DNA of 64,000 nt, taken from positions 62,001 to 126,000 of IMG/VR virus record IMGVR_UViG_3300009008_000008; one strand, written 5' to 3'. The DNA comes from a virus. The position numbers and the translations under genes are program-made. The notes below the pieces were generated by a model that saw nothing but the letters and a program-made list of their open reading frames with translations, was not told where the DNA came from and searched no databases. Below are positions 1 to 64,000 of the stretch, piece after piece; the stretch's first letter is position 1, and every line of letters starts with the position of its first letter.

Positions 1-908
1 ATTGTCTGTCGGGCTTTAGCACACAAAATGTGCCATAAACGGTCAGGGGAGCTTTTATGTAATCTATGGTTTGTTAATCCTGCCGTGTGTAAAGACTTTA
101 CTTCTATAAGTATGTTACGGTCCGGGAGGAACAAATCGGGGTAGTACCTACGGTTCTTTCCGTCAAGTTGGTAATATACAACCGGCACTTCGCGGTCACT
201 AAATACTCGGATCCTTGAAGGATCCACCCCTTTTTTGTGGAGTAACCAATCCAATGCTAGGTCTTCATATCCTTGTACCTGAACGACCCGGGAACCTAAC
301 GTATAAGAATGATAAAATCTTGTGCTGGAACAAGCATTACATGCCAAGCCTCGTTTAGCCAACACGGAAGAAGGGCGGGCCGTAAATAAGGCACCGCAAG
401 AAAGGCATTTATGTTCTATTGGAACACTAATACCCTTATACACTCCTATAGGCTGTAGGGCTTTACCTAATTTCTCCAACCTCTCACCGTATCTCTCTGT
501 GGTATGTAGGCCATGTTTTGACGGGTTGCATGATCGACAACCAACACCACGTTTAACAGCCTCTGTGGTATACCAATCCTGGGTATTACAAAACTTACAT
601 TGATACAGGTTTTTGGCATTCTTCAACCGACGATAACCTTCCATAACATAAAAGGAAGAGTTACGGATTTCTGTCATATGGTTGCACATCGAATGGAAAT
701 TCTGCAACCTATCAGAGCAGGCAGGGCAGTTAAGGAACCCGTTTTTCGTGGTCCTGGGTTTAGTTATAAACCCATTACCGCAGATCTTACAATAATGGCT
801 ACAAGGTACGTGAACACCGGAATACCCGGAAAGGTACCCTACCAAAGTAGAATCCAAGGATTTAATATACTCTTGTTCTCTTACCTCGAGAGATTTAGAC
901 ATACCCAT
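1..908 (-). CDS. Zinc-finger PD-(D/E)XK (Vsr-like) homing-type endonuclease, partial
   Basis: The frame is open from an ATG at 908 to the window edge (302 codons, 3' end missing). Three four-cysteine zinc ribbons are visible: C40/C43 with C61/C64, C104/C107 with C124/C127, and C168/C171 with C190/C193. They are followed by a restriction-endonuclease-like domain containing YYPDLFLPD and LIEVKS, giving candidate catalytic residues D258, E269 and K271. Repeated zinc ribbons before a Vsr-like nuclease fit the homing endonucleases described between halves of fractured phage genes. The start codon overlaps the ligase stop codon (TAATG), so translation is probably coupled. Its position inside an interrupted ligase gene supports a homing role. 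Cleavage specificity cannot be read. The nuclease fold is clear; the homing role is inferred from context. Confidence 0.8.
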   Translation of the reverse strand, partial: MGMSKSLEVREQEYIKSLDSTLVGYLSGYSGVHVPCSHYCKICGNGFITKPRTTKNGFLNCPACSDRLQNFHSMCNHMTEIRNSSFYVMEGYRRLKNAKNLYQCKFCNTQDWYTTEAVKRGVGCRSCNPSKHGLHTTERYGERLEKLGKALQPIGVYKGISVPIEHKCLSCGALFTARPSSVLAKRGLACNACSSTRFYHSYTLGSRVVQVQGYEDLALDWLLHKKGVDPSRIRVFSDREVPVVYYQLDGKNRRYYPDLFLPDRNILIEVKSLHTAGLTNHRLHKSSPDRLWHILCAKARQT

Positions 909-1891
909 TACATCGGTTCCACTATGACAGTAGGTTTCAAAATACCATGCTTAGACACGTTCCATTCTACACTCACCACCCTACATTTCACTATCTGATC
1001 CTCCATCAACATCTTGAAGGCTACGCTGTACCGAGGGTTGCCAGATGTGGCGCGTTTGTATATTGAGTCCTGTGTGACCACCAGACCGTCTATGGCAAAC
1101 TTAGAGCTCTTCCGCCTCGCAATGAGTCTGTCAGAGAGTGTCTGGGCGTCCAGGACCTTATAGGCCTTGGCAGGAGCGACCGTGAATCCAAGCTGGTGTT
1201 TCAGGTAGTTGAGCTGTTCGGAGGGTTTCTTGCGTGGAACGATGAGTTCGTAGCACACCAAGGTGGCGTCTTTGAGGGCAGGGCTGACATCCGGGCGGTT
1301 GACCAACCCACCCATGAAATTCCGTGGGTTTGCGAAGTCCTTGGCGTACTTCTTGAACGCCGTCTCGGACATGATGATCTCGGCCCGTACCGCGAAGGTG
1401 TCCTGTGTCTTGGGAAGCCCAAGAATTGGCACCATGGACGTTACATCCTGTCCGACCTTACCGTTACCTCGGGTAAACAGTTGGTACCGGCCCTTGGTAC
1501 AGATGATAAGCATTGAGATGCCGTCCATCTTGTCCGACACCACGTAGGGCCCTGGGTTGGCGTCAAACCAACGGTCAAGGTCTGGAGTGTTGGGTTTGAT
1601 CTTGTCGAGGGAACCCATCCAATAGGGCAGTTTTTGTTTCTTACCCTGATCGACAGGAGCGCCTACTTTTTGGAGCAAAGGGCTGTCAGGGAACCTCTGG
1701 CGGAACGTATCCTCAATCGCGTCAAACTCGGCGTCTGACAAGAAAGGGCTTCCCTTGTAGTACGTGTTCTTGGCCCGGCGGTATAACTGACGTAGCAGCC
1801 GAGCGGACAACTTTGAGGCATAACCTCCAGGGTCTGCCTTTAGGGCTGTCAAATCGAACTCATACGCTGCCACTTCCCTCAACCTTTTCAT
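908..1891 (-). CDS. ligA: NAD-dependent DNA ligase, adenylation part (ends inside the OB fold)
   Basis: This protein seals DNA nicks using NAD+. The N-terminal Ia region (YYKGSPFLSDAEFD, about residues 45-58) binds the nicotinamide half of NAD+. The adenylated lysine is K121 in KMDG. Motif III (RAEIIM), the NPRN sequence and motif V (VAFKM) follow in order. Cellular LigA is about 670 aa; this one is 327 aa and stops a few residues into the OB fold (VEWNVSKHGILKP then VIVEPM). The remaining OB, zinc, HhH and BRCT parts are absent here and may lie beyond the left edge, past the endonuclease gene. T5-type phages encode the ligase as separate A and B subunits, so a natural two-subunit enzyme is plausible. 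It overlaps the upstream gene by 4 bases. Confidence 0.93.
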   Translation of the reverse strand: MKRLREVAAYEFDLTALKADPGGYASKLSARLLRQLYRRAKNTYYKGSPFLSDAEFDAIEDTFRQRFPDSPLLQKVGAPVDQGKKQKLPYWMGSLDKIKPNTPDLDRWFDANPGPYVVSDKMDGISMLIICTKGRYQLFTRGNGKVGQDVTSMVPILGLPKTQDTFAVRAEIIMSETAFKKYAKDFANPRNFMGGLVNRPDVSPALKDATLVCYELIVPRKKPSEQLNYLKHQLGFTVAPAKAYKVLDAQTLSDRLIARRKSSKFAIDGLVVTQDSIYKRATSGNPRYSVAFKMLMEDQIVKCRVVSVEWNVSKHGILKPTVIVEPM

Positions 1892-2205
1892 CCGTCCAGT
1901 ACCTGCTCTGTGGATGACTCATCATAATCTTCGTCCGCGTCACCAGCCTGACTTACCTCCATCTCCATGTCTTCCAACAAGGAACTTGCTTGGCTGAGCA
2001 GAGCATGGAGTTTCTTACTGTCACCAAGGAAACCAGGATCCAGACGCTTGAGTTCCTTGGACAGAGGAGACCCTGGAGTTTTGGTCATCGTCAAGGCATC
2101 TTCGACCATCGTGTATAATTTGTCGATGATTTTCAGGGCAGGGTCTGCGGTACCTGCCTGTTGGCATTGTCTGAGGCGTGCCACCGCTTGTCGTGTCGTG
2201 GTCAT
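1888..2205 (-). CDS. Small helical protein of unknown function
   Basis: This 105-residue protein is not recognised. I place the start at 2205 (MTTTRQAVARL), where AAGGAAG lies a few bases upstream; a longer frame to 2256 would run into the neighbouring gene. It is predicted mostly helical with a strongly acidic C-terminus (DADEDYDESSTE). The N-terminal pattern QAVARLRQ resembles that of the next two genes upstream (QALTRLKR, QALGRLRF), suggesting a family of tandem paralogues. Its stop overlaps the ligase start by 4 bases, so it is co-translated with the ligase. Confidence 0.65.
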   Translation of the reverse strand: MTTTRQAVARLRQCQQAGTADPALKIIDKLYTMVEDALTMTKTPGSPLSKELKRLDPGFLGDSKKLHALLSQASSLLEDMEMEVSQAGDADEDYDESSTEQVLDG

Positions 2206-2221
2206 TTCGTCTTCCTTTGGG

Positions 2222-2656
2222 TTACAGGGATTTGTAAACCAAGTCATCCAATTCACGGATAACCTGGTGGGTAGAAGAGCGTAAACACCGCAGGGTATCT
2301 TGTGGTGTACCCTGCTTATAAAGCAAGTTGGCTAGGCCCCGGGCTTTGCTTCTCTTTTCTAACCAACGTTGGCACAATTCTTGGGCAGTAGTAAGGGCCT
2401 TTAAAGCATGAAGAATATATAACCGCCCTGCGAGTTCCTGGACATCGTAGTAATCCAGGCTAGATACCCCATCAAACAAGGTAAGAACCTGAAGAACATC
2501 TTGTGGGTATTGTTGGTCAGACTGGGCTACAAAATCATCAAGATCAAAGTCTGAGCCAGACCCAGACCGAGTGGGCTCCAAGGCGTCAAAACTTGCGTTA
2601 ACCGAGGAGCGGCCCATTCTTTTCAGGCGAGTTAAGGCTTGTTTGTGGGTGCTCAT
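2222..2656 (-). CDS. Small helical protein, tandem paralogue family
   Basis: This 144-residue protein of unknown function begins MSTHKQALTRLKRMG, sharing the QA(L/V)xRL pattern with both neighbours. An acidic stretch (DFDLDDF) is followed by a helical C-terminal half. Its ATG overlaps the upstream gene's stop (ATGA arrangement), and it is followed after 16 bases by the next gene, so it belongs to one operon running toward the ligase. No catalytic motif is visible. Confidence 0.65.
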   Translation of the reverse strand: MSTHKQALTRLKRMGRSSVNASFDALEPTRSGSGSDFDLDDFVAQSDQQYPQDVLQVLTLFDGVSSLDYYDVQELAGRLYILHALKALTTAQELCQRWLEKRSKARGLANLLYKQGTPQDTLRCLRSSTHQVIRELDDLVYKSL

Positions 2657-3027
2657 TCCATTTCCCCTTCAGCCTCAGGCTCTTCTCCGTGGGTTTGTTG
2701 GAGACGCAGGAACAGGTCGATCCCGAAAGTATCGAGGTCCGACGTCAACTTAGTGACCTGCCGAGCTGCAACAGATGCCCGTTTCTTGAATGCGATGAGT
2801 GCCTGTATCACCTCATCACTATACTCAAGTTCGCGGGCCACATCCAGGATCGTCCACAATACCTGGTCGGAGATCACCCCTTGTAGAGGTTCCAGTTGGT
2901 CTACGATTTTCTTTTCTTGGGGTCCCAGACCACCCAGCTTCTTCCGGTCGAAGCCTGCCAAAACAGGCTCCCTACCGGTAAAGCGAAGGCGTCCGAGAGC
3001 CTGTTGGTGTGCAAGCTCACGTTTCAT
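2653..3027 (-). CDS. Small helical protein, tandem paralogue family
   Basis: This 124-residue protein of unknown function starts MKRELAHQQALGRLRF, with the same N-terminal pattern as the two genes that follow it. The centre is helical and the C-terminus acidic (EEPEAEGEME). It overlaps the upstream 306-residue gene at 3027 by one base and the downstream gene by four bases. I see no enzyme signature. Confidence 0.65.
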   Translation of the reverse strand: MKRELAHQQALGRLRFTGREPVLAGFDRKKLGGLGPQEKKIVDQLEPLQGVISDQVLWTILDVARELEYSDEVIQALIAFKKRASVAARQVTKLTSDLDTFGIDLFLRLQQTHGEEPEAEGEME

Positions 3028-3947
3028 CAGACGACTCCATGGGTACGCATCAGTTGTTCGAGGTTGCTGTAGTAGCTGGGATCCTGTTGGTATAGGTCGG
3101 CGTAGTACTGCTTGAGGTCGGTCTCCGTCAAGTCCTCTGGGTCTTCGACCGTGATGGGCTTGATTTCGTCCGCAACCTCTTGTTTCTTGGCCCAGGCTTT
3201 CAACTTCTCCTCGGGGATGTAGGTAGGTCGTGCCTTGGCCGTCACCTGCATTTTGGGTTCGCTGTCACCCAAGGAAGCCACCTCCACGATCAGGTCAGGG
3301 TGCGTGGCCACAGCCTCTTCGTCCCGCACCGCAATCAGCACGTCGCCGGAGTCCGTGCAGGAGGTTAGGACGTAACCGAACTTGACAATGCCCTCGGCTG
3401 GATCGACAAACCCAACGTAGGACCTCTCAGGGCTGGCAATACGTGCGATCTCCTGAATCTGTGGAACACCTACCCGACGGGTGCGGGCATGGGCCAGCAA
3501 CTCAGACAGGTCTTCGTCTTGGTCACGGCACAGGAACTTCTGACCACCGCTTGTCTTGACGTTCCACAAGCTTTGGTCTTTGGCATCCATCAGGATATTG
3601 GATGCCATCACCCGCATGTCCTTGACACGCTCATCGGTGTAGGGTTCAACCACACGGTTGGGAACAACGAAACCCGAAAGGATTGGCCGGTTACCTCGGA
3701 TGTTTACCAACTGGCGGAAAGAGTCAGGTACGATCACGGCCTTACCGTCAAAGGCGTTGTTGATAGCCGCCTGGATGGCTTTCCGGTCAGAGGTAGGGGA
3801 CGACAGGCCAACGATAACTTGGCCCACTTGACCCTCCGCCAACACATTGAATTCATGGACGGTTGCAAGCAGACGGCGGCTGTTACGCTTCTGCAATTTC
3901 TTGGCAACCCGCGCGGGGTCAAAGTAACGACTACGATTGGCGTTCAT
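3027..3947 (-). CDS. Conserved-looking phage protein, possibly virion-associated
   Basis: This is a 306-residue soluble protein with no family I can name. It is mixed alpha/beta with a Tyr/Gln-rich helical C-terminus (QYYADLYQQDPSYY) and no signal peptide or membrane segment. The start at 3947 has an AGGAGAG Shine-Dalgarno. A TTGTAAATA promoter-type motif sits at 3979-3986 on the same strand, about 32 bases upstream, so this gene probably leads its own transcript. The virion role is inferred only from the adjoining block. Confidence 0.7.
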   Translation of the reverse strand: MNANRSRYFDPARVAKKLQKRNSRRLLATVHEFNVLAEGQVGQVIVGLSSPTSDRKAIQAAINNAFDGKAVIVPDSFRQLVNIRGNRPILSGFVVPNRVVEPYTDERVKDMRVMASNILMDAKDQSLWNVKTSGGQKFLCRDQDEDLSELLAHARTRRVGVPQIQEIARIASPERSYVGFVDPAEGIVKFGYVLTSCTDSGDVLIAVRDEEAVATHPDLIVEVASLGDSEPKMQVTAKARPTYIPEEKLKAWAKKQEVADEIKPITVEDPEDLTETDLKQYYADLYQQDPSYYSNLEQLMRTHGVV

Positions 3948-3978
3948 TTACGCTCTCCTACTGGGGTGTTATGCCTTG

Positions 3979-3986
3979 TATTTACA
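3979..3986 (-). promoter_or_regulatory. TTGTAAATA promoter-type motif
   Basis: TGTAAATA on the minus strand inside CTTGTAAATACAAG, about 30 bases before the gene starting at 3947. It is one of at least nine near-identical copies placed before genes in this window. Confidence 0.55.
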
Positions 3987-3994
3987 AGACGGGT

Positions 3995-4474
3995 TCATTG
4001 GTCAGGCAGAGCCTGGACTTCCTTGATGACACCGGCCACCATCTTTTCCTGAGCCATCATGACACTCGCCCACATTTTTTCCAGTTTGCGGAACTTGGCG
4101 TTCATCACGTGACCCTTTTTGATTAACGGATTGATCACGGCTTTAAAGGGCTTGAGACGCCACTGCTCTGCCAACCACTGCTGTACTTTCTTGGCATCAA
4201 GGGATCTAGACACAGATACCACGATAAACGCCTTCCCGGGCTTGGCTCCGGAGTACGGAGCGGCACCACTACCATCCAGCTTTAACTCGAGGGCTTCTTC
4301 CATTTCATCGGTATCAATCACCAGGTAATGCCCGTCAACGTCATACGTTTCACCGTCAACGATCTCCATCAACAGGTCGATACGTCGTAACATACCACGA
4401 AACTTGCGGACCAGCTCTTTGAAATGCTGGTTTTCTTCTGGGCCGAGGTCGGCCAACACACGTAGTTTCCTCAT
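3995..4474 (-). CDS. Unknown protein with LRVLA-type N-terminus
   Basis: This protein has 159 residues from the chosen start at 4474 (MRKLRVLADLGPEE). An upstream ATG at 4525 lies inside the preceding gene and is less likely. It has an acidic-rich core, helical ends and no recognised domain. Its first residues match the N-terminus of the topoisomerase IB gene at 7184 (MKELRVLANVE), and a weaker copy occurs at 7951, suggesting a common sorting or assembly tag in this gene block. It overlaps the upstream gene by 4 bases. Confidence 0.65.
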   Translation of the reverse strand: MRKLRVLADLGPEENQHFKELVRKFRGMLRRIDLLMEIVDGETYDVDGHYLVIDTDEMEEALELKLDGSGAAPYSGAKPGKAFIVVSVSRSLDAKKVQQWLAEQWRLKPFKAVINPLIKKGHVMNAKFRKLEKMWASVMMAQEKMVAGVIKEVQALPDQ

Positions 4475-5619
4475 CGCCCTACTGCCCTCCCGGCTTGACT
4501 GACCAGACTCATCTGGACACCGCATACTCCAACCCGGCTGGCGTTGGCGCCTGCGTTCTCAGACCCATCCCCTCCGATAATGCCCTTCTTACGAGCCTGC
4601 CGTTTAAAACGCTCTGCATTCTCTTGGAGGTAGGACTCAGCGTTTGATAGTTGACTTTCAAGGTACCCTGTAACATCGGTGGACAGACTGATGGCTTGCC
4701 CTCCAAAGTCAAAGCTTTTCTCGCCTTCAGCCAGGTACTGACTACGGAGGGCCACTGCCTTGGCGGCTGTGATCCAGAAATGAGCAATAGGTCCTTTGGC
4801 CCGTGTCATGGAAAAGGTAGTGACCTGATCCAGAGTGTTAAAATAATCAGCCCCGCTCTTAAGGAACGACATCATGTCAACCATCGTATACTGGGCTTCT
4901 TCCAGGCCAGTATCCGTGTGGAGCCTGTTAATCCAATCACCGAGTTCCTTCTGAGCCTGCAAAATAGATGGAGTGGTCACAAATAGACGGCCAAGTTCCT
5001 GTTGGGGAACTCGATCGACTCTGTAGTTCCATATAACTGAGTATGGAACGAGGGAAGGGACCAACTTATTGGTCACTAGGTCAACGGCATCAACAAAGCG
5101 GTACTTGCCATTATCCCCGGCAGAGGAACGGATTACCTGCTTGGAGTAAAGGGAGACGTTATCTTCGTTGAACACCGTGACAGAAGCGGTTGGAATACGA
5201 CCACCAATAGGAAGGATACAAATCAGCTCAGCAGATCCCATGCCATATATCTCCACGGCATCCATAGGACCAAAGGGATCAGTAACAGGTGGATAAACCA
5301 GGAAAGACTCAAAATAATGTAGGTCTTCTTCACCGTCAAAGTCAAAAATCCACTTAACTTGGTATTCGGTACCATAGTCGTCGGCTTCGAGGTTATCAGG
5401 TAAAGAGAAGTAAGCGGTCGCAGTGGTACGTCGGGTCATGACCTCCACGTGTGGGGCAAACCCGCGGGCATACTCAACACCGTCTGGGTCTTGGAGGATC
5501 CAAGTCACTACGACGTGTTCTACCTCTTCCAACGGTTCTGGAATCTGGACGACAGCCCGCGCGGTTACTTGATGTCCTACCACCGCTTTGAGAATAGCCT
5601 CGATGGTATCGTGACTCAC
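4471..5619 (-). CDS. Probable virion structural protein
   Basis: This 382-residue protein is unlike any family I can name. The N-terminal about 200 residues are beta-rich (alternating VVVTWI, AYFSL, QVKWIF), compatible with an immunoglobulin-like or jelly-roll domain. The C-terminal half is helical with a Gly/Asn-rich tail. There is no enzyme motif. It overlaps both neighbours by 4 bases (ATGA junctions) in a tight minus-strand operon. A structural role is inferred from its architecture and neighbours. Confidence 0.65.
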   Translation of the reverse strand: MSHDTIEAILKAVVGHQVTARAVVQIPEPLEEVEHVVVTWILQDPDGVEYARGFAPHVEVMTRRTTATAYFSLPDNLEADDYGTEYQVKWIFDFDGEEDLHYFESFLVYPPVTDPFGPMDAVEIYGMGSAELICILPIGGRIPTASVTVFNEDNVSLYSKQVIRSSAGDNGKYRFVDAVDLVTNKLVPSLVPYSVIWNYRVDRVPQQELGRLFVTTPSILQAQKELGDWINRLHTDTGLEEAQYTMVDMMSFLKSGADYFNTLDQVTTFSMTRAKGPIAHFWITAAKAVALRSQYLAEGEKSFDFGGQAISLSTDVTGYLESQLSNAESYLQENAERFKRQARKKGIIGGDGSENAGANASRVGVCGVQMSLVSQAGRAVGR

Positions 5620-7184
5620 AATTCGGCTCCTTCAAAAGCACGTTGCATACTGCTAACCGAACTCATCATACGCAACAAGGGTTGTGGTGTGCGAACACCA
5701 ATCGACCGGAAATGCTGAATCATGATCGATGGGTCAATGTAGTTTTGTATGGCCGTGTCTGGAGTGAGCTTATCCCCACTGTAATGGCCCAACGCCTTTG
5801 CTACCTTCATCAGCAACAAACGAAATTCTTGTAGGGCCTCCTTTTGGGAAGGCGGGACCCCTTGTCTATGGTACCTGCTACCCTTCAATACCTGTTCCGC
5901 CAAAAGAGTACCGCGGAGGGTGCGTAACTTGTGGATGGTAACAGGACTTCCGATCCCTTTGAAATAAGCGTTCACCACGGTAGCAGAGACATGGGCTCCT
6001 GATGGTCCGCGAAACACCAAGTCATCTGGTTCCAGACCTTCTGTCAGGATCTTGAGCAAAGCCATTACCTTGCGGCTCCATTTGGTGTCCGGAATAATAG
6101 CATGCTTATGAGAAATACCGTCCTTGCCCTTATAATGCAGTACCGCAGTGTTTCCCTTAAGCTGGATATGTTTGGCCCTCAGCGTGGACAAACCATAGGT
6201 ACTCTGTCCTTTGGTCGAAGAACCAGGGGTCCCTATACGACCCTGTGTAAGGTAAGCAATTTCCACCAGCAAAGCCGGAATCTGCTTCTTGGAGCCATCC
6301 GACATCAGGTCACGGCGCCATTTCTTGAGAAGGGCTTCGATACCTTTGACCAGCTTAGCCACCTTGGCAAACTTTTCCTTGGTACGGGCCTTGTGGTACT
6401 TTTCGGTATAGTAATACTTGAACTTGGTCCCTTTTGGAGGCTGACCTTTAAACACCCAAGTGTCATCAGATTTGGGGTCATACTTAGGGTTCATTTCGAT
6501 CGTACCAGCAGGAACCCCATTAATCTTTTGTCGTGCCTTGGTATACAGGCCACCGTCTTCCCCAACAAATCCGGTAAACCCCTCTGGTATCTTGACCGCC
6601 ACCCCTTCTTGGGACGCAGCGGTCCTTACATCAGAGGCATCCAAGATTGGTTTACCGCTACTCCGAATGTGGTTAAGTAACCACTCTTTTGGTGTGCTCG
6701 GTGGGTCCTCATGGACAAAAAGCTTATTGATATGGGGGTCTTTCAATACACCTATGTTCTTATGAAACCGCTTGTAGGCGGCAGGGCTAGGCTTGGCAGA
6801 CAGGACGGAAAAGTCTTTCAGGAGAGCAAAATATTCCTCTGGAATTGAGTCCTCAGTGGCTCCGTATATATTAGGAAATTTGACCTTCAGGATGGAACCC
6901 AAAGCGAGTAGGGCCTTGCTTTCATCCGAGGCGGTGCCACCCTGCTCTAGCTTATCTACAACCTTGCGTAGAGGCGGGACTTTGATACCGAATTGGGTGA
7001 GGAAGTCCTCAGCTTGGGCAAAGAGCTGGTTCAAACGTACCCTTTGCTGGACCTGTAAGGGCCTTCCAGACTTGACAGAATAGATGATATATGCAAGGGT
7101 GCGAAAGAAGGAAAGGACGGCTTCAGGGGTTAAATCCACCTGTAACGCGATCTCTACATTGGCAAGAACCCGCAACTCTTTCAT
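5616..7184 (-). CDS. Type IB DNA topoisomerase
   Basis: This enzyme relaxes supercoils by cutting one strand through a 3'-phosphotyrosine, without ATP. The poxvirus/bacterial TopIB signature is complete in the C-terminal half: YYYTEKYHKART then EKF (DNA-binding bridge), R316 in QGRIGTPGS, TYGLSTL, K352 in LHYKGKDG, R421 in KLRTLRGT, H467 in LGHYSG and the nucleophile Y482 in NYIDP. At 522 residues it is longer than the roughly 320-350 aa bacterial enzymes because of an N-terminal helical extension of about 180 residues starting MKELRVLANVE. That start is shared with the gene at 4474. Its location among probable virion genes suggests it could be packaged. Assignment is firm; the role in infection is inferred. 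Confidence 0.92.
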   Translation of the reverse strand: MKELRVLANVEIALQVDLTPEAVLSFFRTLAYIIYSVKSGRPLQVQQRVRLNQLFAQAEDFLTQFGIKVPPLRKVVDKLEQGGTASDESKALLALGSILKVKFPNIYGATEDSIPEEYFALLKDFSVLSAKPSPAAYKRFHKNIGVLKDPHINKLFVHEDPPSTPKEWLLNHIRSSGKPILDASDVRTAASQEGVAVKIPEGFTGFVGEDGGLYTKARQKINGVPAGTIEMNPKYDPKSDDTWVFKGQPPKGTKFKYYYTEKYHKARTKEKFAKVAKLVKGIEALLKKWRRDLMSDGSKKQIPALLVEIAYLTQGRIGTPGSSTKGQSTYGLSTLRAKHIQLKGNTAVLHYKGKDGISHKHAIIPDTKWSRKVMALLKILTEGLEPDDLVFRGPSGAHVSATVVNAYFKGIGSPVTIHKLRTLRGTLLAEQVLKGSRYHRQGVPPSQKEALQEFRLLLMKVAKALGHYSGDKLTPDTAIQNYIDPSIMIQHFRSIGVRTPQPLLRMMSSVSSMQRAFEGAEL

Positions 7185-7951
7185 GGCATGTGCTCCAACA
7201 TTTGTACCTTGGATGAAACGAGGAGGTTCTCTTCAGCCAACAAGGAAGGGAGGAGGGAGAGACCTTCACGGAGGGAAGTAAATTGCTTGGCACCGGAATG
7301 GGTGCTCAGTGGTGTAAATGATGGGGACAGTGAAAGGGAAAATTGAAAACCAGATTTTGTTTGTGTGCCAGATACGATGACATGGAAGGAGTCGTAGGTA
7401 AAACCTTCTGGGTCCGTTACTCCTGCCAACTCAAGTACCGAAGTGAAAAGAGGGGAATCATTTTCAGCAGACACGTGACTATGTATACGGTGATGGTCAA
7501 ACCTGCCTGAAAGAAGGCGCCGACTCCGTTTATGGATGCCTTTTGCCACTGCTCTTACTTTCGTAGGCATTACCTTCAACGTAGCTTTTTCTGTGCAGGC
7601 CCTTATAGTAAGGAGTTCAGCACGGACCAAAGCTTGGAGTTCCTCGATCTCCCCGAAGACCTTGCCTAGCTTGTTTTCGTTATGGAACTGGTATGTTAAC
7701 TGTGCCTTTAGGGCACCCAAGGTATCCAATTTGGTTCCATAGACTTGCAAGGCTTCAAGATGCCGGTCCAACGTCAACAGGGAGGGCCCTACCTCATCCT
7801 CTTGTAGTTGGTCGAAAGCAGCAGAGAGTTTGTTTACCCGGGAACGCACACCACGTAAGTAACGAGAAACGTCGGGCAGACTGCGAAACTTGGGTTCCCC
7901 ATTTCGACTTAGGATGCGTATTTCCTTCAGCAATTTCTGTTGGACACTCAA
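7181..7951 (-). CDS. Unknown protein in topoisomerase IB operon
   Basis: A 256-residue protein. Residues about 20-150 are long amphipathic helices (possible coiled coil), and the C-terminal about 100 residues are Ser/Thr-rich and beta-like. The N-terminus contains KEIRILSRNGEP, a weaker version of the LRVLA start seen in the next two genes of the operon. It overlaps the topoisomerase gene by 4 bases. No catalytic motif is visible. Confidence 0.65.
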   Translation of the reverse strand: MSVQQKLLKEIRILSRNGEPKFRSLPDVSRYLRGVRSRVNKLSAAFDQLQEDEVGPSLLTLDRHLEALQVYGTKLDTLGALKAQLTYQFHNENKLGKVFGEIEELQALVRAELLTIRACTEKATLKVMPTKVRAVAKGIHKRSRRLLSGRFDHHRIHSHVSAENDSPLFTSVLELAGVTDPEGFTYDSFHVIVSGTQTKSGFQFSLSLSPSFTPLSTHSGAKQFTSLREGLSLLPSLLAEENLLVSSKVQMLEHMP

Positions 7952-7954
7952 CGG

Positions 7955-9124
7955 TCAAATCCTCTCAATAGGGTTACCAGCTTTCATCGCTTTGTTACCT
8001 CCGTGTGGTAACATGGTGCCCAACTCAAATTCTTTTAATGGAAAGGCGTTACACTCGTGCCCGTAAACATGACCGCGGGCATCCATCAATGGGTCAGAAT
8101 CTGTGGTACGCCAATATCGGCTATATACGTGGTCAAACAACATGGACAGCTTGGGTACCTCAGCCACCAGGGAGGGTAAAACAATAGTGCCCGTTGCAAG
8201 TCCTTCCAACAGGATGATGTCCTGCAGGTCCTGAATCTTGGAGAAGTCCGCCAGTAACATTTCACTGGACAGACGGAATTGCAGTTCAATGTGAGTAATC
8301 TTGGCACCACGGACAGGAAACTCCAGCTTCAGGAGGCTTTTCACACCTGTGGCAAAGGCCAGGATAGACTCTGGGGAACATCCACCCTCACCGCCCAACA
8401 ATACGTTGTTGACAGACAGGGGTAAAAACACCTGTTGCTGGTTATCAAAGATGCGGATAGATTCGACCGCTACCGCGTTCTTGGGTACCATTATATTAAA
8501 CAGTACAAACGCGCCTTCTCGTTCCGCCATCAGCTTATTGGGTGCCGAGGTATGGTCAATGGAAACGCCCTCTGCATCTTTAAAATTAGAGGGCGTGAGC
8601 ACTGTGCGAGAACCTCGAAAAACGTTGTACCCGCCAATATAAGAGGTACCAAAGCAAACGGGACACGAGGTCCCAGAAAAGCCAAATGGGTTGGTGGATG
8701 GTGTGGACATGGACTCATCTATTTCCCCGAGATCCACGATTTCTTCGTCGGCTGTCAATGAATCAGGTGTACGCTTGTTCTCTCCGGTACGCATACGAAT
8801 GTTGGTTGTGTTGGTCAATGTCGACCGGTCAGCATGAGCACTGTCGGCAGGCGTCATCGTAACAGGGGATCCGCTCAACAAGGTGTCCATCACTTCTGGT
8901 TTCATGGATCCATCAGAAGCCAAGGTATCGTTATAAGTGCAGGTACAACGATAACCATTGGTGAGAGGTAGGTACAAGGTTACAGGGTGCGGGTTCACCA
9001 AAAACGCATTGTTGAACTCATGCTGGGCTACTTCAGAGGTACGCTCCAACACACGATCTGCCACCTCTTTCACCCTGTGATTCTTGGGCTTTCTCTGGCG
9101 CCCTCTTTGACGAACAACTGGCAT
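7955..9124 (-). CDS. Probable virion structural protein with zinc motif
   Basis: This protein has 389 residues from the chosen start at 9124 (MPVVRQRGRQRKP); a longer frame starts at 9169. A basic N-terminus is followed by a split cysteine set: RCTCTYN at about residue 60 and SCPVCFGTSYIGGY at about residue 155, which together could bind one zinc ion. The rest is beta-rich. It is the first gene of a compact minus-strand block and lies divergent to the RuvC gene. A head- or tail-completion role is possible but not shown. Confidence 0.65.
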   Translation of the reverse strand: MPVVRQRGRQRKPKNHRVKEVADRVLERTSEVAQHEFNNAFLVNPHPVTLYLPLTNGYRCTCTYNDTLASDGSMKPEVMDTLLSGSPVTMTPADSAHADRSTLTNTTNIRMRTGENKRTPDSLTADEEIVDLGEIDESMSTPSTNPFGFSGTSCPVCFGTSYIGGYNVFRGSRTVLTPSNFKDAEGVSIDHTSAPNKLMAEREGAFVLFNIMVPKNAVAVESIRIFDNQQQVFLPLSVNNVLLGGEGGCSPESILAFATGVKSLLKLEFPVRGAKITHIELQFRLSSEMLLADFSKIQDLQDIILLEGLATGTIVLPSLVAEVPKLSMLFDHVYSRYWRTTDSDPLMDARGHVYGHECNAFPLKEFELGTMLPHGGNKAMKAGNPIERI

Positions 9125-9184
9125 GAAAATCCCTCGTATAATCCAGAAAAAGTGCTGGTATCGGCCCAAACGCCCTTAGTTCCC

Positions 9185-9192
9185 TGTAAATT
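9185..9192 (+). promoter_or_regulatory. Variant TGTAAATT promoter-type motif
   Basis: CTGTAAATTAAG about 24 bases upstream of the RuvC start. It differs from the recurrent TGTAAATA motif at the last base. Confidence 0.35.
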
Positions 9193-9215
9193 AAGAGAGT
9201 ACAAGGCGTACCTAA

Positions 9216-9866
9216 ATGAAATTATTGACAGACGGGACAGATATAGTGGAAAAAGGAAGGATAAGGGTCATAGGGCATGACCCAGGATCACGTAATTATG
9301 CCTACTCAGTGGTGGATGCTCGTGTGTGGGGGCACCTATTCCAGTACAAGGTACGCAAGTGTGGCATCATAGAAAAGGCAATACCTGCCCTTAAAGATGA
9401 CCTCAAGGAGGGTACCGTTCAATTTATTAAAGAGGTAGATGGTATAATAGGAGACTTTAAACCTGTCAACTATTTCATCGCAGAGCGGTTCGTGAGTAGG
9501 GGGCTGCGTGGAGATATTGGGGAACGTGCCAATATCATGCTAGGCATCGCGCTAGCACTCACCACCAGAAAAAAGGTAGGTGTGGTGGAGACCCCCATGA
9601 TTACCGCCTCCACCTGGAAGAACAGGACGAAAAAGATTTTGGACCTAAAAGAGTTATACAAGCAATGTCGGGTGCCACCACATGAGGTAGACGCTACGTT
9701 AATTGCCTTGTTTATAGCGTGCCAGCATTTTAAAATTAAACCCTATTCCTTCTTCAAGTCGGTAAAACATGTCCGAAAGTTTGTAGACAGGGTGGAGTCG
9801 GCTACAACCAGCAAACACCGCAACATACGACCAAAAAAATCTTTTGACCAATGTTTTGTCCATTAA
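9216..9866 (+). CDS. RuvC-type Holliday junction resolvase
   Basis: This structure-selective endonuclease of the RNase H/RuvC fold probably resolves branched DNA before packaging. Acidic catalytic residues appear in the usual order: D22 in IGHDPGSRNYAYSV, E90 in YFIAERFVSRG, and E157/D159 in PPHEVDATLIALF. At 216 aa it is slightly longer than cellular RuvC (about 170 aa) through a basic C-terminal tail. It is the first gene of a three-gene plus-strand operon, overlapping the next gene by 16 bases. A tail-terminal KKSFDQ stretch is not conserved in the family. Confidence 0.85.
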   Translation: MKLLTDGTDIVEKGRIRVIGHDPGSRNYAYSVVDARVWGHLFQYKVRKCGIIEKAIPALKDDLKEGTVQFIKEVDGIIGDFKPVNYFIAERFVSRGLRGDIGERANIMLGIALALTTRKKVGVVETPMITASTWKNRTKKILDLKELYKQCRVPPHEVDATLIALFIACQHFKIKPYSFFKSVKHVRKFVDRVESATTSKHRNIRPKKSFDQCFVH

Positions 9867-10315
9867 TAGGGAACCGGTTGGCAGAGTGCCAACCATCATG
9901 TATGTGGCAATCCAACTCTGGGTGCCTGCACTCGGAGGACGAGATACCAGATAAAATTCTGGCCAAGGCTAAGGGAATACCAGTACAAGAGGTAAAAAGG
10001 AGGAGGGAGGAGGGTGTGCGCAAAATCCACATCCTGATCATGTTACACCATTACCTAGAATACACGGCTAACAGGGCGGGACCCGCCCTGAACCCCTTGC
10101 AAGAGAGTTTACATATAAGGTATCCGTACAACCTACCAGACATTAAGGGGAAGCTAGGGTACGTCCTACCCGCAACCAACAAAAATTTATTTAGGTCCTT
10201 TTTAAATGATACGAAGGCCCGACGAAGGTTTCCATTAAAAACCGTATTACACCTATCTGCCAAGGAGTTACACCGACTCCGACGCCACCACAAGGAGAAC
10301 GAAACTGATGGATAA
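9851..10315 (+). CDS. Small Cys-rich phage protein of unknown function
   Basis: A 154-residue protein. The N-terminus has CPLIGNRLAEC, CMW and CLHS spaced as in short cysteine-rich phage proteins of the CPL-C-CAW-C pattern, probably a metal site. The rest is basic and helical, ending RLRRHHKENETDG. It overlaps the resolvase gene by 16 bases and the next gene by 8, so the three are co-translated. Function unknown. Confidence 0.6.
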   Translation: MFCPLIGNRLAECQPSCMWQSNSGCLHSEDEIPDKILAKAKGIPVQEVKRRREEGVRKIHILIMLHHYLEYTANRAGPALNPLQESLHIRYPYNLPDIKGKLGYVLPATNKNLFRSFLNDTKARRRFPLKTVLHLSAKELHRLRRHHKENETDG

Positions 10316-10955
10316 CGACCAAGCAATGCGCCCGAGTGAAGTTACCAGACTGGATTTCCACGAGTTGGAAAAGGCCAGCATTGGTCCTGTATGGGTATTC
10401 AACAACACCAAGGGTACCAAACGTAGTGACATCATGTTCAGTAGTGCCCGACCCAATGGCACGGGTACCGACACAGTGAAAATACCTGTTACGTTCCTAC
10501 CAATCGATCTCACCACCCAGGTCCCTCGTGAACAACTTATGACAGGCGCCGAGTTTCGGCGAGCGGTATCCGGGGGGCTTCTCAAAGTGGTGTCAGATAC
10601 GGACGCCCGCGGTTACATGCGGTCGCTAGATCGGGAAAGCATCTCAGAAGAAAAACGGCGGCTGCGTGATCTGGATGCCACCAGTGCTATCCAGAGCCAG
10701 TCTACCAGCATGGGACATTCTGCGGCGGAAGCCGTGGTGAGAAACAGTTTGGACGTGGATGGAGTATCACCGGCTGTAGTAAGCTTGATGGCAAGCGTGG
10801 GGGAAGACTCCCACCAATCCCAACTTAACAACACCTTGAGGTCCATGGCAGAGAGTCTGACCGATACGGATTGGGATCACATCATGAGTGAAGCCCGTCG
10901 AAACAAGTTGAAGAAGACCCTCCAGTATGCGAAGAAGGAAAAAGAGCAGAGGTAA
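10308..10955 (+). CDS. Unknown protein, last gene of the RuvC operon
   Basis: A 215-residue protein with a good AAGGAGAA Shine-Dalgarno before the ATG at 10308. The N-terminal half looks beta-rich (IGPVWVFNN, KIPVTFLPIDL); the C-terminal half is helical and highly charged. No recognised domain. It ends just before a strong intrinsic terminator. Confidence 0.65.
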   Translation: MDNDQAMRPSEVTRLDFHELEKASIGPVWVFNNTKGTKRSDIMFSSARPNGTGTDTVKIPVTFLPIDLTTQVPREQLMTGAEFRRAVSGGLLKVVSDTDARGYMRSLDRESISEEKRRLRDLDATSAIQSQSTSMGHSAAEAVVRNSLDVDGVSPAVVSLMASVGEDSHQSQLNNTLRSMAESLTDTDWDHIMSEARRNKLKKTLQYAKKEKEQR

Positions 10956-10984
10956 CACGCCCGTCACCTTTGCTGGTCCTGTGA

Positions 10985-11022
10985 GGGTCCAGGTCGGGTT
11001 TTAAGCCTGCCTGGACCCTTTT
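10985..11022 (+). terminator. Intrinsic terminator of the RuvC operon
   Basis: The 9-bp stem GGGTCCAGG / CCTGGACCC (10985-10993 with 11010-11018) is followed by TTTT, 30 bases after the stop at 10955. Confidence 0.8.
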
Positions 11023-11063
11023 ATCATGTGTGAGCTAAAAGTAGTGGAGAGGACCAGAGGAGG

Positions 11064-12173
11064 TCAGGAAAGGCGAACGCGGAGTTCTTGGAGGAAGGCA
11101 AGGCCCGTACGTTGTGGAACGTCCAGGGAACGAAGACAGTACCGGATGTAGCGGTGTAGGCGCCCGCAACCCAACAAACGTTCAAAGTATTGTTCGTTGG
11201 TTACACCTTTACGTACCATCTTCTTTTCTTGTAGCCAGTCTGTGAACCGGGCATCATGAGTACCCGTAAGGAGTTCCAGGAACCTACGCTTTTTCCCACC
11301 GTACCCAGCCAGCAAGGATCTGGCGGTTAAAGCATCTTCGATTGTGAAAGCTCGATCACGGAAACTCTGTTGGGAACCTGTCAACGTCGATACCAAAAAG
11401 TCATCCGATTCCACCACGCGGAGGCTATCCCGTAACATATCCAATGACACCTTGAGGCTGGAGAAAGTACCATCATCATTCCGGATGAGGTTATTCCTGC
11501 TCTTGGATGTATGCTTGAGGATCAGGTTCACACCATGGTTGTGGATACTGCGTTTGGCAATGTTCGTGCTGTGAAGCCGACTGTCCACACAGGGGTACAT
11601 CAACAACAGACTTTGGATACCCCTAAGCAACAAGTCCATCACAAGGTCTTCAAGGTCAATGCCATAGGACCGGGCCAGAAACCGCATTTTCTTGGTAACA
11701 AATTTTCGGGTATATATGTCCACCTCTTTTACCACCCGCTCTGTAGCGGCGTTAATGCCTCGTAGGGGCAAGGCCTTGTAGCGGTCTGTATAGGGGGGTA
11801 ATGCCCGTCGAAGGTCCTTCGACCGTTTGAGATATCGGGCAAGCTCAGTGTCACGGCTTTTGACTTCAAATTCCTGGGAGGTCCTGGTGGCTTGCTGACG
11901 TGTCCAGTAGGCATTATGGACGTAGCTGTAGTATAACCAGGTTTTAATATTTTTTAAGATGTACCCTTGTACCCCCAACTCTGCCCTAAATTCCCTGACG
12001 CTGATACCTTCACCAAGGAGGTCCTCCAACCGTCGGGTAAGCTCTCGGCTCTTAATACCCCTGAACAGGTAGAGCAGAACGGCGGTAACTGCCCTACGTT
12101 GCCAGCTTAGGGGTATCCTTAAATAACTTGGGAAGTGGTGTATTAACATCAACTCGATGGTGTTTCGGCCCAT
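11064..12173 (-). CDS. Possible sigma-factor-like transcription protein
   Basis: A 369-residue very basic helical protein. The stretch near residues 150-215 (KKMRFLARSYGIDLEDLVMD and then AKRSIHNHGVNLILKH) resembles sigma-70 region 2, with a DLV motif followed by a helix ending in Arg/His residues. The C-terminal part has several short basic helices that could form a region-4-like DNA-binding domain. It begins at 12173 with GAGGGG as Shine-Dalgarno. A phage-specific sigma factor would suit the TGTAAATA promoters in the window. The resemblance is weak; a structural DNA-binding protein is the alternative. Confidence 0.4.
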   Translation of the reverse strand: MGRNTIELMLIHHFPSYLRIPLSWQRRAVTAVLLYLFRGIKSRELTRRLEDLLGEGISVREFRAELGVQGYILKNIKTWLYYSYVHNAYWTRQQATRTSQEFEVKSRDTELARYLKRSKDLRRALPPYTDRYKALPLRGINAATERVVKEVDIYTRKFVTKKMRFLARSYGIDLEDLVMDLLLRGIQSLLLMYPCVDSRLHSTNIAKRSIHNHGVNLILKHTSKSRNNLIRNDDGTFSSLKVSLDMLRDSLRVVESDDFLVSTLTGSQQSFRDRAFTIEDALTARSLLAGYGGKKRRFLELLTGTHDARFTDWLQEKKMVRKGVTNEQYFERLLGCGRLHRYIRYCLRSLDVPQRTGLAFLQELRVRLS

Positions 12174-12184
12174 TTGTCATCCCC

Positions 12185-12964
12185 TCACTTTTCGTCAAAT
12201 TCGATGCTAACGGTAGCCCCTGTTTCATGGTCCCGGACCTTCATCGTGTCCCGTCTGCTGCGGGAACCGCGTTTCTTTTTTGGCTTTTTCCCTTGAGCCA
12301 AAGATTCCAAGTCTGAGGTACAAGCATCAATGGTGGGTGCTTCGTAACTATCCAGGTCTGACTTCTTTCGGATGACGGGCATACGCTTTTTGGTCAAAAG
12401 GTGGGAACGTAGATCTTTGGGCGTTTGGATTTTCCCTTCTTCCGTCAAACGTTCCGATAGGGCTGTAAACCGACTCTTGGACAGGACTGAGGCAATCGGA
12501 AGGGTTAAGAAAACCAACTTTTTGCGGTAACGTTTGGAACGGAGTGAGCTGGCAACATGGAGGTACTTGAGGTCCTTGGTGGCCCCAATGACACGCCCCT
12601 GAAACCAACAGTCGAGGTAGGATATACGGGGAGCCGACAAGTTCATAAAAATGGGCTGGCCAAATTTGTAACCCGTCTTTTGGACGGTGGCAGCGTACTT
12701 GAACAAGTAGGCCAATATGCGGAGTTGGCTGGGTTTGAGGTCCTTGGCGATTATCGCGATTTGCTCGATCGCGTCTTCCTGGACCGTCACCAGCTTGTAG
12801 GTATCTGGGGTAAAATCGTCACAGGCAGAAGCAAAGGACTGAACCCCGAGGTCCTTACACTTTTTATCATAAACAGCGGGCCCTCTCTTATGATGGAGGC
12901 ATTCCCCGCACTTCATACCCAAACTTAGCTTCCCTGACTTGGAAGGCGTCCCTTTCTTCAACAT
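12185..12964 (-). CDS. Zinc-binding protein, probably DNA/RNA-associated
   Basis: A 259-residue protein. The N-terminal module CGECLHHKRGP, a C near residue 36 and ACDDFTPD near 48 form a four-cysteine zinc site of a type seen in many small phage and bacterial proteins. A helical middle domain follows. The C-terminus is a lysine-rich tail (KKPKKKRGSRSRR). It ends 11 bases before the sigma-like gene, forming an operon. A perfect palindrome lies just upstream at 12985-13003. Confidence 0.6.
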   Translation of the reverse strand: MLKKGTPSKSGKLSLGMKCGECLHHKRGPAVYDKKCKDLGVQSFASACDDFTPDTYKLVTVQEDAIEQIAIIAKDLKPSQLRILAYLFKYAATVQKTGYKFGQPIFMNLSAPRISYLDCWFQGRVIGATKDLKYLHVASSLRSKRYRKKLVFLTLPIASVLSKSRFTALSERLTEEGKIQTPKDLRSHLLTKKRMPVIRKKSDLDSYEAPTIDACTSDLESLAQGKKPKKKRGSRSRRDTMKVRDHETGATVSIEFDEK

Positions 12965-12984
12965 AAGGATTCCCCGGTTGGTAG

Positions 12985-13003
12985 GTGAGCGTTATACGCT
13001 CAC
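12985..13003. promoter_or_regulatory. Perfect palindrome, operator candidate
   Basis: GTGAGCG-TTATA-CGCTCAC, flanked by direct CTACCAACCG repeats on the minus strand, lies between the HNH gene's stop and the zinc protein's start at 12964. There is no T-run, so it is a poor terminator and a plausible repressor site. Confidence 0.4.
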
Positions 13004-13019
13004 GGTTGGTAGTTGGTAT

Positions 13020-13514
13020 CTAGTGCCCTATGTGCCTCATATATACCACTTTAATTCCCTCTTTCACCACTTGGTCCTGCGTTAACCCTAGACCCTTCGC
13101 TGATAGTTTTAACATACGATGGGTTGCAGCGTCAAGCGTTGTCATGTATTTCACGGGTCGGTGGTCGGAACCCTTTGATATTTCGTTCGCTTTGGAGATG
13201 ACAGAAGCCAGATAAACCGCTTGGTCTACCTGGCCGGAACCCTTCCATTTGGAACAGAGTTGGGTGATATACTGGGTACCATACTTGACATACTGGGGAA
13301 TGCGTATCTGGTGGGTGTTATAATGACAAATCCCGCACAGGGTTACAGTAGGACCGGTTTCCCCTCCGCAATGCCGAGGTACCACATGGTGTTCTTCCAA
13401 GCCATCTTTGTCTTGGCAAATCCAACAGTGGTCCAACTTCAATGTACGCTTAATTTCCAAACGTTGTGCCCTTGTTAATACTTTAACTTGATGGAGCCGT
13501 GCGGGTTTGCCCAT
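13020..13514 (-). CDS. HNH endonuclease, probable free-standing homing nuclease
   Basis: This protein nicks or cuts DNA. A zinc-held beta-beta-alpha-metal motif is visible: CWIC, EEHHVVPRHCGGETGP, then CGICHYNTH. The C-terminal about 50 residues (TTLDAATHRMLKLSAKGLGL) look like a small ribbon-helix-helix DNA-binding domain. I chose the ATG at 13514 because it follows a near-perfect sigma-70 promoter at 13533-13561 with a leader of only about 12 bases. A longer frame to 13661 would run through the promoter and a 20-bp inverted repeat. It sits beside tRNA genes, a common place for such selfish genes. Confidence 0.85.
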   Translation of the reverse strand: MGKPARLHQVKVLTRAQRLEIKRTLKLDHCWICQDKDGLEEHHVVPRHCGGETGPTVTLCGICHYNTHQIRIPQYVKYGTQYITQLCSKWKGSGQVDQAVYLASVISKANEISKGSDHRPVKYMTTLDAATHRMLKLSAKGLGLTQDQVVKEGIKVVYMRHIGH

Positions 13515-13532
13515 ACCCAACACTACGACACC

Positions 13533-13561
13533 ATTGTAACATATACCAACAGAAGAGTCAA
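13533..13561 (-). promoter_or_regulatory. Sigma-70 promoter for the HNH gene
   Basis: On the minus strand, -35 TTGACT (13561-13556), a 17-base spacer, and -10 TACAAT (13538-13533). The HNH start codon lies 19 bases after the -10 box. Confidence 0.75.
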
Positions 13562-13601
13562 GTAAAATTTCATGACTCGAAAAACCCAAGGATTTCAATG
13601 T

Positions 13602-13710
13602 CTTGCCATAGAAGAGCCCAGATGGAGGCAGGCAACGTTGGGCATGGACGTTAGGCGGCACTCGGAGACCGGGGAGATCACACTATACACCTGGGCCCTT
13701 CTATGGCAAG
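13602..13710. repeat. 20-bp inverted repeat enclosing 69 bases
   Basis: The arms CTTGCCATAGAAGAGCCCAG (13602-13621) and 13691-13710 pair at 19 of 20 positions. On the minus strand a TGTAAATA motif at 13747-13754 lies about 37 bases upstream of the right arm, so the structure is probably transcribed as a long stem-loop RNA. I see no protein in it. Confidence 0.6.
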
Positions 13711-13746
13711 GCAGGCCCACCTACTTGGGACCCTGCCCTCATGGTT

Positions 13747-13754
13747 TATTTACA
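13747..13754 (-). promoter_or_regulatory. TTGTAAATA promoter-type motif
   Basis: CTTGTAAATAAA on the minus strand, between the Thr-type tRNA gene (ends 13782) and the inverted repeat at 13602-13710. Confidence 0.5.
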
Positions 13755-13781
13755 AGAAATTATTATAAACTGAGCCAAAAA

Positions 13782-13869
13782 TGGAGCCAGGAACAGGATT
13801 CGAACCTGCGTTGGGTTTTCGCCGTCGGCTTACAAAGCCGCTCCTCTCGGCCGCTGGAGGGACCCTGGC
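13782..13869 (-). tRNA. tRNA, anticodon TGT by geometry (Thr), long variable arm
   Basis: The acceptor GCCAGGG pairs with TCCTGGC, and a CCA end is encoded. The T arm GCAGG-TTCGAAT-CCTGT is sound. The anticodon arm GCGGC-TTTGTAA-GCCGA gives TGT with one mismatch at its base. The roughly 15-base variable region is of class II size, usual for Leu, Ser or Tyr rather than Thr. A Tyr reading (GTA) would break the anticodon stem. The gene is certain; the identity is probable. Confidence 0.8.
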
Positions 13870-13972
13870 AAATCAAGATTAGACTAGAGATATGGACCTG
13901 CGTTTGGGTAGAACCAACAACCTAAGGCTTAACAGGCCCTCACTTTACCAACCAAACTACTGTGGATTAAGA

Positions 13973-14080
13973 TGGCACGTAGTAGGAATCGAACCTACGA
14001 TTCTCGCTTAAACGGTTGATCAGTCCGCTATCGGCGAGCACAGACTCTGCCTGCGCGTTTACCACTCCGCCATACGTGCC
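13973..14080 (-). tRNA. Abnormally long tRNA-like gene (108 nt), anticodon unclear
   Basis: The acceptor GGCACGT/ACGTGCC is perfect, the D arm GGCGGAGTGGTAAACGC is Leu-like, and the T arm GTAGG-TTCGATT-CCTAC is intact. Between the D and T arms are about 70 bases instead of the usual about 45 for class II. One hairpin has the stem CGCAG/CTGTG with a loop lacking T33. A second has a CTGATCA loop (GAT, Ile-like). A CTCGC/GCGAG stem encloses the latter. No CCA is encoded. It may be a tRNA with an inserted arm, a degraded tRNA or a tRNA-like RNA. It begins 9 bases after the ncRNA at 14090-14344. Confidence 0.6.
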
Positions 14081-14089
14081 ACAAAGAAA

Positions 14090-14344
14090 ATATGGTGTGC
14101 TATTACGCCAAAGAGGAGTTCACCCTTACCATCTCTGGGGTGGCTTACTACTTCACCAAGTGGCGCCCGTCGCCTATCCCTCATAGCAGGTGGTCCTGCA
14201 GAGCTCTTTATTTGGATGCCGCCACCCAAACGTTAGCCTAGAGGTTTCCCTGGTTCATGCCCTTGCAATCCAGGTACGTACTACAACTAACGGCCTTTGC
14301 CTCACTCTTTAAAGGATGGCTGCTTCTAAGCCAACCTCCCATAC
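14090..14344 (-). ncRNA. Structured RNA mimicking the 23S rRNA GTPase-associated centre
   Basis: Minus-strand bases 14337-14303 (35 nt, containing TTGGCTTAGAAGCAGCCATC and TTTAAAGA) reproduce helix 43 of the 23S GTPase-associated centre. Bases 14107-14095 (CGTAATAGCACAC) reproduce the helix 44 loop. In 23S rRNA these parts are continuous; here 195 nt separate them. An outer stem GUAUGG/CCAUAU (14344-14339 with 14095-14090) encloses both, and AAAGAG/CUCUUU closes the insertion. The insertion contains its own stems, for example CGTTAG/CTAACG, CCTGG/CCAGG and GCAGG/CCTGC. The RNA starts just after the stop of the gene at 14357 and ends 9 bases before a tRNA gene, so RNase P cleavage would set its 3' end. 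It may bind ribosomal protein L11 or translation factors. That role is inference. Confidence 0.7.
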
Positions 14345-14356
14345 CTTATAGTATAT

Positions 14357-14728
14357 TCAATACCACGTTCGATGTTGTTCAAATACCCATTCACGACCAT
14401 CGTCAGCTTCACCGATACTCCACTTAATGTCCTCCGGAATCTCTATGACCTTCAGGTCAGGGGCCAAATCCTGGTGTTGGTTGAATGCTTCCAAGAGAGC
14501 AGGGTCATCACGCGGTATATCAAACACTGGGCAAAATCGTTCACCATCCTTGGTGTAGTTAAAGGATGCATGTGGTTCGTCTTCATGGGCCTGGTCTTTA
14601 TAAGATTGGACATACACTCCGTCCAGTTCCCACTGGAGATCAACACCAGTAGCCTGTGCCCAGGCCATCACAATTTTGTGTGGAAGGGAAAACCCACCGA
14701 TTTCTTTGTTAATGAGTATATGCCTCAC
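14357..14728 (-). CDS. Conserved-type small phage protein of unknown function
   Basis: A 123-residue acidic protein starting with GTG at 14728 (AAGGTAG upstream). The N-terminus (ILINKEIGGFSLPHK) resembles small proteins found in many large phages that begin VINK-GGFGLS. The rest (WSIGEADDGREWVFEQH) is typical of the same group. It lies between tRNA-Gln and the ncRNA at 14090-14344. Function unknown. Confidence 0.65.
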   Translation of the reverse strand: MRHILINKEIGGFSLPHKIVMAWAQATGVDLQWELDGVYVQSYKDQAHEDEPHASFNYTKDGERFCPVFDIPRDDPALLEAFNQHQDLAPDLKVIEIPEDIKWSIGEADDGREWVFEQHRTWY

Positions 14729-14755
14729 GAGTAACTACCTTAAGTACTGGTTGAT

Positions 14756-14832
14756 TGGCTGGCCCTCCTGGATTCGAACCAGGGATACACAGAATCAAAA
14801 TCTGTTGCCTTACCAAACTTGGCTAAGGGCCA
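14756..14832 (-). tRNA. tRNA-Gln (TTG)
   Basis: The acceptor TGGCCCT/AGGGCCA has discriminator G and an encoded CCA. The anticodon arm ACAGA-TTTTGAT-TCTGT reads TTG. The T loop TTCGAAT is standard. U1 at the 5' end is usual for tRNA-Gln. Confidence 0.93.
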
Positions 14833-14846
14833 ATCGAATACCACAG

Positions 14847-15047
14847 GCTGGGCGTTACTCCAGCTACACGGTTTCTCACCAGGAATATAACCGGGATCAC
14901 CTGGTAATTCGCACGAGCTACACTGGCATCAGGCCCTTATCCCTTGCCATTTGGGCAATATCCCTCCTGTCACCAGGAGGCCCCCGTTTACCGCGGGGCG
15001 GTACAACGCAATTATGCCACTCCTCTATATATTATTATTATATAGAG
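14847..15047 (-). ncRNA. Hairpin-dense region upstream of tRNA-Gln, ncRNA candidate
   Basis: Six perfect hairpins follow one another: CTCTATATA/TATATAGAG (15023-15047), CCCCG/CGGGG (14982-14998), CCTCCTG-GTGA-CAGGAGG with a GNRA loop (14963-14980), TTGCC/GGCAA (14944-14958), ACCAGG/CCTGGT (14878-14905) and GCTGG/CCAGC (14847-14864). No protein fits. The first hairpin overlaps the end of the gene at 15012-15260. Like the RNA at 14090-14344, the region lies directly 5' of a tRNA gene. I recognise no known family. Confidence 0.5.
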
Positions 15048-15260
15048 ATGTGTCCTGTTTCCCCGCCCGATCAGGTGACGGGCCTGACGCTCGGTGCCGA
15101 CACGCCAGTCTTGTTCTTGAGCGAGTTTGGCAAAGGCAAGGGCCAATAGGTTGCGATCATAATAGGCGGCCTCCAATGCTTGCCCCTCCGCTCGCAACTT
15201 AACCACTTCTGCCTTTCGCAGTTCCTCAGCATGAGCGCCTGATAATTGGACATTACACAT
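15012..15260 (-). CDS. Small helical protein of unknown function
   Basis: An 82-residue protein with a central helix rich in Ala, Glu and Lys (HAEELRKAEVVKLRAEGQAL). Its last residues (HLYIIIIYRGVA) are encoded by the strong hairpin at 15023-15047, so the true C-terminus is set by that structure. It follows the gene at 15270 by 9 bases with AGGA as Shine-Dalgarno. Confidence 0.5.
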   Translation of the reverse strand: MCNVQLSGAHAEELRKAEVVKLRAEGQALEAAYYDRNLLALAFAKLAQEQDWRVGTERQARHLIGRGNRTHLYIIIIYRGVA

Positions 15261-15269
15261 GGTCAGTTC

Positions 15270-15458
15270 CTAATCAACAATAGTAAAATCAAAGGCCCCA
15301 TAATCCAAGATCACGCTTTTACCTGGAGGAACATGTGTCAGAACAAACTGTTCAAAGGTAGGGTCGTTTCCTTTTAAACGGAGAAACCGTTCATCCTTTG
15401 GCATTCCTTCCCACTGCTCCTTAACCATCTTTTCCAGTTCGTCATAGGTTAACTTCAT
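15270..15458 (-). CDS. Small acidic protein of unknown function
   Basis: A 62-residue protein (MKLTYDELEKMVKEQWEGM...). Its ATG overlaps the stop of the zinc-ribbon gene upstream (ATGA), so the two are coupled. Helical N-terminal half, beta-like C-terminal half (SVILDYGAFDFTIVD). No family recognised. Confidence 0.6.
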   Translation of the reverse strand: MKLTYDELEKMVKEQWEGMPKDERFLRLKGNDPTFEQFVLTHVPPGKSVILDYGAFDFTIVD

Positions 15459-15634
15459 GATAGTGACCCTAAGTTACCACCCCAAGTATTTTTGATCACA
15501 TGGCCACGCCACATGTGAAGACCCTCCTCCGTGGCGTGGCACCTTTTGCAAATACAGGCCCCTGCATAAAACCTATATATCTCGTTGTCTTCCTTGGGCT
15601 GGTGGCAACAAACACAATTCAGAGTTTCTTCCAT
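15455..15634 (-). CDS. Small zinc-ribbon protein
   Basis: A 59-residue protein: MEETLNCVCCHQPKEDNEIY then CICKRCHATEEG. CVCC and CKRC are spaced as a four-cysteine zinc ribbon, so it may bind nucleic acid or protein. It is translationally coupled (ATGA) to the gene at 15270-15458. tRNA-Ala lies 19 bases upstream. Function unknown. Confidence 0.7.
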   Translation of the reverse strand: MEETLNCVCCHQPKEDNEIYRFYAGACICKRCHATEEGLHMWRGHVIKNTWGGNLGSLS

Positions 15635-15653
15635 GGAACCATGCCTTTAAGTT

Positions 15654-15729
15654 TGGTGGAGACGGACGGAATCGAACCGCCGACATCCTGCTTGCAAAGC
15701 AGGCGCTCTCCCAACTGAGCTACGCCCCC
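15654..15729 (-). tRNA. tRNA-Ala (TGC)
   Basis: The acceptor GGGGGCG/CGTCTCC (with G-T pairs) is followed by A and an encoded CCA. The anticodon arm CCTGC-TTTGCAA-GCAGG reads TGC. The D arm GTAGCTCAGTTGGGAGAGC is of standard bacterial tRNA-Ala type. Confidence 0.95.
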
Positions 15730-15740
15730 ACGAGATAAAA

Positions 15741-16280
15741 TTACTTCTTTTGGAAAACCAACATCAAAGCCCCAAGGATCGATGCAAGACCAGCAAAAAG
15801 TTGACCGGGCAAAGGGTTAGTGTTGTTCGGAGTCTGCGCCAGCTGGACCGCCGCCACCCGAAGCTGGTTCAGAAACATTGGGTTGGTCAAATCCATGGCC
15901 CCGCTTTGCTGAGGAATCTGGGCAGGAGCAGAGGGACCACCCCCAACCACAGGAAACACCTGCTTCTCCTCAGGGTTCACAGCAACCTTCTGATCAACCA
16001 GGAACCCCTGTCCCGCTGTCAGGTGCTGCTTGAGCTGGTCAATGGTCCACAACATTCCTGCGTGGTCGGGTGGGGCCGGAGGGGGGCGGCGGAGGTTACG
16101 TGGTTTGAACCCTTGTTCCAAGGCAGACATGTACAGGACCTCAACACCATTCTGGCGGGTGTACAGGCTGACGTTGAACACTGTGTTATCCGCTACTCCA
16201 TAGATACGTACCTGTTGGCCTGGGGTAAATTTACGAAGCTGCTCCAAATCAGCTGGTTTGTGGACTTCGATTACACTCAT
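15741..16280 (-). CDS. Membrane-anchored protein of unknown function
   Basis: A 179-residue protein with an AAAGGAG Shine-Dalgarno. The N-terminal 60 residues look beta-rich. A proline-rich linker (RRPPPAPPDH) and a Gly/Pro/Gln-rich region follow. A single C-terminal hydrophobic helix (LFAGLASILGALMLVF) before QKK suggests tail anchoring in the inner membrane. No known phage family recognised. Confidence 0.6.
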   Translation of the reverse strand: MSVIEVHKPADLEQLRKFTPGQQVRIYGVADNTVFNVSLYTRQNGVEVLYMSALEQGFKPRNLRRPPPAPPDHAGMLWTIDQLKQHLTAGQGFLVDQKVAVNPEEKQVFPVVGGGPSAPAQIPQQSGAMDLTNPMFLNQLRVAAVQLAQTPNNTNPLPGQLFAGLASILGALMLVFQKK

Positions 16281-16359
16281 CTCGGCTCCTTTGTTCTACT
16301 GTTCCCACTGAACATGATCTAACCTCTGATAACCCAAAACCACCTCGGCTCTCAATAAT

Positions 16360-16447
16360 TGGTAGGGCTGGAGGGAGTTGAACCCACGGTAGGTCGCCCT
16401 ACGTCGGTTTTCAAGACCGGTACCTTTAACCACTCGGCCACCCTTCC
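16360..16447 (-). tRNA. tRNA-Ser (TGA) with imperfect acceptor stem
   Basis: The anticodon arm CCGGT-CTTGAAA-ACCGA (one weak pair) reads TGA. The Ser-type D arm TGGCCGAGTGGTTAAAGG and long variable arm (GTAGGGCGACCTAC) are clear, and a CCA is encoded. The 5' acceptor GGAAGGG does not pair in register with the 3' CAGCCCT; only an offset AGGG/CCCT match is possible. The T stem has one T-T mismatch. It may be degenerate or need help to be processed. Confidence 0.75.
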
Positions 16448-16453
16448 ACAAAC

Positions 16454-16708
16454 CTACAAGGATTCCTCTAGGCAGGAGAACTCTGTGTGCCCGCAGTTTG
16501 GACATACGTCATCCTCCAGCTCTTCTGTTGTAAACTCTTGATTACACTGCAGGCACTCACAAAGCTTACCGTAAGTGGTAGTTTCCCCTTCTGGTTCCGC
16601 GGTCCAATGGAGTTCATCGTTCCCACAGTTAGGGCAAGCATCACTGTATAATTTATCAGGTGGACCTTCCCAACAACAATCCGGACACTCACAAACTCGA
16701 TCACTCAT
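16454..16708 (-). CDS. Double zinc-ribbon protein
   Basis: An 84-residue protein from the ATG at 16708 (TTGGAGTG upstream). Two rubredoxin-like modules: CECPDC with CPNC, and CECLQC with CPNC. The family usually binds zinc and may bridge proteins or nucleic acids. It overlaps the upstream gene by 8 bases. Very acidic between the modules. Confidence 0.7.
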   Translation of the reverse strand: MSDRVCECPDCCWEGPPDKLYSDACPNCGNDELHWTAEPEGETTTYGKLCECLQCNQEFTTEELEDDVCPNCGHTEFSCLEESL

Positions 16709-17003
16709 CCCACACTCCAATTATTCCTTGGTAGGCATCTGGTGGTGGTCCATGGCCAGGTCGTGGTCTCCAACGTAACGATGCCTTAATTTGGCCCGAC
16801 TTTTCAGAACACCAGTAAGCTTCAACGGTACCACTTACGTTCAAAGGTGAGCCTATGCCCACCCTGTATACTGGTGTTGTGGTTGTTAACGAGAACTTTG
16901 CGAGGACTTCGTTGTTATGGAGGACCTCCACCTGACAGGTTTTGGACTCCAGATAACGTTCCCAACGAACCTTGATAGGACCTAAGATTATCATTTCGCT
17001 CAT
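16701..17003 (-). CDS. Small beta-rich protein of unknown function
   Basis: A 100-residue protein with alternating strands (IKVRWERYLE, CQVEVLHNNE, GTVEAYWC), compatible with a small beta sandwich. No family recognised. It overlaps the zinc-ribbon gene by 8 bases. Confidence 0.6.
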   Translation of the reverse strand: MSEMIILGPIKVRWERYLESKTCQVEVLHNNEVLAKFSLTTTTPVYRVGIGSPLNVSGTVEAYWCSEKSGQIKASLRWRPRPGHGPPPDAYQGIIGVWDE

Positions 17004-17010
17004 TGCGGCT

Positions 17011-17095
17011 CCTCAGAGGGCCACCCAAGCACTTTAGGTCCTTGAGAGTCCAAAGATATGTCCAAAGATAAAAACCCGACAGAAGTCCTCTGAGG
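17011..17095. repeat. 9-bp inverted repeat in an intergenic gap
   Basis: CCTCAGAGG at 17011-17019 and CCTCTGAGG at 17087-17095 are perfectly complementary and flank the space between two minus-strand genes. It may act as a terminator or processing site; there is no T-run. Confidence 0.35.
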
Positions 17096-17099
17096 GCGT

Positions 17100-17483
17100 T
17101 TATGAGGTAAAGGGTATTGACGGGGCTTTAGGTCCCAGTTTGAAGAACTGCTGGTTCCCGTCTTTGTAATCCTCTGTCAACCATCCCTTATCCAACCACT
17201 TGCGGATGGTCTTCCACTGAGCACCTTTTGACCTATACACCACCCGTTCACCCTCCCGTACTTCATTTGTGACCTTACCTTTATCATCGGTTGAGGTGTA
17301 AGGTACCTTCTTGACCACACGTTCGATGACCACAGAGACACGGCCGCGAGCGGCAGCCCGCAACACTCGCAACTGACGACGATCAGCGATACCAGGAGGG
17401 AGTGGTTGTTTCTTATTTAACCTTCCGTCAATGCCGGAGGGTTGACGGGAAGTCTTCTCTTGTTTCGGTTTCTTGGCACTCAT
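17100..17483 (-). CDS. Basic protein of unknown function
   Basis: A 127-residue protein from MSAKKPKQEK at 17483; the longer frame to 17549 would overlap the preceding gene. The N-terminus is lysine-rich and disordered. The central part (IERVVKKVPYTSTDDKGKV) and a C-terminal helix-plus-strand resemble a small winged-helix-like unit (TIRKWLDKGWLTEDYKDG), so DNA binding is possible. Low certainty. Confidence 0.55.
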   Translation of the reverse strand: MSAKKPKQEKTSRQPSGIDGRLNKKQPLPPGIADRRQLRVLRAAARGRVSVVIERVVKKVPYTSTDDKGKVTNEVREGERVVYRSKGAQWKTIRKWLDKGWLTEDYKDGNQQFFKLGPKAPSIPFTS

Positions 17484-17530
17484 TTCAACGTCCCTTTGGG
17501 TACCCAGCCAACTAAGCCGGTTCGTTAAAG

Positions 17531-18502
17531 TTAAAAACCTAAGCCCCAACCGCGTATCTTCATGGAGCGATCAGTGCCCACCATATGGTTATATTGTGAT
17601 TCTGGAATCAACCAAATATAGGAGAACCCTGTGCCCTCATGAGTGGCAGTGGTTTCTGAGGGCACGAATGAAAATCCAAGCCGTTCCGTCAATAAGTGCT
17701 GGATACGCTTCAGATAGTTTAATGGAGTAAGCCCACGCTTCTTTAGGTAACGTTGGTTAATCCCAACGACTGGTTGGCCCTTCAGGATCACGTAGGTTTC
17801 CATCACTCGAATATCAAAGCCTGCCTGTGCCAAGTCTTCTCGGTTAATGAAGCCTTCAAACACAGGGGCTACCGGCAATTTCAGTACCTGAAATTTTTTC
17901 CTGCTCGTTTTTACGTTAGGCAAAAGGTCCTTAAAATGTTGTACCTCCGCCAACACACCTTTAGCTTGTTCCATGGTACGAGTGGCTTTTCGGTCGGACT
18001 CTGCTTGGTTGGGATCGTTCGTATCTACCACCACCGTCTCACGGGCCTTGGCTTGTTCCATGGCGGCATTAAGTCCATCATTCCATTCCATGGATCTAGA
18101 AAGCCCCTCCTTTAATTTAACAGGAGCAGAGCCTACTCGTTCATCCTCAAGAGCTACCGCGACCCTCAGTAAATCGTGCAACCGGGATCCGACCTGGGCT
18201 TTGACACTACGGAGGTCATCTACTTCCAAGTCACCCTCTTCCAAAGCCTCCAGCGCACTCTCCACAGCGTTGTGACAGTAATCAATGCCTTCCCGGATCT
18301 CCTTCAAAAACTGCGGCAGGCGTTTACTAGCACGGGAAGCTAAGGCTTCCCTGGCGGTTTTTAAAAATGTGACCAGCACTCCTAAGATATCTACACCTTC
18401 GGTCTCTGCCGTTTTACGGTTAAGACGACGGAGTTCCTTCTGGGCTTCCTGTAGGTGCAGGACCAGTGCCTCTTTCCGACTCTTGCTGATCCTCGTTGCC
18501 AT
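17531..18502 (-). CDS. Helical protein of unknown function
   Basis: A 323-residue protein with AGGAGGAAAATC before its ATG. Residues 1-200 form long charged helices (coiled-coil-like), and residues 210-320 are mixed alpha/beta. No catalytic motif found. It lies downstream of the type II topoisomerase A gene in the same operon. Confidence 0.65.
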   Translation of the reverse strand: MATRISKSRKEALVLHLQEAQKELRRLNRKTAETEGVDILGVLVTFLKTAREALASRASKRLPQFLKEIREGIDYCHNAVESALEALEEGDLEVDDLRSVKAQVGSRLHDLLRVAVALEDERVGSAPVKLKEGLSRSMEWNDGLNAAMEQAKARETVVVDTNDPNQAESDRKATRTMEQAKGVLAEVQHFKDLLPNVKTSRKKFQVLKLPVAPVFEGFINREDLAQAGFDIRVMETYVILKGQPVVGINQRYLKKRGLTPLNYLKRIQHLLTERLGFSFVPSETTATHEGTGFSYIWLIPESQYNHMVGTDRSMKIRGWGLGF

Positions 18503-18746
18503 GATTTTCCTCCTGATTGATTGTCGGGGTAGTACCCCTTGTTGGTTGGTGTTCTTGTGTTAATATCTCTTTACAGTCTGCCAAACAGTGGGAACAAATG
18601 CATACACGTTCTTCCTGTTTGGCGCCTTCTATGACCTGCATAGGGCCTAAAGCCACTTCCTTTGGAGGTCGTAACTCCATGCAAAAATGGCAACGAAAGG
18701 CACTCCATTTTAGTAACGACTTTTCTCCAGGAAGGATCTCTGTCAT
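18420..18746 (-). CDS. Zinc-binding small protein
   Basis: A 108-residue protein starting at 18746 with a TAATG overlap on the topoisomerase A stop codon. CHFC and CICSHC form a likely zinc site. The C-terminal 45 residues are polar and disordered and overlap the next gene by 83 bases. That large overlap lowers confidence, but the coupled start and cysteine pattern favour a real gene. Confidence 0.55.
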   Translation of the reverse strand: MTEILPGEKSLLKWSAFRCHFCMELRPPKEVALGPMQVIEGAKQEERVCICSHCLADCKEILTQEHQPTRGTTPTINQEENHGNEDQQESERGTGPAPTGSPEGTPSS

Positions 18747-20212
18747 TACACCGTCACCTTGGCAAACTCGCGAAGGTCCTCCACCATTTTTGGGCGTGGG
18801 TCTTTAAGGTGGTATCGCAGATCATCCCTCTGTTTATTCAAATTATTAATGCGGGCCTCAAGGTCCTCGATATTCCAGCGGTGTAACTGCAGGATCTTAA
18901 ACCCCAATATCTGGTCAGCCTCTTCCAAGGTAATACCCTCGAGGTGCTTAACCAAGTAATTGGCAGGCTCCTCATCATCCAAGGACTTCAATACCGTGTC
19001 TTTATTCAGGGACGCCAGCAGACGTAGTTCCAAGTCCCGTATCTTTTTATCCAGCACTCGTATTAGGTACCGCAAGCTACGACGTTCCTGTTTGAGCCTC
19101 CAAGCCACCCAGTTTTTCAGTAACTTGGGGATCGAGGTCCTACGGAACCGGGCCCTCATCTTCCCAGTACTGGCATCGAATGACCTACTGACAATGTTGA
19201 CGCGGAAGTCTAGTTTGGAATCAAAGTAGGACACCACCTCTTGGGATAACGTAACAAAGCGTGAAGCCGCGGTCTTCTTCAAGAATACCGTATACCTTGG
19301 ACCCGTCTCTAGGGAAGTCTCATCGTCTACAGAGGCAACGTAGGACAGCTCTCGTACTTTGGCAACCACTTTTCCGATATTCAGATTGGGTGCGAATCCG
19401 GTAAACGTGAGGGAAAGCTGGTGTTGGTTTACGTGATGGGGCGAGCTGAACCACACCCCACCTGTGCCCTGTTCGTAGAAAGCCCTTAGGTCTGCCAGAC
19501 CTTCTTTGTCCAGGATGGCTTCCCCACCATATTTATACCGGAATTTCAGATGTTTAACACACTCGGCAACACCCACTGGTTCATCGTCCAATAAACGTTG
19601 GACCAATGTGATGAGACCCTTGAGCTCATAACTTGGTATGTGGGCGGTACCGCCCATTGCGATCCCGAAAGTACCATTCACCAAGATATTGGGGACTAGG
19701 GAGGGCAGCACTACAGGCTCCACCGCCTTTCCATCATACGTGGGCATCTCCTCAAGGGTAGGTACGTAGTCAGGGTGGAAGAGACCCTTGTCTGCATATT
19801 TGGTGAGGCGACCCTCTGTGTACCGCATAGCAGCGGGCCCGTCTGTTAGCGAACCCCAGTTACCTTTACCATCGATGAGGGGCGTACTGAGGTTTGCCAT
19901 GGTGACAGCGGCCCCATAGATAGCACTGTCACCATGTGGGTGGAACTTACCCATTGTATCACCAACAATCCTGGCGGCTTTCAAAACCCCGGCGTTATGG
20001 GTAAGCCCTAACTTGTGCATCGCCCAAAGGATGCGACGTTGGACTGGCTTGAGTCCATCTCGGAAGTCGGCAATTGCCCGGTCCTCCAAGGTGTACTTTC
20101 CATAGTCCATCATCGCCCCTCGGGCGTACTCCAATAAACCTACCTCTGGAACATGGGCAACACTCGCAGGGGCTTGGAGCGCGGGGTTAACTTTTCGTGT
20201 TCGTCGGCTCAT
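18746..20212 (-). CDS. Type II DNA topoisomerase subunit A (GyrA/ParC/gp52-like)
   Basis: This is the DNA-cleaving subunit of an ATP-dependent topoisomerase and pairs with the GyrB-like protein at 23427-25307. It carries RAIADFRDGLKPVQRRIL, the HPHG motif at 91-94, and the catalytic tyrosine Y131 after R130 in AAMRYTEGRL. The coiled-coil region near the C-terminus is present. At 488 residues it lacks the beta-pinwheel C-terminal domain of cellular GyrA (about 875 aa), as in T4 gp52, so it probably relaxes or decatenates rather than supercoils. A sigma-70 promoter lies at 20262-20290. Confidence 0.93.
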   Translation of the reverse strand: MSRRTRKVNPALQAPASVAHVPEVGLLEYARGAMMDYGKYTLEDRAIADFRDGLKPVQRRILWAMHKLGLTHNAGVLKAARIVGDTMGKFHPHGDSAIYGAAVTMANLSTPLIDGKGNWGSLTDGPAAMRYTEGRLTKYADKGLFHPDYVPTLEEMPTYDGKAVEPVVLPSLVPNILVNGTFGIAMGGTAHIPSYELKGLITLVQRLLDDEPVGVAECVKHLKFRYKYGGEAILDKEGLADLRAFYEQGTGGVWFSSPHHVNQHQLSLTFTGFAPNLNIGKVVAKVRELSYVASVDDETSLETGPRYTVFLKKTAASRFVTLSQEVVSYFDSKLDFRVNIVSRSFDASTGKMRARFRRTSIPKLLKNWVAWRLKQERRSLRYLIRVLDKKIRDLELRLLASLNKDTVLKSLDDEEPANYLVKHLEGITLEEADQILGFKILQLHRWNIEDLEARINNLNKQRDDLRYHLKDPRPKMVEDLREFAKVTV

Positions 20213-20261
20213 ATGTTATTTCCTTGGACCTTTCTACGTTGGACCATTGTTTACCCCTATA

Positions 20262-20290
20262 AGTATAGCATCGGGCGAGCCCAATGTCAA
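20262..20290 (-). promoter_or_regulatory. Sigma-70 promoter for topoisomerase A
   Basis: Minus strand: -35 TTGACA (20290-20285), a 17-base spacer, and -10 TATACT (20267-20262), 50 bases before the start at 20212. Confidence 0.75.
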
Positions 20291-20307
20291 GCGAGTGTTT
20301 TTGACCA

Positions 20308-20715
20308 CTATTGACAGATTGGCACCACGTTTGTCATGTTGTTTCCACTACCTTCTGGGAGCGCAGAGGTTCCAGCAGGGATGATGCCGGTCATTGCCTG
20401 GATGTACTTGTCCTGGATATCCTTCTTGGGGAAGTAGGGCATGGTTTCCACCTGACTGAAGTGGAACCGCATGTCAGAGGTCGGCAACTTCATCTGGTTG
20501 GTGGGTTCCTGCATGTAGTATGAGATGGGTACGAATCCAATCTGGGCGACCTTGACGGGCTTTCCCGTGGCGGGATCCGTTTGATTCTGGATCGCCAGTT
20601 GCAACAGGACGGCATTGTCCAAGTAGATCATTTGCTGCTCTTGGTCAATACGACACTGGCCCAGATACTCGCGGTTTGGTGACCGCATGACAACCATGAT
20701 GGTACTTCTGTCCAT
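20308..20715 (-). CDS. Small protein of unknown function
   Basis: A 135-residue protein from MDRSTIMVVMRS at 20715 (AAGGAGCAGAACA upstream). The pattern is beta strands then Gln/Asn/Met-rich segments. It lies 11 bases after queC, in one operon with it. No family recognised. Confidence 0.65.
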   Translation of the reverse strand: MDRSTIMVVMRSPNREYLGQCRIDQEQQMIYLDNAVLLQLAIQNQTDPATGKPVKVAQIGFVPISYYMQEPTNQMKLPTSDMRFHFSQVETMPYFPKKDIQDKYIQAMTGIIPAGTSALPEGSGNNMTNVVPICQ

Positions 20716-20726
20716 TGTTCTGCTCC

Positions 20727-21428
20727 TTAACAAACATCAAAGTGGTTGAGGCGTTCCAGTAGGGGATCGGATAACCCAGCATCCGCAAAACCCTTGGCAC
20801 GCAATAAGCAACTACGGCACTTGGTACATGGGGATTTACCCCCTTCATAGCAAGTGGTGGTGAAGGCCAATAATTCCATACCACGCGGCAACGACTGAGC
20901 AAACTCTACCACCCCTTGCTTACCCCACTGCATTAGAGGAGTAAGTACCTGGAAGTGGTAGTCCATTCCTTTCGTCAGAGCCTCGGCCATGGCATCCGCA
21001 AAGTCACGGCGAGCGTCTGGGTACCCGCCCAACCCCTGTTCAGATATGCCAAACACCAGGTTAGGGCAATCCAAAGCATAGGCCCTGTTCGCGAGCAAAA
21101 TGGAAAACAGGATGTTACGCCCTGGAACGAACGTAAGGTCCTTGCCACCATCTGGGATCTCCGACGCGTCTTCGTATCGTTTGACTTCGTTCGCGCTGTT
21201 TACCAGTGGACTGGTGGACCGCAAGAGCTCATTCGGGACACTGATAATATCCTGACGTATGCCAAGTTGGCGGCATATGGTCTGGGAAGCAAGCCGTTCC
21301 GCTTCCCATGTTTTGTGTCCATAGTTGAAGGTGATAGCGCGAACCTCGTCAAACTCTTGCTGGGCCCAAATCAGGGCAAGAGTCGAGTCGAGGCCTCCGG
21401 ATAAACTGACAAGGGCTTTCGTTGTCAT
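20727..21428 (-). CDS. queC: 7-cyano-7-deazaguanine synthase
   Basis: QueC converts 7-carboxy-7-deazaguanine to preQ0 using ATP and ammonia. The PP-loop SGGLDST (10-16) binds ATP. FVPGRNILF and the GG-Y-PDARRDF segment are family signatures. The zinc ligands occur in CYEGGKSPCTKCRSC. At 233 aa it is full length. In phages preQ0 usually serves 7-deazaguanine modification of genomic DNA, which protects against restriction; no folE, queD, queE or transglycosylase gene is in this window. A TGTAAATA motif (21464-21471) and AAGGAA Shine-Dalgarno lie upstream. Confidence 0.95.
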   Translation of the reverse strand: MTTKALVSLSGGLDSTLALIWAQQEFDEVRAITFNYGHKTWEAERLASQTICRQLGIRQDIISVPNELLRSTSPLVNSANEVKRYEDASEIPDGGKDLTFVPGRNILFSILLANRAYALDCPNLVFGISEQGLGGYPDARRDFADAMAEALTKGMDYHFQVLTPLMQWGKQGVVEFAQSLPRGMELLAFTTTCYEGGKSPCTKCRSCLLRAKGFADAGLSDPLLERLNHFDVC

Positions 21429-21463
21429 GGTAGGTTCCTTTCAATAAAATTATGGCTACCCTT

Positions 21464-21471
21464 TATTTACA
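21464..21471 (-). promoter_or_regulatory. TGTAAATA promoter-type motif for queC
   Basis: ATGTAAATAAAGG on the minus strand, 36 bases upstream of the queC start and just after a terminator hairpin. Confidence 0.55.
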
Positions 21472-21483
21472 TTATACAAATCA

Positions 21484-21517
21484 AAAGGGCCAACGTCGTG
21501 TTTAACGTTGGCCCTTT
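21484..21517. terminator. Bidirectional-type terminator hairpin
   Basis: A 12-bp perfect stem, AAAGGGCCAACG / CGTTGGCCCTTT (21484-21495 with 21506-21517). It ends the transcript of the gene at 21554-21790 ahead of queC. Confidence 0.75.
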
Positions 21518-21553
21518 GTTGGAAATCCTATTGGGTTGTCAGGTTCCGAGGTG

Positions 21554-21790
21554 TTAACTGTCGTCACTTTCTGATCGGTCCATCATCTCTGTCAACAGGT
21601 CTTCAAAGTCATCACCCCCTGTAACCTGTTCTCCTCCGTCATTATCCCAGACCAGAAACGACACGCCAGCGTCATGGTCCTCGGGAAGTGGGTATAGGTT
21701 GACCCTGAAACTCCCGCCTGTTCCCTCAACTACCAATACATCCCTGTGGCCTGTGGGAGTTTCCTGGTTTCTGATTGCGTAAATAGCCAT
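21554..21790 (-). CDS. Small acidic protein of unknown function
   Basis: A 78-residue protein from MAIYAIRNQE at 21790 with AAGGAGGACAAG just upstream. Beta-rich N-terminal half; the last 20 residues are strongly acidic (DLLTEMMDRSESDDS). No family recognised. Confidence 0.6.
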   Translation of the reverse strand: MAIYAIRNQETPTGHRDVLVVEGTGGSFRVNLYPLPEDHDAGVSFLVWDNDGGEQVTGGDDFEDLLTEMMDRSESDDS

Positions 21791-21844
21791 CTTGTCCTCC
21801 TTGGCTTCCACCCTTGCTGGTCCTCATAGGGCCTCCTGCAGGTC

Positions 21845-22066
21845 CTACATGTTTTCGGGTATATTTGGGTTACCCGGATCCCCTGTCCGATTGCGGGCGG
21901 GCTTCTCTTCGGTAGCACCTTGTAAACGTTGGTCCAACCACTCGATCTTTGCATCCAAGGAATTCGGGGACATTGCGTCATGAAAAAGTTTGGATAATGT
22001 TCCTCCGAAAACCCGAAGGGGTGTGGGTTGGAGTCCTTCATATACGATCCTCATTTTGACCTCCAC
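21845..22066 (-). CDS. Small protein carrying a segment copied from its neighbour
   Basis: A 73-residue reading frame. Residues 51-57 (TEEKPAR) and the surrounding 31 bases (21891-21921) are identical, in the same reading frame, to two copies inside the basic gene at 22127-22717. The N-terminal half is unrelated. This looks like a small gene that has acquired a repeat unit by recombination. Expression is uncertain. Confidence 0.45.
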   Translation of the reverse strand: MEVKMRIVYEGLQPTPLRVFGGTLSKLFHDAMSPNSLDAKIEWLDQRLQGATEEKPARNRTGDPGNPNIPENM

Positions 22067-22077
22067 ATTTTACCTTG

Positions 22078-22112
22078 GAGGGGTTGGGATCAAACTTATT
22101 TCCCAACCCCTC
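22078..22112. terminator. Hairpin after the basic HhH gene
   Basis: A 12-bp perfect stem, GAGGGGTTGGGA / TCCCAACCCCTC (22078-22089 with 22101-22112), 15 bases past the stop of the gene at 22127. There is no clear T-run. Confidence 0.5.
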
Positions 22113-22126
22113 GAGGGGCCACCATG

Positions 22127-22717
22127 TTACTTGGAGGCTTTGAAAGCGAGGCCGTGAGAGGCCAAAGCATCCTTGACAGCCCTAACCGACCGGCGACCCA
22201 AGCCTGAGATATCGCTCATCTCGGCATGGGTTTTGGCCTTGAGCTGGGAAACGGTCTTGATTCCAGACTTGGCCAGTGTCTCAACCACACGATCAGTCAC
22301 ACCCAGGTCTGCCACGTTCCGCGGGGCCTTGTCACCGGAAGCCTTGGTTTGGGTTCCCCGACGGGACTTGCGGGCGGGCTTCTCTTCGGTAGCACCTTCG
22401 GTGGCCTTGGCTTTCCGGCTCCGACGGCTGGACTTTTTGGTCGCCTCTTCCTTGGGTTGGCTGTCATCAGCGGTCTCCGCCTTGGCTTTCCGACGGGACT
22501 TGCGGGCGGGCTTCTCTTCGGTAGCACCTTCGGTGGCCTTGGCAGTGGGCTTGCGGACGCGAGTCTTTTTGCCTTCGGTCTGACGCTTTTTGAGCTCCTG
22601 CTCCCACTGCTCCGCGAAATCGAAAGCCTTGGCAGCAACGTTCTCAGTTTCACCAGACTCGATCAAAGCGGCCATGGCGAGGATGGAAACCTGGGTTTTG
22701 TTAGACTGACTGTTCAT
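22127..22717 (-). CDS. Basic linker protein with alpha-CTD-like HhH domain
   Basis: A 196-residue protein. A short helical N-terminus (residues 10-45) is followed by a lysine/arginine-rich histone-H1-like linker with two TEGATEEKPARKSRR repeats. A C-terminal helix-hairpin-helix domain (about 140-192) includes SGIKTVSQLKAK and DISGLGRRSVRAVKDAL. The latter matches the pattern of the RNA polymerase alpha C-terminal domain (GI-TVGDL, I-NFGKKSLDEIK). It may bind promoter DNA or recruit and divert host polymerase. It is a paralogue of 22900-23301 and has a sigma-70 promoter at 22817-22845. The function is inference. Confidence 0.75.
   Translation of the reverse strand: MNSQSNKTQVSILAMAALIESGETENVAAKAFDFAEQWEQELKKRQTEGKKTRVRKPTAKATEGATEEKPARKSRRKAKAETADDSQPKEEATKKSSRRSRKAKATEGATEEKPARKSRRGTQTKASGDKAPRNVADLGVTDRVVETLAKSGIKTVSQLKAKTHAEMSDISGLGRRSVRAVKDALASHGLAFKASK
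22368..22530. repeat. 31-bp repeat, two copies plus a third at 21891-21921
   Basis: The 31-bp unit beginning TTGCGGGCGGGCTTCTCTTC occurs at 22368-22398, 22500-22530 and 21891-21921. It encodes the EGATEEKPARK segment in two neighbouring genes. Confidence 0.75.
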
Positions 22718-22816
22718 CGTTTTGTTCTCCTATGAAATGGTTGCGGGCAAAAACACGCCCTCTTTTTGGTCCTGCTCCTTGCTACCTGCTTCTCGTCATT
22801 CCTAACCTTCGCCTAC

Positions 22817-22845
22817 ATTGCAGCCTACCGGCCTCCTGGAGGCAA
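22817..22845 (-). promoter_or_regulatory. Sigma-70 promoter with conserved leader
   Basis: Minus strand: -35 TTGCCT, 17-base spacer, -10 TGCAAT. The transcript start TGTAGGCGAAGGTTAGG and the upstream GATACGAAAAAT element match the promoters at 27956 and/or 35505. Confidence 0.7.
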
Positions 22846-22899
22846 ATAAAAAAATGCGCGTGGTGGTGGATTTTTCGTATCTGGCTGGAAGGAGTACCT

Positions 22900-23301
22900 T
22901 TATCTTACCTTTAGCTTATGACGAATCCCCTTGTCATTTAACTTATCGATGATCCTCTGACGAGCGTGCTTACCCAGTCCTGTGATGGCTACGAAGTCCT
23001 CTTGGGAAAGCTTTGCCACCAGTGACCTGTCCAAACCAGCTTTCCGCAAGGCGTTGTCGATGCGAGTCCCAAGAGCATCACGCTTTTTCTTCGACTCTAC
23101 TTTCTTGGGTTCAGCTTTGGGTTCTGTGGTCGATCGCCGGGAGGCGTTGGTCGGTTGGGTAGTGGTACTTCTCTCCACCCCTAGAAAAGCGTCTGCATAT
23201 TTAAAAGCCTCTTGAGCCGCCTCTGTGTGGTGTTGGTGGCGACCCACCTGTATGATGGCATTCAATGCTGCCAACGCTATATCTGATCTACGTTTATCCA
23301 T
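22900..23301 (-). CDS. Second alpha-CTD-like HhH basic protein
   Basis: A 133-residue protein built like the gene at 22127: a short helical N-terminus (IALAALNAIIQVG, AAQEAFKYADAF), a Thr/Lys linker (TEPKAEPKKVESKKK), then an HhH domain (RKAGLDRSLVAKLSQ then ITGLGKHARQRIIDKL). The shared N-terminal pattern and domain order show they are diverged paralogues. A TGTAAATA motif lies at 23347-23354. Confidence 0.7.
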   Translation of the reverse strand: MDKRRSDIALAALNAIIQVGRHQHHTEAAQEAFKYADAFLGVERSTTTQPTNASRRSTTEPKAEPKKVESKKKRDALGTRIDNALRKAGLDRSLVAKLSQEDFVAITGLGKHARQRIIDKLNDKGIRHKLKVR

Positions 23302-23346
23302 TAGGTTCTCCTTGACAAAACAAGCAGGGGTATGAATCTTGCTTTT

Positions 23347-23354
23347 TATTTACA
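23347..23354 (-). promoter_or_regulatory. TGTAAATA promoter-type motif
   Basis: GCTGTAAATAAAAAG on the minus strand, 46 bases before the start at 23301 and downstream of the topoisomerase B terminator. Confidence 0.55.
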
Positions 23355-23381
23355 GCCCTAGCCCGATTCCAGAACAAGAAA

Positions 23382-23407
23382 AAGCCCTGTGAGGGCACAC
23401 AGGGCTT
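23382..23407 (-). terminator. Intrinsic terminator of topoisomerase B gene
   Basis: A 10-bp stem AAGCCCTGTG / CACAGGGCTT followed on the minus strand by TTTTTC, 20 bases after the stop at 23427. Confidence 0.85.
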
Positions 23408-23426
23408 CGATTATTGGGAAGCGAGT

Positions 23427-25307
23427 TCAGATACCCAACAGTTCTCGGCGGTACGCTGGGTTGTCGGCCATCAAGAGGCGGAACTCAGCCATCTGTTTTT
23501 TGGAAGGAGCCCCAATCCTAACCATGCGTCGGGTTGATGGATCGAAAGCTAGAGGACGCAGGTCCTCTGGATCTATCTCTCCCCACCCTTTCAGGTAGGT
23601 TACTTGCTTCGGATCCATCTTTGGGCATTGCTTCCGAATCTCGTCTACGGTATCCCCGAAATATTTTTTGCTCCTGTGGGTTCCTGCATACCTTGGACCC
23701 TGTATGGCGTAAATGAGCCCCCTGTCAAACATCCCTGGTAGGTACTGTGCAATGAGAGCAAGGATGAGGGTGTTAATATGTCCACCATCGTAGTCGGAGT
23801 CTGACAAGAGTATTAAGCGTCCAATACGAAGGTTACCAAGAGGGTCGGTGTGTCGAGGGTTGAAGCCTAGGACTTTGAGGATGTTCATCACCTCGTCGGA
23901 TGTGAAGGCCCGGCCCTCCTTGGCCTTCATCACGTTCAAGATCTTACCCTTTAGCGGGAGCACGCCTTGGAATTTACGGTGTCTGGCTTGTCGAGCGGAT
24001 CCCCCGGCTGAGTCCCCTTCCACCAGATAACATTCCCGTTTATGTGCAGGGCACCCACGGGCAGCGTCAGTATACTTGGACGGGAGAACCGACCCACCTA
24101 CCTTGGCATTCAGTTTCCTTAACGCCTGTTTATTAAGGGTGAACTCCTCACGAGCGGCCCGAATGTCTGCCGCTCGCTTACACCAAGCCCGCGCCAGTTT
24201 CTTGTTCTTGGTAAAGAACGCTGATAAAACCCCGGCCAGCACATCTTCAACAGGTTTCTTGGCTCTTGGATCCACCAGCTTCTCTTTTGTCTGCGAAGAG
24301 AATTGAGGTTCATCAAGTTTGGCATTCACCAACCCAATGATGCCATCCCGAAGATCCGGCCCCATGAAAGAATTGCGGCCCTTATATGGCATGAGGGCCT
24401 TTGTCAACGCCGCCCAGAGGGCTGTGACCTGGACACCCCCATCAGCGTTGAGGCTACTGTTGGTGTATGCTTCTACCTTCTCTCCATCATTATTGGTAAA
24501 AGAAAGCGCTACGTCAACGTTGGTGTCACGAACGACAAAATGTGGTCCCTGACTTTGGACCTTCAGTTTTTCGGCCCGAGCGAACAGATAATCTTCAAGG
24601 CCCCTCTTAAACCACCAGCTCTTCTTTGTGCCATTGAACGCCAGTTGGATGCGGAGTCCTTCATTGAGGTAGGCAGTAATCTCGGCCCACTCTTCAATCG
24701 GGGTTTTTGACAGCTTAGCCCGCTTATCAAAAATGGTAGGATCGTGCTCAAAACAGATAACCGTACCAGACTTTGGGCGTGGTACTCTGAAGGGTAGCCT
24801 GGGTGGTCCTCCACACGTTCCTACGGCATCCTGTTCCTCTCCTTGGGCAAAGGTAGTGGTCCACCATTTATGGTTCCTGAAGGTCCATACCTGCATGTAC
24901 TGAGTAAGGGCGTTCACGACTGTCAAACCAACACCGTGAGTGCCCCTAGCATTTTTGTAGGCCTTGGCGTCAAACTTCCCTCCGGCATGAAGCTTGGTCA
25001 GGATCGTGGTCAGGGTGGAGGTTCCTGTCGAGCGATTTTTCTGGACTGGGATGCCTGCCCCGTTGTCAATCACCCAGACTCTCTTTTTGTCCACCAATAT
25101 CATAATGCGATCGTTACGGCCGGCGGCTGCTTCATCCACCGAATTATCCGCCACCTCTTTCAACAGCTGGAACAGGCCCTGGCTATTGGTAGGACCCAAA
25201 TACATGCCGGGACGTTTCCGTATACCCTCGATGGTGCCCAAAGCTTGGATGTGGCTTTCATCATAGGCCTTGGTACCTCGGTTTCTTGTCGTTCGAGCCA
25301 CTGTCAT
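23427..25307 (-). CDS. Type II DNA topoisomerase subunit B (GyrB/ParE-like)
   Basis: This is the ATPase and metal-binding subunit partnering the A subunit at 18746-20212. The GHKL ATPase motifs are ELVKEVADNSVDEA-like (LKEVADNSVDEAAAG), DNGAGIPV and GTHGVGLTVVNAL. The Toprim domain carries EGDSAGGSARQARH and DSDYDGGHI, the acidic residues that hold magnesium at the cleavage site. PLKGKILNV follows in the family order. At 626 aa it is close to ParE length (about 630) and complete. It is preceded by a terminator and a TGTAAATA motif at 25337-25344. Confidence 0.95.
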   Translation of the reverse strand: MTVARTTRNRGTKAYDESHIQALGTIEGIRKRPGMYLGPTNSQGLFQLLKEVADNSVDEAAAGRNDRIMILVDKKRVWVIDNGAGIPVQKNRSTGTSTLTTILTKLHAGGKFDAKAYKNARGTHGVGLTVVNALTQYMQVWTFRNHKWWTTTFAQGEEQDAVGTCGGPPRLPFRVPRPKSGTVICFEHDPTIFDKRAKLSKTPIEEWAEITAYLNEGLRIQLAFNGTKKSWWFKRGLEDYLFARAEKLKVQSQGPHFVVRDTNVDVALSFTNNDGEKVEAYTNSSLNADGGVQVTALWAALTKALMPYKGRNSFMGPDLRDGIIGLVNAKLDEPQFSSQTKEKLVDPRAKKPVEDVLAGVLSAFFTKNKKLARAWCKRAADIRAAREEFTLNKQALRKLNAKVGGSVLPSKYTDAARGCPAHKRECYLVEGDSAGGSARQARHRKFQGVLPLKGKILNVMKAKEGRAFTSDEVMNILKVLGFNPRHTDPLGNLRIGRLILLSDSDYDGGHINTLILALIAQYLPGMFDRGLIYAIQGPRYAGTHRSKKYFGDTVDEIRKQCPKMDPKQVTYLKGWGEIDPEDLRPLAFDPSTRRMVRIGAPSKKQMAEFRLLMADNPAYRRELLGI

Positions 25308-25336
25308 CTCCTGGCTTGGGTTAATAATCCTTAGTC

Positions 25337-25344
25337 TATTTACA
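25337..25344 (-). promoter_or_regulatory. TTGTAAATA promoter-type motif for topoisomerase B
   Basis: GTTGTAAATAGAC on the minus strand, 30 bases before the start at 25307 and just downstream of a terminator. Confidence 0.55.
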
Positions 25345-25355
25345 ACTCAACAAAA

Positions 25356-25383
25356 AGGCGGCCTATCCCGAAGGATGCCGCCT
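25356..25383 (-). terminator. Terminator or attenuator upstream of topoisomerase B
   Basis: The stem AGGCGGC / GCCGCCT with an inner ATCC-CGAA-GGAT hairpin is followed on the minus strand by TTTTT. It lies only about 12 bases after the predicted start site of the promoter at 25402-25430. Confidence 0.8.
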
Positions 25384-25401
25384 CCAACACCCTTCATGGG
25401 T

Positions 25402-25430
25402 ATTGTAACATAATTTCTTGCGCCTGTCAA
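25402..25430 (-). promoter_or_regulatory. Near-consensus sigma-70 promoter
   Basis: Minus strand: -35 TTGACA (25430-25425), 17-base spacer, -10 TACAAT (25407-25402). The terminator at 25356-25383 follows at once, so it would make a roughly 45-nt RNA unless read through. Confidence 0.75.
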
Positions 25431-25457
25431 GACCACACATAGGTAGAGCCTCACCAT

Positions 25458-25748
25458 TTAATAAAACCCTCGGTGTGTGAACAGGACGGGGTTAAGGAAC
25501 ACCGAGGTACACTTATCACAAACACGAGCCGCTATCTCCCCCATCTTAAAGGTGTGGTACTTGCGACCCAAACATATAGGACAACGAAAATTGCTGGAGG
25601 CGTGCTTTTCATTGTAGGTGGACAACCTTTTCAACTCTCCCAAAGGTATGCGGTTTAATTTTTCCGCCTCCACATCATAGATTCGATCGGCTTCCTGCCT
25701 TATTTCCCGTATGCCCAAGAGTCGTTCATTTTCGTCAGGGCCCGCCAT
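25458..25748 (-). CDS. Small zinc-ribbon protein
   Basis: A 96-residue protein from MAGPDENERL at 25748 with AAGGAG 8 bases upstream; a GTG at 25757 is an alternative. A helical acidic N-terminal half is followed by CPICLGRKYH and CDKC, a four-cysteine zinc ribbon. It is coupled to the gene at 25754, whose stop overlaps the ribosome-binding region. Confidence 0.65.
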   Translation of the reverse strand: MAGPDENERLLGIREIRQEADRIYDVEAEKLNRIPLGELKRLSTYNEKHASSNFRCPICLGRKYHTFKMGEIAARVCDKCTSVFLNPVLFTHRGFY

Positions 25749-25753
25749 GGGTG

Positions 25754-26338
25754 TCACTCCTTATCCAAAAGGAGCTTCACTATTTCAGATGTGGCCTTCA
25801 CCGAAAAGAAAAAATTGACCTTTATGTTATGGTTCCGAGAACGTTTGTCTTCCATTTTTACTGTACTGGTTTGCTGTAGATCAACCGATACCTTTATACT
25901 GTCAGGTATCAGTGGTTGACCACCTAAGTGAAAGGGTGACAAGGACACGCAAACCTGTAATTGTATCACCGCGTCATGGATTTTTTGATTAAGGGTGGTA
26001 CGGAATATCTTGGATCCCTCCAGGCTGTCCAATGTCTTCCCAGCAAGGGCTTCTTCCAACATGGAACCCAGGTCCTCGATAACAGCGAATCGAATGGGTA
26101 TTTTCCCTTTGCTGTATAGCTTGGTAACTCGGGCAACAGCCACCTCCGAATCTCCCTCAATAGGACGGCTCTTGCTGTCGAGTGCTATCTTCGGTCCTCC
26201 ATCAGTAGTCCATTGAGGTACACAGAAAGGGCCTTTCGCTTTTGGATGGGTACGAAAACTGGTAATAAGGAGTTGACGTTCCTGGAACCTTCCTGTGATC
26301 CAATCTGACATAAAAGTAAAGGCTGCTTGAACATTCAT
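25754..26338 (-). CDS. Protein of unknown function
   Basis: A 194-residue protein from MNVQAAFTFMSDW at 26338; the open frame extends to 26446 but crosses a hairpin. Beta-rich C-terminal half (IKVSVDLQQTSTVKM, KVNFFFSVKAT). Its architecture is compatible with an assembly or DNA-binding protein. No family recognised. Confidence 0.6.
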   Translation of the reverse strand: MNVQAAFTFMSDWITGRFQERQLLITSFRTHPKAKGPFCVPQWTTDGGPKIALDSKSRPIEGDSEVAVARVTKLYSKGKIPIRFAVIEDLGSMLEEALAGKTLDSLEGSKIFRTTLNQKIHDAVIQLQVCVSLSPFHLGGQPLIPDSIKVSVDLQQTSTVKMEDKRSRNHNIKVNFFFSVKATSEIVKLLLDKE

Positions 26339-26360
26339 TGGTATACCCTTCTTAGTGATA

Positions 26361-26400
26361 AGGGGACCCCTTAACCTATGTACAAACCTGGGGGTCCCCT
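26361..26400 (-). terminator. Hairpin between two genes
   Basis: A 10-bp perfect stem, AGGGGACCCC / GGGGTCCCCT (26361-26370 with 26391-26400), between the stop at 26443 and the start at 26338. Only short T-runs follow on either strand. Confidence 0.55.
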
Positions 26401-26442
26401 TTATCTTTCCGCGTACGGTGATGAAAGACGCGCTTACAAACA

Positions 26443-26907
26443 TCAAGAGCCAGTGGGTTGCGGTTCCTCCTGGCTGGGGGTTTCCCCATCAACAAGGGAA
26501 ATGTCCACCACCTTTTGGAGGCCCATCTGGAACACGCGTTCTGAAACACGAGGCCCCAGCTTTTTCAACTTCTGGCAAATTTTCCCCAACCGCGAGGGGT
26601 CGGCATCCAGGAGGGCCTCGACGAAGCCATCGCTGGCTTTGTCAAAATCGGTACCCACATAACCCTCCGTTGTGGCCGCAGGACATTGGTGGTTCCCTTG
26701 TGAAAAATGGCATTCATCGTAGGTCTTTTCTTCATGATCGAAAAGGTATTTGCACTGGGTACACTCCTTGCGGTACAATAACAAGGCATCCTTTTTGACC
26801 TGTTGCTGGGCGTTCTCTTGTGTGATGGCATCGGCCTCGGGTTCCGGCCGATCATCGACGTTTTCAGCTACCTCCTGAGGAGGGGTTTTTATTTCGGCAT
26901 TAGGCAT
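26443..26907 (-). CDS. Zinc-site protein of unknown function
   Basis: A 154-residue protein. The acidic N-terminal 40 residues are followed by CTQCKYLFDHEEKTYDECHF and then CPA, a likely CCCC or CCHC zinc site. The C-terminal half is helical. Unknown function. It lies directly downstream of the repeat-bearing acidic/basic gene at 26991. Confidence 0.6.
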   Translation of the reverse strand: MPNAEIKTPPQEVAENVDDRPEPEADAITQENAQQQVKKDALLLYRKECTQCKYLFDHEEKTYDECHFSQGNHQCPAATTEGYVGTDFDKASDGFVEALLDADPSRLGKICQKLKKLGPRVSERVFQMGLQKVVDISLVDGETPSQEEPQPTGS

Positions 26908-26935
26908 AACGTTTTTCCACCAAGGTGAGGGAAGA

Positions 26936-26964
26936 CGGGAGGGGTAAAACCGCTACCCCTCCCG
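26936..26964. terminator. Hairpin after the repeat-tail gene
   Basis: An 11-bp perfect stem, CGGGAGGGGTA / TACCCCTCCCG (26936-26946 with 26954-26964), 27 bases past the stop at 26991. No strong T-run. Confidence 0.5.
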
Positions 26965-26990
26965 ACAAATCAGTAAGACCCTGTTAAGGT

Positions 26991-27782
26991 CTACCAGTCA
27001 CCGTGGCCGTCTTCACCCTCATCATCTTCACCTTCGTAGTCACCGTCTTCACCCTCATCTCCGTCGTAATCGGCCTCGGGTTCCGGTTCCTTCTTCTTGC
27101 GGCGGCTGGAAGTCGAAGCCTTGGAAGAACGACTCCGCTTGGGCTTCTCCTCCTCAGCAGGCTCTTCGTCACCCTCGTAGTCACCGTCTTCACCCTCATC
27201 TCCGTCGTAATCGGCCTCGGGTTCCGGCTCCTTCTTCTTACGACTCCGCTTGGGCTTCTCTTCCCCAGCGTCCTCTTCTTTGGACTTCCTGCTCCGACGG
27301 CTGGAGGAAGACTTCCGCCCCTCCCCGTCCTCTTCCATCACCACCGTGGTACCCTCGGCAGGAACCTGGATTTCGGAACCGTCTTCCAAGGTACAAAGGA
27401 ATCCAGCTTCGGTGGCGGTAACTTCACTGGCCAAGAAGCTCTCGACCTGCACCGGCAGATCATTCCGCTTGATGACACCGGCATCGGCCTTGCCGTCAGC
27501 ACCCGACATGGAGGCAATCACGCTGTTGTGGACCATCTGGTTGAGTACCTTGCTCGACCCTGGCTTACTGTGACGGATGGTAGCAGCGTTCTCATCGGCG
27601 GAGGTAATGGTACCTGGTTGCCGACGATTGGCGCCAAGGGCCGTCAAACCGATAGGGCTAACCGTGTTGACCTGCCACATCCCCTGGGCCCGTTGCCGAC
27701 GGCTCGGGCGACGATTGCGGGAAGAGGTTTTGGAGGCAGTGGTTTTTTTGCTGCTGCTGGAACTGCTGGAACGTCGTGCCAT
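26991..27782 (-). CDS. Charged repeat-tail protein of unknown function
   Basis: A 263-residue protein. A Ser/Lys/Arg-rich start (MARRSSSSSSSKK) and a central folded region of about 110 residues lead to a C-terminal tail. The tail alternates basic (KPKRSRKKK) with acidic (YDGDEGEDGDYEG) blocks, present twice through a direct DNA repeat of about 65 bp (27035-27101 and 27176-27242). Such tails suit nucleic-acid or protein condensates. Sigma-70 promoter at 27956-27984. No family recognised. Confidence 0.65.
   Translation of the reverse strand: MARRSSSSSSSKKTTASKTSSRNRRPSRRQRAQGMWQVNTVSPIGLTALGANRRQPGTITSADENAATIRHSKPGSSKVLNQMVHNSVIASMSGADGKADAGVIKRNDLPVQVESFLASEVTATEAGFLCTLEDGSEIQVPAEGTTVVMEEDGEGRKSSSSRRSRKSKEEDAGEEKPKRSRKKKEPEPEADYDGDEGEDGDYEGDEEPAEEEKPKRSRSSKASTSSRRKKKEPEPEADYDGDEGEDGDYEGEDDEGEDGHGDW
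27035..27242. repeat. About 65-bp direct repeat inside a gene
   Basis: Two nearly identical stretches, 27035-27101 and 27176-27242, encode the EPEPEADYDGDEGEDGDYEG tail units. This is a recent tandem duplication. Confidence 0.75.
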
Positions 27783-27955
27783 GGTTGGCTTCTCCTTTGA
27801 AAGTGGAATGAGCTTTCGGCTCTGTAAAACATCAACTGTAGTACTACATCGTGTGACTGTTCTTTGCTTTCCCTAAACTTACTGTTTAATGTTTATCTGT
27901 GTCGGCCCTCCTTATGTTCTCCTCGTTTACACCTGCTGCCCTAACGCTCGCCTAC

Positions 27956-27984
27956 ATTGTATCGAATCCTTGGGCGCCTGTCAA
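27956..27984 (-). promoter_or_regulatory. Consensus sigma-70 promoter with conserved leader
   Basis: Minus strand: -35 TTGACA (27984-27979), 17-base spacer, -10 TACAAT (27961-27956), then TGTAGGCGAGCGTTAGGG, as at 35505 and 22817. It drives the gene at 27782 through a leader of about 170 bases. Confidence 0.8.
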
Positions 27985-28084
27985 GGAAAAAATCCTGCAT
28001 CACATCCCTACGATTCTCAGCAAGTTAGGCACAACGCCTCGGCCCAACAAACCATGCCTTGCAAAAATCCTTGCTTACACCTTC

Positions 28085-28092
28085 TATTTACA
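28085..28092 (-). promoter_or_regulatory. TTGTAAATA promoter-type motif
   Basis: GTTGTAAATAGAAG on the minus strand, 60 bases past the stop of the gene at 28155 and 300 bases before the start at 27782. Confidence 0.45.
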
Positions 28093-28154
28093 ACGTTGGG
28101 CTCAAATCTGGTCAGAAAGCCCTGGATTAAAAAATTTCATTGGATAACACGACG

Positions 28155-29009
28155 TTAGGCACCCACAAAGAACCTAGGTACCAATTCACAACGAGATGGC
28201 AGAGAAGACCTCTCAAGGGAGTGGCCCTGTAACCGGTGCAAACGGCGCCCTCTTTGGCTCCAATACAGGAAGGGTGCAGCCAAGACCGGTGCTAGGTGCC
28301 TGTTAGAAGTCAGACACAAGTCCAAAATATGGGCTTCATTTTCACAAAACGTAACTATCGCCGCACCCTGCACTGTTGTTTGGGCTTTATCCAGCAACAC
28401 CAGTATGCCTTGTTCTCTGATATGAATGTCCTTCAAAAGGACCTTTAAATAAGGCTGGGAAGTGTTACCCCGCTTGGTGTCCTCCAAGCGCCGTAAAGCA
28501 TATACCTCTGTCAGGTCAAAATCTTGGATAAGTTGGGCACGGCTACGAGGACTCTCGGCTATGCGTAATCTACCAGAGTCTAACAGCTTTTGGGTCCTTG
28601 TATAAACAGAGGACCCAACATCCAACTCATGTATGTAGTGGCGGGCGGTCCCGGAGAACTGGAAGGTAGGTATGTTCATCCCTGATAATACCCTCTGTTC
28701 TTCCCTTGTCCAAAAAGGTGCTATGAATTTGCTTAAAAGTTCGAACCCATGCGGAGGCATTAGGCCGCGCATGTTAGACACCAAAGGGATGGATACATCT
28801 TGCACTACACCTATGGCTACGGTAAAAGGTTCCTGATCCAATAAATGACTTAAACATTGGAGGCGCTCTAGTGACAGCATCAAATTGTGTAGCGTATCCA
28901 CGGTCGGGGCATACCTGTGGTGGTTGGTACGTTCAATCCATGTATCCAGACCCCCCACTATAAGTGACCAATCCGCACGTATGGCTTCAGCACCAATAAT
29001 AACGTTCAT
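28155..29009 (-). CDS. Protein of unknown function
   Basis: A 284-residue protein from MNVIIGAEAIRADWS at 29009; a longer frame reaches 29063. It overlaps the ligase-like gene by 23 bases. Mixed alpha/beta throughout, with a C-terminal Arg-rich helix (YWSQRGRRLHRLQ). The last 70 residues loosely resemble an acyltransferase-type fold, too weakly to assign. Confidence 0.6.
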   Translation of the reverse strand: MNVIIGAEAIRADWSLIVGGLDTWIERTNHHRYAPTVDTLHNLMLSLERLQCLSHLLDQEPFTVAIGVVQDVSIPLVSNMRGLMPPHGFELLSKFIAPFWTREEQRVLSGMNIPTFQFSGTARHYIHELDVGSSVYTRTQKLLDSGRLRIAESPRSRAQLIQDFDLTEVYALRRLEDTKRGNTSQPYLKVLLKDIHIREQGILVLLDKAQTTVQGAAIVTFCENEAHILDLCLTSNRHLAPVLAAPFLYWSQRGRRLHRLQGHSLERSSLPSRCELVPRFFVGA

Positions 29010-29715
29010 CAGTTTTCCAAATGTAATGTGAAGGACTCTGGTTTTTATGGGTACGTAGGTCAACGCTATTGACCTCTAATACCAGACCAGACGTAGGATA
29101 GGGAAATTGTGGACTGTCAAGGCGCCCAAACACCTTTTGTAAACGGGCCTCCACTGTTGCGAGTGATAAGGTTCCTATGTCTCGACACAAGAAAGCAGGA
29201 GAGGCATGAGGTGTCAGGAAGGGTACACCCGCAAGTAAGTCTAACTCACCTAGCCTGTTTATAAGTTCCTTTTCCGGTGTCCTGAGGCTATGAGCCGCGA
29301 ACGCCAAATAGCGTGTCCTCCTCACCCAGATTTGCTCATCCTGTTGCGTCACGGTTGCATGTAGGGCACCTAAAGTAGCGAGTCCTAACGTTCCCTTGAA
29401 CAAGTGTCTGTCTACGGTCAAGGTCCCAAATACGGATATCCTAGGTTCCTTAAACCCACCAAACACCTTACCCTTGGCAATCAACCGTTGTGGCAACAAA
29501 GGACCCAGACGTTCGGTAAAGCACGCTTCTTGTCCAAGGGAGTTCATGTACACCACCCTATCAAGTTTGTATTTGTCGTAACGTACTTCCAGTGGGAGCC
29601 CTTGCAGGACAGGGCGCACTAACAGGTAACACTTACCCGTGCTCTTGGACTGTAAAGTGGAAAGAAAATTGTGGAGCCCTTCTCTTTTTTGTTGGTTTAA
29701 AGAAAACATGGACAC
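28987..29715 (-). CDS. Ligase-like nucleotidyltransferase fold without catalytic lysine
   Basis: A 242-residue protein whose layout follows the NAD+-ligase adenylation domain. It has CYLLVRPVLQGLPLEV where ligases have the KxDG motif, GKVFGGFKEPRISVFG after it, and a TSGLVLEVNSVDLR segment corresponding to motif IV (DG-V-K-N). The lysine and aspartate of KxDG are replaced (V/Q), so adenylation chemistry should be lost. It might bind nicked DNA or NAD+, or accompany the truncated ligase at 908. A TGTAAATA motif lies at 29761-29768. The homology is an inference from pattern. Confidence 0.45.
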   Translation of the reverse strand: MSMFSLNQQKREGLHNFLSTLQSKSTGKCYLLVRPVLQGLPLEVRYDKYKLDRVVYMNSLGQEACFTERLGPLLPQRLIAKGKVFGGFKEPRISVFGTLTVDRHLFKGTLGLATLGALHATVTQQDEQIWVRRTRYLAFAAHSLRTPEKELINRLGELDLLAGVPFLTPHASPAFLCRDIGTLSLATVEARLQKVFGRLDSPQFPYPTSGLVLEVNSVDLRTHKNQSPSHYIWKTDERYYWC

Positions 29716-29760
29716 CTCGATAAAAATTTTTGGGTACCTAATGATATGCGACCTACCGTC

Positions 29761-29768
29761 TATTTACA
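29761..29768 (-). promoter_or_regulatory. TTGTAAATA promoter-type motif
   Basis: CTTGTAAATAGACGG on the minus strand, 46 bases before the start at 29715. Confidence 0.55.
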
Positions 29769-30280
29769 AGAAAATTTCCATTTTAGGGTTGGTCAAATCT
29801 TGATCTTATTTGGACAATTTTTCAATGAATTTGGTATGGCGTAAAATGAGGTTGAAAACCAAAACGTATAGGGTATAAGAGAAACTTAGGGCACCACATA
29901 AAGGGAGGTGGGGCCTATGAAGGAAGGGCGGGTAGAAAGTTAAGATCCAAAATCGGTTCAAACTTGGAAAAGCGGGATTTCAGAATACCTCTTAATCCAG
30001 TATAAATACCGAAAGGATAAAGCGAATAGGTTGAAGGATTTTGGTCAAAAATCGTGATCCACAAGAAAATCTTTACCAAACCAAATCCTGCCTATCCAAT
30101 TAATCCAAGGTAACGTCTGAGGTTAATGATAGGTAAAAAGCATATGGGTACCACCACTTGGGAGAACTATATAGAAGTAGCGAGTCGGGCCAGCGGGTAT
30201 TGGTTTCTAACATTGGGACTGGATCTCACAAGGGACATGGATCTAAAGATATCCAAAAACCCTAGGGTATACCCTGTTAC

Positions 30281-30315
30281 AGAAGGCGTCGCGGCGCGGA
30301 GCGCGTGCGCCTTCT
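30281..30315. repeat. GC-rich inverted repeat
   Basis: AGAAGGCG / CGCCTTCT (30281-30288 with 30308-30315) around a G/C-only core, GCGGCGCGGAGCGCG. Confidence 0.75.
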
Positions 30316-30326
30316 GGTGGACTAAG

Positions 30327-30417
30327 GACCGTCCCCACTCATCCTAGACATGTAAAATTGGATACCACCTCTTCCTCCATTTGGTAGGTTCAATGTCTAG
30401 GATGAGTGGGGACGGTC
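30327..30417. repeat. 25-bp perfect inverted repeat
   Basis: The arms at 30327-30351 (GACCGTCCCCACTCATCCTA and five more bases) and 30393-30417 are exact reverse complements with a 41-base loop. It is the longest perfect inverted repeat I find in the window. Confidence 0.9.
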
Positions 30418-30429
30418 AAGGATAGAAAG

Positions 30430-30489
30430 AGATGTAGGCTGTCGCTACGCTCCAGGCGCCTACATCTCCCTCCAGTAGGGCGTAGCCCT
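30430..30489. repeat. Two adjacent hairpins
   Basis: AGATGTAGGC / GCCTACATCT (30430-30439 with 30458-30467), then AGGGC-GTA-GCCCT (30477-30489). Confidence 0.75.
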
Positions 30490-30610
30490 GGTGTTTAGGT
30501 AAGGAAAGAAATTTAAGACCTCCTCCAGAATCGGAGTAATCACCACTGGGTCTGACTAATTTAAAATTGAAGATGGTTGATTTGCGGTGTACCGCCCTAC
30601 TCTAATTTCT

Positions 30611-30618
30611 TGTAAATA
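30611..30618 (+). promoter_or_regulatory. TTGTAAATA promoter-type motif, plus strand
   Basis: CTTGTAAATAAATTG 46 bases before the polymerase-like start. Its strand switches with the gene, which supports a directional promoter function. Confidence 0.6.
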
Positions 30619-30663
30619 AATTGGGAATGAGGATGGTCACAATCAACCGTGAATGAGGATGGT

Positions 30664-32169
30664 ATGAGATTGAAGGATCATGTATTTGAGCCGGCCCTGG
30701 CATCCTACCTAGAGGAGTTGGTTCCGATTCAATGGGATCAACGATTTTTTACCAATAGGGAGAGAAGCCAGATTAAGAGGTTCCTGTGTCACCTAGCCTA
30801 CGAAGGCTTGTTTGGGTTAGGGAGATCTACGTTTAAGGTTTGGGTACCTATTCCCTGGACCACCTTACATGTAGAAGCCAGAACCGTTACCCGTTCTTTT
30901 GGTACCGACAAAGGTTACGAGCTCCTGGAAAAGCTGGGTCTCATTGAAACCACCAATTATGATAGGCACCGTCGGTTGTGCCGCGAGTACCGACTCGCGT
31001 GGAAACACCTTAAGGCTCTTATCATTAGGATGGTTTCTTTATTTCATCTGGACCACCATCCTTGGGGCCAGGACAGGCGGCAAGATCATATTTTATTGAA
31101 AGCGGTCCTCGGTAGGGTAGAAGGAAAGCGGTTACCTAGGAACAAGATATCGGTACCACTTACCACCCACAGTCTACGCGTTATGAAAAACCGATACGTG
31201 GATTTTCCTGGACTGGTGACCCACATGTATCAGAGTTATAGAGATCGGGCAAAGAATGTTGGCGGCTCTTGGAACCGGTTTAAAGCCAACCTTCGGGTAT
31301 GTTATTTTTTGTTGAGGCACCTCAAGCTGGATACAATAGGATGGTATTACCGTCCGCGGTATAAGAGTGGTACGACCGGACGTATCCACGAAATAGGTGG
31401 TGGACTGCAAAACGCTCCTGTAGAAATGAAAGTTCGATCTCTCACCACAGGGCAGGTCAATTACGACCTAGCGGCATCTCAACCAACAATATTGATTTCT
31501 GAATTTGAACAACACGGTATCGACACCCAATGGTTGGAGAACTATGTTGAGAATCCAAAGGCCAAGGAAAACGCCGCCCAGCGGTGTGGTATTTCTGTAG
31601 CTTGCTGGAAGACTATTTTTTGTGCCCTCCTGACAGGCGCCCGTCTTGTCAAACATCCTCAAAGCTCTATCATGCAAGAACTAGAGCACCATCTTGGAAC
31701 ATGGGATGCCGCCTGCGAGGCATTTGATCGGTTCCACTCTTACACACAACCACTCCAAAAAGGTATCAAGGACTGGATCCAGGTTTTACTGGATACCCCT
31801 GCTGGTGTTCGCGGTGGTAAAAAATGGTGGCGTAACAAAATCGGTTTGAGGTTCGTACACCACCGAAATTGTGGCCAGCGTCTGATGGCGTTTATGGTAC
31901 AGGGACAGGAGTCGGCTTTCATCCAAACATTGGTCATTGAACTGGCCAAGGTGGGAATTCCTGTTGTGGCCAATGAACACGATGGGTTTATTGCTGTCGG
32001 GGACCTGCCCTTGGGGGCCTGTCAACAAGCAGCAGAGAAGGTGGGTCAGGGAAGGTGGCGTTTTAAGATAGACGCTGTAGGGCCCTCAGAGGGCCAGGGG
32101 AGGTCTTTGGAACCATACCTGAGGGAAGTAGAAGCGGGGTACAAGAAACAGCAAGGAAGGACCGTATAG
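30664..32169 (+). CDS. DNA polymerase family A-like protein
   Basis: A 501-residue protein. The C-terminal half carries the palm and fingers pattern of the PolA/T7 RNA polymerase group: motif A VNYDLAASQPTIL (D268), a fingers-like KAKENAAQRCGISVACWK followed by a conserved Gly, a QG-x-ESAFIQTL helix, and motif C NEHDGFIAV (D440). Motifs are spaced as in family A polymerases, but there is no 3'-5' exonuclease domain and the N-terminal 230 residues are unique. I prefer ATG 30664, next to GAGGATGGT, over GTG 30649. The 13-bp GAATGAGGATGGT word occurs twice around the start. It may be a replicase acting at the adjacent repeat region. Confidence 0.6.
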   Translation: MRLKDHVFEPALASYLEELVPIQWDQRFFTNRERSQIKRFLCHLAYEGLFGLGRSTFKVWVPIPWTTLHVEARTVTRSFGTDKGYELLEKLGLIETTNYDRHRRLCREYRLAWKHLKALIIRMVSLFHLDHHPWGQDRRQDHILLKAVLGRVEGKRLPRNKISVPLTTHSLRVMKNRYVDFPGLVTHMYQSYRDRAKNVGGSWNRFKANLRVCYFLLRHLKLDTIGWYYRPRYKSGTTGRIHEIGGGLQNAPVEMKVRSLTTGQVNYDLAASQPTILISEFEQHGIDTQWLENYVENPKAKENAAQRCGISVACWKTIFCALLTGARLVKHPQSSIMQELEHHLGTWDAACEAFDRFHSYTQPLQKGIKDWIQVLLDTPAGVRGGKKWWRNKIGLRFVHHRNCGQRLMAFMVQGQESAFIQTLVIELAKVGIPVVANEHDGFIAVGDLPLGACQQAAEKVGQGRWRFKIDAVGPSEGQGRSLEPYLREVEAGYKKQQGRTV

Positions 32170-32171
32170 GC

Positions 32172-32213
32172 AGATGGGGGCGGATCCCGGAGCCGATTCG
32201 GAACCCACCCCCA
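32172..32213. terminator. Hairpin between convergent genes
   Basis: ATGGGGG / CCCCCAT flank a partly paired core between the plus-strand gene ending at 32169 and the minus-strand gene ending at 32272. There is no T-run, so it is a weak terminator candidate. Confidence 0.4.
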
Positions 32214-32271
32214 TGGTGGAGAAGCAACGCCCGATGAGGCTATAATTACCCTTCACGAACGTCACTATAAA

Positions 32272-32670
32272 TTAGTCAGAGCCTTGAGTTGGTTGGACAG
32301 TCAAATATTTGGCGGCATACTCAGGTGTGGAAAAAAGCCTGGTGACTCCCACTATGTCCCCAAAGTTATTCCTTACAGTGCTACCCCAACTGGTGTCAGG
32401 TGCGAACACGTCAGGGCGGCTTCTTATATGGGTGATGACCAGGCGACTGACCAGGTATACAGTGCCCTCTTGAGGATCTGGAAGCCCCTCAATAAACTCC
32501 GGTTCGCTAAGGGGGTTCACAGGTACCGGAAGTCCCTCCACCAGTCGGAGGCTTTTCTTTTTGAACTTGATGCGGGCTATCTTTCCAGATGGTGGTATCT
32601 CGGTTATACCCGCTTTACCGATTAAACTGATCGGGTGTTTGGTCAAGTTGATCATTTTGGTGATTTCCAT
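32272..32670 (-). CDS. Conserved protein of unknown function
   Basis: A 132-residue protein with AAGGA before the ATG. The order INLTKHPISLIG, IPPSGKIARI, GLPDPQEGTVYLVSRLVI, DVFAPDTSWGSTVR, then GDIVGVTRL is a pattern found in small proteins of many phages and actinobacteria. The function of that group is not known to me. Beta-rich and without a metal site. Confidence 0.7.
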   Translation of the reverse strand: MEITKMINLTKHPISLIGKAGITEIPPSGKIARIKFKKKSLRLVEGLPVPVNPLSEPEFIEGLPDPQEGTVYLVSRLVITHIRSRPDVFAPDTSWGSTVRNNFGDIVGVTRLFSTPEYAAKYLTVQPTQGSD

Positions 32671-32707
32671 TTTTGTCCTTGCCGTGGTTGACTAATAAGC
32701 ATGTAAC

Positions 32708-33187
32708 TCAACGACGGTCGGTTTTCCTTATTGGCCGCCACATGTCTTGAGGGTTATAGACTCCTGGTGGTATAGGGAACCAACGGTCCTTATATCGTTG
32801 GATGGTTTTCAAGGGGATCCCTTTTGTGTTGTGTCTCTGGCATCCCTCAGGGTCCCAAGCCCAGTCTGTAGTGGGTTCCATGATATGGACGGATGCTCGA
32901 TGCTCATAAGCGATCTGGAAATAAGGTAGGAGCTCTTGGAGTCGAGTCAGGGTATTTGATACCACTCCCCCACCACGTTCCTCTAGTGCTCTTTTAATAC
33001 CCTCCCTACACCACCTGTGTGCTGACCGTAGTTTCTTTGCGTCATGGGCATACCGGCCCGAGTTGGCGTCTACCATTAACATGTCCACTTCATAGTGGGA
33101 CACGCCATATTCTCGGGCTACGTGCTGGGCCAGGGTGGTTTTCCCTGACCCAGGCAGTCCCCTGACAATCCAGAGGTTGTTTGACAT
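32708..33187 (-). CDS. P-loop kinase (polynucleotide-kinase-like)
   Basis: A 159-residue protein. The Walker A motif is RGLPGSGKTTLA near the N-terminus. The C-terminal CQRHNTKGIPLKTIQRYKDR with a following WFPIP resembles the lid of small kinases of the N4BP2/PNK type that phosphorylate nucleic acid or nucleotide ends. The substrate is not determined. It overlaps the upstream gene by one base. Confidence 0.8.
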   Translation of the reverse strand: MSNNLWIVRGLPGSGKTTLAQHVAREYGVSHYEVDMLMVDANSGRYAHDAKKLRSAHRWCREGIKRALEERGGGVVSNTLTRLQELLPYFQIAYEHRASVHIMEPTTDWAWDPEGCQRHNTKGIPLKTIQRYKDRWFPIPPGVYNPQDMWRPIRKTDRR

Positions 33188-34371
33188 TACTTACTCCAAT
33201 CGTTGTTTACTTCGCGTTTCGTGTAACACTCCTCACAGAACGCTCTCTCAACCTCAGAGTTCTCATCCTTGTTGTCCGGAACACCCCATCCCTTCCGCCC
33301 CAGTTCTGCTGTGCAATCGGAACATTTCCGCTTCTCAGGCTCTCCCCAACATTCGTCACATAGGTCGTCCCCTCCGTCGATTTCCTCTTGAGACAGGCGC
33401 CCACCACAGTTGTCACAGAATCCCATCGACACTGTTTTGGTATCCTGGACCTCCACTGTTCCTTCCTCGAAGCCTTCCTGGTCTTTGTACAATATCTTCC
33501 GCCTTGCCTCGTACACTTCTGGGGAGACAAACGTGGCACCCTTGCGGTGTTTGACGAGTCCGCTGTAGCTGAATTTCAGGAACCGGAATAAGGCCAGCAC
33601 ATCCTCAGCCACTGCCTCCTTCCCTTCCGCTTTTAGTAATCCCTTGGCCTGTAATGCTTTAAGATGTACCAAGGTATCCCCTGTAGCGGCCCCCTCTATA
33701 AACGCCTCTCCGTTTATCCCCCAATTAAACAGAGTTGCCATAATATCAACTTTAAATTCCTCTCTACCCTTAACTGAAGTGTCATCAACTCGGATGATAG
33801 CCACACCTGGAATGTGGAACTTGGTTTTGTGGGTGGGTTCTCCATAAAGTTTTCGTTCCGTCATGGCCCTATAGAGGTCCCCTTGTGTCATCATGTAGCC
33901 ATGCCAGTCAGAGAATGGGCGTAGGATCGGTTTCAGAGAGGGTTTTTTGTGTTGTTTAACCACATTTCTTGGTACTAGAAGGGGAAGGACGTATTCGGTT
34001 TTGGGCGGGCAGAAAGCTGGCTTGGTATCAGGAACCAAAAGTCTATCTTCCTCAGGAAGCGGTTCCTGTTTTTCAGGAATCTGTGGCGGTTGGACCTCAA
34101 CGGGTAGAGGTTTTTTGGGCTCCTCTTTTTCTGTAGTGGGTACCACGCTCAATGGTGGTACTTGGGTGCGGAGTTGAGGGATAGCATCCAAATCGGGGAG
34201 TCGGTCCGCCATGTAGAGTTCCAACGAACGATACCCAAGCACATACCATCCCTTGTGTTTGATGAAGTCCTGTAGGTTGGCGTTGAACCGAGACGCTTGT
34301 TCCACGTGCTCTTTGCTCCTGGCTTGAGCTTCGGCGAATGTTATTTCTTTTTGCGCGGGATTTATCATCAC
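33187..34371 (-). CDS. Multi-zinc-finger protein of unknown function
   Basis: A 394-residue protein. A helical N-terminus (about 1-70), a long Pro/Glu-rich linker (about 75-125), a mixed middle, and a C-terminal run of cysteines: FCDNCGG, LCDECW, KCSDC and FCEEC. These pair as two or three treble-clef-like zinc sites. It may bind nucleic acid. It is overlapped by the kinase gene. Confidence 0.65.
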   Translation of the reverse strand: MMINPAQKEITFAEAQARSKEHVEQASRFNANLQDFIKHKGWYVLGYRSLELYMADRLPDLDAIPQLRTQVPPLSVVPTTEKEEPKKPLPVEVQPPQIPEKQEPLPEEDRLLVPDTKPAFCPPKTEYVLPLLVPRNVVKQHKKPSLKPILRPFSDWHGYMMTQGDLYRAMTERKLYGEPTHKTKFHIPGVAIIRVDDTSVKGREEFKVDIMATLFNWGINGEAFIEGAATGDTLVHLKALQAKGLLKAEGKEAVAEDVLALFRFLKFSYSGLVKHRKGATFVSPEVYEARRKILYKDQEGFEEGTVEVQDTKTVSMGFCDNCGGRLSQEEIDGGDDLCDECWGEPEKRKCSDCTAELGRKGWGVPDNKDENSEVERAFCEECYTKREVNNDWSK

Positions 34372-34524
34372 TATTGACCTCCTGCTGTTTTCTAGGGTCT
34401 TTTAATACAACTGTGGGTTCGTCTGGGGAGAGAATCGGAAGGAGGTCCTGTGGTGGGTGTTGCTGGGCGATCTTATCGCGGGGACCCTTCTCATGGATAA
34501 TATCCTCAGGGAACGTTCAACATT

Positions 34525-34532
34525 TATTTACA
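34525..34532 (-). promoter_or_regulatory. TTGTAAATA promoter-type motif
   Basis: CTTGTAAATAAATG on the minus strand, 154 bases before the start at 34371, in a 220-bp gap with no convincing gene. Confidence 0.5.
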
Positions 34533-34592
34533 AGCTCTCGGGCGGCGGCCCAGGAAACCTGGGAACACCACCCTCAAGAGCCCTTTGTTTGG

Positions 34593-35426
34593 TTATGCGG
34601 GCATTGCCACCTGACCGTTGTTGATTAACATGGCCATCTGGCTGTCCGTAAGCTTCAGTTCAACAGCTTCCCGGTCTTCGGGGTTCATCATGGCCATCAT
34701 GGCTTGGGTGAGGAATTTGGTTCCACCCTCAACCGCTTTCTTCGCCCGACGTTTGGCCACTGCCTTGATCTGGGCCAGCCTCTCTTTGGTAGCTGCCGGG
34801 TTTTTCTTGGTCTCGACTTTTTCGGCCATGGCTACCGCTTCCTGGGCTCCCGCTTTCTTGGCCGCTCTGCGGGCCTTGCGGGTGGCTTTCTTTTTGGTCT
34901 CGACTTCCACTTTATTGTCGGCGGTCCTGGCGAGCCTGAACATACCCTGCTCTTCCATCAACCGGACGGTACCTTCGATGTGCTTGCAAACGCCGGGGAT
35001 ATGCTCGGGATTGCGGGGCTTGCCTGTGCCTTTGGGCTTCTCATACTTAAATGCTGGGCCCGTCATCTGCTCGGTCTCTTTCAGGGTGGGTGCCCAAGTA
35101 AATTTGAAATCCTGGCAAGAACACCGAACCTGCGGAGTCGAGCGGGTCGTGATCGGGCGGATGAAAACTGGGCGGTTTTTGCGGCCTCTCTTATAGACCG
35201 CGGCTTCGACCGAATAACGCCGGCTCTTGGTCTCGGTCATCAGTACCTTGTCAAAAACCATCTGGACTTCGTAGTTTTCACCGGTTCCTTCGACTCGGGC
35301 AACGATGCGGGCCCTGGTGCTGTCCTTGGGATTAATCTGAACTTTTTGAATCGTGACCTTGTTGGTCGGGATGTGGTTGACTTTGCGAAGTTTTTCGCCG
35401 CTTGCGATCAATGCTTGGATATTCAT
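34593..35426 (-). CDS. SWIM-type zinc-finger protein with basic tail
   Basis: A 277-residue protein. The CSCQDFKF ... GVCKHIEG arrangement (CxC, about 45 residues, CxH) is a SWIM zinc finger, a DNA- or protein-binding module. A lysine/arginine/alanine-rich stretch (KKATRKARRAAKKAG) follows. The C-terminus is a short helix. A strong sigma-70 promoter with conserved leader (35505-35533) precedes it, pointing to early expression. Confidence 0.75.
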   Translation of the reverse strand: MNIQALIASGEKLRKVNHIPTNKVTIQKVQINPKDSTRARIVARVEGTGENYEVQMVFDKVLMTETKSRRYSVEAAVYKRGRKNRPVFIRPITTRSTPQVRCSCQDFKFTWAPTLKETEQMTGPAFKYEKPKGTGKPRNPEHIPGVCKHIEGTVRLMEEQGMFRLARTADNKVEVETKKKATRKARRAAKKAGAQEAVAMAEKVETKKNPAATKERLAQIKAVAKRRAKKAVEGGTKFLTQAMMAMMNPEDREAVELKLTDSQMAMLINNGQVAMPA

Positions 35427-35794
35427 CTGTTTACCGCTCCTACGTTTGGGTTGTGGCCTATGGCATCCTGCCTGCCCCTGCTCTCTTCCCTAATCTTCAC
35501 CTACATTGTATATGAACCCTCCGGTGCCGTCAAGATAAAAATGCACGTGGAGGCGCATTTTTCGTATCCGTTTGGTTTGGCACCTGTTTTTGACGCGCAT
35601 TCCACGCTATACAGCTCTCCCAATTTTTTCATCCCTGGAAAATTTTCGGTCCTGGGCCTTAAATCGAGGTCAAATTTTTGCACAATCTAATTTTATCCCA
35701 AGTCAGCTTGGCTCCTTCGGCGGTGCCCAAGTCTGTAAGTATGCAAAGGGTCCTAGTACACATTTGAAACACACATGCGTGTAAGGAGAAACAC
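35427..35794. other. Divergent intergenic control region
   Basis: A 368-bp gap separating minus-strand early-type genes from the plus-strand capsid/tail operon. It holds the sigma-70 promoter at 35505-35533 (minus) and a TGTAAGTA variant at 35734-35741 (plus), 54 bases before the capsid operon. Confidence 0.6.
35505..35533 (-). promoter_or_regulatory. Sigma-70 promoter with conserved leader
   Basis: Minus strand: -35 TTGACG (35533-35528), 17-base spacer, -10 TACAAT (35510-35505), then TGTAGGTGAAGATTAGGG. Upstream GATACGAAAAAT and CCTCCACG words match the promoter at 22817. Confidence 0.8.
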
Positions 35795-37180
35795 ATGAAG
35801 AAACGTCGGAAAAAGGTCACGGCGGGTGAAAGCCTCCATGGCCAGAATCTTGTTTCTTCGGTCGTGGTTGCCTCCGAGGCCGCGGTGCCAACAGGACTGA
35901 AAGTTACGGCGCACAAGTGCCGTGGGTGTGACACTACTTTCGCAACCAACGCAGACATCAAACCATTTTGCGTACATTGCGGGAGTGATAGTGTGATTAC
36001 TGTCAATGACATGGGTGGCCGTAAGGTCGAGTCCATGGCAGACGAGAGTAAACTGTCAAGTGTCCAATGCCCAGGGTGCCAAAACCGTAACATTCTGTCC
36101 GACACCACTGCCAAAGCCTTGGAAGGTTATATGGCTTGCGTGGTGTGCTCTCACGACATCCTTTTTGAAACCGTTGCTGAGGATGATGAGCCACCCGCCG
36201 CCGAAGATCCCATGGTCGATGACACAGACCAACCAACTGAAGATCCCGCTCTCGAAGGTGACACCGCTGATGGTGAATCCGACATTGGTGGGGATGATGT
36301 AGGTGGTGAGCCCGAAGAAGAAGACGAGGTTTTGATGAACTTGTCTGAGCTCGCTTTGGCTTCCGCCCCTGATAGAAAGGTCGTTTTCGTCCGTGCAGGT
36401 AAGAGTTCCATCTGCGCCTACGTCGGAGACGTGTCCATTGCTCGACTGAAACAAGCCGATGCTGGTGACAACGAGGATCTATTCCAAGAGCAAGCTTTCC
36501 TCAAGTCAATCCGTCAATCCATGGCGACAGCTGGTTTGGACAAAACGCTTGACGATTTTGGTTTTACCAAAACTCAGGTGGCTTTGTCCGGCTCTCACCT
36601 CCGTAAGTTCAAGATCTCTGAAGCGGTTACTGCCGAACGGGAGATCATCCGCAAGGAAATGGCAGATTCCCAGGCGGTGTTGCAACAGTGCCTCCAGATT
36701 GCTGCTGCTGGCTTGAATAAAGGCTTTTTCAAAGATCGTGTTCATGTCCTGAAAGCCAAGTTGTATGAGTCACTGGTTGAAGCCGGCATGAAGAGTCCCA
36801 ACGTGGTGATTGATCAAGTCTTTTCTGCCCATTCGGATGAGTACAACACCACGCTGTTGGCGTTAGCTACCGAGTTGTTGGGTAAATCCGAGGACGTTCG
36901 TAACGAACTTGCGGACACCATCCAAGGTACCAACTACCAATTGGCGGAGGATGAACCAACCGAAGACGACGAACTGGAGTTGGAAGAAGAGTTCACCGAG
37001 GATGACCTGGAGGATGCCCCTCTGGAGTCACGATTGGAGGCCTCTTTGCGCCCATCTCGCCCAAGGCGTTTGAATGGTAAAGCAGCCGTTCATTCCCATA
37101 CGGGTGAACCACCCCGGTCCGTTGCGGATATCCGTCATCACGTTACCAGTCAGGCGGGCCAGAACCTGTTTAGCCGGTAA
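35795..37180 (+). CDS. Probable head assembly (scaffold/core) protein with zinc ribbons
   Basis: A 461-residue protein and the first gene of the capsid operon (AAGGAGAAAC Shine-Dalgarno). The N-terminus has two four-cysteine ribbons (CRGC/CVHC, then CPGC/CVVC). A very acidic linker (about 130-185) follows, then a helical domain (about 240-380) and an acidic then basic tail. Scaffold or prohead-core proteins are typically helical and charged and lie just before the major capsid gene. I see no protease motif. Confidence 0.5.
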   Translation: MKKRRKKVTAGESLHGQNLVSSVVVASEAAVPTGLKVTAHKCRGCDTTFATNADIKPFCVHCGSDSVITVNDMGGRKVESMADESKLSSVQCPGCQNRNILSDTTAKALEGYMACVVCSHDILFETVAEDDEPPAAEDPMVDDTDQPTEDPALEGDTADGESDIGGDDVGGEPEEEDEVLMNLSELALASAPDRKVVFVRAGKSSICAYVGDVSIARLKQADAGDNEDLFQEQAFLKSIRQSMATAGLDKTLDDFGFTKTQVALSGSHLRKFKISEAVTAEREIIRKEMADSQAVLQQCLQIAAAGLNKGFFKDRVHVLKAKLYESLVEAGMKSPNVVIDQVFSAHSDEYNTTLLALATELLGKSEDVRNELADTIQGTNYQLAEDEPTEDDELELEEEFTEDDLEDAPLESRLEASLRPSRPRRLNGKAAVHSHTGEPPRSVADIRHHVTSQAGQNLFSR

Positions 37181-37217
37181 TAGGGCCACTCAAAACTGTT
37201 TATAAGGAGTTTCAACC

Positions 37218-37880
37218 ATGTTGCAACTGGACAAAAGTCGTTTTCGTGACAGTGTTGAGCGGCCCGTGGCAGATGGATATTCCATCACTGCCGAAGGGCA
37301 AGCTCTCATTGGCGAACTGATGGATGGCGTTTTCGGCGTCCGTCCATCAACCGGGGCGGCTGACGAAGTTTTCGCCGGCGTCTCTATCGCTCAAACCATC
37401 AATGTCGAGCTGATGCCTGAAGTGGCCGATGTCGTGCTCGATGCCAACAAAAAAGCCATGCTCCCGCATGAACCGGTTGCCGGTTCAATCCGTGTGCTGG
37501 ATGCTGCTGGCACCACTATCGCTCCTGCCAATTATACCATCACAGGGAAAGAAATCGAAGTTCCTGGCGGGGCAGAGGGTGACGCAGTTCAGGTGCGGTC
37601 CAAGTATGTTCCCAACGTTCAGGAAGCCAAATTGCTGCAAGGCGATGAAGCTCCCGGTGGAACAGCCGCAGCTTTCATGTCCTCAGTGGGTACCATTACC
37701 GAGGGCGATGTTTACACCACCGAGTATGATACGGCTGCGGATTGGAGTGGAACCAATCCCGAGGTCAAACTCGGTCCCGGAGGACTGTTCACCACGGCCG
37801 GAAGCGGTACTGCTGTGAACGGTTTCGTCATTCAGGTTCCCACGGCGGCAGACCCCACGCTGGGCCTGGTACTTCGGTAA
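37218..37880 (+). CDS. Probable capsid decoration or head-associated protein
   Basis: A 220-residue Ala/Gly/Val-rich beta protein with no enzyme motifs, between the putative scaffold and the major capsid gene. AAGGAG lies upstream. Position and composition suit a capsid-stabilising decoration protein. No family recognised. Confidence 0.5.
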   Translation: MLQLDKSRFRDSVERPVADGYSITAEGQALIGELMDGVFGVRPSTGAADEVFAGVSIAQTINVELMPEVADVVLDANKKAMLPHEPVAGSIRVLDAAGTTIAPANYTITGKEIEVPGGAEGDAVQVRSKYVPNVQEAKLLQGDEAPGGTAAAFMSSVGTITEGDVYTTEYDTAADWSGTNPEVKLGPGGLFTTAGSGTAVNGFVIQVPTAADPTLGLVLR

Positions 37881-37914
37881 TCGGGTTCCACACCAAGGAG
37901 AATGGAGATAAACT

Positions 37915-39030
37915 ATGCGTAAGCGTAAAAACAATCCTTACAGTGGGGTCCAGTTTCAACATGCTGGTGCCTCACAGCAGGTTCTGGCAACAGACTTGCG
38001 TCTTCCCGGTACCACTGAGCGTTTTGTTGGACAAGACGGTCATGTGAATGCTGGTTCCAACCAAGAGCTGGCTCGGAAAGTTGCAGAGCTGGCCAAGTAT
38101 ATCGAGACCAGCGGTCGCGATGTGGTGACCGAATCTGAAGCCCAACAGCGGCAAGAGCTGGCGGCCGCCCATCGTGAGATGGTATTGGCAGCTTTTGAAG
38201 ACCGCGCGGAATTGGCGTCTCTCGGTGAAGTATTGGCCGAAGAGATTTACATGACCAGCAACCGCGAAGGCTTTATGCGGCGCTTCATGCTTCGCCAAGA
38301 CCTGGGGCAAGGCCAAATTCCACAGATTGACGTGGATCAAAAGAACGTCGTGGCCATCGTTTCGACCTCGCCGGTCAAAATCGAAACCCAGTTGGTACGT
38401 GACTCCGTCCTGTACCCACCAGAGTTTTACATTTCCAGCCGGCCCTTCATCGAGCAGCGTGACATCGCCCGCTCCAACACCGACATCCTCGAGAAGAAGT
38501 ATCTCGAAGCCCTTGAGGGTGTCATGGTAGAAGAGGACCGGGTGTGGTTGCGTCTAGCCAATGCCACCGTCAACGTCGTCAACACCATGAGCACTGTTGT
38601 CGGTACTATGACTCCAGCGGCTTTGGGTGCCATGTCCAACCAGGTTACTCGGTGGGGTATCCCTGCCTTGTACTGGCTTATCGCCAATGACATCTGGCAG
38701 GATGTGGTGGCCGACGAAGGTTTTCAAACCATCATCGACCAGGTGAGCAAGTTTGAATTGCTCAAGACCGGGAAACTCGGTACCATCTTGGGCATGGAGG
38801 TCATCTCCGACGCCTTCCGTCATCCGCAACACAAGGTTTTGTCTCGCGGTGAGATGTACATTATCGGGGATGCAACCAACCATGGTCAGTACACTGATCG
38901 TGGTGGTGTGGATTCCAAGCCCATCGACGAAACCCATGAGAAGGTTCCTGGGCGCGGTTGGGTCATGACCGAACTGATGAGCATGGCTATCGCCAACGCT
39001 CGCTCCGTCGCCAAAGGCGAGCGTGAGTAA
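37915..39030 (+). CDS. Major capsid protein (HK97-fold candidate)
   Basis: A 371-residue protein. An N-terminal helical arm (about 45-105) is followed by an alpha/beta body: LVRDSVLYPPEFYI, DILEKKYLEALEGVMVEEDR (spine-helix-like) and IGDATNHGQYTDRGG (loop region). Its length, central place in the operon and the composition of a shell protein support the call. No other gene in the window is a better candidate. Its use of GC-rich codons is typical of a highly expressed gene. Confidence 0.75.
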   Translation: MRKRKNNPYSGVQFQHAGASQQVLATDLRLPGTTERFVGQDGHVNAGSNQELARKVAELAKYIETSGRDVVTESEAQQRQELAAAHREMVLAAFEDRAELASLGEVLAEEIYMTSNREGFMRRFMLRQDLGQGQIPQIDVDQKNVVAIVSTSPVKIETQLVRDSVLYPPEFYISSRPFIEQRDIARSNTDILEKKYLEALEGVMVEEDRVWLRLANATVNVVNTMSTVVGTMTPAALGAMSNQVTRWGIPALYWLIANDIWQDVVADEGFQTIIDQVSKFELLKTGKLGTILGMEVISDAFRHPQHKVLSRGEMYIIGDATNHGQYTDRGGVDSKPIDETHEKVPGRGWVMTELMSMAIANARSVAKGERE

Positions 39031-39057
39031 CCCTTGAGAATGTGAACGGAGATAACC

Positions 39058-39516
39058 ATGCGATTCAAAGCGTATAGTCGTGAACTCGACCATGTGATTG
39101 CTGCCCTTGGATTCATCCGGAAGGGACAATCCAAACTGGCTCGCAAGCATCTGCTTGCAGCCGCCAAATCCAAGAAAACTGGCGCCCTGCTGGCTTCTTT
39201 GGGTCAGGCCAACCAACAGGCTTTGGCCCGTGCCACTGCCCACACCAAACGCCGTGTCCAAGCCGAGGACGATCTGGGTCTGGATGACCTGGACCTCGAA
39301 ATGGAGGAAGATCTTGAACTCGATCCGGAAATGGACGACATGGATATGGCCGGCGATGATGAAGGAATGGAGGAAGAGGACGTTGGTGAGGATGAGGAAA
39401 TGGACCTCGAAGAGGATTCCACTGCCTTGACCGCCAGCGCCAAACGCCGTTTGTCTCGTGCCCAGGCCAATGCCAAGGCTTTGCATCAGAAGCGGCGCCA
39501 ACAGCGTCAAAAGTAA
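39058..39516 (+). CDS. Acidic/basic helical protein after the capsid gene
   Basis: A 152-residue protein. A basic helical N-terminus (KLARKHLLAAAKSKK) is followed by about 55 residues that are nearly all Asp/Glu/Met/Leu, then a basic end (HQKRRQQRQK). It may be a packaging or head-maturation factor. Function unknown. Confidence 0.6.
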   Translation: MRFKAYSRELDHVIAALGFIRKGQSKLARKHLLAAAKSKKTGALLASLGQANQQALARATAHTKRRVQAEDDLGLDDLDLEMEEDLELDPEMDDMDMAGDDEGMEEEDVGEDEEMDLEEDSTALTASAKRRLSRAQANAKALHQKRRQQRQK

Positions 39517-39569
39517 AACCTTAGGTGGGTGGGGTCCCTTGCGGCTCCACCCGCTTGTAGGTCCTTATA

Positions 39570-40196
39570 ATGACCGAAGAGACAACCACCAAGATACAAC
39601 CACTATCCTACTATGTGTTTGCTGGTCTCCAGCAAATGATAGCTCAGGACTTTGCTGTGAAACCACCCATCTTTTCCACAGCAGAGAACGTACAAGAGTT
39701 GTTGAGAACAGGTGTTAAACCCGAGTATCCCTTTTGTTACCTGCGTTTGGTAACAATGGGTGTATCAACCAAAAGTGATGATGGTAAGTCTCGGAACCCA
39801 CATGAGATGGCACGTCTGGGTATGATGAATAGGTTTAATACTGACCGATCAGAAGCCCAAATCACAGCAGCCATTCCTACTACCTATGCCATCGAACTCC
39901 ATTTTATTACCGATAATTTCAACCAGGTGATGACATTTAACACCAGGTGGACGTTTGCTCATATTAGAAACCGTTTAGACTTCAAGCTTGGGTACATGGA
40001 CTTTGACTACGATATTGGTATCGAGTTGGATCCGTCTTTAACCGTACCCACCCAGGAAGGGGACCTTTCATCCCCAGGGCCTTTTGAATTCGTTGGCAAC
40101 CTCTCAGTGCGTGGATATCTCATTAACGATGACCCACGAGACATCCGGGACGTGCCATTGGTTAAACACCTCAATTTACGGTTGCAAACGACATGA
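39570..40196 (+). CDS. Putative tail-terminator or neck protein
   Basis: A 208-residue protein, beta-rich with PTTYAIELHFITDNFNQVM and FEFVGNLSVRGYLI. It lies between the capsid genes and the tail sheath, where head-to-tail joining proteins are encoded in T4-type phages. It overlaps the next gene by 4 bases. The assignment rests on position. Confidence 0.45.
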   Translation: MTEETTTKIQPLSYYVFAGLQQMIAQDFAVKPPIFSTAENVQELLRTGVKPEYPFCYLRLVTMGVSTKSDDGKSRNPHEMARLGMMNRFNTDRSEAQITAAIPTTYAIELHFITDNFNQVMTFNTRWTFAHIRNRLDFKLGYMDFDYDIGIELDPSLTVPTQEGDLSSPGPFEFVGNLSVRGYLINDDPRDIRDVPLVKHLNLRLQTT

Positions 40197-40540
40197 GTAC
40201 TATTGTTTTAAGGCTTGATGCCTACCTATCAAAGGGTTCTGGTGCCCGACGATATCTTACCAAGGGTAGGCTGGCTGTAGAGGTGGCAGGCGAAGCCGAC
40301 TGCCGGTGCATAACCATTGACAAAGACAGTGGGTACATTCTGGATCCCTCTGTCAACAGCAATAAGGTTACTGCACTCGTTGCGTCCGCTCCTCTTGAAG
40401 TTGAGGTCACCAGAGCCCCAGACCAGACCTTCAACTTCACCCTTGTAGGACTCTTTGTATTTCCAGACACCCTCCAGACCGTTCGATTGGTCAATACTGA
40501 CACAAAGAACAAAGTGGAGGTAGAGTTAATCCACGGATAA
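40193..40540 (+). CDS. Small structural-type protein of unknown function
   Basis: A 115-residue beta-rich protein (TFNFTLVGLFVFPDTL, NKVEVELI). Its start overlaps the preceding gene (ATGA). It may be a neck or tail completion factor by position only. Confidence 0.55.
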   Translation: MSTIVLRLDAYLSKGSGARRYLTKGRLAVEVAGEADCRCITIDKDSGYILDPSVNSNKVTALVASAPLEVEVTRAPDQTFNFTLVGLFVFPDTLQTVRLVNTDTKNKVEVELIHG

Positions 40541-40558
40541 CGTTGAAGGAGACGTTTC

Positions 40559-40771
40559 ATGACCGACGAAAGTCCTGTTCCTGCTCAGGAGCAAAAGGTT
40601 GTTATCGTGAGTCGGCGTGATCATCCGGTGCGGGTAAAGTTAAAGCCTGCACCTGGCGACCCGGAGAAAGGGAATTACATTATGATCCCTCCTCGTGGTC
40701 GCTCCCGGAAGATCGCCCAATCCCGGCTCGATGTGGTTCCACCTACTGTAGTTGCCGTTCCGGCAACTTAA
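40559..40771 (+). CDS. Small protein before the sheath gene
   Basis: A 70-residue basic, proline-rich protein (RDHPVRVKLKPAPGDPEKGN). AAGGAG lies upstream. It is close to the sheath gene (14-bp gap). Function unknown. Confidence 0.55.
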   Translation: MTDESPVPAQEQKVVIVSRRDHPVRVKLKPAPGDPEKGNYIMIPPRGRSRKIAQSRLDVVPPTVVAVPAT

Positions 40772-40785
40772 AGGAGATTTAAGGC

Positions 40786-42357
40786 ATGGGTGTAGCCACT
40801 GGTGTTCCAAAGGTCAATATTCGGGAGATCGACCTTACCACAAAAGTACCGTCATTCCCTGGCGTGTACGGTGGTATTATTATTCCCGGCGCCAAGAAAG
40901 GTCCTGTGAGTGACCCGTACTTGTGCGCTTCTGAGACTCAGTTCTTGCAGGTGTTTACACCTGACGAGCGGATTGAAGTCGGTTACGACTTGGCTTACTA
41001 CTCAGCTATTGCGTTCCTGGCAAAGTCCAACAAACTCTGGGTCATCCGCGCTGCCATTAATTCGCTGTACGGCGGTGTTGCAATTTTGGAGTCTGGTGGT
41101 GGTTCCGCCATCCCTGTGACTGCCGGTATTGAAGACCCTGAAGCCTATGCTTTTGGTGGTAATGAGTGTCTGCTCATTACAGGCGCTAGCCAAGGCGACT
41201 GGGCAAATGACCTGTATGTTGAGGTCCTTGACAATGACGAGAAGGAACCCGGCTCTTTTCGTATCAACGTCATCAAAAATGGTGTCGAAGTCGAGCGGTT
41301 TGTCTGTAGCCGGACTGCTGGTACAAAAGATGGTTATGGTCGCAACATCTACGTTGAGGACGTGACCCGTGCCAGCCGGTATATCTCTGTCGTTGACAAC
41401 ATTGCCATCGATCCAGAGGTTTTGCCAGAGTTCACCACAACCCCTGTTCAAATGGCGTCTGGTGACGATGGCGACCCTGTTACCGACAACGAGATGATCT
41501 TGAACCTCGACAAGTTCAGTAACAAGAACAATGCTCCAATGACGCTGCTCATGGATGGTGGCCGGGCAACTGAAGGCTACCAATTGGCACTTATCCAGCT
41601 GTGCGAAGCCCGCAAGGATTGTATCACCATCTTGTCGGTTCCGTTCGAAGCTGAGGATAGCGCGGATTACGTCAACGAGATCATCGACTATCGTGACAAC
41701 CAACTCAATGCCAGTTCCAGCTATGCGGCGATGTACAGCCCGCATGTGCTGATCGAGGACAAGTTCAACGATCGTCAGATCTACGTCAGCCCGGATGGTT
41801 ACGTCGGTGGTATCATTTCGGAAACCGCTGCCAACTATGAAATCTGGTATCCGCCTGCTGGTGCCCGTCGTGGTACTTTGTTGGTGCTGGATGTTCGGCG
41901 TCGGTTCCTTGAAGGTGAGATGGACCTCTTGTTTGACAAGGGTATCAACCCAATTCGTTTCCGTCCTGGTCAGGGTATTGCGGTTTGGGGTGACAAGACT
42001 TTGTTGGGTCGTCCGTCCAACCTCGATCAGTTGTCAACTCGGTTGCTGTTGATCGTTCTGGAGCCTGCCATCGCAGAAGCGTTGGAAGACTTCGAGTTTG
42101 AACTCAATGATGTGGCGTCTCGTGCCCTTGTTGAATCCATGATCAACAGTTACATGGAAGGCATCAAGGCGCGGCGTGGTGTCTACGGCTTCATGACCGT
42201 GTGTAACGAGGACAACAACACGCCAGAGGACATTGGCAACGACCGCATGAACGTTGACTTGTTCGTGAAGCCCATCCGTGGTATCCGGTACATCGAGTTC
42301 ACCACCATTATCACTCGGACGAGCATGGACTTCAAGCTCGCCCAACAGTCGATTTAA
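40786..42357 (+). CDS. Tail sheath protein (gp18-like)
   Basis: Forms the contractile outer tube of the tail. At 523 residues it is of typical length. The N-terminus (PSFPGVYGGIIIPGAKKGPV) and the C-terminus (VFVKP-type DLFVKPIRGIRYIEFTTIIT) carry the conserved sheath handshake and core strands. It is followed directly by the tube gene. AAGGAG before the ATG. This fixes the phage as a myovirus type. Confidence 0.93.
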   Translation: MGVATGVPKVNIREIDLTTKVPSFPGVYGGIIIPGAKKGPVSDPYLCASETQFLQVFTPDERIEVGYDLAYYSAIAFLAKSNKLWVIRAAINSLYGGVAILESGGGSAIPVTAGIEDPEAYAFGGNECLLITGASQGDWANDLYVEVLDNDEKEPGSFRINVIKNGVEVERFVCSRTAGTKDGYGRNIYVEDVTRASRYISVVDNIAIDPEVLPEFTTTPVQMASGDDGDPVTDNEMILNLDKFSNKNNAPMTLLMDGGRATEGYQLALIQLCEARKDCITILSVPFEAEDSADYVNEIIDYRDNQLNASSSYAAMYSPHVLIEDKFNDRQIYVSPDGYVGGIISETAANYEIWYPPAGARRGTLLVLDVRRRFLEGEMDLLFDKGINPIRFRPGQGIAVWGDKTLLGRPSNLDQLSTRLLLIVLEPAIAEALEDFEFELNDVASRALVESMINSYMEGIKARRGVYGFMTVCNEDNNTPEDIGNDRMNVDLFVKPIRGIRYIEFTTIITRTSMDFKLAQQSI

Positions 42358-42372
42358 AGGAGGTAGCACGAT

Positions 42373-42975
42373 ATGCCGCGACCAACTATTGAGAACATTC
42401 GGGGCTTGCCTGATTTTGCTCCGATGTACAAATGGAATGTGGAGATTTCGACACCGCCAAAGTCGGTTCCCACTCCACCAACCTTGAACTTCCAATGCCT
42501 GTCCTCTGAAATCCCCAAGATGGATGATGGCCAAGACATTGAGATCAAAATCCGTGGTCACAACATCCAACAGCCAGGTATCTATGACTATACCCACAGC
42601 CTGACCCTGAAGTTTGTTGAGACCATCGACAACGTGATGAACATCTGGTTCCAGAAATGGCGGGAAGCCGTCTGGCAGACAGGAACCGGTATCCAGGAGA
42701 TGCGTAAGGATACAGAAGCGGTTCTTAACCTGTTCCGCCTCAATCGGCAAGATGAACCGATCTGGCGTTATGAGGTAATCGGTTGCTTCCTCAAAGGGTA
42801 CGACCCTTCCGGTGGTGAACTGGATGGTGAAAACTCGGAGATCCTGCGGCCCGAACTGATCTTGACCTACCACTATTTTAAGGACTATCCAATGTCCGGT
42901 GGTGGTGGTCGTGTCTCAGGTACTTCTGCCTCCACGGCAAGCGCACAATCCGGATCACAGGCGGCTGGAGCGTAA
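42373..42975 (+). CDS. Tail tube protein (gp19-like)
   Basis: The inner tube of the contractile tail. A 200-residue protein with beta-barrel pattern (MYKWNVEISTPPKSV, DIEIKIRGHNIQQPG, HSLTLKFVETID), and a Gly/Ser/Ala tail of about 30 residues. It is placed 15 bases after the sheath gene, the standard order, and is followed by a strong terminator. Confidence 0.9.
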   Translation: MPRPTIENIRGLPDFAPMYKWNVEISTPPKSVPTPPTLNFQCLSSEIPKMDDGQDIEIKIRGHNIQQPGIYDYTHSLTLKFVETIDNVMNIWFQKWREAVWQTGTGIQEMRKDTEAVLNLFRLNRQDEPIWRYEVIGCFLKGYDPSGGELDGENSEILRPELILTYHYFKDYPMSGGGGRVSGTSASTASAQSGSQAAGA

Positions 42976-43005
42976 AAGCTCCTCGCATCACAGTAGTACC
43001 CCGAG

Positions 43006-43045
43006 AAGGGCCAGCGAGGCACCAACCTGGCTGGCCCTTTTTTTT
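43006..43045 (+). terminator. Strong intrinsic terminator after the tube gene
   Basis: A 10-bp stem AAGGGCCAGC / GCTGGCCCTT followed by eight T, 30 bases after the stop at 42975. It probably lowers expression of the downstream tail genes relative to sheath and tube. Confidence 0.9.
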
Positions 43046-43061
43046 GTTTAAGGAGTATGGT

Positions 43062-43652
43062 ATGGCATTGTTTTTAAAGCATATCGAACAAGTCCGGTCT
43101 ATTGACTGGGGAAAGGCCTACTTATGGGATATCCTACTCCCTGACGCTCCTCCACCCTTTCATAAGTGGTTCCCCGCCACTGACGTGGAGGAACCCCTGT
43201 TCAATGTCGAGTCATTTAACTTCGACAGTTCCATGGGTGTGCATAAAATTCCATTAAGGAACGGTGGTGCCCCTGTGATGAAGATCACGTTTCTGGACAA
43301 TGACCGCCACGCCCTCTCCGACTTTTTTGAGGAATGGGTAGATGATCAAGTCCTCCCAAAGGACCGGACAACTGTAAATTGGGTAGAGAGTGCTGTCAAA
43401 TCCATCATGATCGCTAAGTATGATCATACCCACAGTAACATCAAGACCGTTAATTACTGGGTGTACCCAGAAGGGGAACTTGGGTTCCACGGTTCCGGTG
43501 AATCCTCCTCGGAGCCTTTGGTGCTTGATTTCGTTATTGTGGGTAAGGGTAAGCAAAAAGGTAGTGTGGGTGGAGTAGCCCCACAAATGTCCACGAGCCT
43601 TTCCAGTCTCATTCCAAATATCCCGAATGTCAGTGGACTTTTTTTAACGTAG
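43062..43652 (+). CDS. Tube-like baseplate or tail-cap protein
   Basis: A 196-residue protein from MALFLKHIEQ at 43062 (AAGGAGTATGGT upstream; the frame opens at 43044). Its strand pattern recalls the tube protein (AYLWDILLPDAPP, PVMKITFLDNDRHALSDF). Such paralogues start or cap the tube in T4-type phages. The C-terminus is Ser/Gly/Pro-rich. Confidence 0.65.
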   Translation: MALFLKHIEQVRSIDWGKAYLWDILLPDAPPPFHKWFPATDVEEPLFNVESFNFDSSMGVHKIPLRNGGAPVMKITFLDNDRHALSDFFEEWVDDQVLPKDRTTVNWVESAVKSIMIAKYDHTHSNIKTVNYWVYPEGELGFHGSGESSSEPLVLDFVIVGKGKQKGSVGGVAPQMSTSLSSLIPNIPNVSGLFLT

Positions 43653-43685
43653 AGCCGATAACAAAATAGGAGAAGGAGAGCCGAT

Positions 43686-44675
43686 ATGACAACACCGGAA
43701 CAAAAGGCAGGTACTTTTGTACCACCTATGGGACCTGGAGTCCCTGGGGTATCCCCTGCCGCCGCGAGCACAGGGAACGATCCTAACGTGGCTATACCTA
43801 GCAGTCCCAAGGTAAAGCCAACTACTGTAACCGAAACTCCGTCAGATCCTCACAAGGATCGGTTTCCGACGAGTGCTCTCAACAAACCGGAGGACCTTCC
43901 GTCCCAAGGTAAAGCCTATGATAAAGGATACACTATTACCTACCGGCCGTATTCCTTTGGAGAGATAAAAAAGTTCGGTCAATCCACTGGTATGTCTACC
44001 CATGACAAACTCCAGTTTTTGGCTAAAGGAGTAGAGACCTCTTTTGACGGCGCACTGAAGATGACCTTACAGGACTTCCTGTATGTGTGTTTCTTGCGAA
44101 AGTTATCCACGATGGGTGCCCAGCAATTTTTGTTGGACCTGGTGTGCCCACACTGTAAGCAAAAGCAGACCAAAACCTTACAGTTTGACGATATCGCGTT
44201 TGACGAGATCCAGGCCCCTGCCCTGCCCGCTATCGTTACCGTGGGTGGTCAAGAGCTTCACATCTCTCCGATTACGCTGGAGGGGTATCTAAAGGCTCTC
44301 AAGGATGGATACGCTGAACGTGAATTCCAACGTGGTACTGATGGTCAGGTGTTGACAGACCAGGAAGGGGAGCCATTACGCGAACCCGATGATGAGGTTG
44401 CGTTGATGGCACTCCAAGTAACGAACAAACCTTTTGACGAGGCGTATACCCTCATTGAGAGCGCGGTTGGGGAAGAGTCCTGGGTACTGCAGAGCCTGGA
44501 CAATTATTTCTTTCATGGTGTGAAACCCCACGAAACAGCCTGCTCGAAGAAAACATGCGGAGGTAAGATGAGTGTTCGTATTGATGCAAAAGAAACACTC
44601 ATCTATCCTTTTCGTGAAGGGGAGGACGCTATTCGAGATCGCGTTCAGTTTGGGGTACCGAATGCAGGGCCTTGA
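43686..44675 (+). CDS. Tape-measure chaperone or baseplate hub assembly protein
   Basis: A 329-residue protein lying, as tail chaperones do, just before the tape-measure gene. The N-terminal about 60 residues are Pro/Thr-rich. A helical core and a zinc ribbon follow (CPHC near residue 156, and ACSKKTCGG near 291). Its end overlaps the small gene at 44662 in the +1 frame at CCT-TGA-C, a possible programmed frameshift or coupling site. T4 gp26/gp51-type hub assembly proteins are similar in size. Confidence 0.6.
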   Translation: MTTPEQKAGTFVPPMGPGVPGVSPAAASTGNDPNVAIPSSPKVKPTTVTETPSDPHKDRFPTSALNKPEDLPSQGKAYDKGYTITYRPYSFGEIKKFGQSTGMSTHDKLQFLAKGVETSFDGALKMTLQDFLYVCFLRKLSTMGAQQFLLDLVCPHCKQKQTKTLQFDDIAFDEIQAPALPAIVTVGGQELHISPITLEGYLKALKDGYAEREFQRGTDGQVLTDQEGEPLREPDDEVALMALQVTNKPFDEAYTLIESAVGEESWVLQSLDNYFFHGVKPHETACSKKTCGGKMSVRIDAKETLIYPFREGEDAIRDRVQFGVPNAGP

Positions 44676-44775
44676 CATAACTGGATTGGATAACTTGGAC
44701 TACGGTGAGGTCCTGTTCTATGCTCAGCGTTTGGCCAAGCAAATGAAGGAAGAGAGGAAGCATCTCGGTGGCTGA
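44662..44775 (+). CDS. Short +1-frame chaperone partner
   Basis: 37 codons from the ATG at 44662 (MQGLDITGLDNLDYGEVLFY then AQRLAKQMKEE). It overlaps the preceding gene by 14 bases and the tape-measure GTG by 8. It may be an independent gene, or the +1 extension of the 329-residue protein made by slipping at CCU-UGA, giving a long chaperone form as in many tailed phages. Confidence 0.6.
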   Translation: MQGLDITGLDNLDYGEVLFYAQRLAKQMKEERKHLGG

Positions 44776-47700
44776 TTTTCCTACCCTTGGTGGTGTGAGC
44801 GACAGCATCAGTAATGCCCTTGGAGGAGTCTTTGGGGAATCCTTCGGGGGTATCTTTGTTCCGGAGGCAGAAAAACTCCACCGACAACTCACCTCTGTAG
44901 TAGCCCGTCTAAAGACTACTGAAAAGTTTATCCAGGTTGATGCCGAAGCCAAGCTGACCTTAGAGCAAGAGTTGGCTACCGCTCGAGAGGACGACAACCA
45001 AGAACAAATCGACCTGTTAACTCGTCAGATGGAGGCGATGGAGCGCCTCCAAGAACTGATGGAGGACCAGGATGCTCAGTCCTACCAAGAGAAAGTCTTG
45101 GACCGCGAAGCCCTAAACGCGGAACAAGCAGCCGCCCTTATCACTCACATGCGGCAGGTTTCAGAGAACATGGACGTTCTCCAAGATCGTATGGAAGGAA
45201 GCGGGGCCGACATCGTTGGGGCTTACCGTGATACCATCATGGACCAACGTGTTGACAACGCCCACCGCATGACTATGCTTCAGGAACTTGTGTCGAATGT
45301 CAAAGAAACCGGCAAGTCTCCGGAAGTAGTAGCACAACTTGAACGACTCTCACGCCAAAGCAACCTTACCGAAGCACAACTTGCTACTGTTGGGTCCACA
45401 CTTGACGGGTACCAGAAACACCTCCAGGAGCTAGGGGGTATCCGGGATCTGCAAGAACAGACACAAGCTTTGCTGGATAACCAAGATGTTGACGCAGGTG
45501 TACGACAACAACAGCTAGAACAATTTATTTCTCACTTATCAACTTTTGACGATTTTGGGTCTGAGGTCGCTTCTCTGCGGGATGCCACCAAAGATGGTGC
45601 CGATCTAAACAGAGAACAGTTGGAAGAAGTTCGGCGTGTGATGGACCGGGTATCCGATAAAACTACAGAGGCAAAAACCCTCCACAGTTTACGGGAACTC
45701 AATACCAACTTTGACCGCGCCATCATGACCAACGAGCAACTGTCAGAAGGTCTGACAGAGAATAAGCTCCAAGAAAAATTTAAGGCGAACCCCAGTTTGG
45801 TTGCTGAAGGCCGGGAGATGGCAAATACCGGCATGAGCTTGCTCTTGTCCCAGATCAGCCCCGCCCTCGGAATGGTTGATCAGGCCTTCGGAGGAGCCCT
45901 GTCCTCGATGTTAGAGGCCCTGCTTACCTCTGCTGTAGGTAAGATCGGATCCGTCGTGGCAGCCCCTTTCAGGGGCATGGCTAACATGGTTACAAGTACG
46001 GTTAGCGGTATCTTGAGTCCTGTAAGGGATACTGCCACTGGGGCCTTCAGTTCCTTGACGGCTGGTGTCACTAATCGTGTAGGCATGGCCATGACGGCTA
46101 TGAAAGATAAGCTCGCCCGTGGTGTTGGTTCTATGGTGGGTCACGTACAAAATGGCTTAGGTAGCCTAGCCAACAGTCCGATGGTGACCTCGGCTTTCGA
46201 TAGTATTAAAAACCTGGGCAACAAAGGTATGCTCAAGTTTGGGGAGATGGTAGGACATGTCCAAGGGTTTGCCTCCAAAGGTATGACGGCTTTGGGTGGC
46301 CTTACTTCTCGCGTCACTTCCTCAATAGGGTCTCTCGTATCTTCGGGTACCGCCTCCCTATCAGGAATGGCTGGTCAAGCACGTACAACCTTCGGTTCCT
46401 TAACCTCCTCTGTTACGTCCACACTTGGAGGACTTGCAGCCAAAGGTAAAGCGAGTTTGGCAGGTCTTGCATCTTCTGGACGTGGTTCTCTTGGTCGCCT
46501 TGCTTCAAAAGGTGTTGCGTCTCTCTCAGGTCTAGCCTCAAAAGGCTTGGACCTTCTAGGTTCCTTAAAAGACAAAATGGGTGAACCAGCACTTCCAGGG
46601 GGAGGTGGTCCTCTTCGTAAGATCGGCAAAATGTTTGGGCCCGTTGGTAAGCTTTTAAGTAAAGCGGCCCCGCTTTTAAGTAAAGCGGCACCCATTGCTA
46701 TGGCAGGCATGGCACTTGTTGACGGTGTTTCTGCCATCAGCAGATCTGCTGATATCTTTGGAAAAGCAGAAGGCGAAAAAACCTCCCTTGGTGAAGATAT
46801 CTCCGCCGGTCTTGGTGGTGCCCTATCAGGTTTTACTATGGGGTTTATCGGGGAAGATACGCTCGCCAAGGGTATTCATGGGGTTGGCTCTGCTGTTAGC
46901 GATGCCGTATCTGGTATTGGGAATGTCCTTACCTTTGGCCTTTTCAGTGACGATGATGGGGGTAAGGAGGATAAAAAGAAGAAAGAAAAAGAGGTACCGA
47001 AGGTAGAGCCTAAGTACGTGGAACCACCATCCCTTCTCAATCGTATGTCTTTCGGATTATTTGGGGATGACGGTACTACCGAGGAAGAAGCGAAGGCCGC
47101 CAAGAGAAAGGCTATTATTCCGGCTCAGGTAGATGGTGTGGCACCAGAGGAACAAAAAGCTCTGGTGGACACCCACATGCAGTCCTACATTTCAGATGCT
47201 GAAGTACCTGCTGGGGTAGCCGGAGACCAGTTTAAAACAAACCAGCTGGTATACGCCGAGCGATCTAATTGGGTATCTGAAGCCGAATCCGCCGACCTGC
47301 AACCTAACTTGATGGCTAAACGAAACTTTCGAGCTCAGATGACCAGCAAGGTACATGGTCAATGGGCACCTGAACAACAAACACAAGAATCGGAGGTAGC
47401 ACAAGCGGAAGCCAAGGCAGTAGCAACGGTTCCAGCCGGAGCGGAAGAAGCCCCATCTATCTTGGACAAGGTGCTTGATGTCGCATCCATGGTATCCCCA
47501 ATAGGTATCATAGGGAAAGGAATATCCGGCTTATTTGGAAAGGAAGACCCTGCTGTTGTTGATCAAGCAGTACTAGGAGCCGAAGCACAAGAACAATCCT
47601 TGTTGTCTAAGGTAGGCAGTGCCGTGGCCTCCCTTACTCCATTCGGATTAATCTCCAAAGGGCTAGGCGCCATCTTTGGGGATGACTCAGCCCCTGATCC

Positions 47701-50449
47701 GGTGGCCGCTGAAGCTGTAGCCCAGAGATCAGCCTCTGAGGCGTCGGCCTCTGCTAGTTCCTTGTTAGATAAAACTTGGGACGTAGTAAAATCTGTTTCT
47801 CCGATAGGATTTATTTCTAGTGCCCTTGGTGGTCTCTTTGGTGATGATACTACCCCTGTTGATTCTGCTGTAGCGGGTGCCCAGGCAAAAGAGGCTTCTC
47901 TGTTATCTAAGGTAGGGGACGCGGTATCCTCGATTAATCCCTTTGGTTTGATTTCCAAAGGGCTAGGCGCCATCTTTGGTGATGACTCAGCCCCAACGCC
48001 AGATGAAACCAAGGCCGCCGTTCAAAGTGCCGCTGATAGGGCAATGTCGGCAGGGCAATCCTTGCTGACCGCCACTAAAAATATTGTAGACTCAGTACCT
48101 ATCTTGAGTACTATTTCGTCAGGAATCTCCAGTTTATTTGGAGGAGACGCCTCCGTGGCGTCTCCTGTTGGAGTAGCCCCTGGTGCTACGGTGCCCCCTC
48201 AGACTATTGAACAACACATGGACCAATGGGTGGCTTCTGCCGCGGTCCCTAACTCTGTTGTACAAGCCTCTGAGAATACTCATTACTCTTTTGTTGAAGC
48301 CCAGCGGGTACAATGGGTACAAGAGGTAACGTCTGCTATTAGTGCCCCTTCTGGCGAAGACCTGCAGATGTTTAGGCTCAAGTTCCTGAAACGTTTGCGG
48401 GACCTCAAAACAGATTGGATGAAAGGACGTGAATCAGAGGCTCGCTCTTTGGCGGCGGAAGTTTCTGCTCCTGTGGAGAGTGGTTTCCTCGCAGGGCTAG
48501 GAAACCTTTGGGATTCTGTAGCATCAACTGCTCAGAACGTGATACAAGTCGTGGCCCCGAAAGTACAGGCCGCAATCCCTGCTATTACGGCGGCCACTCA
48601 AAAAGGACTGGAGTCGGTGGCTCCTGGTGTGTCTCAAAAGATACAGTCTTTCACAGGAATCGACCAATCTACGATTAAAGGTACCGGGGGTACCCCTCCA
48701 GTGCCATCCGGTGCTATCACTTCCCCATCGTATGCCATGCCTCCAACTACCATGGGAGGACCGGGCGCAGCCTCTGGTGGGCAGTCGATACCTACTGGTT
48801 CCGCAGGGTCCGTGCGGGCTCCGCAGGAAGCGACTCGGGCAGTACAAGAGCAAAAGATAGGAGATGCTACTCCTAAAGGTCCTACGGCCCAAGGAAGTAC
48901 AAGACCTGTCGTGGCCTCGGCTCCGAGAATAACGGCTCCAACACCACCTAGTACAACGACAAGGGTTGGGCCTGCCCCTGCTAAAGGTGGTGGAGGTTCG
49001 CCCGCACCGCCTAAGCCCCCAAAACCAGCGACACCCACAATCAAACTTCCATCGGGGCCTGTTCCGCCTTCCCCTGCTACTATGGCGGCAGCAGTAGGTC
49101 CTGCAAAACCAAAAGAAGGAGGTCTTTGGGGTGCCTTGAAGTCTGGTGCCTCTGCGGTGGCATCTGGGATCGGTTCGCTGTTCTTCGGAACAGCGGAAGC
49201 GGCGTCGGCTCCCACGACCAAGGGGTCTGCCCCTGCCCCTGGAAGTGCTGGTTCACCCACCAGCCAAGCACTTCCCGTGGTTGAGCCCGCCGCTATAACT
49301 ACACCCGCACCTACTGCGTCTTCTACAGTCGTTCCTTCTGGTACTCCTATCCAACCTCCCGCGAGATCCACAAAACCGAAAGGTCAAGTTACAGGTGGGA
49401 TGGCCGGTGTAAAGGCCATGATTAAACAGCACGAGGGCCTACGTCTTAACGTGTACAACGATAGTGTTGGTCTACCAACAATTGGGTACGGCCACCTCTT
49501 GCGCCCACACGAGAAACATCTAAGGTCCATCTCAATGCCCCAAGCGGATGCCATGTTCGAGACGGACTTTACCCATCATAAAAAAGCCGCAGAACGGATT
49601 CCTGCTTTCCCCCAGATGAGTGAAGCTGGTCAGGGCGGACTTATTGACCTAACATTCAACATGGGGCCTGCTTGGTACAAGAAGTGGCCTAACATGATGA
49701 GCCAACTCAAGAACGAAGATTACGAGGGCGCAGCCAATAATCTACTGGACTCAAAGTACGCTCGACAGGTACATGGACGTGCCAACACTGTGGCATCCTT
49801 GATACGGGCAGGGGGTGACGGATCCCCATCGGCAGATTCAGGTCCTCCTCCCGAGACATCAGCTGCTATTGGTGAATCGGTATCTGCAGCTGTGCCCACA
49901 GGGGGTCCTCCAGCGGGATCTGGTGGCGGAGGGGCGCCAACATCGCCTCAGGTCCCTGAAGTGCCTGGAGCGGCCTCTCCAAGGGCAGGAGGTGGTGCTA
50001 TCCCGACAGGCGGAGCCATCATAAACGGTTCGACAGTTCCTGCAGGGCTTGGCCTTCCTTCTGTCCGCAGTGGTACCCAAGGTGAATCTCCTGGCTCTCG
50101 GGCAGGGTTCCCTTCCGTTCGTCGTGGTCGTAGGGGAGGTAAAGCGGCTCCCGCCCGTGGAAGAATTCGTGAACGCCAACGACCTTCCGTAGTATCGGGT
50201 GTGACCCAACCAGCACCGAATCCGTCTGCTGTGTTGGCAGAAGCAACATCCGCCAATAATTTACTTATGAGTGAACCCCGGGCCAAAAAAGAGGCCCGTG
50301 TTGCTTCGGGTGGTCCACCTCGTGGTGGAGGTGGTGCGGCTCCTGCTCCAACTGATGCTCGCGGTGGCAAAGGTGGGGGTGGTTCACCAGAAAAGAAAAC
50401 ATCCATCGACGACCCCTTGTTGATGCTGGCTTCTATGGAGTTATTTTAA
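44768..50449 (+). CDS. Tape-measure protein with embedded T4-type lysozyme
   Basis: Sets tail length and is ejected first. 1,893 residues: a coiled-coil N-terminal third (about 30-360); hydrophobic helices and short Gly/Ser/Leu repeats (about 380-620); five imperfect ~50-residue repeats ending in G(L/I)(S/G)-LFG/IFGDD (about 895-1130); Ala/Pro/Gly/Ser-rich spacers; and a GH24 lysozyme at about 1540-1685. Its catalytic triad E1556, D1565 and T1571 has exactly the T4 lysozyme spacing (E11, D20, T26). This would digest peptidoglycan during DNA entry. GTG start. A Pro/Gly-rich tail follows the lysozyme. Confidence 0.9.
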   Translation: MADFPTLGGVSDSISNALGGVFGESFGGIFVPEAEKLHRQLTSVVARLKTTEKFIQVDAEAKLTLEQELATAREDDNQEQIDLLTRQMEAMERLQELMEDQDAQSYQEKVLDREALNAEQAAALITHMRQVSENMDVLQDRMEGSGADIVGAYRDTIMDQRVDNAHRMTMLQELVSNVKETGKSPEVVAQLERLSRQSNLTEAQLATVGSTLDGYQKHLQELGGIRDLQEQTQALLDNQDVDAGVRQQQLEQFISHLSTFDDFGSEVASLRDATKDGADLNREQLEEVRRVMDRVSDKTTEAKTLHSLRELNTNFDRAIMTNEQLSEGLTENKLQEKFKANPSLVAEGREMANTGMSLLLSQISPALGMVDQAFGGALSSMLEALLTSAVGKIGSVVAAPFRGMANMVTSTVSGILSPVRDTATGAFSSLTAGVTNRVGMAMTAMKDKLARGVGSMVGHVQNGLGSLANSPMVTSAFDSIKNLGNKGMLKFGEMVGHVQGFASKGMTALGGLTSRVTSSIGSLVSSGTASLSGMAGQARTTFGSLTSSVTSTLGGLAAKGKASLAGLASSGRGSLGRLASKGVASLSGLASKGLDLLGSLKDKMGEPALPGGGGPLRKIGKMFGPVGKLLSKAAPLLSKAAPIAMAGMALVDGVSAISRSADIFGKAEGEKTSLGEDISAGLGGALSGFTMGFIGEDTLAKGIHGVGSAVSDAVSGIGNVLTFGLFSDDDGGKEDKKKKEKEVPKVEPKYVEPPSLLNRMSFGLFGDDGTTEEEAKAAKRKAIIPAQVDGVAPEEQKALVDTHMQSYISDAEVPAGVAGDQFKTNQLVYAERSNWVSEAESADLQPNLMAKRNFRAQMTSKVHGQWAPEQQTQESEVAQAEAKAVATVPAGAEEAPSILDKVLDVASMVSPIGIIGKGISGLFGKEDPAVVDQAVLGAEAQEQSLLSKVGSAVASLTPFGLISKGLGAIFGDDSAPDPVAAEAVAQRSASEASASASSLLDKTWDVVKSVSPIGFISSALGGLFGDDTTPVDSAVAGAQAKEASLLSKVGDAVSSINPFGLISKGLGAIFGDDSAPTPDETKAAVQSAADRAMSAGQSLLTATKNIVDSVPILSTISSGISSLFGGDASVASPVGVAPGATVPPQTIEQHMDQWVASAAVPNSVVQASENTHYSFVEAQRVQWVQEVTSAISAPSGEDLQMFRLKFLKRLRDLKTDWMKGRESEARSLAAEVSAPVESGFLAGLGNLWDSVASTAQNVIQVVAPKVQAAIPAITAATQKGLESVAPGVSQKIQSFTGIDQSTIKGTGGTPPVPSGAITSPSYAMPPTTMGGPGAASGGQSIPTGSAGSVRAPQEATRAVQEQKIGDATPKGPTAQGSTRPVVASAPRITAPTPPSTTTRVGPAPAKGGGGSPAPPKPPKPATPTIKLPSGPVPPSPATMAAAVGPAKPKEGGLWGALKSGASAVASGIGSLFFGTAEAASAPTTKGSAPAPGSAGSPTSQALPVVEPAAITTPAPTASSTVVPSGTPIQPPARSTKPKGQVTGGMAGVKAMIKQHEGLRLNVYNDSVGLPTIGYGHLLRPHEKHLRSISMPQADAMFETDFTHHKKAAERIPAFPQMSEAGQGGLIDLTFNMGPAWYKKWPNMMSQLKNEDYEGAANNLLDSKYARQVHGRANTVASLIRAGGDGSPSADSGPPPETSAAIGESVSAAVPTGGPPAGSGGGGAPTSPQVPEVPGAASPRAGGGAIPTGGAIINGSTVPAGLGLPSVRSGTQGESPGSRAGFPSVRRGRRGGKAAPARGRIRERQRPSVVSGVTQPAPNPSAVLAEATSANNLLMSEPRAKKEARVASGGPPRGGGGAAPAPTDARGGKGGGGSPEKKTSIDDPLLMLASMELF

Positions 50450-51114
50450 TGCCCTCAGTTATAGCCATTGATGCAGTTCGGCAGGATCCGAATTCTCAAA
50501 TCCGATTGACCTCTGAAGACGGTGCCGTCCCTTCGATCATTGGGTTTATTACCGATGATATGCAGGTATCAGGTGCCGCTGAGTACAACGCTCCTTTTGA
50601 AACAGCGATGGCTAAGCAGAGCATACGATTAAACGCGCTCACCACCTTGGCCAACGACTGGTTCGGTGCTAAGATTCCACAGATGCAACTCAAGTCACGG
50701 GCTCATACTGTGAACATGTGGGTGTCCTCGCAACGTCCTAGCTTCCTGGTGTCTTTCTTATACCCGGCTCTTCGTGAAGGGGAAGACATTGTGGACAACG
50801 TAAAGTATCTGGTGGGTGCTACCTACCCGGATGCCGAAGATGGTGCCATGACCACCTTGTTGGAAGCACCTAACGGCTACGCTGTAGGCGCTGGCGGGGC
50901 TCAAGACTTGACAACTGGTACCTCCCTGGCAGGTACTTGGATGTTGGAATATGGCCGGTGGTTCCGGGCAACCAACCTGGTCTTACGCTCTGCTTCTGCT
51001 ACCATGTCCAAAGAGATTACTCCTTATTCCGGGCCTCTCTACGCCAAGATTGACGTGACGCTTGAACCCTACAGGTTGATTTCAGCAGAAGAATTCCATG
51101 ACTACTTCCTGTAG
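50449..51114 (+). CDS. Baseplate/tail tube-junction protein
   Basis: A 221-residue beta-rich protein (HTVNMWVSSQRPSFLVSFL, LYAKIDVTLEPYRLI). It overlaps the tape-measure stop (TAATG) and lies before the gp53-like gene, where gp48/gp54 or tube-end proteins occur in T4 and related tails. The C-terminal strand resembles tube proteins. Assignment by position and composition. Confidence 0.55.
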   Translation: MPSVIAIDAVRQDPNSQIRLTSEDGAVPSIIGFITDDMQVSGAAEYNAPFETAMAKQSIRLNALTTLANDWFGAKIPQMQLKSRAHTVNMWVSSQRPSFLVSFLYPALREGEDIVDNVKYLVGATYPDAEDGAMTTLLEAPNGYAVGAGGAQDLTTGTSLAGTWMLEYGRWFRATNLVLRSASATMSKEITPYSGPLYAKIDVTLEPYRLISAEEFHDYFL

Positions 51115-51122
51115 GAGCCTAC

Positions 51123-51512
51123 ATGTTTTTCTTTGATCCTGATGTTGAGTCTGCCGATCGTTATGACCTATCCAAGTTTATGGCCTGGCGCGAGGACACC
51201 TACGATTTCCTTGACAGCCTATTCCTAGAACAGTTACGGTTGATCCCCCATAGGGGAGAGTTCATCATTCAAAACGAGGAACGTAGGCCCGACCTGATTG
51301 CTTGGAAGGTGTACAGGGACGTTCGGTACTGGTGGCTTATTCTACACTATAATGATATCCCTGACCATGAAGAGCTCTTGTCTGGCATGGTTCTCAAACT
51401 CCCCTCTATCTCGGATGTAGAAGACCTGTATTTCAGGCTCCGCGCTCTTGAACGGTCTGCCGAAAGGTCAGGGGCTGTTAACCTTCCAACACTTGTGGTG
51501 ACAGCAGGATGA
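51123..51512 (+). CDS. Baseplate wedge protein (gp53-like)
   Basis: A 129-residue protein. The RRPDLIAWKVYRDVRYWWLI segment and the following YNDIPDHEEL match the gp53/LysM-like baseplate pattern (D-ia---Y-d--lWWlI---N-i-dP). It overlaps the hub gene by 4 bases. Confidence 0.75.
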   Translation: MFFFDPDVESADRYDLSKFMAWREDTYDFLDSLFLEQLRLIPHRGEFIIQNEERRPDLIAWKVYRDVRYWWLILHYNDIPDHEELLSGMVLKLPSISDVEDLYFRLRALERSAERSGAVNLPTLVVTAG

Positions 51513-52636
51513 TAGGCGTTGATGGCCAATACTTACTTTCATTCTCTCTTGGGGGCTTAACGGATTTCCTCGAGGAAGAGGACATCATTGACTTTGTCCT
51601 CATCGAGGATGCAGGTAACATCCTACCTACCTTTGAACTTAAGGTCCTGATTCGTGATCAATCGGTGATCTCCAAGTTTAACGAAGGTAACGTCATGAGT
51701 CTTTCATTTGGTGCCACCAAGGACGCCATGATTGACACCAGGCTAGTTATCTTTCGGTCGAATGTAACTCGTGCTGGTAAAGGTTCCTACACGTTGGTCA
51801 TTCGCGGTATGTATGATGCCATCCCTTACATCTCGGATCCCAAGCTCAAGACGCACGATGCCAAGTCAGCAGTGGAAACCATCCAGGCTGTAGTGGGTTC
51901 TCACTTCACGCCAGACATTGATCCTGGTACTTCCTCCGATAGCCAGCAATGGTGGCAGTTTAATACCTCGGATAAAAAATTTGTTTCCGACTGTTGGATG
52001 CGTACCGATTTTCCCAACTCCTTCCCCCTTATTGGTATCTCCAGTGATGGTAAGTTTCGTATGCGGGATGCCAAGCAAGCGGCAGGTCAATCTCCCGCTT
52101 ACACATTCTCCTACGACCCAAAAGGACCTAAAGAAATAGGCATCGAAGGCGACTATTTTGCGGACTCCAATACGGGGTTTATGAATCTCTGGAAGGGATA
52201 TGGAGAAGACCGCTTGATCTACGACATTGAAGCCGGTACCTCTAGTACCGTGTCAGAAGAAGCGGAGCCTGTACTAGCCCTATCTAGTAGCCTAAACCGA
52301 AAGTCTGGTATGGGTAAACGAGTAGGGCAGATCGCGTTCAACAGTGAAAACGTGCACAACAATTACTTCGCAGCACAGAACCGTAACCAAATGAACCTAG
52401 CGGTATTCAGCTCTGCTAAGGTAACGTTCTCTTTTAGCAGTGCATTACTCCCGGTACGGGTACTAGACCTTATTATGTTCAAGGATGACAAACCAAACAA
52501 AGCAGAAGCCGCCGATCATTACACAGGTCTTTGGTTTGTTACCAAGGTAAGTCGATCGGCTGGAGCCAAGCAGTTTACCACCCTATTGGAGGTGTGTCGT
52601 GAGGGCTTCAGCGATACCCAAGGGAGCTTCAAATAA
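51509..52636 (+). CDS. Baseplate hub protein (gp27/gpD-like)
   Basis: A 375-residue protein between gp53-like and the spike gene, the usual hub position. Beta-barrel type segments (PTFELKVLIRDQSVISKF, KGSYTLVIRGMYDAI) and a long central linker fit the gp27/gpD fold that holds the spike. It overlaps the spike gene by one base (TAATG). Confidence 0.75.
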   Translation: MIGVDGQYLLSFSLGGLTDFLEEEDIIDFVLIEDAGNILPTFELKVLIRDQSVISKFNEGNVMSLSFGATKDAMIDTRLVIFRSNVTRAGKGSYTLVIRGMYDAIPYISDPKLKTHDAKSAVETIQAVVGSHFTPDIDPGTSSDSQQWWQFNTSDKKFVSDCWMRTDFPNSFPLIGISSDGKFRMRDAKQAAGQSPAYTFSYDPKGPKEIGIEGDYFADSNTGFMNLWKGYGEDRLIYDIEAGTSSTVSEEAEPVLALSSSLNRKSGMGKRVGQIAFNSENVHNNYFAAQNRNQMNLAVFSSAKVTFSFSSALLPVRVLDLIMFKDDKPNKAEAADHYTGLWFVTKVSRSAGAKQFTTLLEVCREGFSDTQGSFK

Positions 52637-53388
52637 TGTCCATGTTCAAGATTGGAGAGCACATCAAAAAGCCGAACCTGTTATCGGTTCCCCACATGGG
52701 CACAGTGGTAGACAACATGGATCCGAAGAAGCTGGGTCGGGTGAAGTGTACGATTCCGACTATCATGGATGGCGCTCCAGATAAATTACCTTGGATCTAT
52801 CCGATGGCGCCTATCGGGCTTGGTGGAAGCCTTGAGAGCTGCACCTTTTCTGTACCTGAGATGGACTCACGGTTGACCATAGTGTTTCCTTTCGATGACG
52901 TTCATGCTCCATTTTATATTGGATACTGGCGGTCTGAGAAGACACAACCACATGAAACGTTTGATGAGAGCGAGGAAGGTGCCAAGTACCCAGAGATTTA
53001 TGGGCACATCAACAGCAAAGGGGATTGGTTCCTGATTGCCAAGGACCAAGAATGGATGAAAGCCTACCACCATACTGGTACCTTTATTAAAGTAGACAAG
53101 TATGGTGACGTGTACATCGAGCAGGTTCGTGACATGTACATGGAAAACGCTCGTGACATATTTATTGAGAATGGGCGAGACATCCAGATTGGGAATGGTC
53201 GGGATATTGTTCTGTCCAATGGGAATGACATCGACATTGTTAATGGTAACAACATCACCATTAACAACGGAACGGACATCAACATTGACACTGGTGGAAA
53301 CGTCACGATTAACGTTGGAGGTAATGTCGATTTGACGGCTGGCGGTAACGTGCGGGTGACCGCCGCCATGATTTTTCAAAATTCGTAG
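52636..53388 (+). CDS. Tail spike, OB fold plus beta-helix (gp5/gpV-like)
   Basis: The membrane-piercing needle of the tail. An N-terminal OB-fold domain (GTVVDNMDPKKLGRVKCTI, LPWIYPMAPIG, FPFDDVHAPFYIGYW) is followed from about residue 155 by short repeats of the form D-I-I-x-N-G (DIFIENGRDIQIGNGRDI). Such repeats form the trimeric intertwined beta-helix of gp5/VgrG-type spikes. There is no lysozyme domain; that activity is in the tape-measure protein. Confidence 0.85.
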   Translation: MSMFKIGEHIKKPNLLSVPHMGTVVDNMDPKKLGRVKCTIPTIMDGAPDKLPWIYPMAPIGLGGSLESCTFSVPEMDSRLTIVFPFDDVHAPFYIGYWRSEKTQPHETFDESEEGAKYPEIYGHINSKGDWFLIAKDQEWMKAYHHTGTFIKVDKYGDVYIEQVRDMYMENARDIFIENGRDIQIGNGRDIVLSNGNDIDIVNGNNITINNGTDINIDTGGNVTINVGGNVDLTAGGNVRVTAAMIFQNS

Positions 53389-53397
53389 GAGCCGGTA

Positions 53398-53703
53398 GTG
53401 CCAAATGATAGTCGTATTAGTGACATTGGGGTAGGGATTTGCTGTTGCCATTGTCCTGCCTGCTGTATTGGAATGTCAGGACATCTTATTACAGGGGCTT
53501 CCACCGTTATCTACGAGGGGATGCCGACCTCTCGGTTGACAGATATCGTGCTGGGCTTCTGTGGTCACACAGGTACAATGGTAACGAGTAGTACCACGGT
53601 TATAGTGGAGGGCTTGGGTACTGTTCGTATAGGGGACAATTTTGAGGGGTGCTTTACAGGTGTACTTGTGACAGGGGCCTCTACAATCATTTCGGGAGGG
53701 TAG
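53398..53703 (+). CDS. PAAR-type spike tip protein
   Basis: A 101-residue protein with a GTG start at 53398. PAAR proteins cap the spike with a metal-held cone. Two repeats of GASTVI/GASTII-type strands and a Cys/His-rich N-terminus (ICCCHCPACC, GHTG) suit metal binding. It lies 9 bases after the spike gene. Confidence 0.8.
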   Translation: MPNDSRISDIGVGICCCHCPACCIGMSGHLITGASTVIYEGMPTSRLTDIVLGFCGHTGTMVTSSTTVIVEGLGTVRIGDNFEGCFTGVLVTGASTIISGG

Positions 53704-53704
53704 T

Positions 53705-55105
53705 ATGTTACGCGGAGCCGATAACTGGGTTAACGCCCATGATTACTTAAAGAACCAGATTTTGATTTATAATTACCTGGATGAGGAGCAACGTCATAAG
53801 GTCATGATGAAGTTTTGGATCCTGGATGGTGTTATTTTAATAGAGGATGGAGGCGAAGGTATAGACACGGATGTAATGTCTCCTATGAACCATGTGAAGA
53901 GCCTCCTGAATGAGTTAAAGTTCCTTGATCGGTACATTCGCACCAAGGATGGTCTCTTGCTTTTTGGTGAGGAACCGTTTGATCTGATGGTGTCCAAGCG
54001 TGAAGCAAACATGGCGAAATGGGTTACAGACCCTTACCTGCCTTCTTGTCAGATTGTGGTAGGGGACGACGGGCTCCCACGGGTTGTTGAAGGTTCTTGT
54101 CGGAATAAATACGACTACGAGATGCCCTTTAATAGCCGACCAACTTTATTAACCTCTGAGCAGTTCGAAGAGTTATACCAATTGTTCAAGGTAAAGCAAG
54201 AGGCTGGTGAATTGTCTACTGCTTTTGATATCATGGTCAGCCTAACCGATTACAATTTGGACCAGGAGGCATTCTCCACAGAGACCGCCATTAATGGTTA
54301 TGGGGTTAAAGAAGGAACCTTTGAAGAGTCGGCAGTCGCTGGTCAAAAGAAAGCCATGGGGATCGACTATAACGTGGTTCGCGAGATGCAAAGGATTCAT
54401 GAGGAACTATGGCCCTACATACAAAATTTGAATCCGCCATCACCTACGCCCCCACCCGCTGAGCTTATTGACACCGACGCCGAGCCAGACCCTGAAACTG
54501 GTGAACTACCAATGAAGCCTAACCCGCTCTCTTGGCCCTCCAGTGTCGTGGCTATCGCAGGGTTTCCACAGAATAGGGTACAAATCGAAGCTCTGGGAGG
54601 TGAAGGCCCTTCGCACAAAGGTATCATACCTGTTGGGGGTGGTTACCTTTTCCGCTTCCTAAACGTTGACGGTACTGTGAATACCACTATTCCCGACCCA
54701 TCAGCGGAACCCCCAATTGATTATCTGGATGCTGGTATCCAATACGGGGATGTTGAGTGGGACGTCTCCAATTTTTCTTGGGTGCACTATTATATCGAAA
54801 CAGACGATGATGAAGGTACAGAGGAATCCCACCTACATAAGTTAAGCAGTGGAGACTTTACAGGGTTCCCTCATGGGGCAGATACTCCTGGGGCAGGCAC
54901 CCAAGAAAGGTTCCTCTCACTCGCCGAGCGTTGGGCTAATTTGAATGATATACGAGAGAACCGTATACAACAGACAGGCACGCGTGTAACGGTGGAAAGT
55001 CAGTGGAAGATACTGTCTGACCATATACGCTATTTGGAGACCATTAAGGACCAGAAACAACAGTATGGTGACACCTTGAAGGAGATTTGTCCGGAGTTTA
55101 CCTAA
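53705..55105 (+). CDS. Baseplate-associated protein of unknown function
   Basis: A 466-residue protein between the PAAR tip and the gp25 gene. Helical N-terminal half, a Pro-rich linker (PPSPTPPPAELIDTDAEPD) near residue 245, then a beta-rich section and a helical end. No family recognised. Its stop overlaps the gp25-like start (TAATG). Confidence 0.65.
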   Translation: MLRGADNWVNAHDYLKNQILIYNYLDEEQRHKVMMKFWILDGVILIEDGGEGIDTDVMSPMNHVKSLLNELKFLDRYIRTKDGLLLFGEEPFDLMVSKREANMAKWVTDPYLPSCQIVVGDDGLPRVVEGSCRNKYDYEMPFNSRPTLLTSEQFEELYQLFKVKQEAGELSTAFDIMVSLTDYNLDQEAFSTETAINGYGVKEGTFEESAVAGQKKAMGIDYNVVREMQRIHEELWPYIQNLNPPSPTPPPAELIDTDAEPDPETGELPMKPNPLSWPSSVVAIAGFPQNRVQIEALGGEGPSHKGIIPVGGGYLFRFLNVDGTVNTTIPDPSAEPPIDYLDAGIQYGDVEWDVSNFSWVHYYIETDDDEGTEESHLHKLSSGDFTGFPHGADTPGAGTQERFLSLAERWANLNDIRENRIQQTGTRVTVESQWKILSDHIRYLETIKDQKQQYGDTLKEICPEFT

Positions 55106-55500
55106 TGACCATATATTCTGACATGAACCAATATAAGTTTGGGCCGCAGATTAAGCCCATGCTTCATGACGTGGAGCCGGTTTACCAGTCTATTAATAAT
55201 ATTCTGGCGACTGATCCTGGCGAACGTCTCATGAATCCTGAGTTTGGATCGCGTTTGCGCGACTTGTTAATGCAACCGATTGATGCCATTACTACGAGTG
55301 AAATCTATGCCGCTGTGGTTCAGGCAATCAAGCGTTGGGAGCCGAGGGTAATTTTAATTCATGCGAAGTCGAAGGTGGTGGCGTTCCCTGATGAAAATCG
55401 GTACGAGGTCCAACTCTATTTCAAAATCCGAGGCATTGAAGGCCAGGTGTTCGATTACATTGGGTCCGCAGTGAAGCTTGGGAAAACGGCGGTGTTTTAA
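55105..55500 (+). CDS. Baseplate wedge protein (gp25/gpW-like)
   Basis: A 131-residue protein from the ATG at 55105; the frame opens at 55087. The gp25/W pattern is complete: a VYQSINNILATDPGERLMNP segment followed by FGSRLRDLLMQP, then AIKRWEPRV. This protein joins wedge to hub in contractile tails. It ends one base before the gp6-like start. Confidence 0.92.
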   Translation: MTIYSDMNQYKFGPQIKPMLHDVEPVYQSINNILATDPGERLMNPEFGSRLRDLLMQPIDAITTSEIYAAVVQAIKRWEPRVILIHAKSKVVAFPDENRYEVQLYFKIRGIEGQVFDYIGSAVKLGKTAVF

Positions 55501-57375
55501 ATGGCTATCAAGATAATCGATCCCAAACAGGCGTCCTATGCGAAGGTCTTCGAAGACCTCCAGAAGAATGTTGAGGCGCGTGTTGACTTCAATAGCTGGA
55601 AAGATTTCTACGAAAGCGGTAGTGGTGTTACCGTCACCCAGTTGTTGGCAGGTCTCGGTTCCTTTTTGTCCTACAACTCTCTGGCTTCACGCCGTGAGAG
55701 CGGTCTTTACACAGCCAAACTCCGCAGCTCTCTTTACAGCCTTTGCGATACTCTAGGTTATCCCCCAAACCGAAAACTCTCCGCTCAACTCCGCCTACAG
55801 ATGACTATCAACCAACCTCAGTTCTGGGACCGTACGATCCCTCTCGGGGTTCTAGGTGGTGTTTCTTTGTCCTTGATCGATAGTCATCATTTTACAGGTG
55901 GTGACCACCTCATTAACGTGGTATGTGGAGAGTGGGAAACCTTTACTTATACATCTGACACCAACAGGGCGTTCGCTGAGATCCAGTTTCCTGACCTGGA
56001 TATTGACGCGATTGATAACCGGTTTATCGAGCTCTACATCAACGGCGAAAAGATCGAGCTTACCCTGTACCCGGAAGAGATGACGGAACAGAACGTCCTA
56101 CTCAAAACAATGGCGGATAGGCTGTCCTTGGTCTTTGGGTTCCAAAATCTGGGTCGCCAGCTTCTTAAGGGAGATAACATAGAGCTCAAGTATATCAGGG
56201 TCCACGGGGTTCCAACAACGGGCTATAACTTACCGAATGCCCAGCTGGATATCGAGGGTGTGGTTGCTCATGACATGCAGTTGATTGAGAACCTCGCTGC
56301 CCCTGACCCAATGATTAAGCTGACGCGGGTAGCCAGTGGTTACTTTGCCTCCAAACGTCGGATGGTTTCACGTGAGGATCACGAGTTCCTTATCATGAGC
56401 TATGAGGGCATCATATCTGCCAAGGTTAATCCCGGTTGGTGTCAGATCGAGGATGGTGAAGGGAACATCACCAACTATTACGAGAAATATTTCTCACCCA
56501 AGGAATGCCGTGAAGCAGGAGGTAATTGGAAACGCCCTTTTGAGTGTTGTACCATCGAGATCGCTTATCTATACATTGATGAGCACATTATGCTGGATAC
56601 CGAAGAGGACCACATCTTAACCTATTTGGATGAGTTCCGGATGCAAGGCGAAGAGATCATTTTTCGGGACCCAGAAGTTGTATTGGTAGACGCACAGGTC
56701 GTGATTGTGATGCAAGAGGGTACGGATACTGCAGGGTTTGATGATTACATGCGGGATGCCCTTGAGAAGCAGATGTTTATCCTAGGGGGTAAGTTTTCGA
56801 CGGCGGAGATTGTAGCGGCAGGTAATATGTTGGATGGTGTTATCAGAACTTATTTGACCAAACCTATCGCGGACCGTCAACTCCCCTTCTGGAAGTACTT
56901 CAAGCTGCGTACGGTAGCTGTGACCTACACGACTGACCAAGCAGAAGTGCTTGAGTTTGGTTCCTCTCCTGATAGTGGTTACCAGCAGGATTGTGTTTAC
57001 GGGGCTCTTTGCTTACACATTGCCAAAGGTGGTGAGGGTAACACTGGTGAGTTTGAGATCTGGGTTGACGGCCAGTTGTGGCGTACAGAGACGACCGACG
57101 TTCCTTACAACTCTACTGGTGAATGGGACTTCCTGTCACTCGAGGAACTCTACCTCAGTTCCAACATCAACCACCAGGTTATGATTAAACCAGTCAATGC
57201 TAACAGCCATATCTTGGTGAACAAGATTGTGTATGATGCTCGTGGGTATGAGGCTAAGACTGACGGCGCGGTAGGCGCCACCCAAGGCGCCGCCCATAGT
57301 GGGGCTGTTGAGTTTGATTCTTACGTCAAACTCAACCAGCATGGAACCCTGACGTTTAACGTGATGCCAGAGTGA
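55501..57375 (+). CDS. Baseplate wedge protein (gp6/gpJ-like)
   Basis: The main wedge subunit that links gp25 to the tail fibre network. 624 residues. The N-terminal helical region (FNSWKDFYESGSGVTVTQLL, SYNSLASRRESGLYTAKL) matches the gp6/J family, followed by beta-rich domains. The order gp25-gp6-gpI is that of P2 W-J-I. Longer than P2 gpJ (about 300 aa) and close to T4 gp6 (660 aa). Confidence 0.85.
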   Translation: MAIKIIDPKQASYAKVFEDLQKNVEARVDFNSWKDFYESGSGVTVTQLLAGLGSFLSYNSLASRRESGLYTAKLRSSLYSLCDTLGYPPNRKLSAQLRLQMTINQPQFWDRTIPLGVLGGVSLSLIDSHHFTGGDHLINVVCGEWETFTYTSDTNRAFAEIQFPDLDIDAIDNRFIELYINGEKIELTLYPEEMTEQNVLLKTMADRLSLVFGFQNLGRQLLKGDNIELKYIRVHGVPTTGYNLPNAQLDIEGVVAHDMQLIENLAAPDPMIKLTRVASGYFASKRRMVSREDHEFLIMSYEGIISAKVNPGWCQIEDGEGNITNYYEKYFSPKECREAGGNWKRPFECCTIEIAYLYIDEHIMLDTEEDHILTYLDEFRMQGEEIIFRDPEVVLVDAQVVIVMQEGTDTAGFDDYMRDALEKQMFILGGKFSTAEIVAAGNMLDGVIRTYLTKPIADRQLPFWKYFKLRTVAVTYTTDQAEVLEFGSSPDSGYQQDCVYGALCLHIAKGGEGNTGEFEIWVDGQLWRTETTDVPYNSTGEWDFLSLEELYLSSNINHQVMIKPVNANSHILVNKIVYDARGYEAKTDGAVGATQGAAHSGAVEFDSYVKLNQHGTLTFNVMPE

Positions 57376-57379
57376 CCTG

Positions 57380-60300
57380 ATGGTAACCAAAACTCCGCAC
57401 TCGATGCGGATTTTTAACAAGTCAATTGCCAACGTAGAGGACTATTTTCCATACGAACTCCGCGGCGAACCCCTGTACCAAAAGGTTGCAGAGCTCTCCC
57501 AATGGATTGTCGAGGAGTTCCATGATAAAGACATCCGCAAGGTCCGTAACTTTTGGAACGCGGGCCATGAGGATTTCGATGCCTCTGCTGTCCTCAAGAT
57601 GCTTGGTGGGGAGATCTACGACAAACATCTCTTTAATGAGACATCAAAGACGACCCTCACACACCTCATAAGCCGCCTTTACAACCTCAAGGGTACCTAT
57701 AAGGGCCTTCGCTTGTTGCTGGGCTTGTTGGACCTTGACGGGACTGTGTACGAATGGTGGAAAATCAACCGTGACATTGAACGTCAACAAGGTGAGTGGG
57801 AAACCTGGATCGCCGACCCGTCTATCGGTGAAGACGGGATGGAACCCTGCACGGTTATCATTGATCTTGGTGTTGGTGACTGGGTTCTCGATGAAACCCT
57901 AGACGAACGCCTCGCACTCCTGATCCAGACCTTTTTGTGGGTATGCGTCAAGGTTGACGAGATTCGTTGGCTCAAGCCCATCATTGATCAGGTAGAGTCT
58001 AGTACCTTATTCAATTCTGAAATGGAGATTTATACCGCCGACCGGTATAACGCTCTCCGCTTTTATTGCCCTAACGTTCCCATTGTTGGGATTGGTTGGG
58101 ACACTCCCACTAAAGTCTATGATTGTCCAATTGTAGGTGAGTTCACCGTTCTCTCCATCACAGACCCAAATCGTGTGTTGGTATTGGCCGCCGACCACTA
58201 TTACGAAGAAGAGTTACCTTTGTGGTACGGTATCGACCCAGATTGGGTATGGTATGTCGGTGAAGGCGGATACCTCATTCCGGGAGAGCATCGTGAATTT
58301 ACCCTGACAGTCGGTGAATTTGTTGTTGGGGAAGGATACGACGTTACTGTAGGGTTGGACTGGAGCCTACAGGTCCAACCGGATATTTGGGTTCCCGAAT
58401 CCCCGGGAATCCAATACGTAGGTGAATGCCCTGGCTTTCCTGGGTTTCCAGTCGCTGGTTCCATTATTGAACGGATTGAACAAACTCACGAGGTGGAAAC
58501 ACCCTACCAGATTATTAATGAGTTTGTTGTTAGCCCAGAGAGGGTCGTTTCCGACCAGTATGTAGTCTGGGCGCCGTTACCCCTACCTTGGTCTGAGGAG
58601 TGCTGGCAATACGTAGGCACTTTTGATGTAGGTCCTGATGAGACGGTAGGTGTTAACTGGAGGCAGTATGAGTACTTCCCCTCAGGGATTCAGATTACCC
58701 ACCAAGAGATTGGTCTGGCTGAGGATCATTTCATCAACGCCAGTATCCTGTCAGAGTTGGATTTTCCGACTATCATGGCTGTGGCTGAGGATTCAATCCC
58801 AGAAGATCTTGCCTACCAAGTGGATTGGGCGCAGTTTACAGGAGGTGACTTGATCGCAGAGCGTTTCCTTGAGGTGGGGGACGCCGTTGCTAATCCAGTG
58901 GTGGGTGGTTTTAACGTCGGAGACTTTACCGAGGACTTCACAATCCTTGAGCGGCACTACAGCCGACAAAATGAGGATGGTACTTACTACTATCTAAACT
59001 GGTTGGAGATGCCCCTTCAAGAGGTAGAACTCTCCAATCGGGTGATCGTCTCGACCGACAATCTGGTAGGTCACTTCACAGTAGGTGCCTACGAAGTTGG
59101 ATCCACCTTGATCGTTGGAGATTTCAAAGTAGGTGATTGGTCACACCATGTCCTCCCAGCAGACGCCAATATATATGCCGCAATGGCGGACCTACAATCG
59201 CATACCGAACTAGGATTTGACAATGTTTCGCCAGACTTGAGACAGGACCTTTTTGGTGACATTGAAACGTCCGCTGAAGAACTAGAGTCCGCGTTCCTGA
59301 CATCGGTTGTCGGGGACTTTATTATTGGGGATGGAACACACCTTGCAGGGTACGGTTCACACCTTAGCCACATTGAGACAGTAGAAGGTGCGTTCTACGG
59401 TCCCTACTCTCGGTCGACTCCGAGTTGGACAGAAGCCAGCGGTGAACACCACCTGTACCGGGCTGGCGGCCAGCATACCATCGGATCCTTTGTTGTTGGT
59501 GGGGGGTACCAAGAACTTCTGCCGTGGTTCCAAGCTGATACTGAAATTGATTGGGCGACCGTTATTCCGGTTGATGACCCCTACGAGGTGTTACTAGAAG
59601 AGCGGGCAGTTGATCATTGGTTGGACCTCGACAAGAATCGATTTGACTTCTCTTATTTGGAGGACCTAGATCCTGTTCTAGTACGCGTAGGTGATCCGCT
59701 TGTCGGCGCTTTCGATGTCGGTCAAGTACTAGCTCGTCGTACTTCTGACAAACATTGGTTTCACCACCATCATGACGTGGTTGAAGTTGGAGCCTTTCAC
59801 GTAGGTGAGATTGATGTGGGACAGGTCCACGAACACAGGGACCTTGAGGGGCCGTGGCCTGTAGTCGGCGTCTCCCACCTCAGGCAACCGGAACAAGAGG
59901 TGGGCTTTGTTGGTCACTACTCTGCTAACCCAGAGGCCACTGTAGGCGCTTTCATTGTAGGGGCTCATGCGGTAGGAAGCCTTACGGTCGGGGACTTCAT
60001 CGTTGGTAACTCTAACTACCACGTGTTGCCAGATTCCGTCCACTATGTTACCTCCAACCTGACTCTCTCCCAAGAGGTAGAATCTTTTGCCGGGACCATA
60101 GATTCAGATGATAGTTGGGGCCAACAACAGGTTGAAACAGAGATCTGGACAAACCTTCAACTAATCGTCGGGCAGTTTGTTGTTGGTGCCGAGGTTGTTC
60201 GTGGTTGGGGTTCTTCTCTGCATACGCTGGAAGATGAAGTCCTTGCTTCTGCTTATGATGTGTCCCAGCCCTACGTCGAAGCAGAAGCCCAGTCAGTTCC

Positions 60301-63300
60301 CAACCTGGTAGGTACCATCGTTATTGGGCAGTTCGTTGTCGGTCCTTCGATTAACCTTGAGTGGTTTGGCCACGATGAAGTAGACTCAATTACCACGAAC
60401 GTGCCCAGTGATGACCTCCTGGGGTTTGCTCCTACCCTCGAGGACCTTGCAAGTGACCTTAGGGCTCAAGACCCCCTAAGGTTTGTCCTAGGTGCCCTCG
60501 AGGGATTGGTAAGCAGCGCCCCTGTTCAGGTGAATGACTTTGAGGTCGGTGGCTTTACAGTAGGCGAACAGTACCAAGGTACTACAGACGGGCATTTTTA
60601 CAAGGAAGCCCTGGAATTTCCCTTGGTAGGGTCCTTTGATGTAGGGGCCACTGTTATCGAACCCTTCGTTCAAACTCGGTTGTATGGCCCACTATTAGTT
60701 GGGGAATTTGACGTTGGGTCCACTGAGATCGGCTCTGACGTTGAGGCCTCCCGTCTTTACGGTCCGACGGTTAATCCTGTCGCTATTGGTCATTTCCGTG
60801 TACCAGAACAGGAAGCTTATTTCGAGCAAAGGTTTAACCTGAGTCCTTCTTTGCTGGTCGGGGAGTTTACCGTAACGTCCCATGAGGTAGGGGGCTTAAC
60901 AGTAGGGTCCTTCATTGTTGGAGGTGCCGACCATCATGTGATCGAACACCAGGACTTCATCTTTGACCTCACGGGTGTTGGTCTCCAAGAAGCCCTAACA
61001 TCGACTGTTGAACTGGGAACCGACCAATTAGAGGTCGGAGACAGCCAGACTTCGATTGATACCCCTTACTCTGAAATCGTCGGAAAATTTGTCGTTGGCG
61101 CCGCCACTGTTAGCGGGATGGCGGACACTCTTGATAGTTCAACAACAGGTTCCTACTTTGAGAGTGCCTATGTTCCAACGTTTGACAACCAAGTGGATCC
61201 ACATGAGTTCGTTCCTAATTATGTGGGGGCCTTCCTCGTCGGTGAGTTTACGGTAGGCTTCAAGACAGATTGGACCCGGTTATCAGAAGAAGTTGGGGTC
61301 GAAACGTCGGTATCTGCCACAGATGAATTGGATACCTTGTCGGCTGTTGAGACTTGGACGGATCCCTATAACTTGGACCCGATGCGTTTCGACTGGAGTG
61401 TTCTCGAAGACCCCGAAGTCGAACACCATCCTACTCTTGTTGGACAATTTATAATAGGTGCCCATACCCTAGGAAATCTGCAAGAGCGTCACACCGCTAC
61501 TGACGGGCATTGGGTAGGGGACGTTGCTCGCTTGGTCGAAGTTGGTGAGTTGCTTGTAGGAGCTTTTGACGTAGGACAATCTTTGGTTGTCCCTACTTTA
61601 CATCCCGTTGGTTCTGACCCATTAGGTATCAGCCACTTACGGGCCCCTCACCAAGAACACTCGATGGTCGAAGAATTCCAGTTGAATGCTGGGGTTATCG
61701 TCGGTCGGTTTAACGTTGACTTGGTGGCTGTAGACGAATCGTTGGTTGTTGGGGCTTTCAACGTTAGTGGGGCAGAGGCTAACGTACTACCACACAAGAA
61801 CTACATCACAGACCAAATAGGCGTCCAGGAAGTATCTAACATAGAACAACCAGTTGGGGTTGGCCAAGAATTCGACCATCAATTGACGGTTGCTTATGAA
61901 GACAGCCAAATGGCGTTTGTCGGGTCCTTCCTTGTGGGAGAGGCCAATATATTTGGTCACACATCGGTTCAAGAAGCGGTTATCGAGGAAGGGTTCAGCG
62001 ACACTGTTACACCTCATGTCGTAGTGGTTGGTCCTCGATTAGTCGGTACCTTTAACGTTGGTGCGGACTCGGACTGGGTGGGTGCTGACGTTCATGTGGT
62101 CTATGAAGAACCTATGACCTCAGATGATACGTTTAATGCCCTCCAGAGGTCCTACCTCGCGAGTTCCCTGGATGGACTACCCTTAGATCGTTTTGACTTC
62201 TCGGGCCTGCCTAACACCTCTCAGGCCCCTTTGCAGGTGAACGGATTTATTGTTGATGATGGAACGGTGGTTGGCCAGCAGTTAGCTCAAGCGTCAGACG
62301 GTCATTATACAAGGACCGAATTCCTGTCCGAGGGTATCCCACATCTTGAATCCACCGTTTATCCACTGCTGGTTGGCGATTTCACGGTTGGGGTAGCAGA
62401 TGCCATAGGCGACCAGATTGCGGTTGATGAAGAGGTAGATAGTTATCAGTTCGAGAAAGTGCTAGAAGGGCCCGCTGGAGGTCTTCCAGGCGTGTCCCAT
62501 CTGACGTTCGGGGACCAAGACGTTGCCTATCAAGAAACTTGTGATGTTAATCCACGTGCCACCGTTGGGTCTTTTGTGGTCGGCTCTAACTTGGTCGGTT
62601 CTTTGGTCGTTAATGAATTCCTGGTGGGTGCTGCCGACTACTATGTAATGAGCGATGAGGATTGGACCGCCTCTGATCAGATCACTCACCTGGAACAAGG
62701 CGAAGCCTTCGATGACACCGCTCCTCCGATGGATTCTGCTTTTACCACAGGAACGCAAGGTACCTCGGTTACAACTCCGGTGACCCAGACCGTAGGATCT
62801 TTCATCGTTGGACAGGACATCGTTCGAGGACATACCTGCCAGTTAGACATTCACCAGGAATTGGGGGACGCGATCTTCCACGATGAATATAACACTTCAA
62901 TATTGGTCGGAGACTATCCTGTCGGGGCTTTTGTTGTCGGGCACCAAAATACCGATTTTCTCTCTGACATAAGGCAAGCGGTTGGCTTTGACCAACAGGT
63001 GGCTTCTGATGACAACCACCATGTGATGGCCGAAACGTCTTTGGAATCTACCCATGTAGGACTCCAGGAACTACCCCTACAGCTTTTGTCGGACCTACAT
63101 ACCATCGAGATCCCACAAATGGTTGGGCAGTTTGTTGTAGGTTCAGAATCTATGGTGGGTGCCCAGCAAGTAACAGGAACATCTGACGGTCACCACATGG
63201 TGCCACGGCTGGAGGTTCTTGAAGTCGGGGCTTTTACAGTCGGTTTTGTGTTGGTAGGATCCTATGAAGTACACGAAGAGTTGGTGCGTCCCTCAGATAT

Positions 63301-64000
63301 AGGGGCCTCTCACTTGTCTAGCCCTTACCAGGATGTTGAACTCTCAGACACGGTCAAGGTTAACTGTCCATTGGTTGTGGGTAACTTTAATATCTTCAGC
63401 CTGCCTGTAAGTGAAGACCTGATAGTAGACCGGTTCTTTGTAGGTGCTGCCACACATTACATCCAAGAGGACAAACCCTATGTCACTGACTGGTCCCAAG
63501 CCCTGGTAGAAGATTTTGACGTGGCAGGAAACCCTATAGGTGCCGAGGTAGTGATCCTTGGGTATCGCGAGGCTACCATTGAAAACAACCTTTACGATAA
63601 CTCAGGGGATGCTACGTCAGGGTTGGTTGAGAGCGTTTACATGGAAGGGCGTTTTGAATTTGACCTTCCCATGACTATCGAGGATCAAATCCTGGTAGAT
63701 GATGATTACTTAGAGGAGATGTTGGTAGCCATCCAGGACCAGCAAACCCTTTCGGATTCCTTGGACATTATCGAACTAGACGGTACTCGCACTACAACCT
63801 TGCCGGGTAACCAGATTCAGTCTGGGCATACCGATCAAGTGGTAACAGGCGCTTCCTTTGGTTTCGAGTCCACAGTGGCTATGGAGGAGGGACCCTACCC
63901 TGTTATAGGGACTTTCATTGTAGGGGATGGTACCGTAATATCAGGGGCTGAGAGTCGGCTGCAACTTGAGTATGAAGCCGACGATCTTATGTTCGCAGAC
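57380..64000 (+). CDS. Giant tail protein: gpI-like N-terminus plus long repeat region, partial
   Basis: Open from the ATG at 57380 to the last base of the window (2,207 codons with no stop). Residues about 1-200 match the P2 gpI tail-protein pattern (ISRLYNLKGTYKGLRLLL, then WWKI and RWLKPII), fitting the W-J-I order. The rest is built from short VG-F-VG strands such as LVGEFTVG, VGAFDVGQ and VGDFIVG. A super-unit of about 270-305 residues recurs, marked by an H(H/Y)V(L/I/M) element at nucleotide positions near 59140, 60013, 60929, 61773, 62636 and 63451. SDGH and (S/G)-SHLR-P-QE markers recur between them. Probably a baseplate-attached long fibre. The fusion and repeats are visible; the role is inference. 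Confidence 0.8.
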   Translation, partial: MVTKTPHSMRIFNKSIANVEDYFPYELRGEPLYQKVAELSQWIVEEFHDKDIRKVRNFWNAGHEDFDASAVLKMLGGEIYDKHLFNETSKTTLTHLISRLYNLKGTYKGLRLLLGLLDLDGTVYEWWKINRDIERQQGEWETWIADPSIGEDGMEPCTVIIDLGVGDWVLDETLDERLALLIQTFLWVCVKVDEIRWLKPIIDQVESSTLFNSEMEIYTADRYNALRFYCPNVPIVGIGWDTPTKVYDCPIVGEFTVLSITDPNRVLVLAADHYYEEELPLWYGIDPDWVWYVGEGGYLIPGEHREFTLTVGEFVVGEGYDVTVGLDWSLQVQPDIWVPESPGIQYVGECPGFPGFPVAGSIIERIEQTHEVETPYQIINEFVVSPERVVSDQYVVWAPLPLPWSEECWQYVGTFDVGPDETVGVNWRQYEYFPSGIQITHQEIGLAEDHFINASILSELDFPTIMAVAEDSIPEDLAYQVDWAQFTGGDLIAERFLEVGDAVANPVVGGFNVGDFTEDFTILERHYSRQNEDGTYYYLNWLEMPLQEVELSNRVIVSTDNLVGHFTVGAYEVGSTLIVGDFKVGDWSHHVLPADANIYAAMADLQSHTELGFDNVSPDLRQDLFGDIETSAEELESAFLTSVVGDFIIGDGTHLAGYGSHLSHIETVEGAFYGPYSRSTPSWTEASGEHHLYRAGGQHTIGSFVVGGGYQELLPWFQADTEIDWATVIPVDDPYEVLLEERAVDHWLDLDKNRFDFSYLEDLDPVLVRVGDPLVGAFDVGQVLARRTSDKHWFHHHHDVVEVGAFHVGEIDVGQVHEHRDLEGPWPVVGVSHLRQPEQEVGFVGHYSANPEATVGAFIVGAHAVGSLTVGDFIVGNSNYHVLPDSVHYVTSNLTLSQEVESFAGTIDSDDSWGQQQVETEIWTNLQLIVGQFVVGAEVVRGWGSSLHTLEDEVLASAYDVSQPYVEAEAQSVPNLVGTIVIGQFVVGPSINLEWFGHDEVDSITTNVPSDDLLGFAPTLEDLASDLRAQDPLRFVLGALEGLVSSAPVQVNDFEVGGFTVGEQYQGTTDGHFYKEALEFPLVGSFDVGATVIEPFVQTRLYGPLLVGEFDVGSTEIGSDVEASRLYGPTVNPVAIGHFRVPEQEAYFEQRFNLSPSLLVGEFTVTSHEVGGLTVGSFIVGGADHHVIEHQDFIFDLTGVGLQEALTSTVELGTDQLEVGDSQTSIDTPYSEIVGKFVVGAATVSGMADTLDSSTTGSYFESAYVPTFDNQVDPHEFVPNYVGAFLVGEFTVGFKTDWTRLSEEVGVETSVSATDELDTLSAVETWTDPYNLDPMRFDWSVLEDPEVEHHPTLVGQFIIGAHTLGNLQERHTATDGHWVGDVARLVEVGELLVGAFDVGQSLVVPTLHPVGSDPLGISHLRAPHQEHSMVEEFQLNAGVIVGRFNVDLVAVDESLVVGAFNVSGAEANVLPHKNYITDQIGVQEVSNIEQPVGVGQEFDHQLTVAYEDSQMAFVGSFLVGEANIFGHTSVQEAVIEEGFSDTVTPHVVVVGPRLVGTFNVGADSDWVGADVHVVYEEPMTSDDTFNALQRSYLASSLDGLPLDRFDFSGLPNTSQAPLQVNGFIVDDGTVVGQQLAQASDGHYTRTEFLSEGIPHLESTVYPLLVGDFTVGVADAIGDQIAVDEEVDSYQFEKVLEGPAGGLPGVSHLTFGDQDVAYQETCDVNPRATVGSFVVGSNLVGSLVVNEFLVGAADYYVMSDEDWTASDQITHLEQGEAFDDTAPPMDSAFTTGTQGTSVTTPVTQTVGSFIVGQDIVRGHTCQLDIHQELGDAIFHDEYNTSILVGDYPVGAFVVGHQNTDFLSDIRQAVGFDQQVASDDNHHVMAETSLESTHVGLQELPLQLLSDLHTIEIPQMVGQFVVGSESMVGAQQVTGTSDGHHMVPRLEVLEVGAFTVGFVLVGSYEVHEELVRPSDIGASHLSSPYQDVELSDTVKVNCPLVVGNFNIFSLPVSEDLIVDRFFVGAATHYIQEDKPYVTDWSQALVEDFDVAGNPIGAEVVILGYREATIENNLYDNSGDATSGLVESVYMEGRFEFDLPMTIEDQILVDDDYLEEMLVAIQDQQTLSDSLDIIELDGTRTTTLPGNQIQSGHTDQVVTGASFGFESTVAMEEGPYPVIGTFIVGDGTVISGAESRLQLEYEADDLMFAD

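Follow-up and report, generated by a model that had tools for sequence, protein, structure and literature searches.

A stand-alone phage RNA resembling a split GTPase-associated centre of 23S rRNA, and its possible action as a decoy for uL11

Tailed phages carry a widespread, unannotated family of RNA elements that reproduce the GTPase-associated centre (GAC) of 23S rRNA in two halves. One member lies on the minus strand at 14087–14347 of the window, by which we mean the whole 64,000-nucleotide stretch of DNA that was analysed (positions 62,001 to 126,000 of IMGVR_UViG_3300009008_000008, a virus record of 128,047 bases, with phage-type genes in the window for topoisomerase II, a QueC-like protein and a Holliday junction resolvase). 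The original prediction, made from the letters of this DNA, was of a phage RNA imitating the GAC in split form; it is supported because the covariance search was significant and because the relatives keep the loops of helices 43 and 44 (H43, H44) and show compensatory exchanges both in their closing stem and at the foot of the insert. For its function we tentatively favour, with a probability of about 0.45 and judging from sequence and pairing, a phage-encoded decoy that would capture host uL11 and so dampen L11-dependent processes, RelA activation among them.

Read along the minus strand from 14347 to 14087, the window element starts with one strand of the closing stem and GGUUGGCUUAGAAGCAGCCAUCCUUUAAAGAGU, continues with 195 nt and then GCGUAAUAGCACA, and finishes with the other strand of that stem, and both of the 23S-like stretches that had been predicted (14337–14303 and 14107–14095, minus) are present. 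In E. coli numbering, for which the reference was what we take to be the E. coli 23S sequence, 14337 is 1057, 14304 is 1090, 14108 is 1091 and 14095 is 1104, which places the insert at 1090/1091. The closing stem P1 was located by the model match and covaries in relatives; its 5' strand (1047–1055) is at 14339–14347 and its 3' strand (1104–1112) at 14087–14095. Originally assigned 6 bp, this stem can reach 9 pairs with G-U included. The H43 hairpin GGC-UUAGAAGCA-GCC (1062–1076, with A1067 at 14327) occupies 14318–14332, and is followed at 14304–14317 by 1077–1090, which hold the tertiary pair 1082:1086 (U-A in the window copy) and the H44 5' side GAGU. The H44 insert (14109–14303) measures 195 nt, as had been claimed, and consists of a basal stem, a variable arm, a CACCCC-tetraloop-GGUAAGG hairpin near the 3' end and a UUUG linker. 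It is followed at 14095–14108 by the H44 loop half GCGUAAUAGC with ACAC (1091–1104), in which A1095 is 14104 and A stands at 1101 where rRNA has U. The tRNA-like gene that the element was said to precede was found 7 nt downstream on the same strand, outside the element (13974–14079, minus; Rfam tRNA 43.7 bits); it is 106 nt long, has an odd middle and was not called by ARAGORN.

A cmscan of 601 nt matched the Rfam model LSU_rRNA_bacteria (RF02541) at 14341–14288 with 21.8 bits (E 1.2e-4), covering only the first half of the element and leaving the second half unaligned; the gathering score is 50. No Rfam family reached gathering over the window element in the Rfam scan, and across the whole 64-kb window no rRNA did so, tRNAs being the sole gathering-level matches, in agreement with the prediction that no rRNA gene surrounds the element. 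By the measure of a full rRNA gene the element thus falls outside RF02541 (21.8 vs 50 bits, with no window rRNA at gathering); by GAC sequence and fold it falls within, both halves being there and the GAC pairs covarying in relatives. A covariance model built from 47 relatives, with the window phage excluded and at most 22% of 8-mers common with the window element, found the element (14087–14347, minus) as its single match at E up to 10 in the 64 kb, with 96.4 bits and E 1.1e-28. The lone window sequence is of ordinary fold stability (z −1.1; 27 of 200 shuffles were as stable or more), and the closing stem and the H43 and H44 hairpins all form in its minimum-energy fold.

At least 216 copies (at least 158 when dereplicated) were collected by a relaxed finder in 215 sequences. 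They came from IMG/VR (196), named phages (11) and genome contigs (8), plus the window; 208 are viral or phage, and the family is mainly viral. Scanning IMG/VR with the 5' half gave at least 119 matches, and three narrower scans gave 33, 40 and 31, partly overlapping. The 5'-half scans and the first named loci together yielded at least 166 split elements, at least 123 dereplicated, some of these 123 having doubtful 3' partners (L010, L108, L148 and the first Astolliot copy). An independent scan used the 3' half alone and gave, among the matches listed, 78 sites in loci new to it, of which 64 have a 5' half with at most 5/16 mismatches and at least 4/6 closing pairs. The remaining 14 fail this pairing test: in seven the 5' half has no more than three mismatches and there are fewer closing pairs in the register tested, and among the 14 are L191, with a diverged yet compensated H43, L208, L224 and L231, with the 3' sequence of L191, L213 and L249, near a sequence end, and L222, which resembles coding DNA.

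Eleven named phages gave full-length model matches of 81.8 to 108.3 bits (Astolliot, pf16, UNO-G1W1, XacN1, Aeromonas 4_4572, GAP32, XaC1, Kaldavass, XbC2, BF and CBB), and several of these are not independent of the training set: Milchi, a member of it, resembles Astolliot, and L007 resembles UNO-G1W1. Six Erwinia SNUABM phages carry relatives, by blastn only. Distant blastn against 50,697 phage records returned relatives without RNA annotation, plus host 23S contamination (two further blastn queries used half-elements), and RNA was annotated at the element in 0 of the 12 named-phage records inspected. From 84,980 bacterial and archaeal genomes, 37 matches to the 3' half were obtained; 8 are elements by their 5' half and the model, and the other 29 scored at most 22.4 bits on the family model. 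The intact 23S sequences L119, L124 and L304 scored 47–57 bits, as expected of homologues.

Several loci deserve separate mention. Two candidates were rejected: L265, from an unsplit scan, looks like chance, and Paenibacillus Pd_22F has an intact 23S GAC instead. At the locus in Methylophilales phage Melnitz the element was not found. Vibrio phage 2.275.O (L183, 2492 onwards) combines a 5' half with a 3' half that looks decayed; an HNH nuclease gene follows, and the family model was matched only partially (43.1 bits). Just upstream of the element in Astolliot and Milchi (L120, about 2655–2995; L187, about 2155–2495) there is seemingly a strongly diverged second copy with an H43 of the GGGCUUARAGGU/AGAAGU type, in Astolliot also with an AACAGG/CCUGUU closing stem by eye; its match to the family model was partial, at only 14.4 bits. 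One locus, L038, has two elements (5124–5362, 67.1 bits; 5441–5708, 85.1 bits), and L251 has two 3'-half sites. The elements L097 653–746 and L108 4387–4441 (minus) have the flanks AAGACAGCCAGG and AAGACAACCAGG, which in our estimation resemble rRNA helix 42; the 3' half was not found in L108.

Covariation is seen in the closing stem, H43, the stem at the root of the insert and the tertiary pair 1082:1086 of the GAC, and the fold is under selection. In the alignment of 47 elements (window phage excluded) the named structure was paired in 94.2% of cells, compared with 68.1% when shuffled and 35–56% when slid; cells changed on both sides numbered 299 vs 95 shuffled, and the covariation score was 0.663 vs 0.157. 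Pairs with a double change were in only slight excess in these 47 elements (16 vs 14.5 shuffled, with 27 of 500 shuffles reaching 16). The relaxed finder scored 14 consensus bases together with pairs 1051–1055/1104–1108 and those of H43 and the H42 side, leaving the outer pairs 1048–1050/1109–1111, the pair 1082:1086, and likewise the insert stem and linker, free of its selection. Among the matches listed, the outer closing-stem pairs formed in 142, 133 and 120 of 158 copies (shuffle means 67, 65 and 62), and 1082:1086 was U-A in 73, C-G in 48 and A-U in 19, or 140 of 158 (shuffle mean 86). At 1064:1074, A-U replaces C-G in six of these 158 listed copies. The closing stem of the phage element is unlike that of rRNA.

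Many copies lie beside tRNA genes. Among the matches listed, 55 of 157 are within 20 nt of a tRNA gene, where 4.1 would be expected at random, and 91 of 157 are within 500 nt, the nearest tRNA being on the same strand in 91/91 (random expectation 49 to 58); at 49 of the 157 loci ARAGORN called no tRNA in the flanking stretch examined. Neighbouring proteins did not recur: in the 150 of 258 candidate neighbour ORFs that were scanned, no Pfam family was matched more than twice and no PHROG more than three times, HNH and homing endonucleases of various families being among the commonest matches. The same-strand tRNA neighbours and the lack of a recurrent protein family in this sample fit an RNA acting in trans. 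Of the 157 listed elements, 31 overlap an ORF of 100 aa or more, on whichever strand; hypothetical proteins are annotated over the element region, antisense in two inspected phage records and on the same strand in a third, so the annotation there would be put right by a proper model of the RNA. In Xanthomonas phage XacN1 (L123, 2331–2981) the element is preceded, at a distance of 14 nt, by the end of a 2'-5' RNA ligase gene, and an RNA_ligase domain, of a different family from the XacN1 ligase, occurs in 2 of the 150 neighbour ORFs.

The insert was predicted to be structured, and in relatives its basal stem does covary, with pairs formed in 157, 156, 143 and 97 of 158 copies among the matches listed (shuffle means 116, 95, 67 and 62). 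In the same listed copies the insert ends in UUUG (134) or UUUA (16), and in 32 of 158 the CACCCC-loop-GGUAAGG hairpin occurs close to the 3' end of the insert, in most cases at a constant distance, against 1 of 158 when shuffled. A second insert type was seen in 9 of 158 (L005, L015, L017, L040, L047, L163, L170, L212 and L296), with GCGAAAUG and UGAUGUG segments opposed, and may be an internal-loop motif. Nothing convincing as a further piece of rRNA was found in the insert by Rfam scans of the window element and eight sample loci; a short complementarity between the A-site finger and the insert motif GGUAAG was considered and dropped.

The size of this insert (median 140 nt among the matches listed), its own covarying basal stem and its recurring modules raise an alternative in which the GAC fold would be a rigid module or protective cap, and the real business would be done by the variable arm in tRNA-array processing, packaging or RNA assembly. 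ROOL and GOLLD, unrelated phage RNAs described as often lying near tRNA islands (PMC12286853), would be in line with it. We consider this unlikely, as the arm is the least conserved part, ranging from 28 to 445 nt among the matches listed, and is missing in L010, whereas the GAC core bases are kept. The fold of L010 is made up of the closing stem, H43 and H44 (z −2.55; 34.9 bits on the family model), and the existence of this compact copy suggests that it is the GAC which is essential.

Conservation of H43 was judged on the 3'-half set because the first scans had fixed the H43 loop; the set of 57 distinct copies, among the matches listed, was chosen by a filter weighing H43 bases equally. In it U1060, G1071 and C1072 are kept in 57/57, A1073 and A1077 in 54/57, A1067 in 43/57, A1070 in 40/57 and G1068 in 39/57. 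A1101 is found in 118 of 123 phage copies among the matches listed, and U1101 in all 86 bacterial genomes with a pattern-matched 23S. These 86 comprise 39 of 198 genomes from the phylum of G002 (locus L288), where the pattern fixed A1067, and 47 of 150 from the phylum of G001 (locus L301), where the pattern left 1064–1070 free; non-matching genomes carry no information. Positions 1087–1090, bases that the finder scored, are GAGU in 151 of 158 phage copies among the matches listed; the bacterial bases are GAAA or GATA in the phylum-of-G001 matches and GAGU in some phylum-of-G002 matches. From such differences between rRNA and phage bases we infer that the copies in Pseudomonas and enterobacteria phages are not recent captures of host rRNA.

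These bases also bear on a reading that we rank as slightly more doubtful than the arm-centred one: the RNA would imitate the side of the ribosome that contacts factors and tRNA, and would itself bind translational GTPases, RelA complexes or tRNA elbows, partners that touch A1067 on the ribosome. Among the matches listed, 116 of 123 copies keep A1095; both loops are retained as well and elements adjoin tRNA genes, all of which would suit this reading; in addition, the A/R tRNA is described as stacking on A1067 in the RelA complex (PMC5829649). Against it, A1067 is present in only 43 of the 57 listed copies and 1068–1070 drift too, whereas the 47/47 matching genomes from the phylum of G001 all have A at 1067 and read UUAGAA or UCAGAA throughout. 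We also know of no case in which an isolated GAC holds factors firmly, and we count this against direct factor binding.

In a further alternative, the element would be a decoy for some agent of host defence or of competition directed at the GAC, such as thiopeptide-like compounds, methyltransferases or a toxin; some phage tRNAs do counter tRNA-cleaving defences. To our knowledge there is no anti-phage nuclease aimed at the GAC, which weighs against the proposal. Thiopeptides and the Tsr/NHR methyltransferases are reported to recognise the GAC domain (PMC4409310), but A1067, the key base for thiopeptides and methylation, is not strictly kept, and we regard this explanation as improbable. An origin of the element as a pseudogene, or as host 23S rRNA contaminating the assembly, which the ordinary stability of the lone sequence and the occurrence of true 23S in the collections (L119, L124) might suggest, is highly implausible and already contradicted for the family by covariation over 158 copies among the matches listed, by the phage-specific A1101, different closing stem and UUUG/UUUA linker, and by its presence in complete named phage genomes, several times between or beside tRNA genes.

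In the uL11 decoy model that we favour, tailed phages would make the element as a stand-alone noncoding RNA, transcribed together with tRNA arrays and probably cut out of them; it would take up the GAC tertiary fold and expose the uL11-binding surface. Free copies would bind host uL11, either newly made or exchanging, and the ribosomes of infected cells would be depleted of L11, the predicted outcome being a reduced RelA-dependent synthesis of (p)ppGpp and a change in factor function; the variable H44 arm may tune stability, localisation or a second partner. Ribosomes without L11 are viable yet relaxed. The core bases kept in the phage copies presumably shape the uL11 platform, by our understanding of the uL11–RNA contacts. 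Core sequence and pairing are consistent with uL11 binding, and this is favoured over factor or tRNA contact because the core bases are conserved, in contrast to the drifting, exposed A1067; if such a mimic dampens RelA, L11 is a more plausible route for this than A1067. The isolated 58-nt GAC is described as folding and binding L11 in vitro (PMC10161774). OLE RNA, for which sequestration of RpsU is proposed, offers a bacterial precedent for a structured RNA of this kind (PMC12286853).

Some points weigh against the decoy, or make demands of it. The H44 insert might hinder the GAC fold, and high expression would be needed because uL11 is abundant; also against it are the z of −1.1 for the lone sequence and the 49 of 157 loci, among the matches listed, without an ARAGORN tRNA. 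The broader proposition, that tailed phages encode an independently evolving copy of an rRNA domain with an evolvable arm, acting in trans to strip or deny host uL11 and thereby to give relaxed, phage-favourable translation, appears to us possible but still short of an even chance.

With the 23S GAC (H43/H44, the 58-nt L11-binding domain) the phage element has in common the H43 hairpin and loop, the H44 loop, the pair 1082:1086 and the bases U1060, G1071, C1072 and A1098; it differs in being a stand-alone locus, in the 28–445 nt insert at 1090/1091, in its closing stem, in having A1101 for U1101 and in its variable A1067. GOLLD and ROOL are likewise structured phage RNAs often near tRNA islands, but the phage element is far shorter, and the account of them in PMC12286853, as far as it goes, describes no rRNA domain. 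OLE RNA, a bacterial structured RNA proposed to sequester the ribosomal protein RpsU (PMC12286853), differs in structure and in hosts. The Rfam models for GOLLD, ROOL and OLE gave no match in the window at gathering, in the 601 nt at E up to 10, or in eight sample loci at E up to 1. Ribosomal-protein leaders are mRNA leaders bound by ribosomal proteins, some of which resemble rRNA. The phage element is unlike such leaders (mentioned in PMC2864571) in its position and in its lack of a recurrent downstream gene, no recurring gene having been found in the 150 of 258 neighbour ORFs. The T4 species 1 and 2 RNAs (rnaC and rnaD) are likewise small stable RNAs in a phage tRNA cluster, and were rejected as relatives: no GAC halves were seen on reading, and the family model gave no match in the T4 stretch L176 at E up to 1.

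No earlier description of such a phage RNA was found in a limited literature search, which covered open-licence articles and no preprints, so that an account elsewhere is possible. Isolated phage genomes with the element include Pseudomonas phages pf16, Astolliot and UNO-G1W1, Serratia phage BF, Cronobacter phage GAP32 and Pectobacterium phage CBB, and the family supplies natural variation in a small, intensively studied RNA tertiary fold. If the uL11 decoy is true, viruses would be imitating a functional centre of rRNA with an RNA that stands alone, phage tRNA arrays would be tied directly to the manipulation of ribosomes, and the handling of L11 and of the stringent response by phages would become testable.

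Three other features of the window were noted on the minus strand. Degenerate or tRNA-like genes, neither called by ARAGORN, lie at 13902–13959 (degenerate; 24.7 bits, below gathering) and at 16363–16444 (33.7 bits). A long hairpin at 13602–13710, whose outer stem has 23 pairs, is more stable than all 200 shuffles (z −5.3); it lies close to tRNA genes, partially overlaps the start of an ORF (13020–13661), and is a second candidate for a structured RNA.
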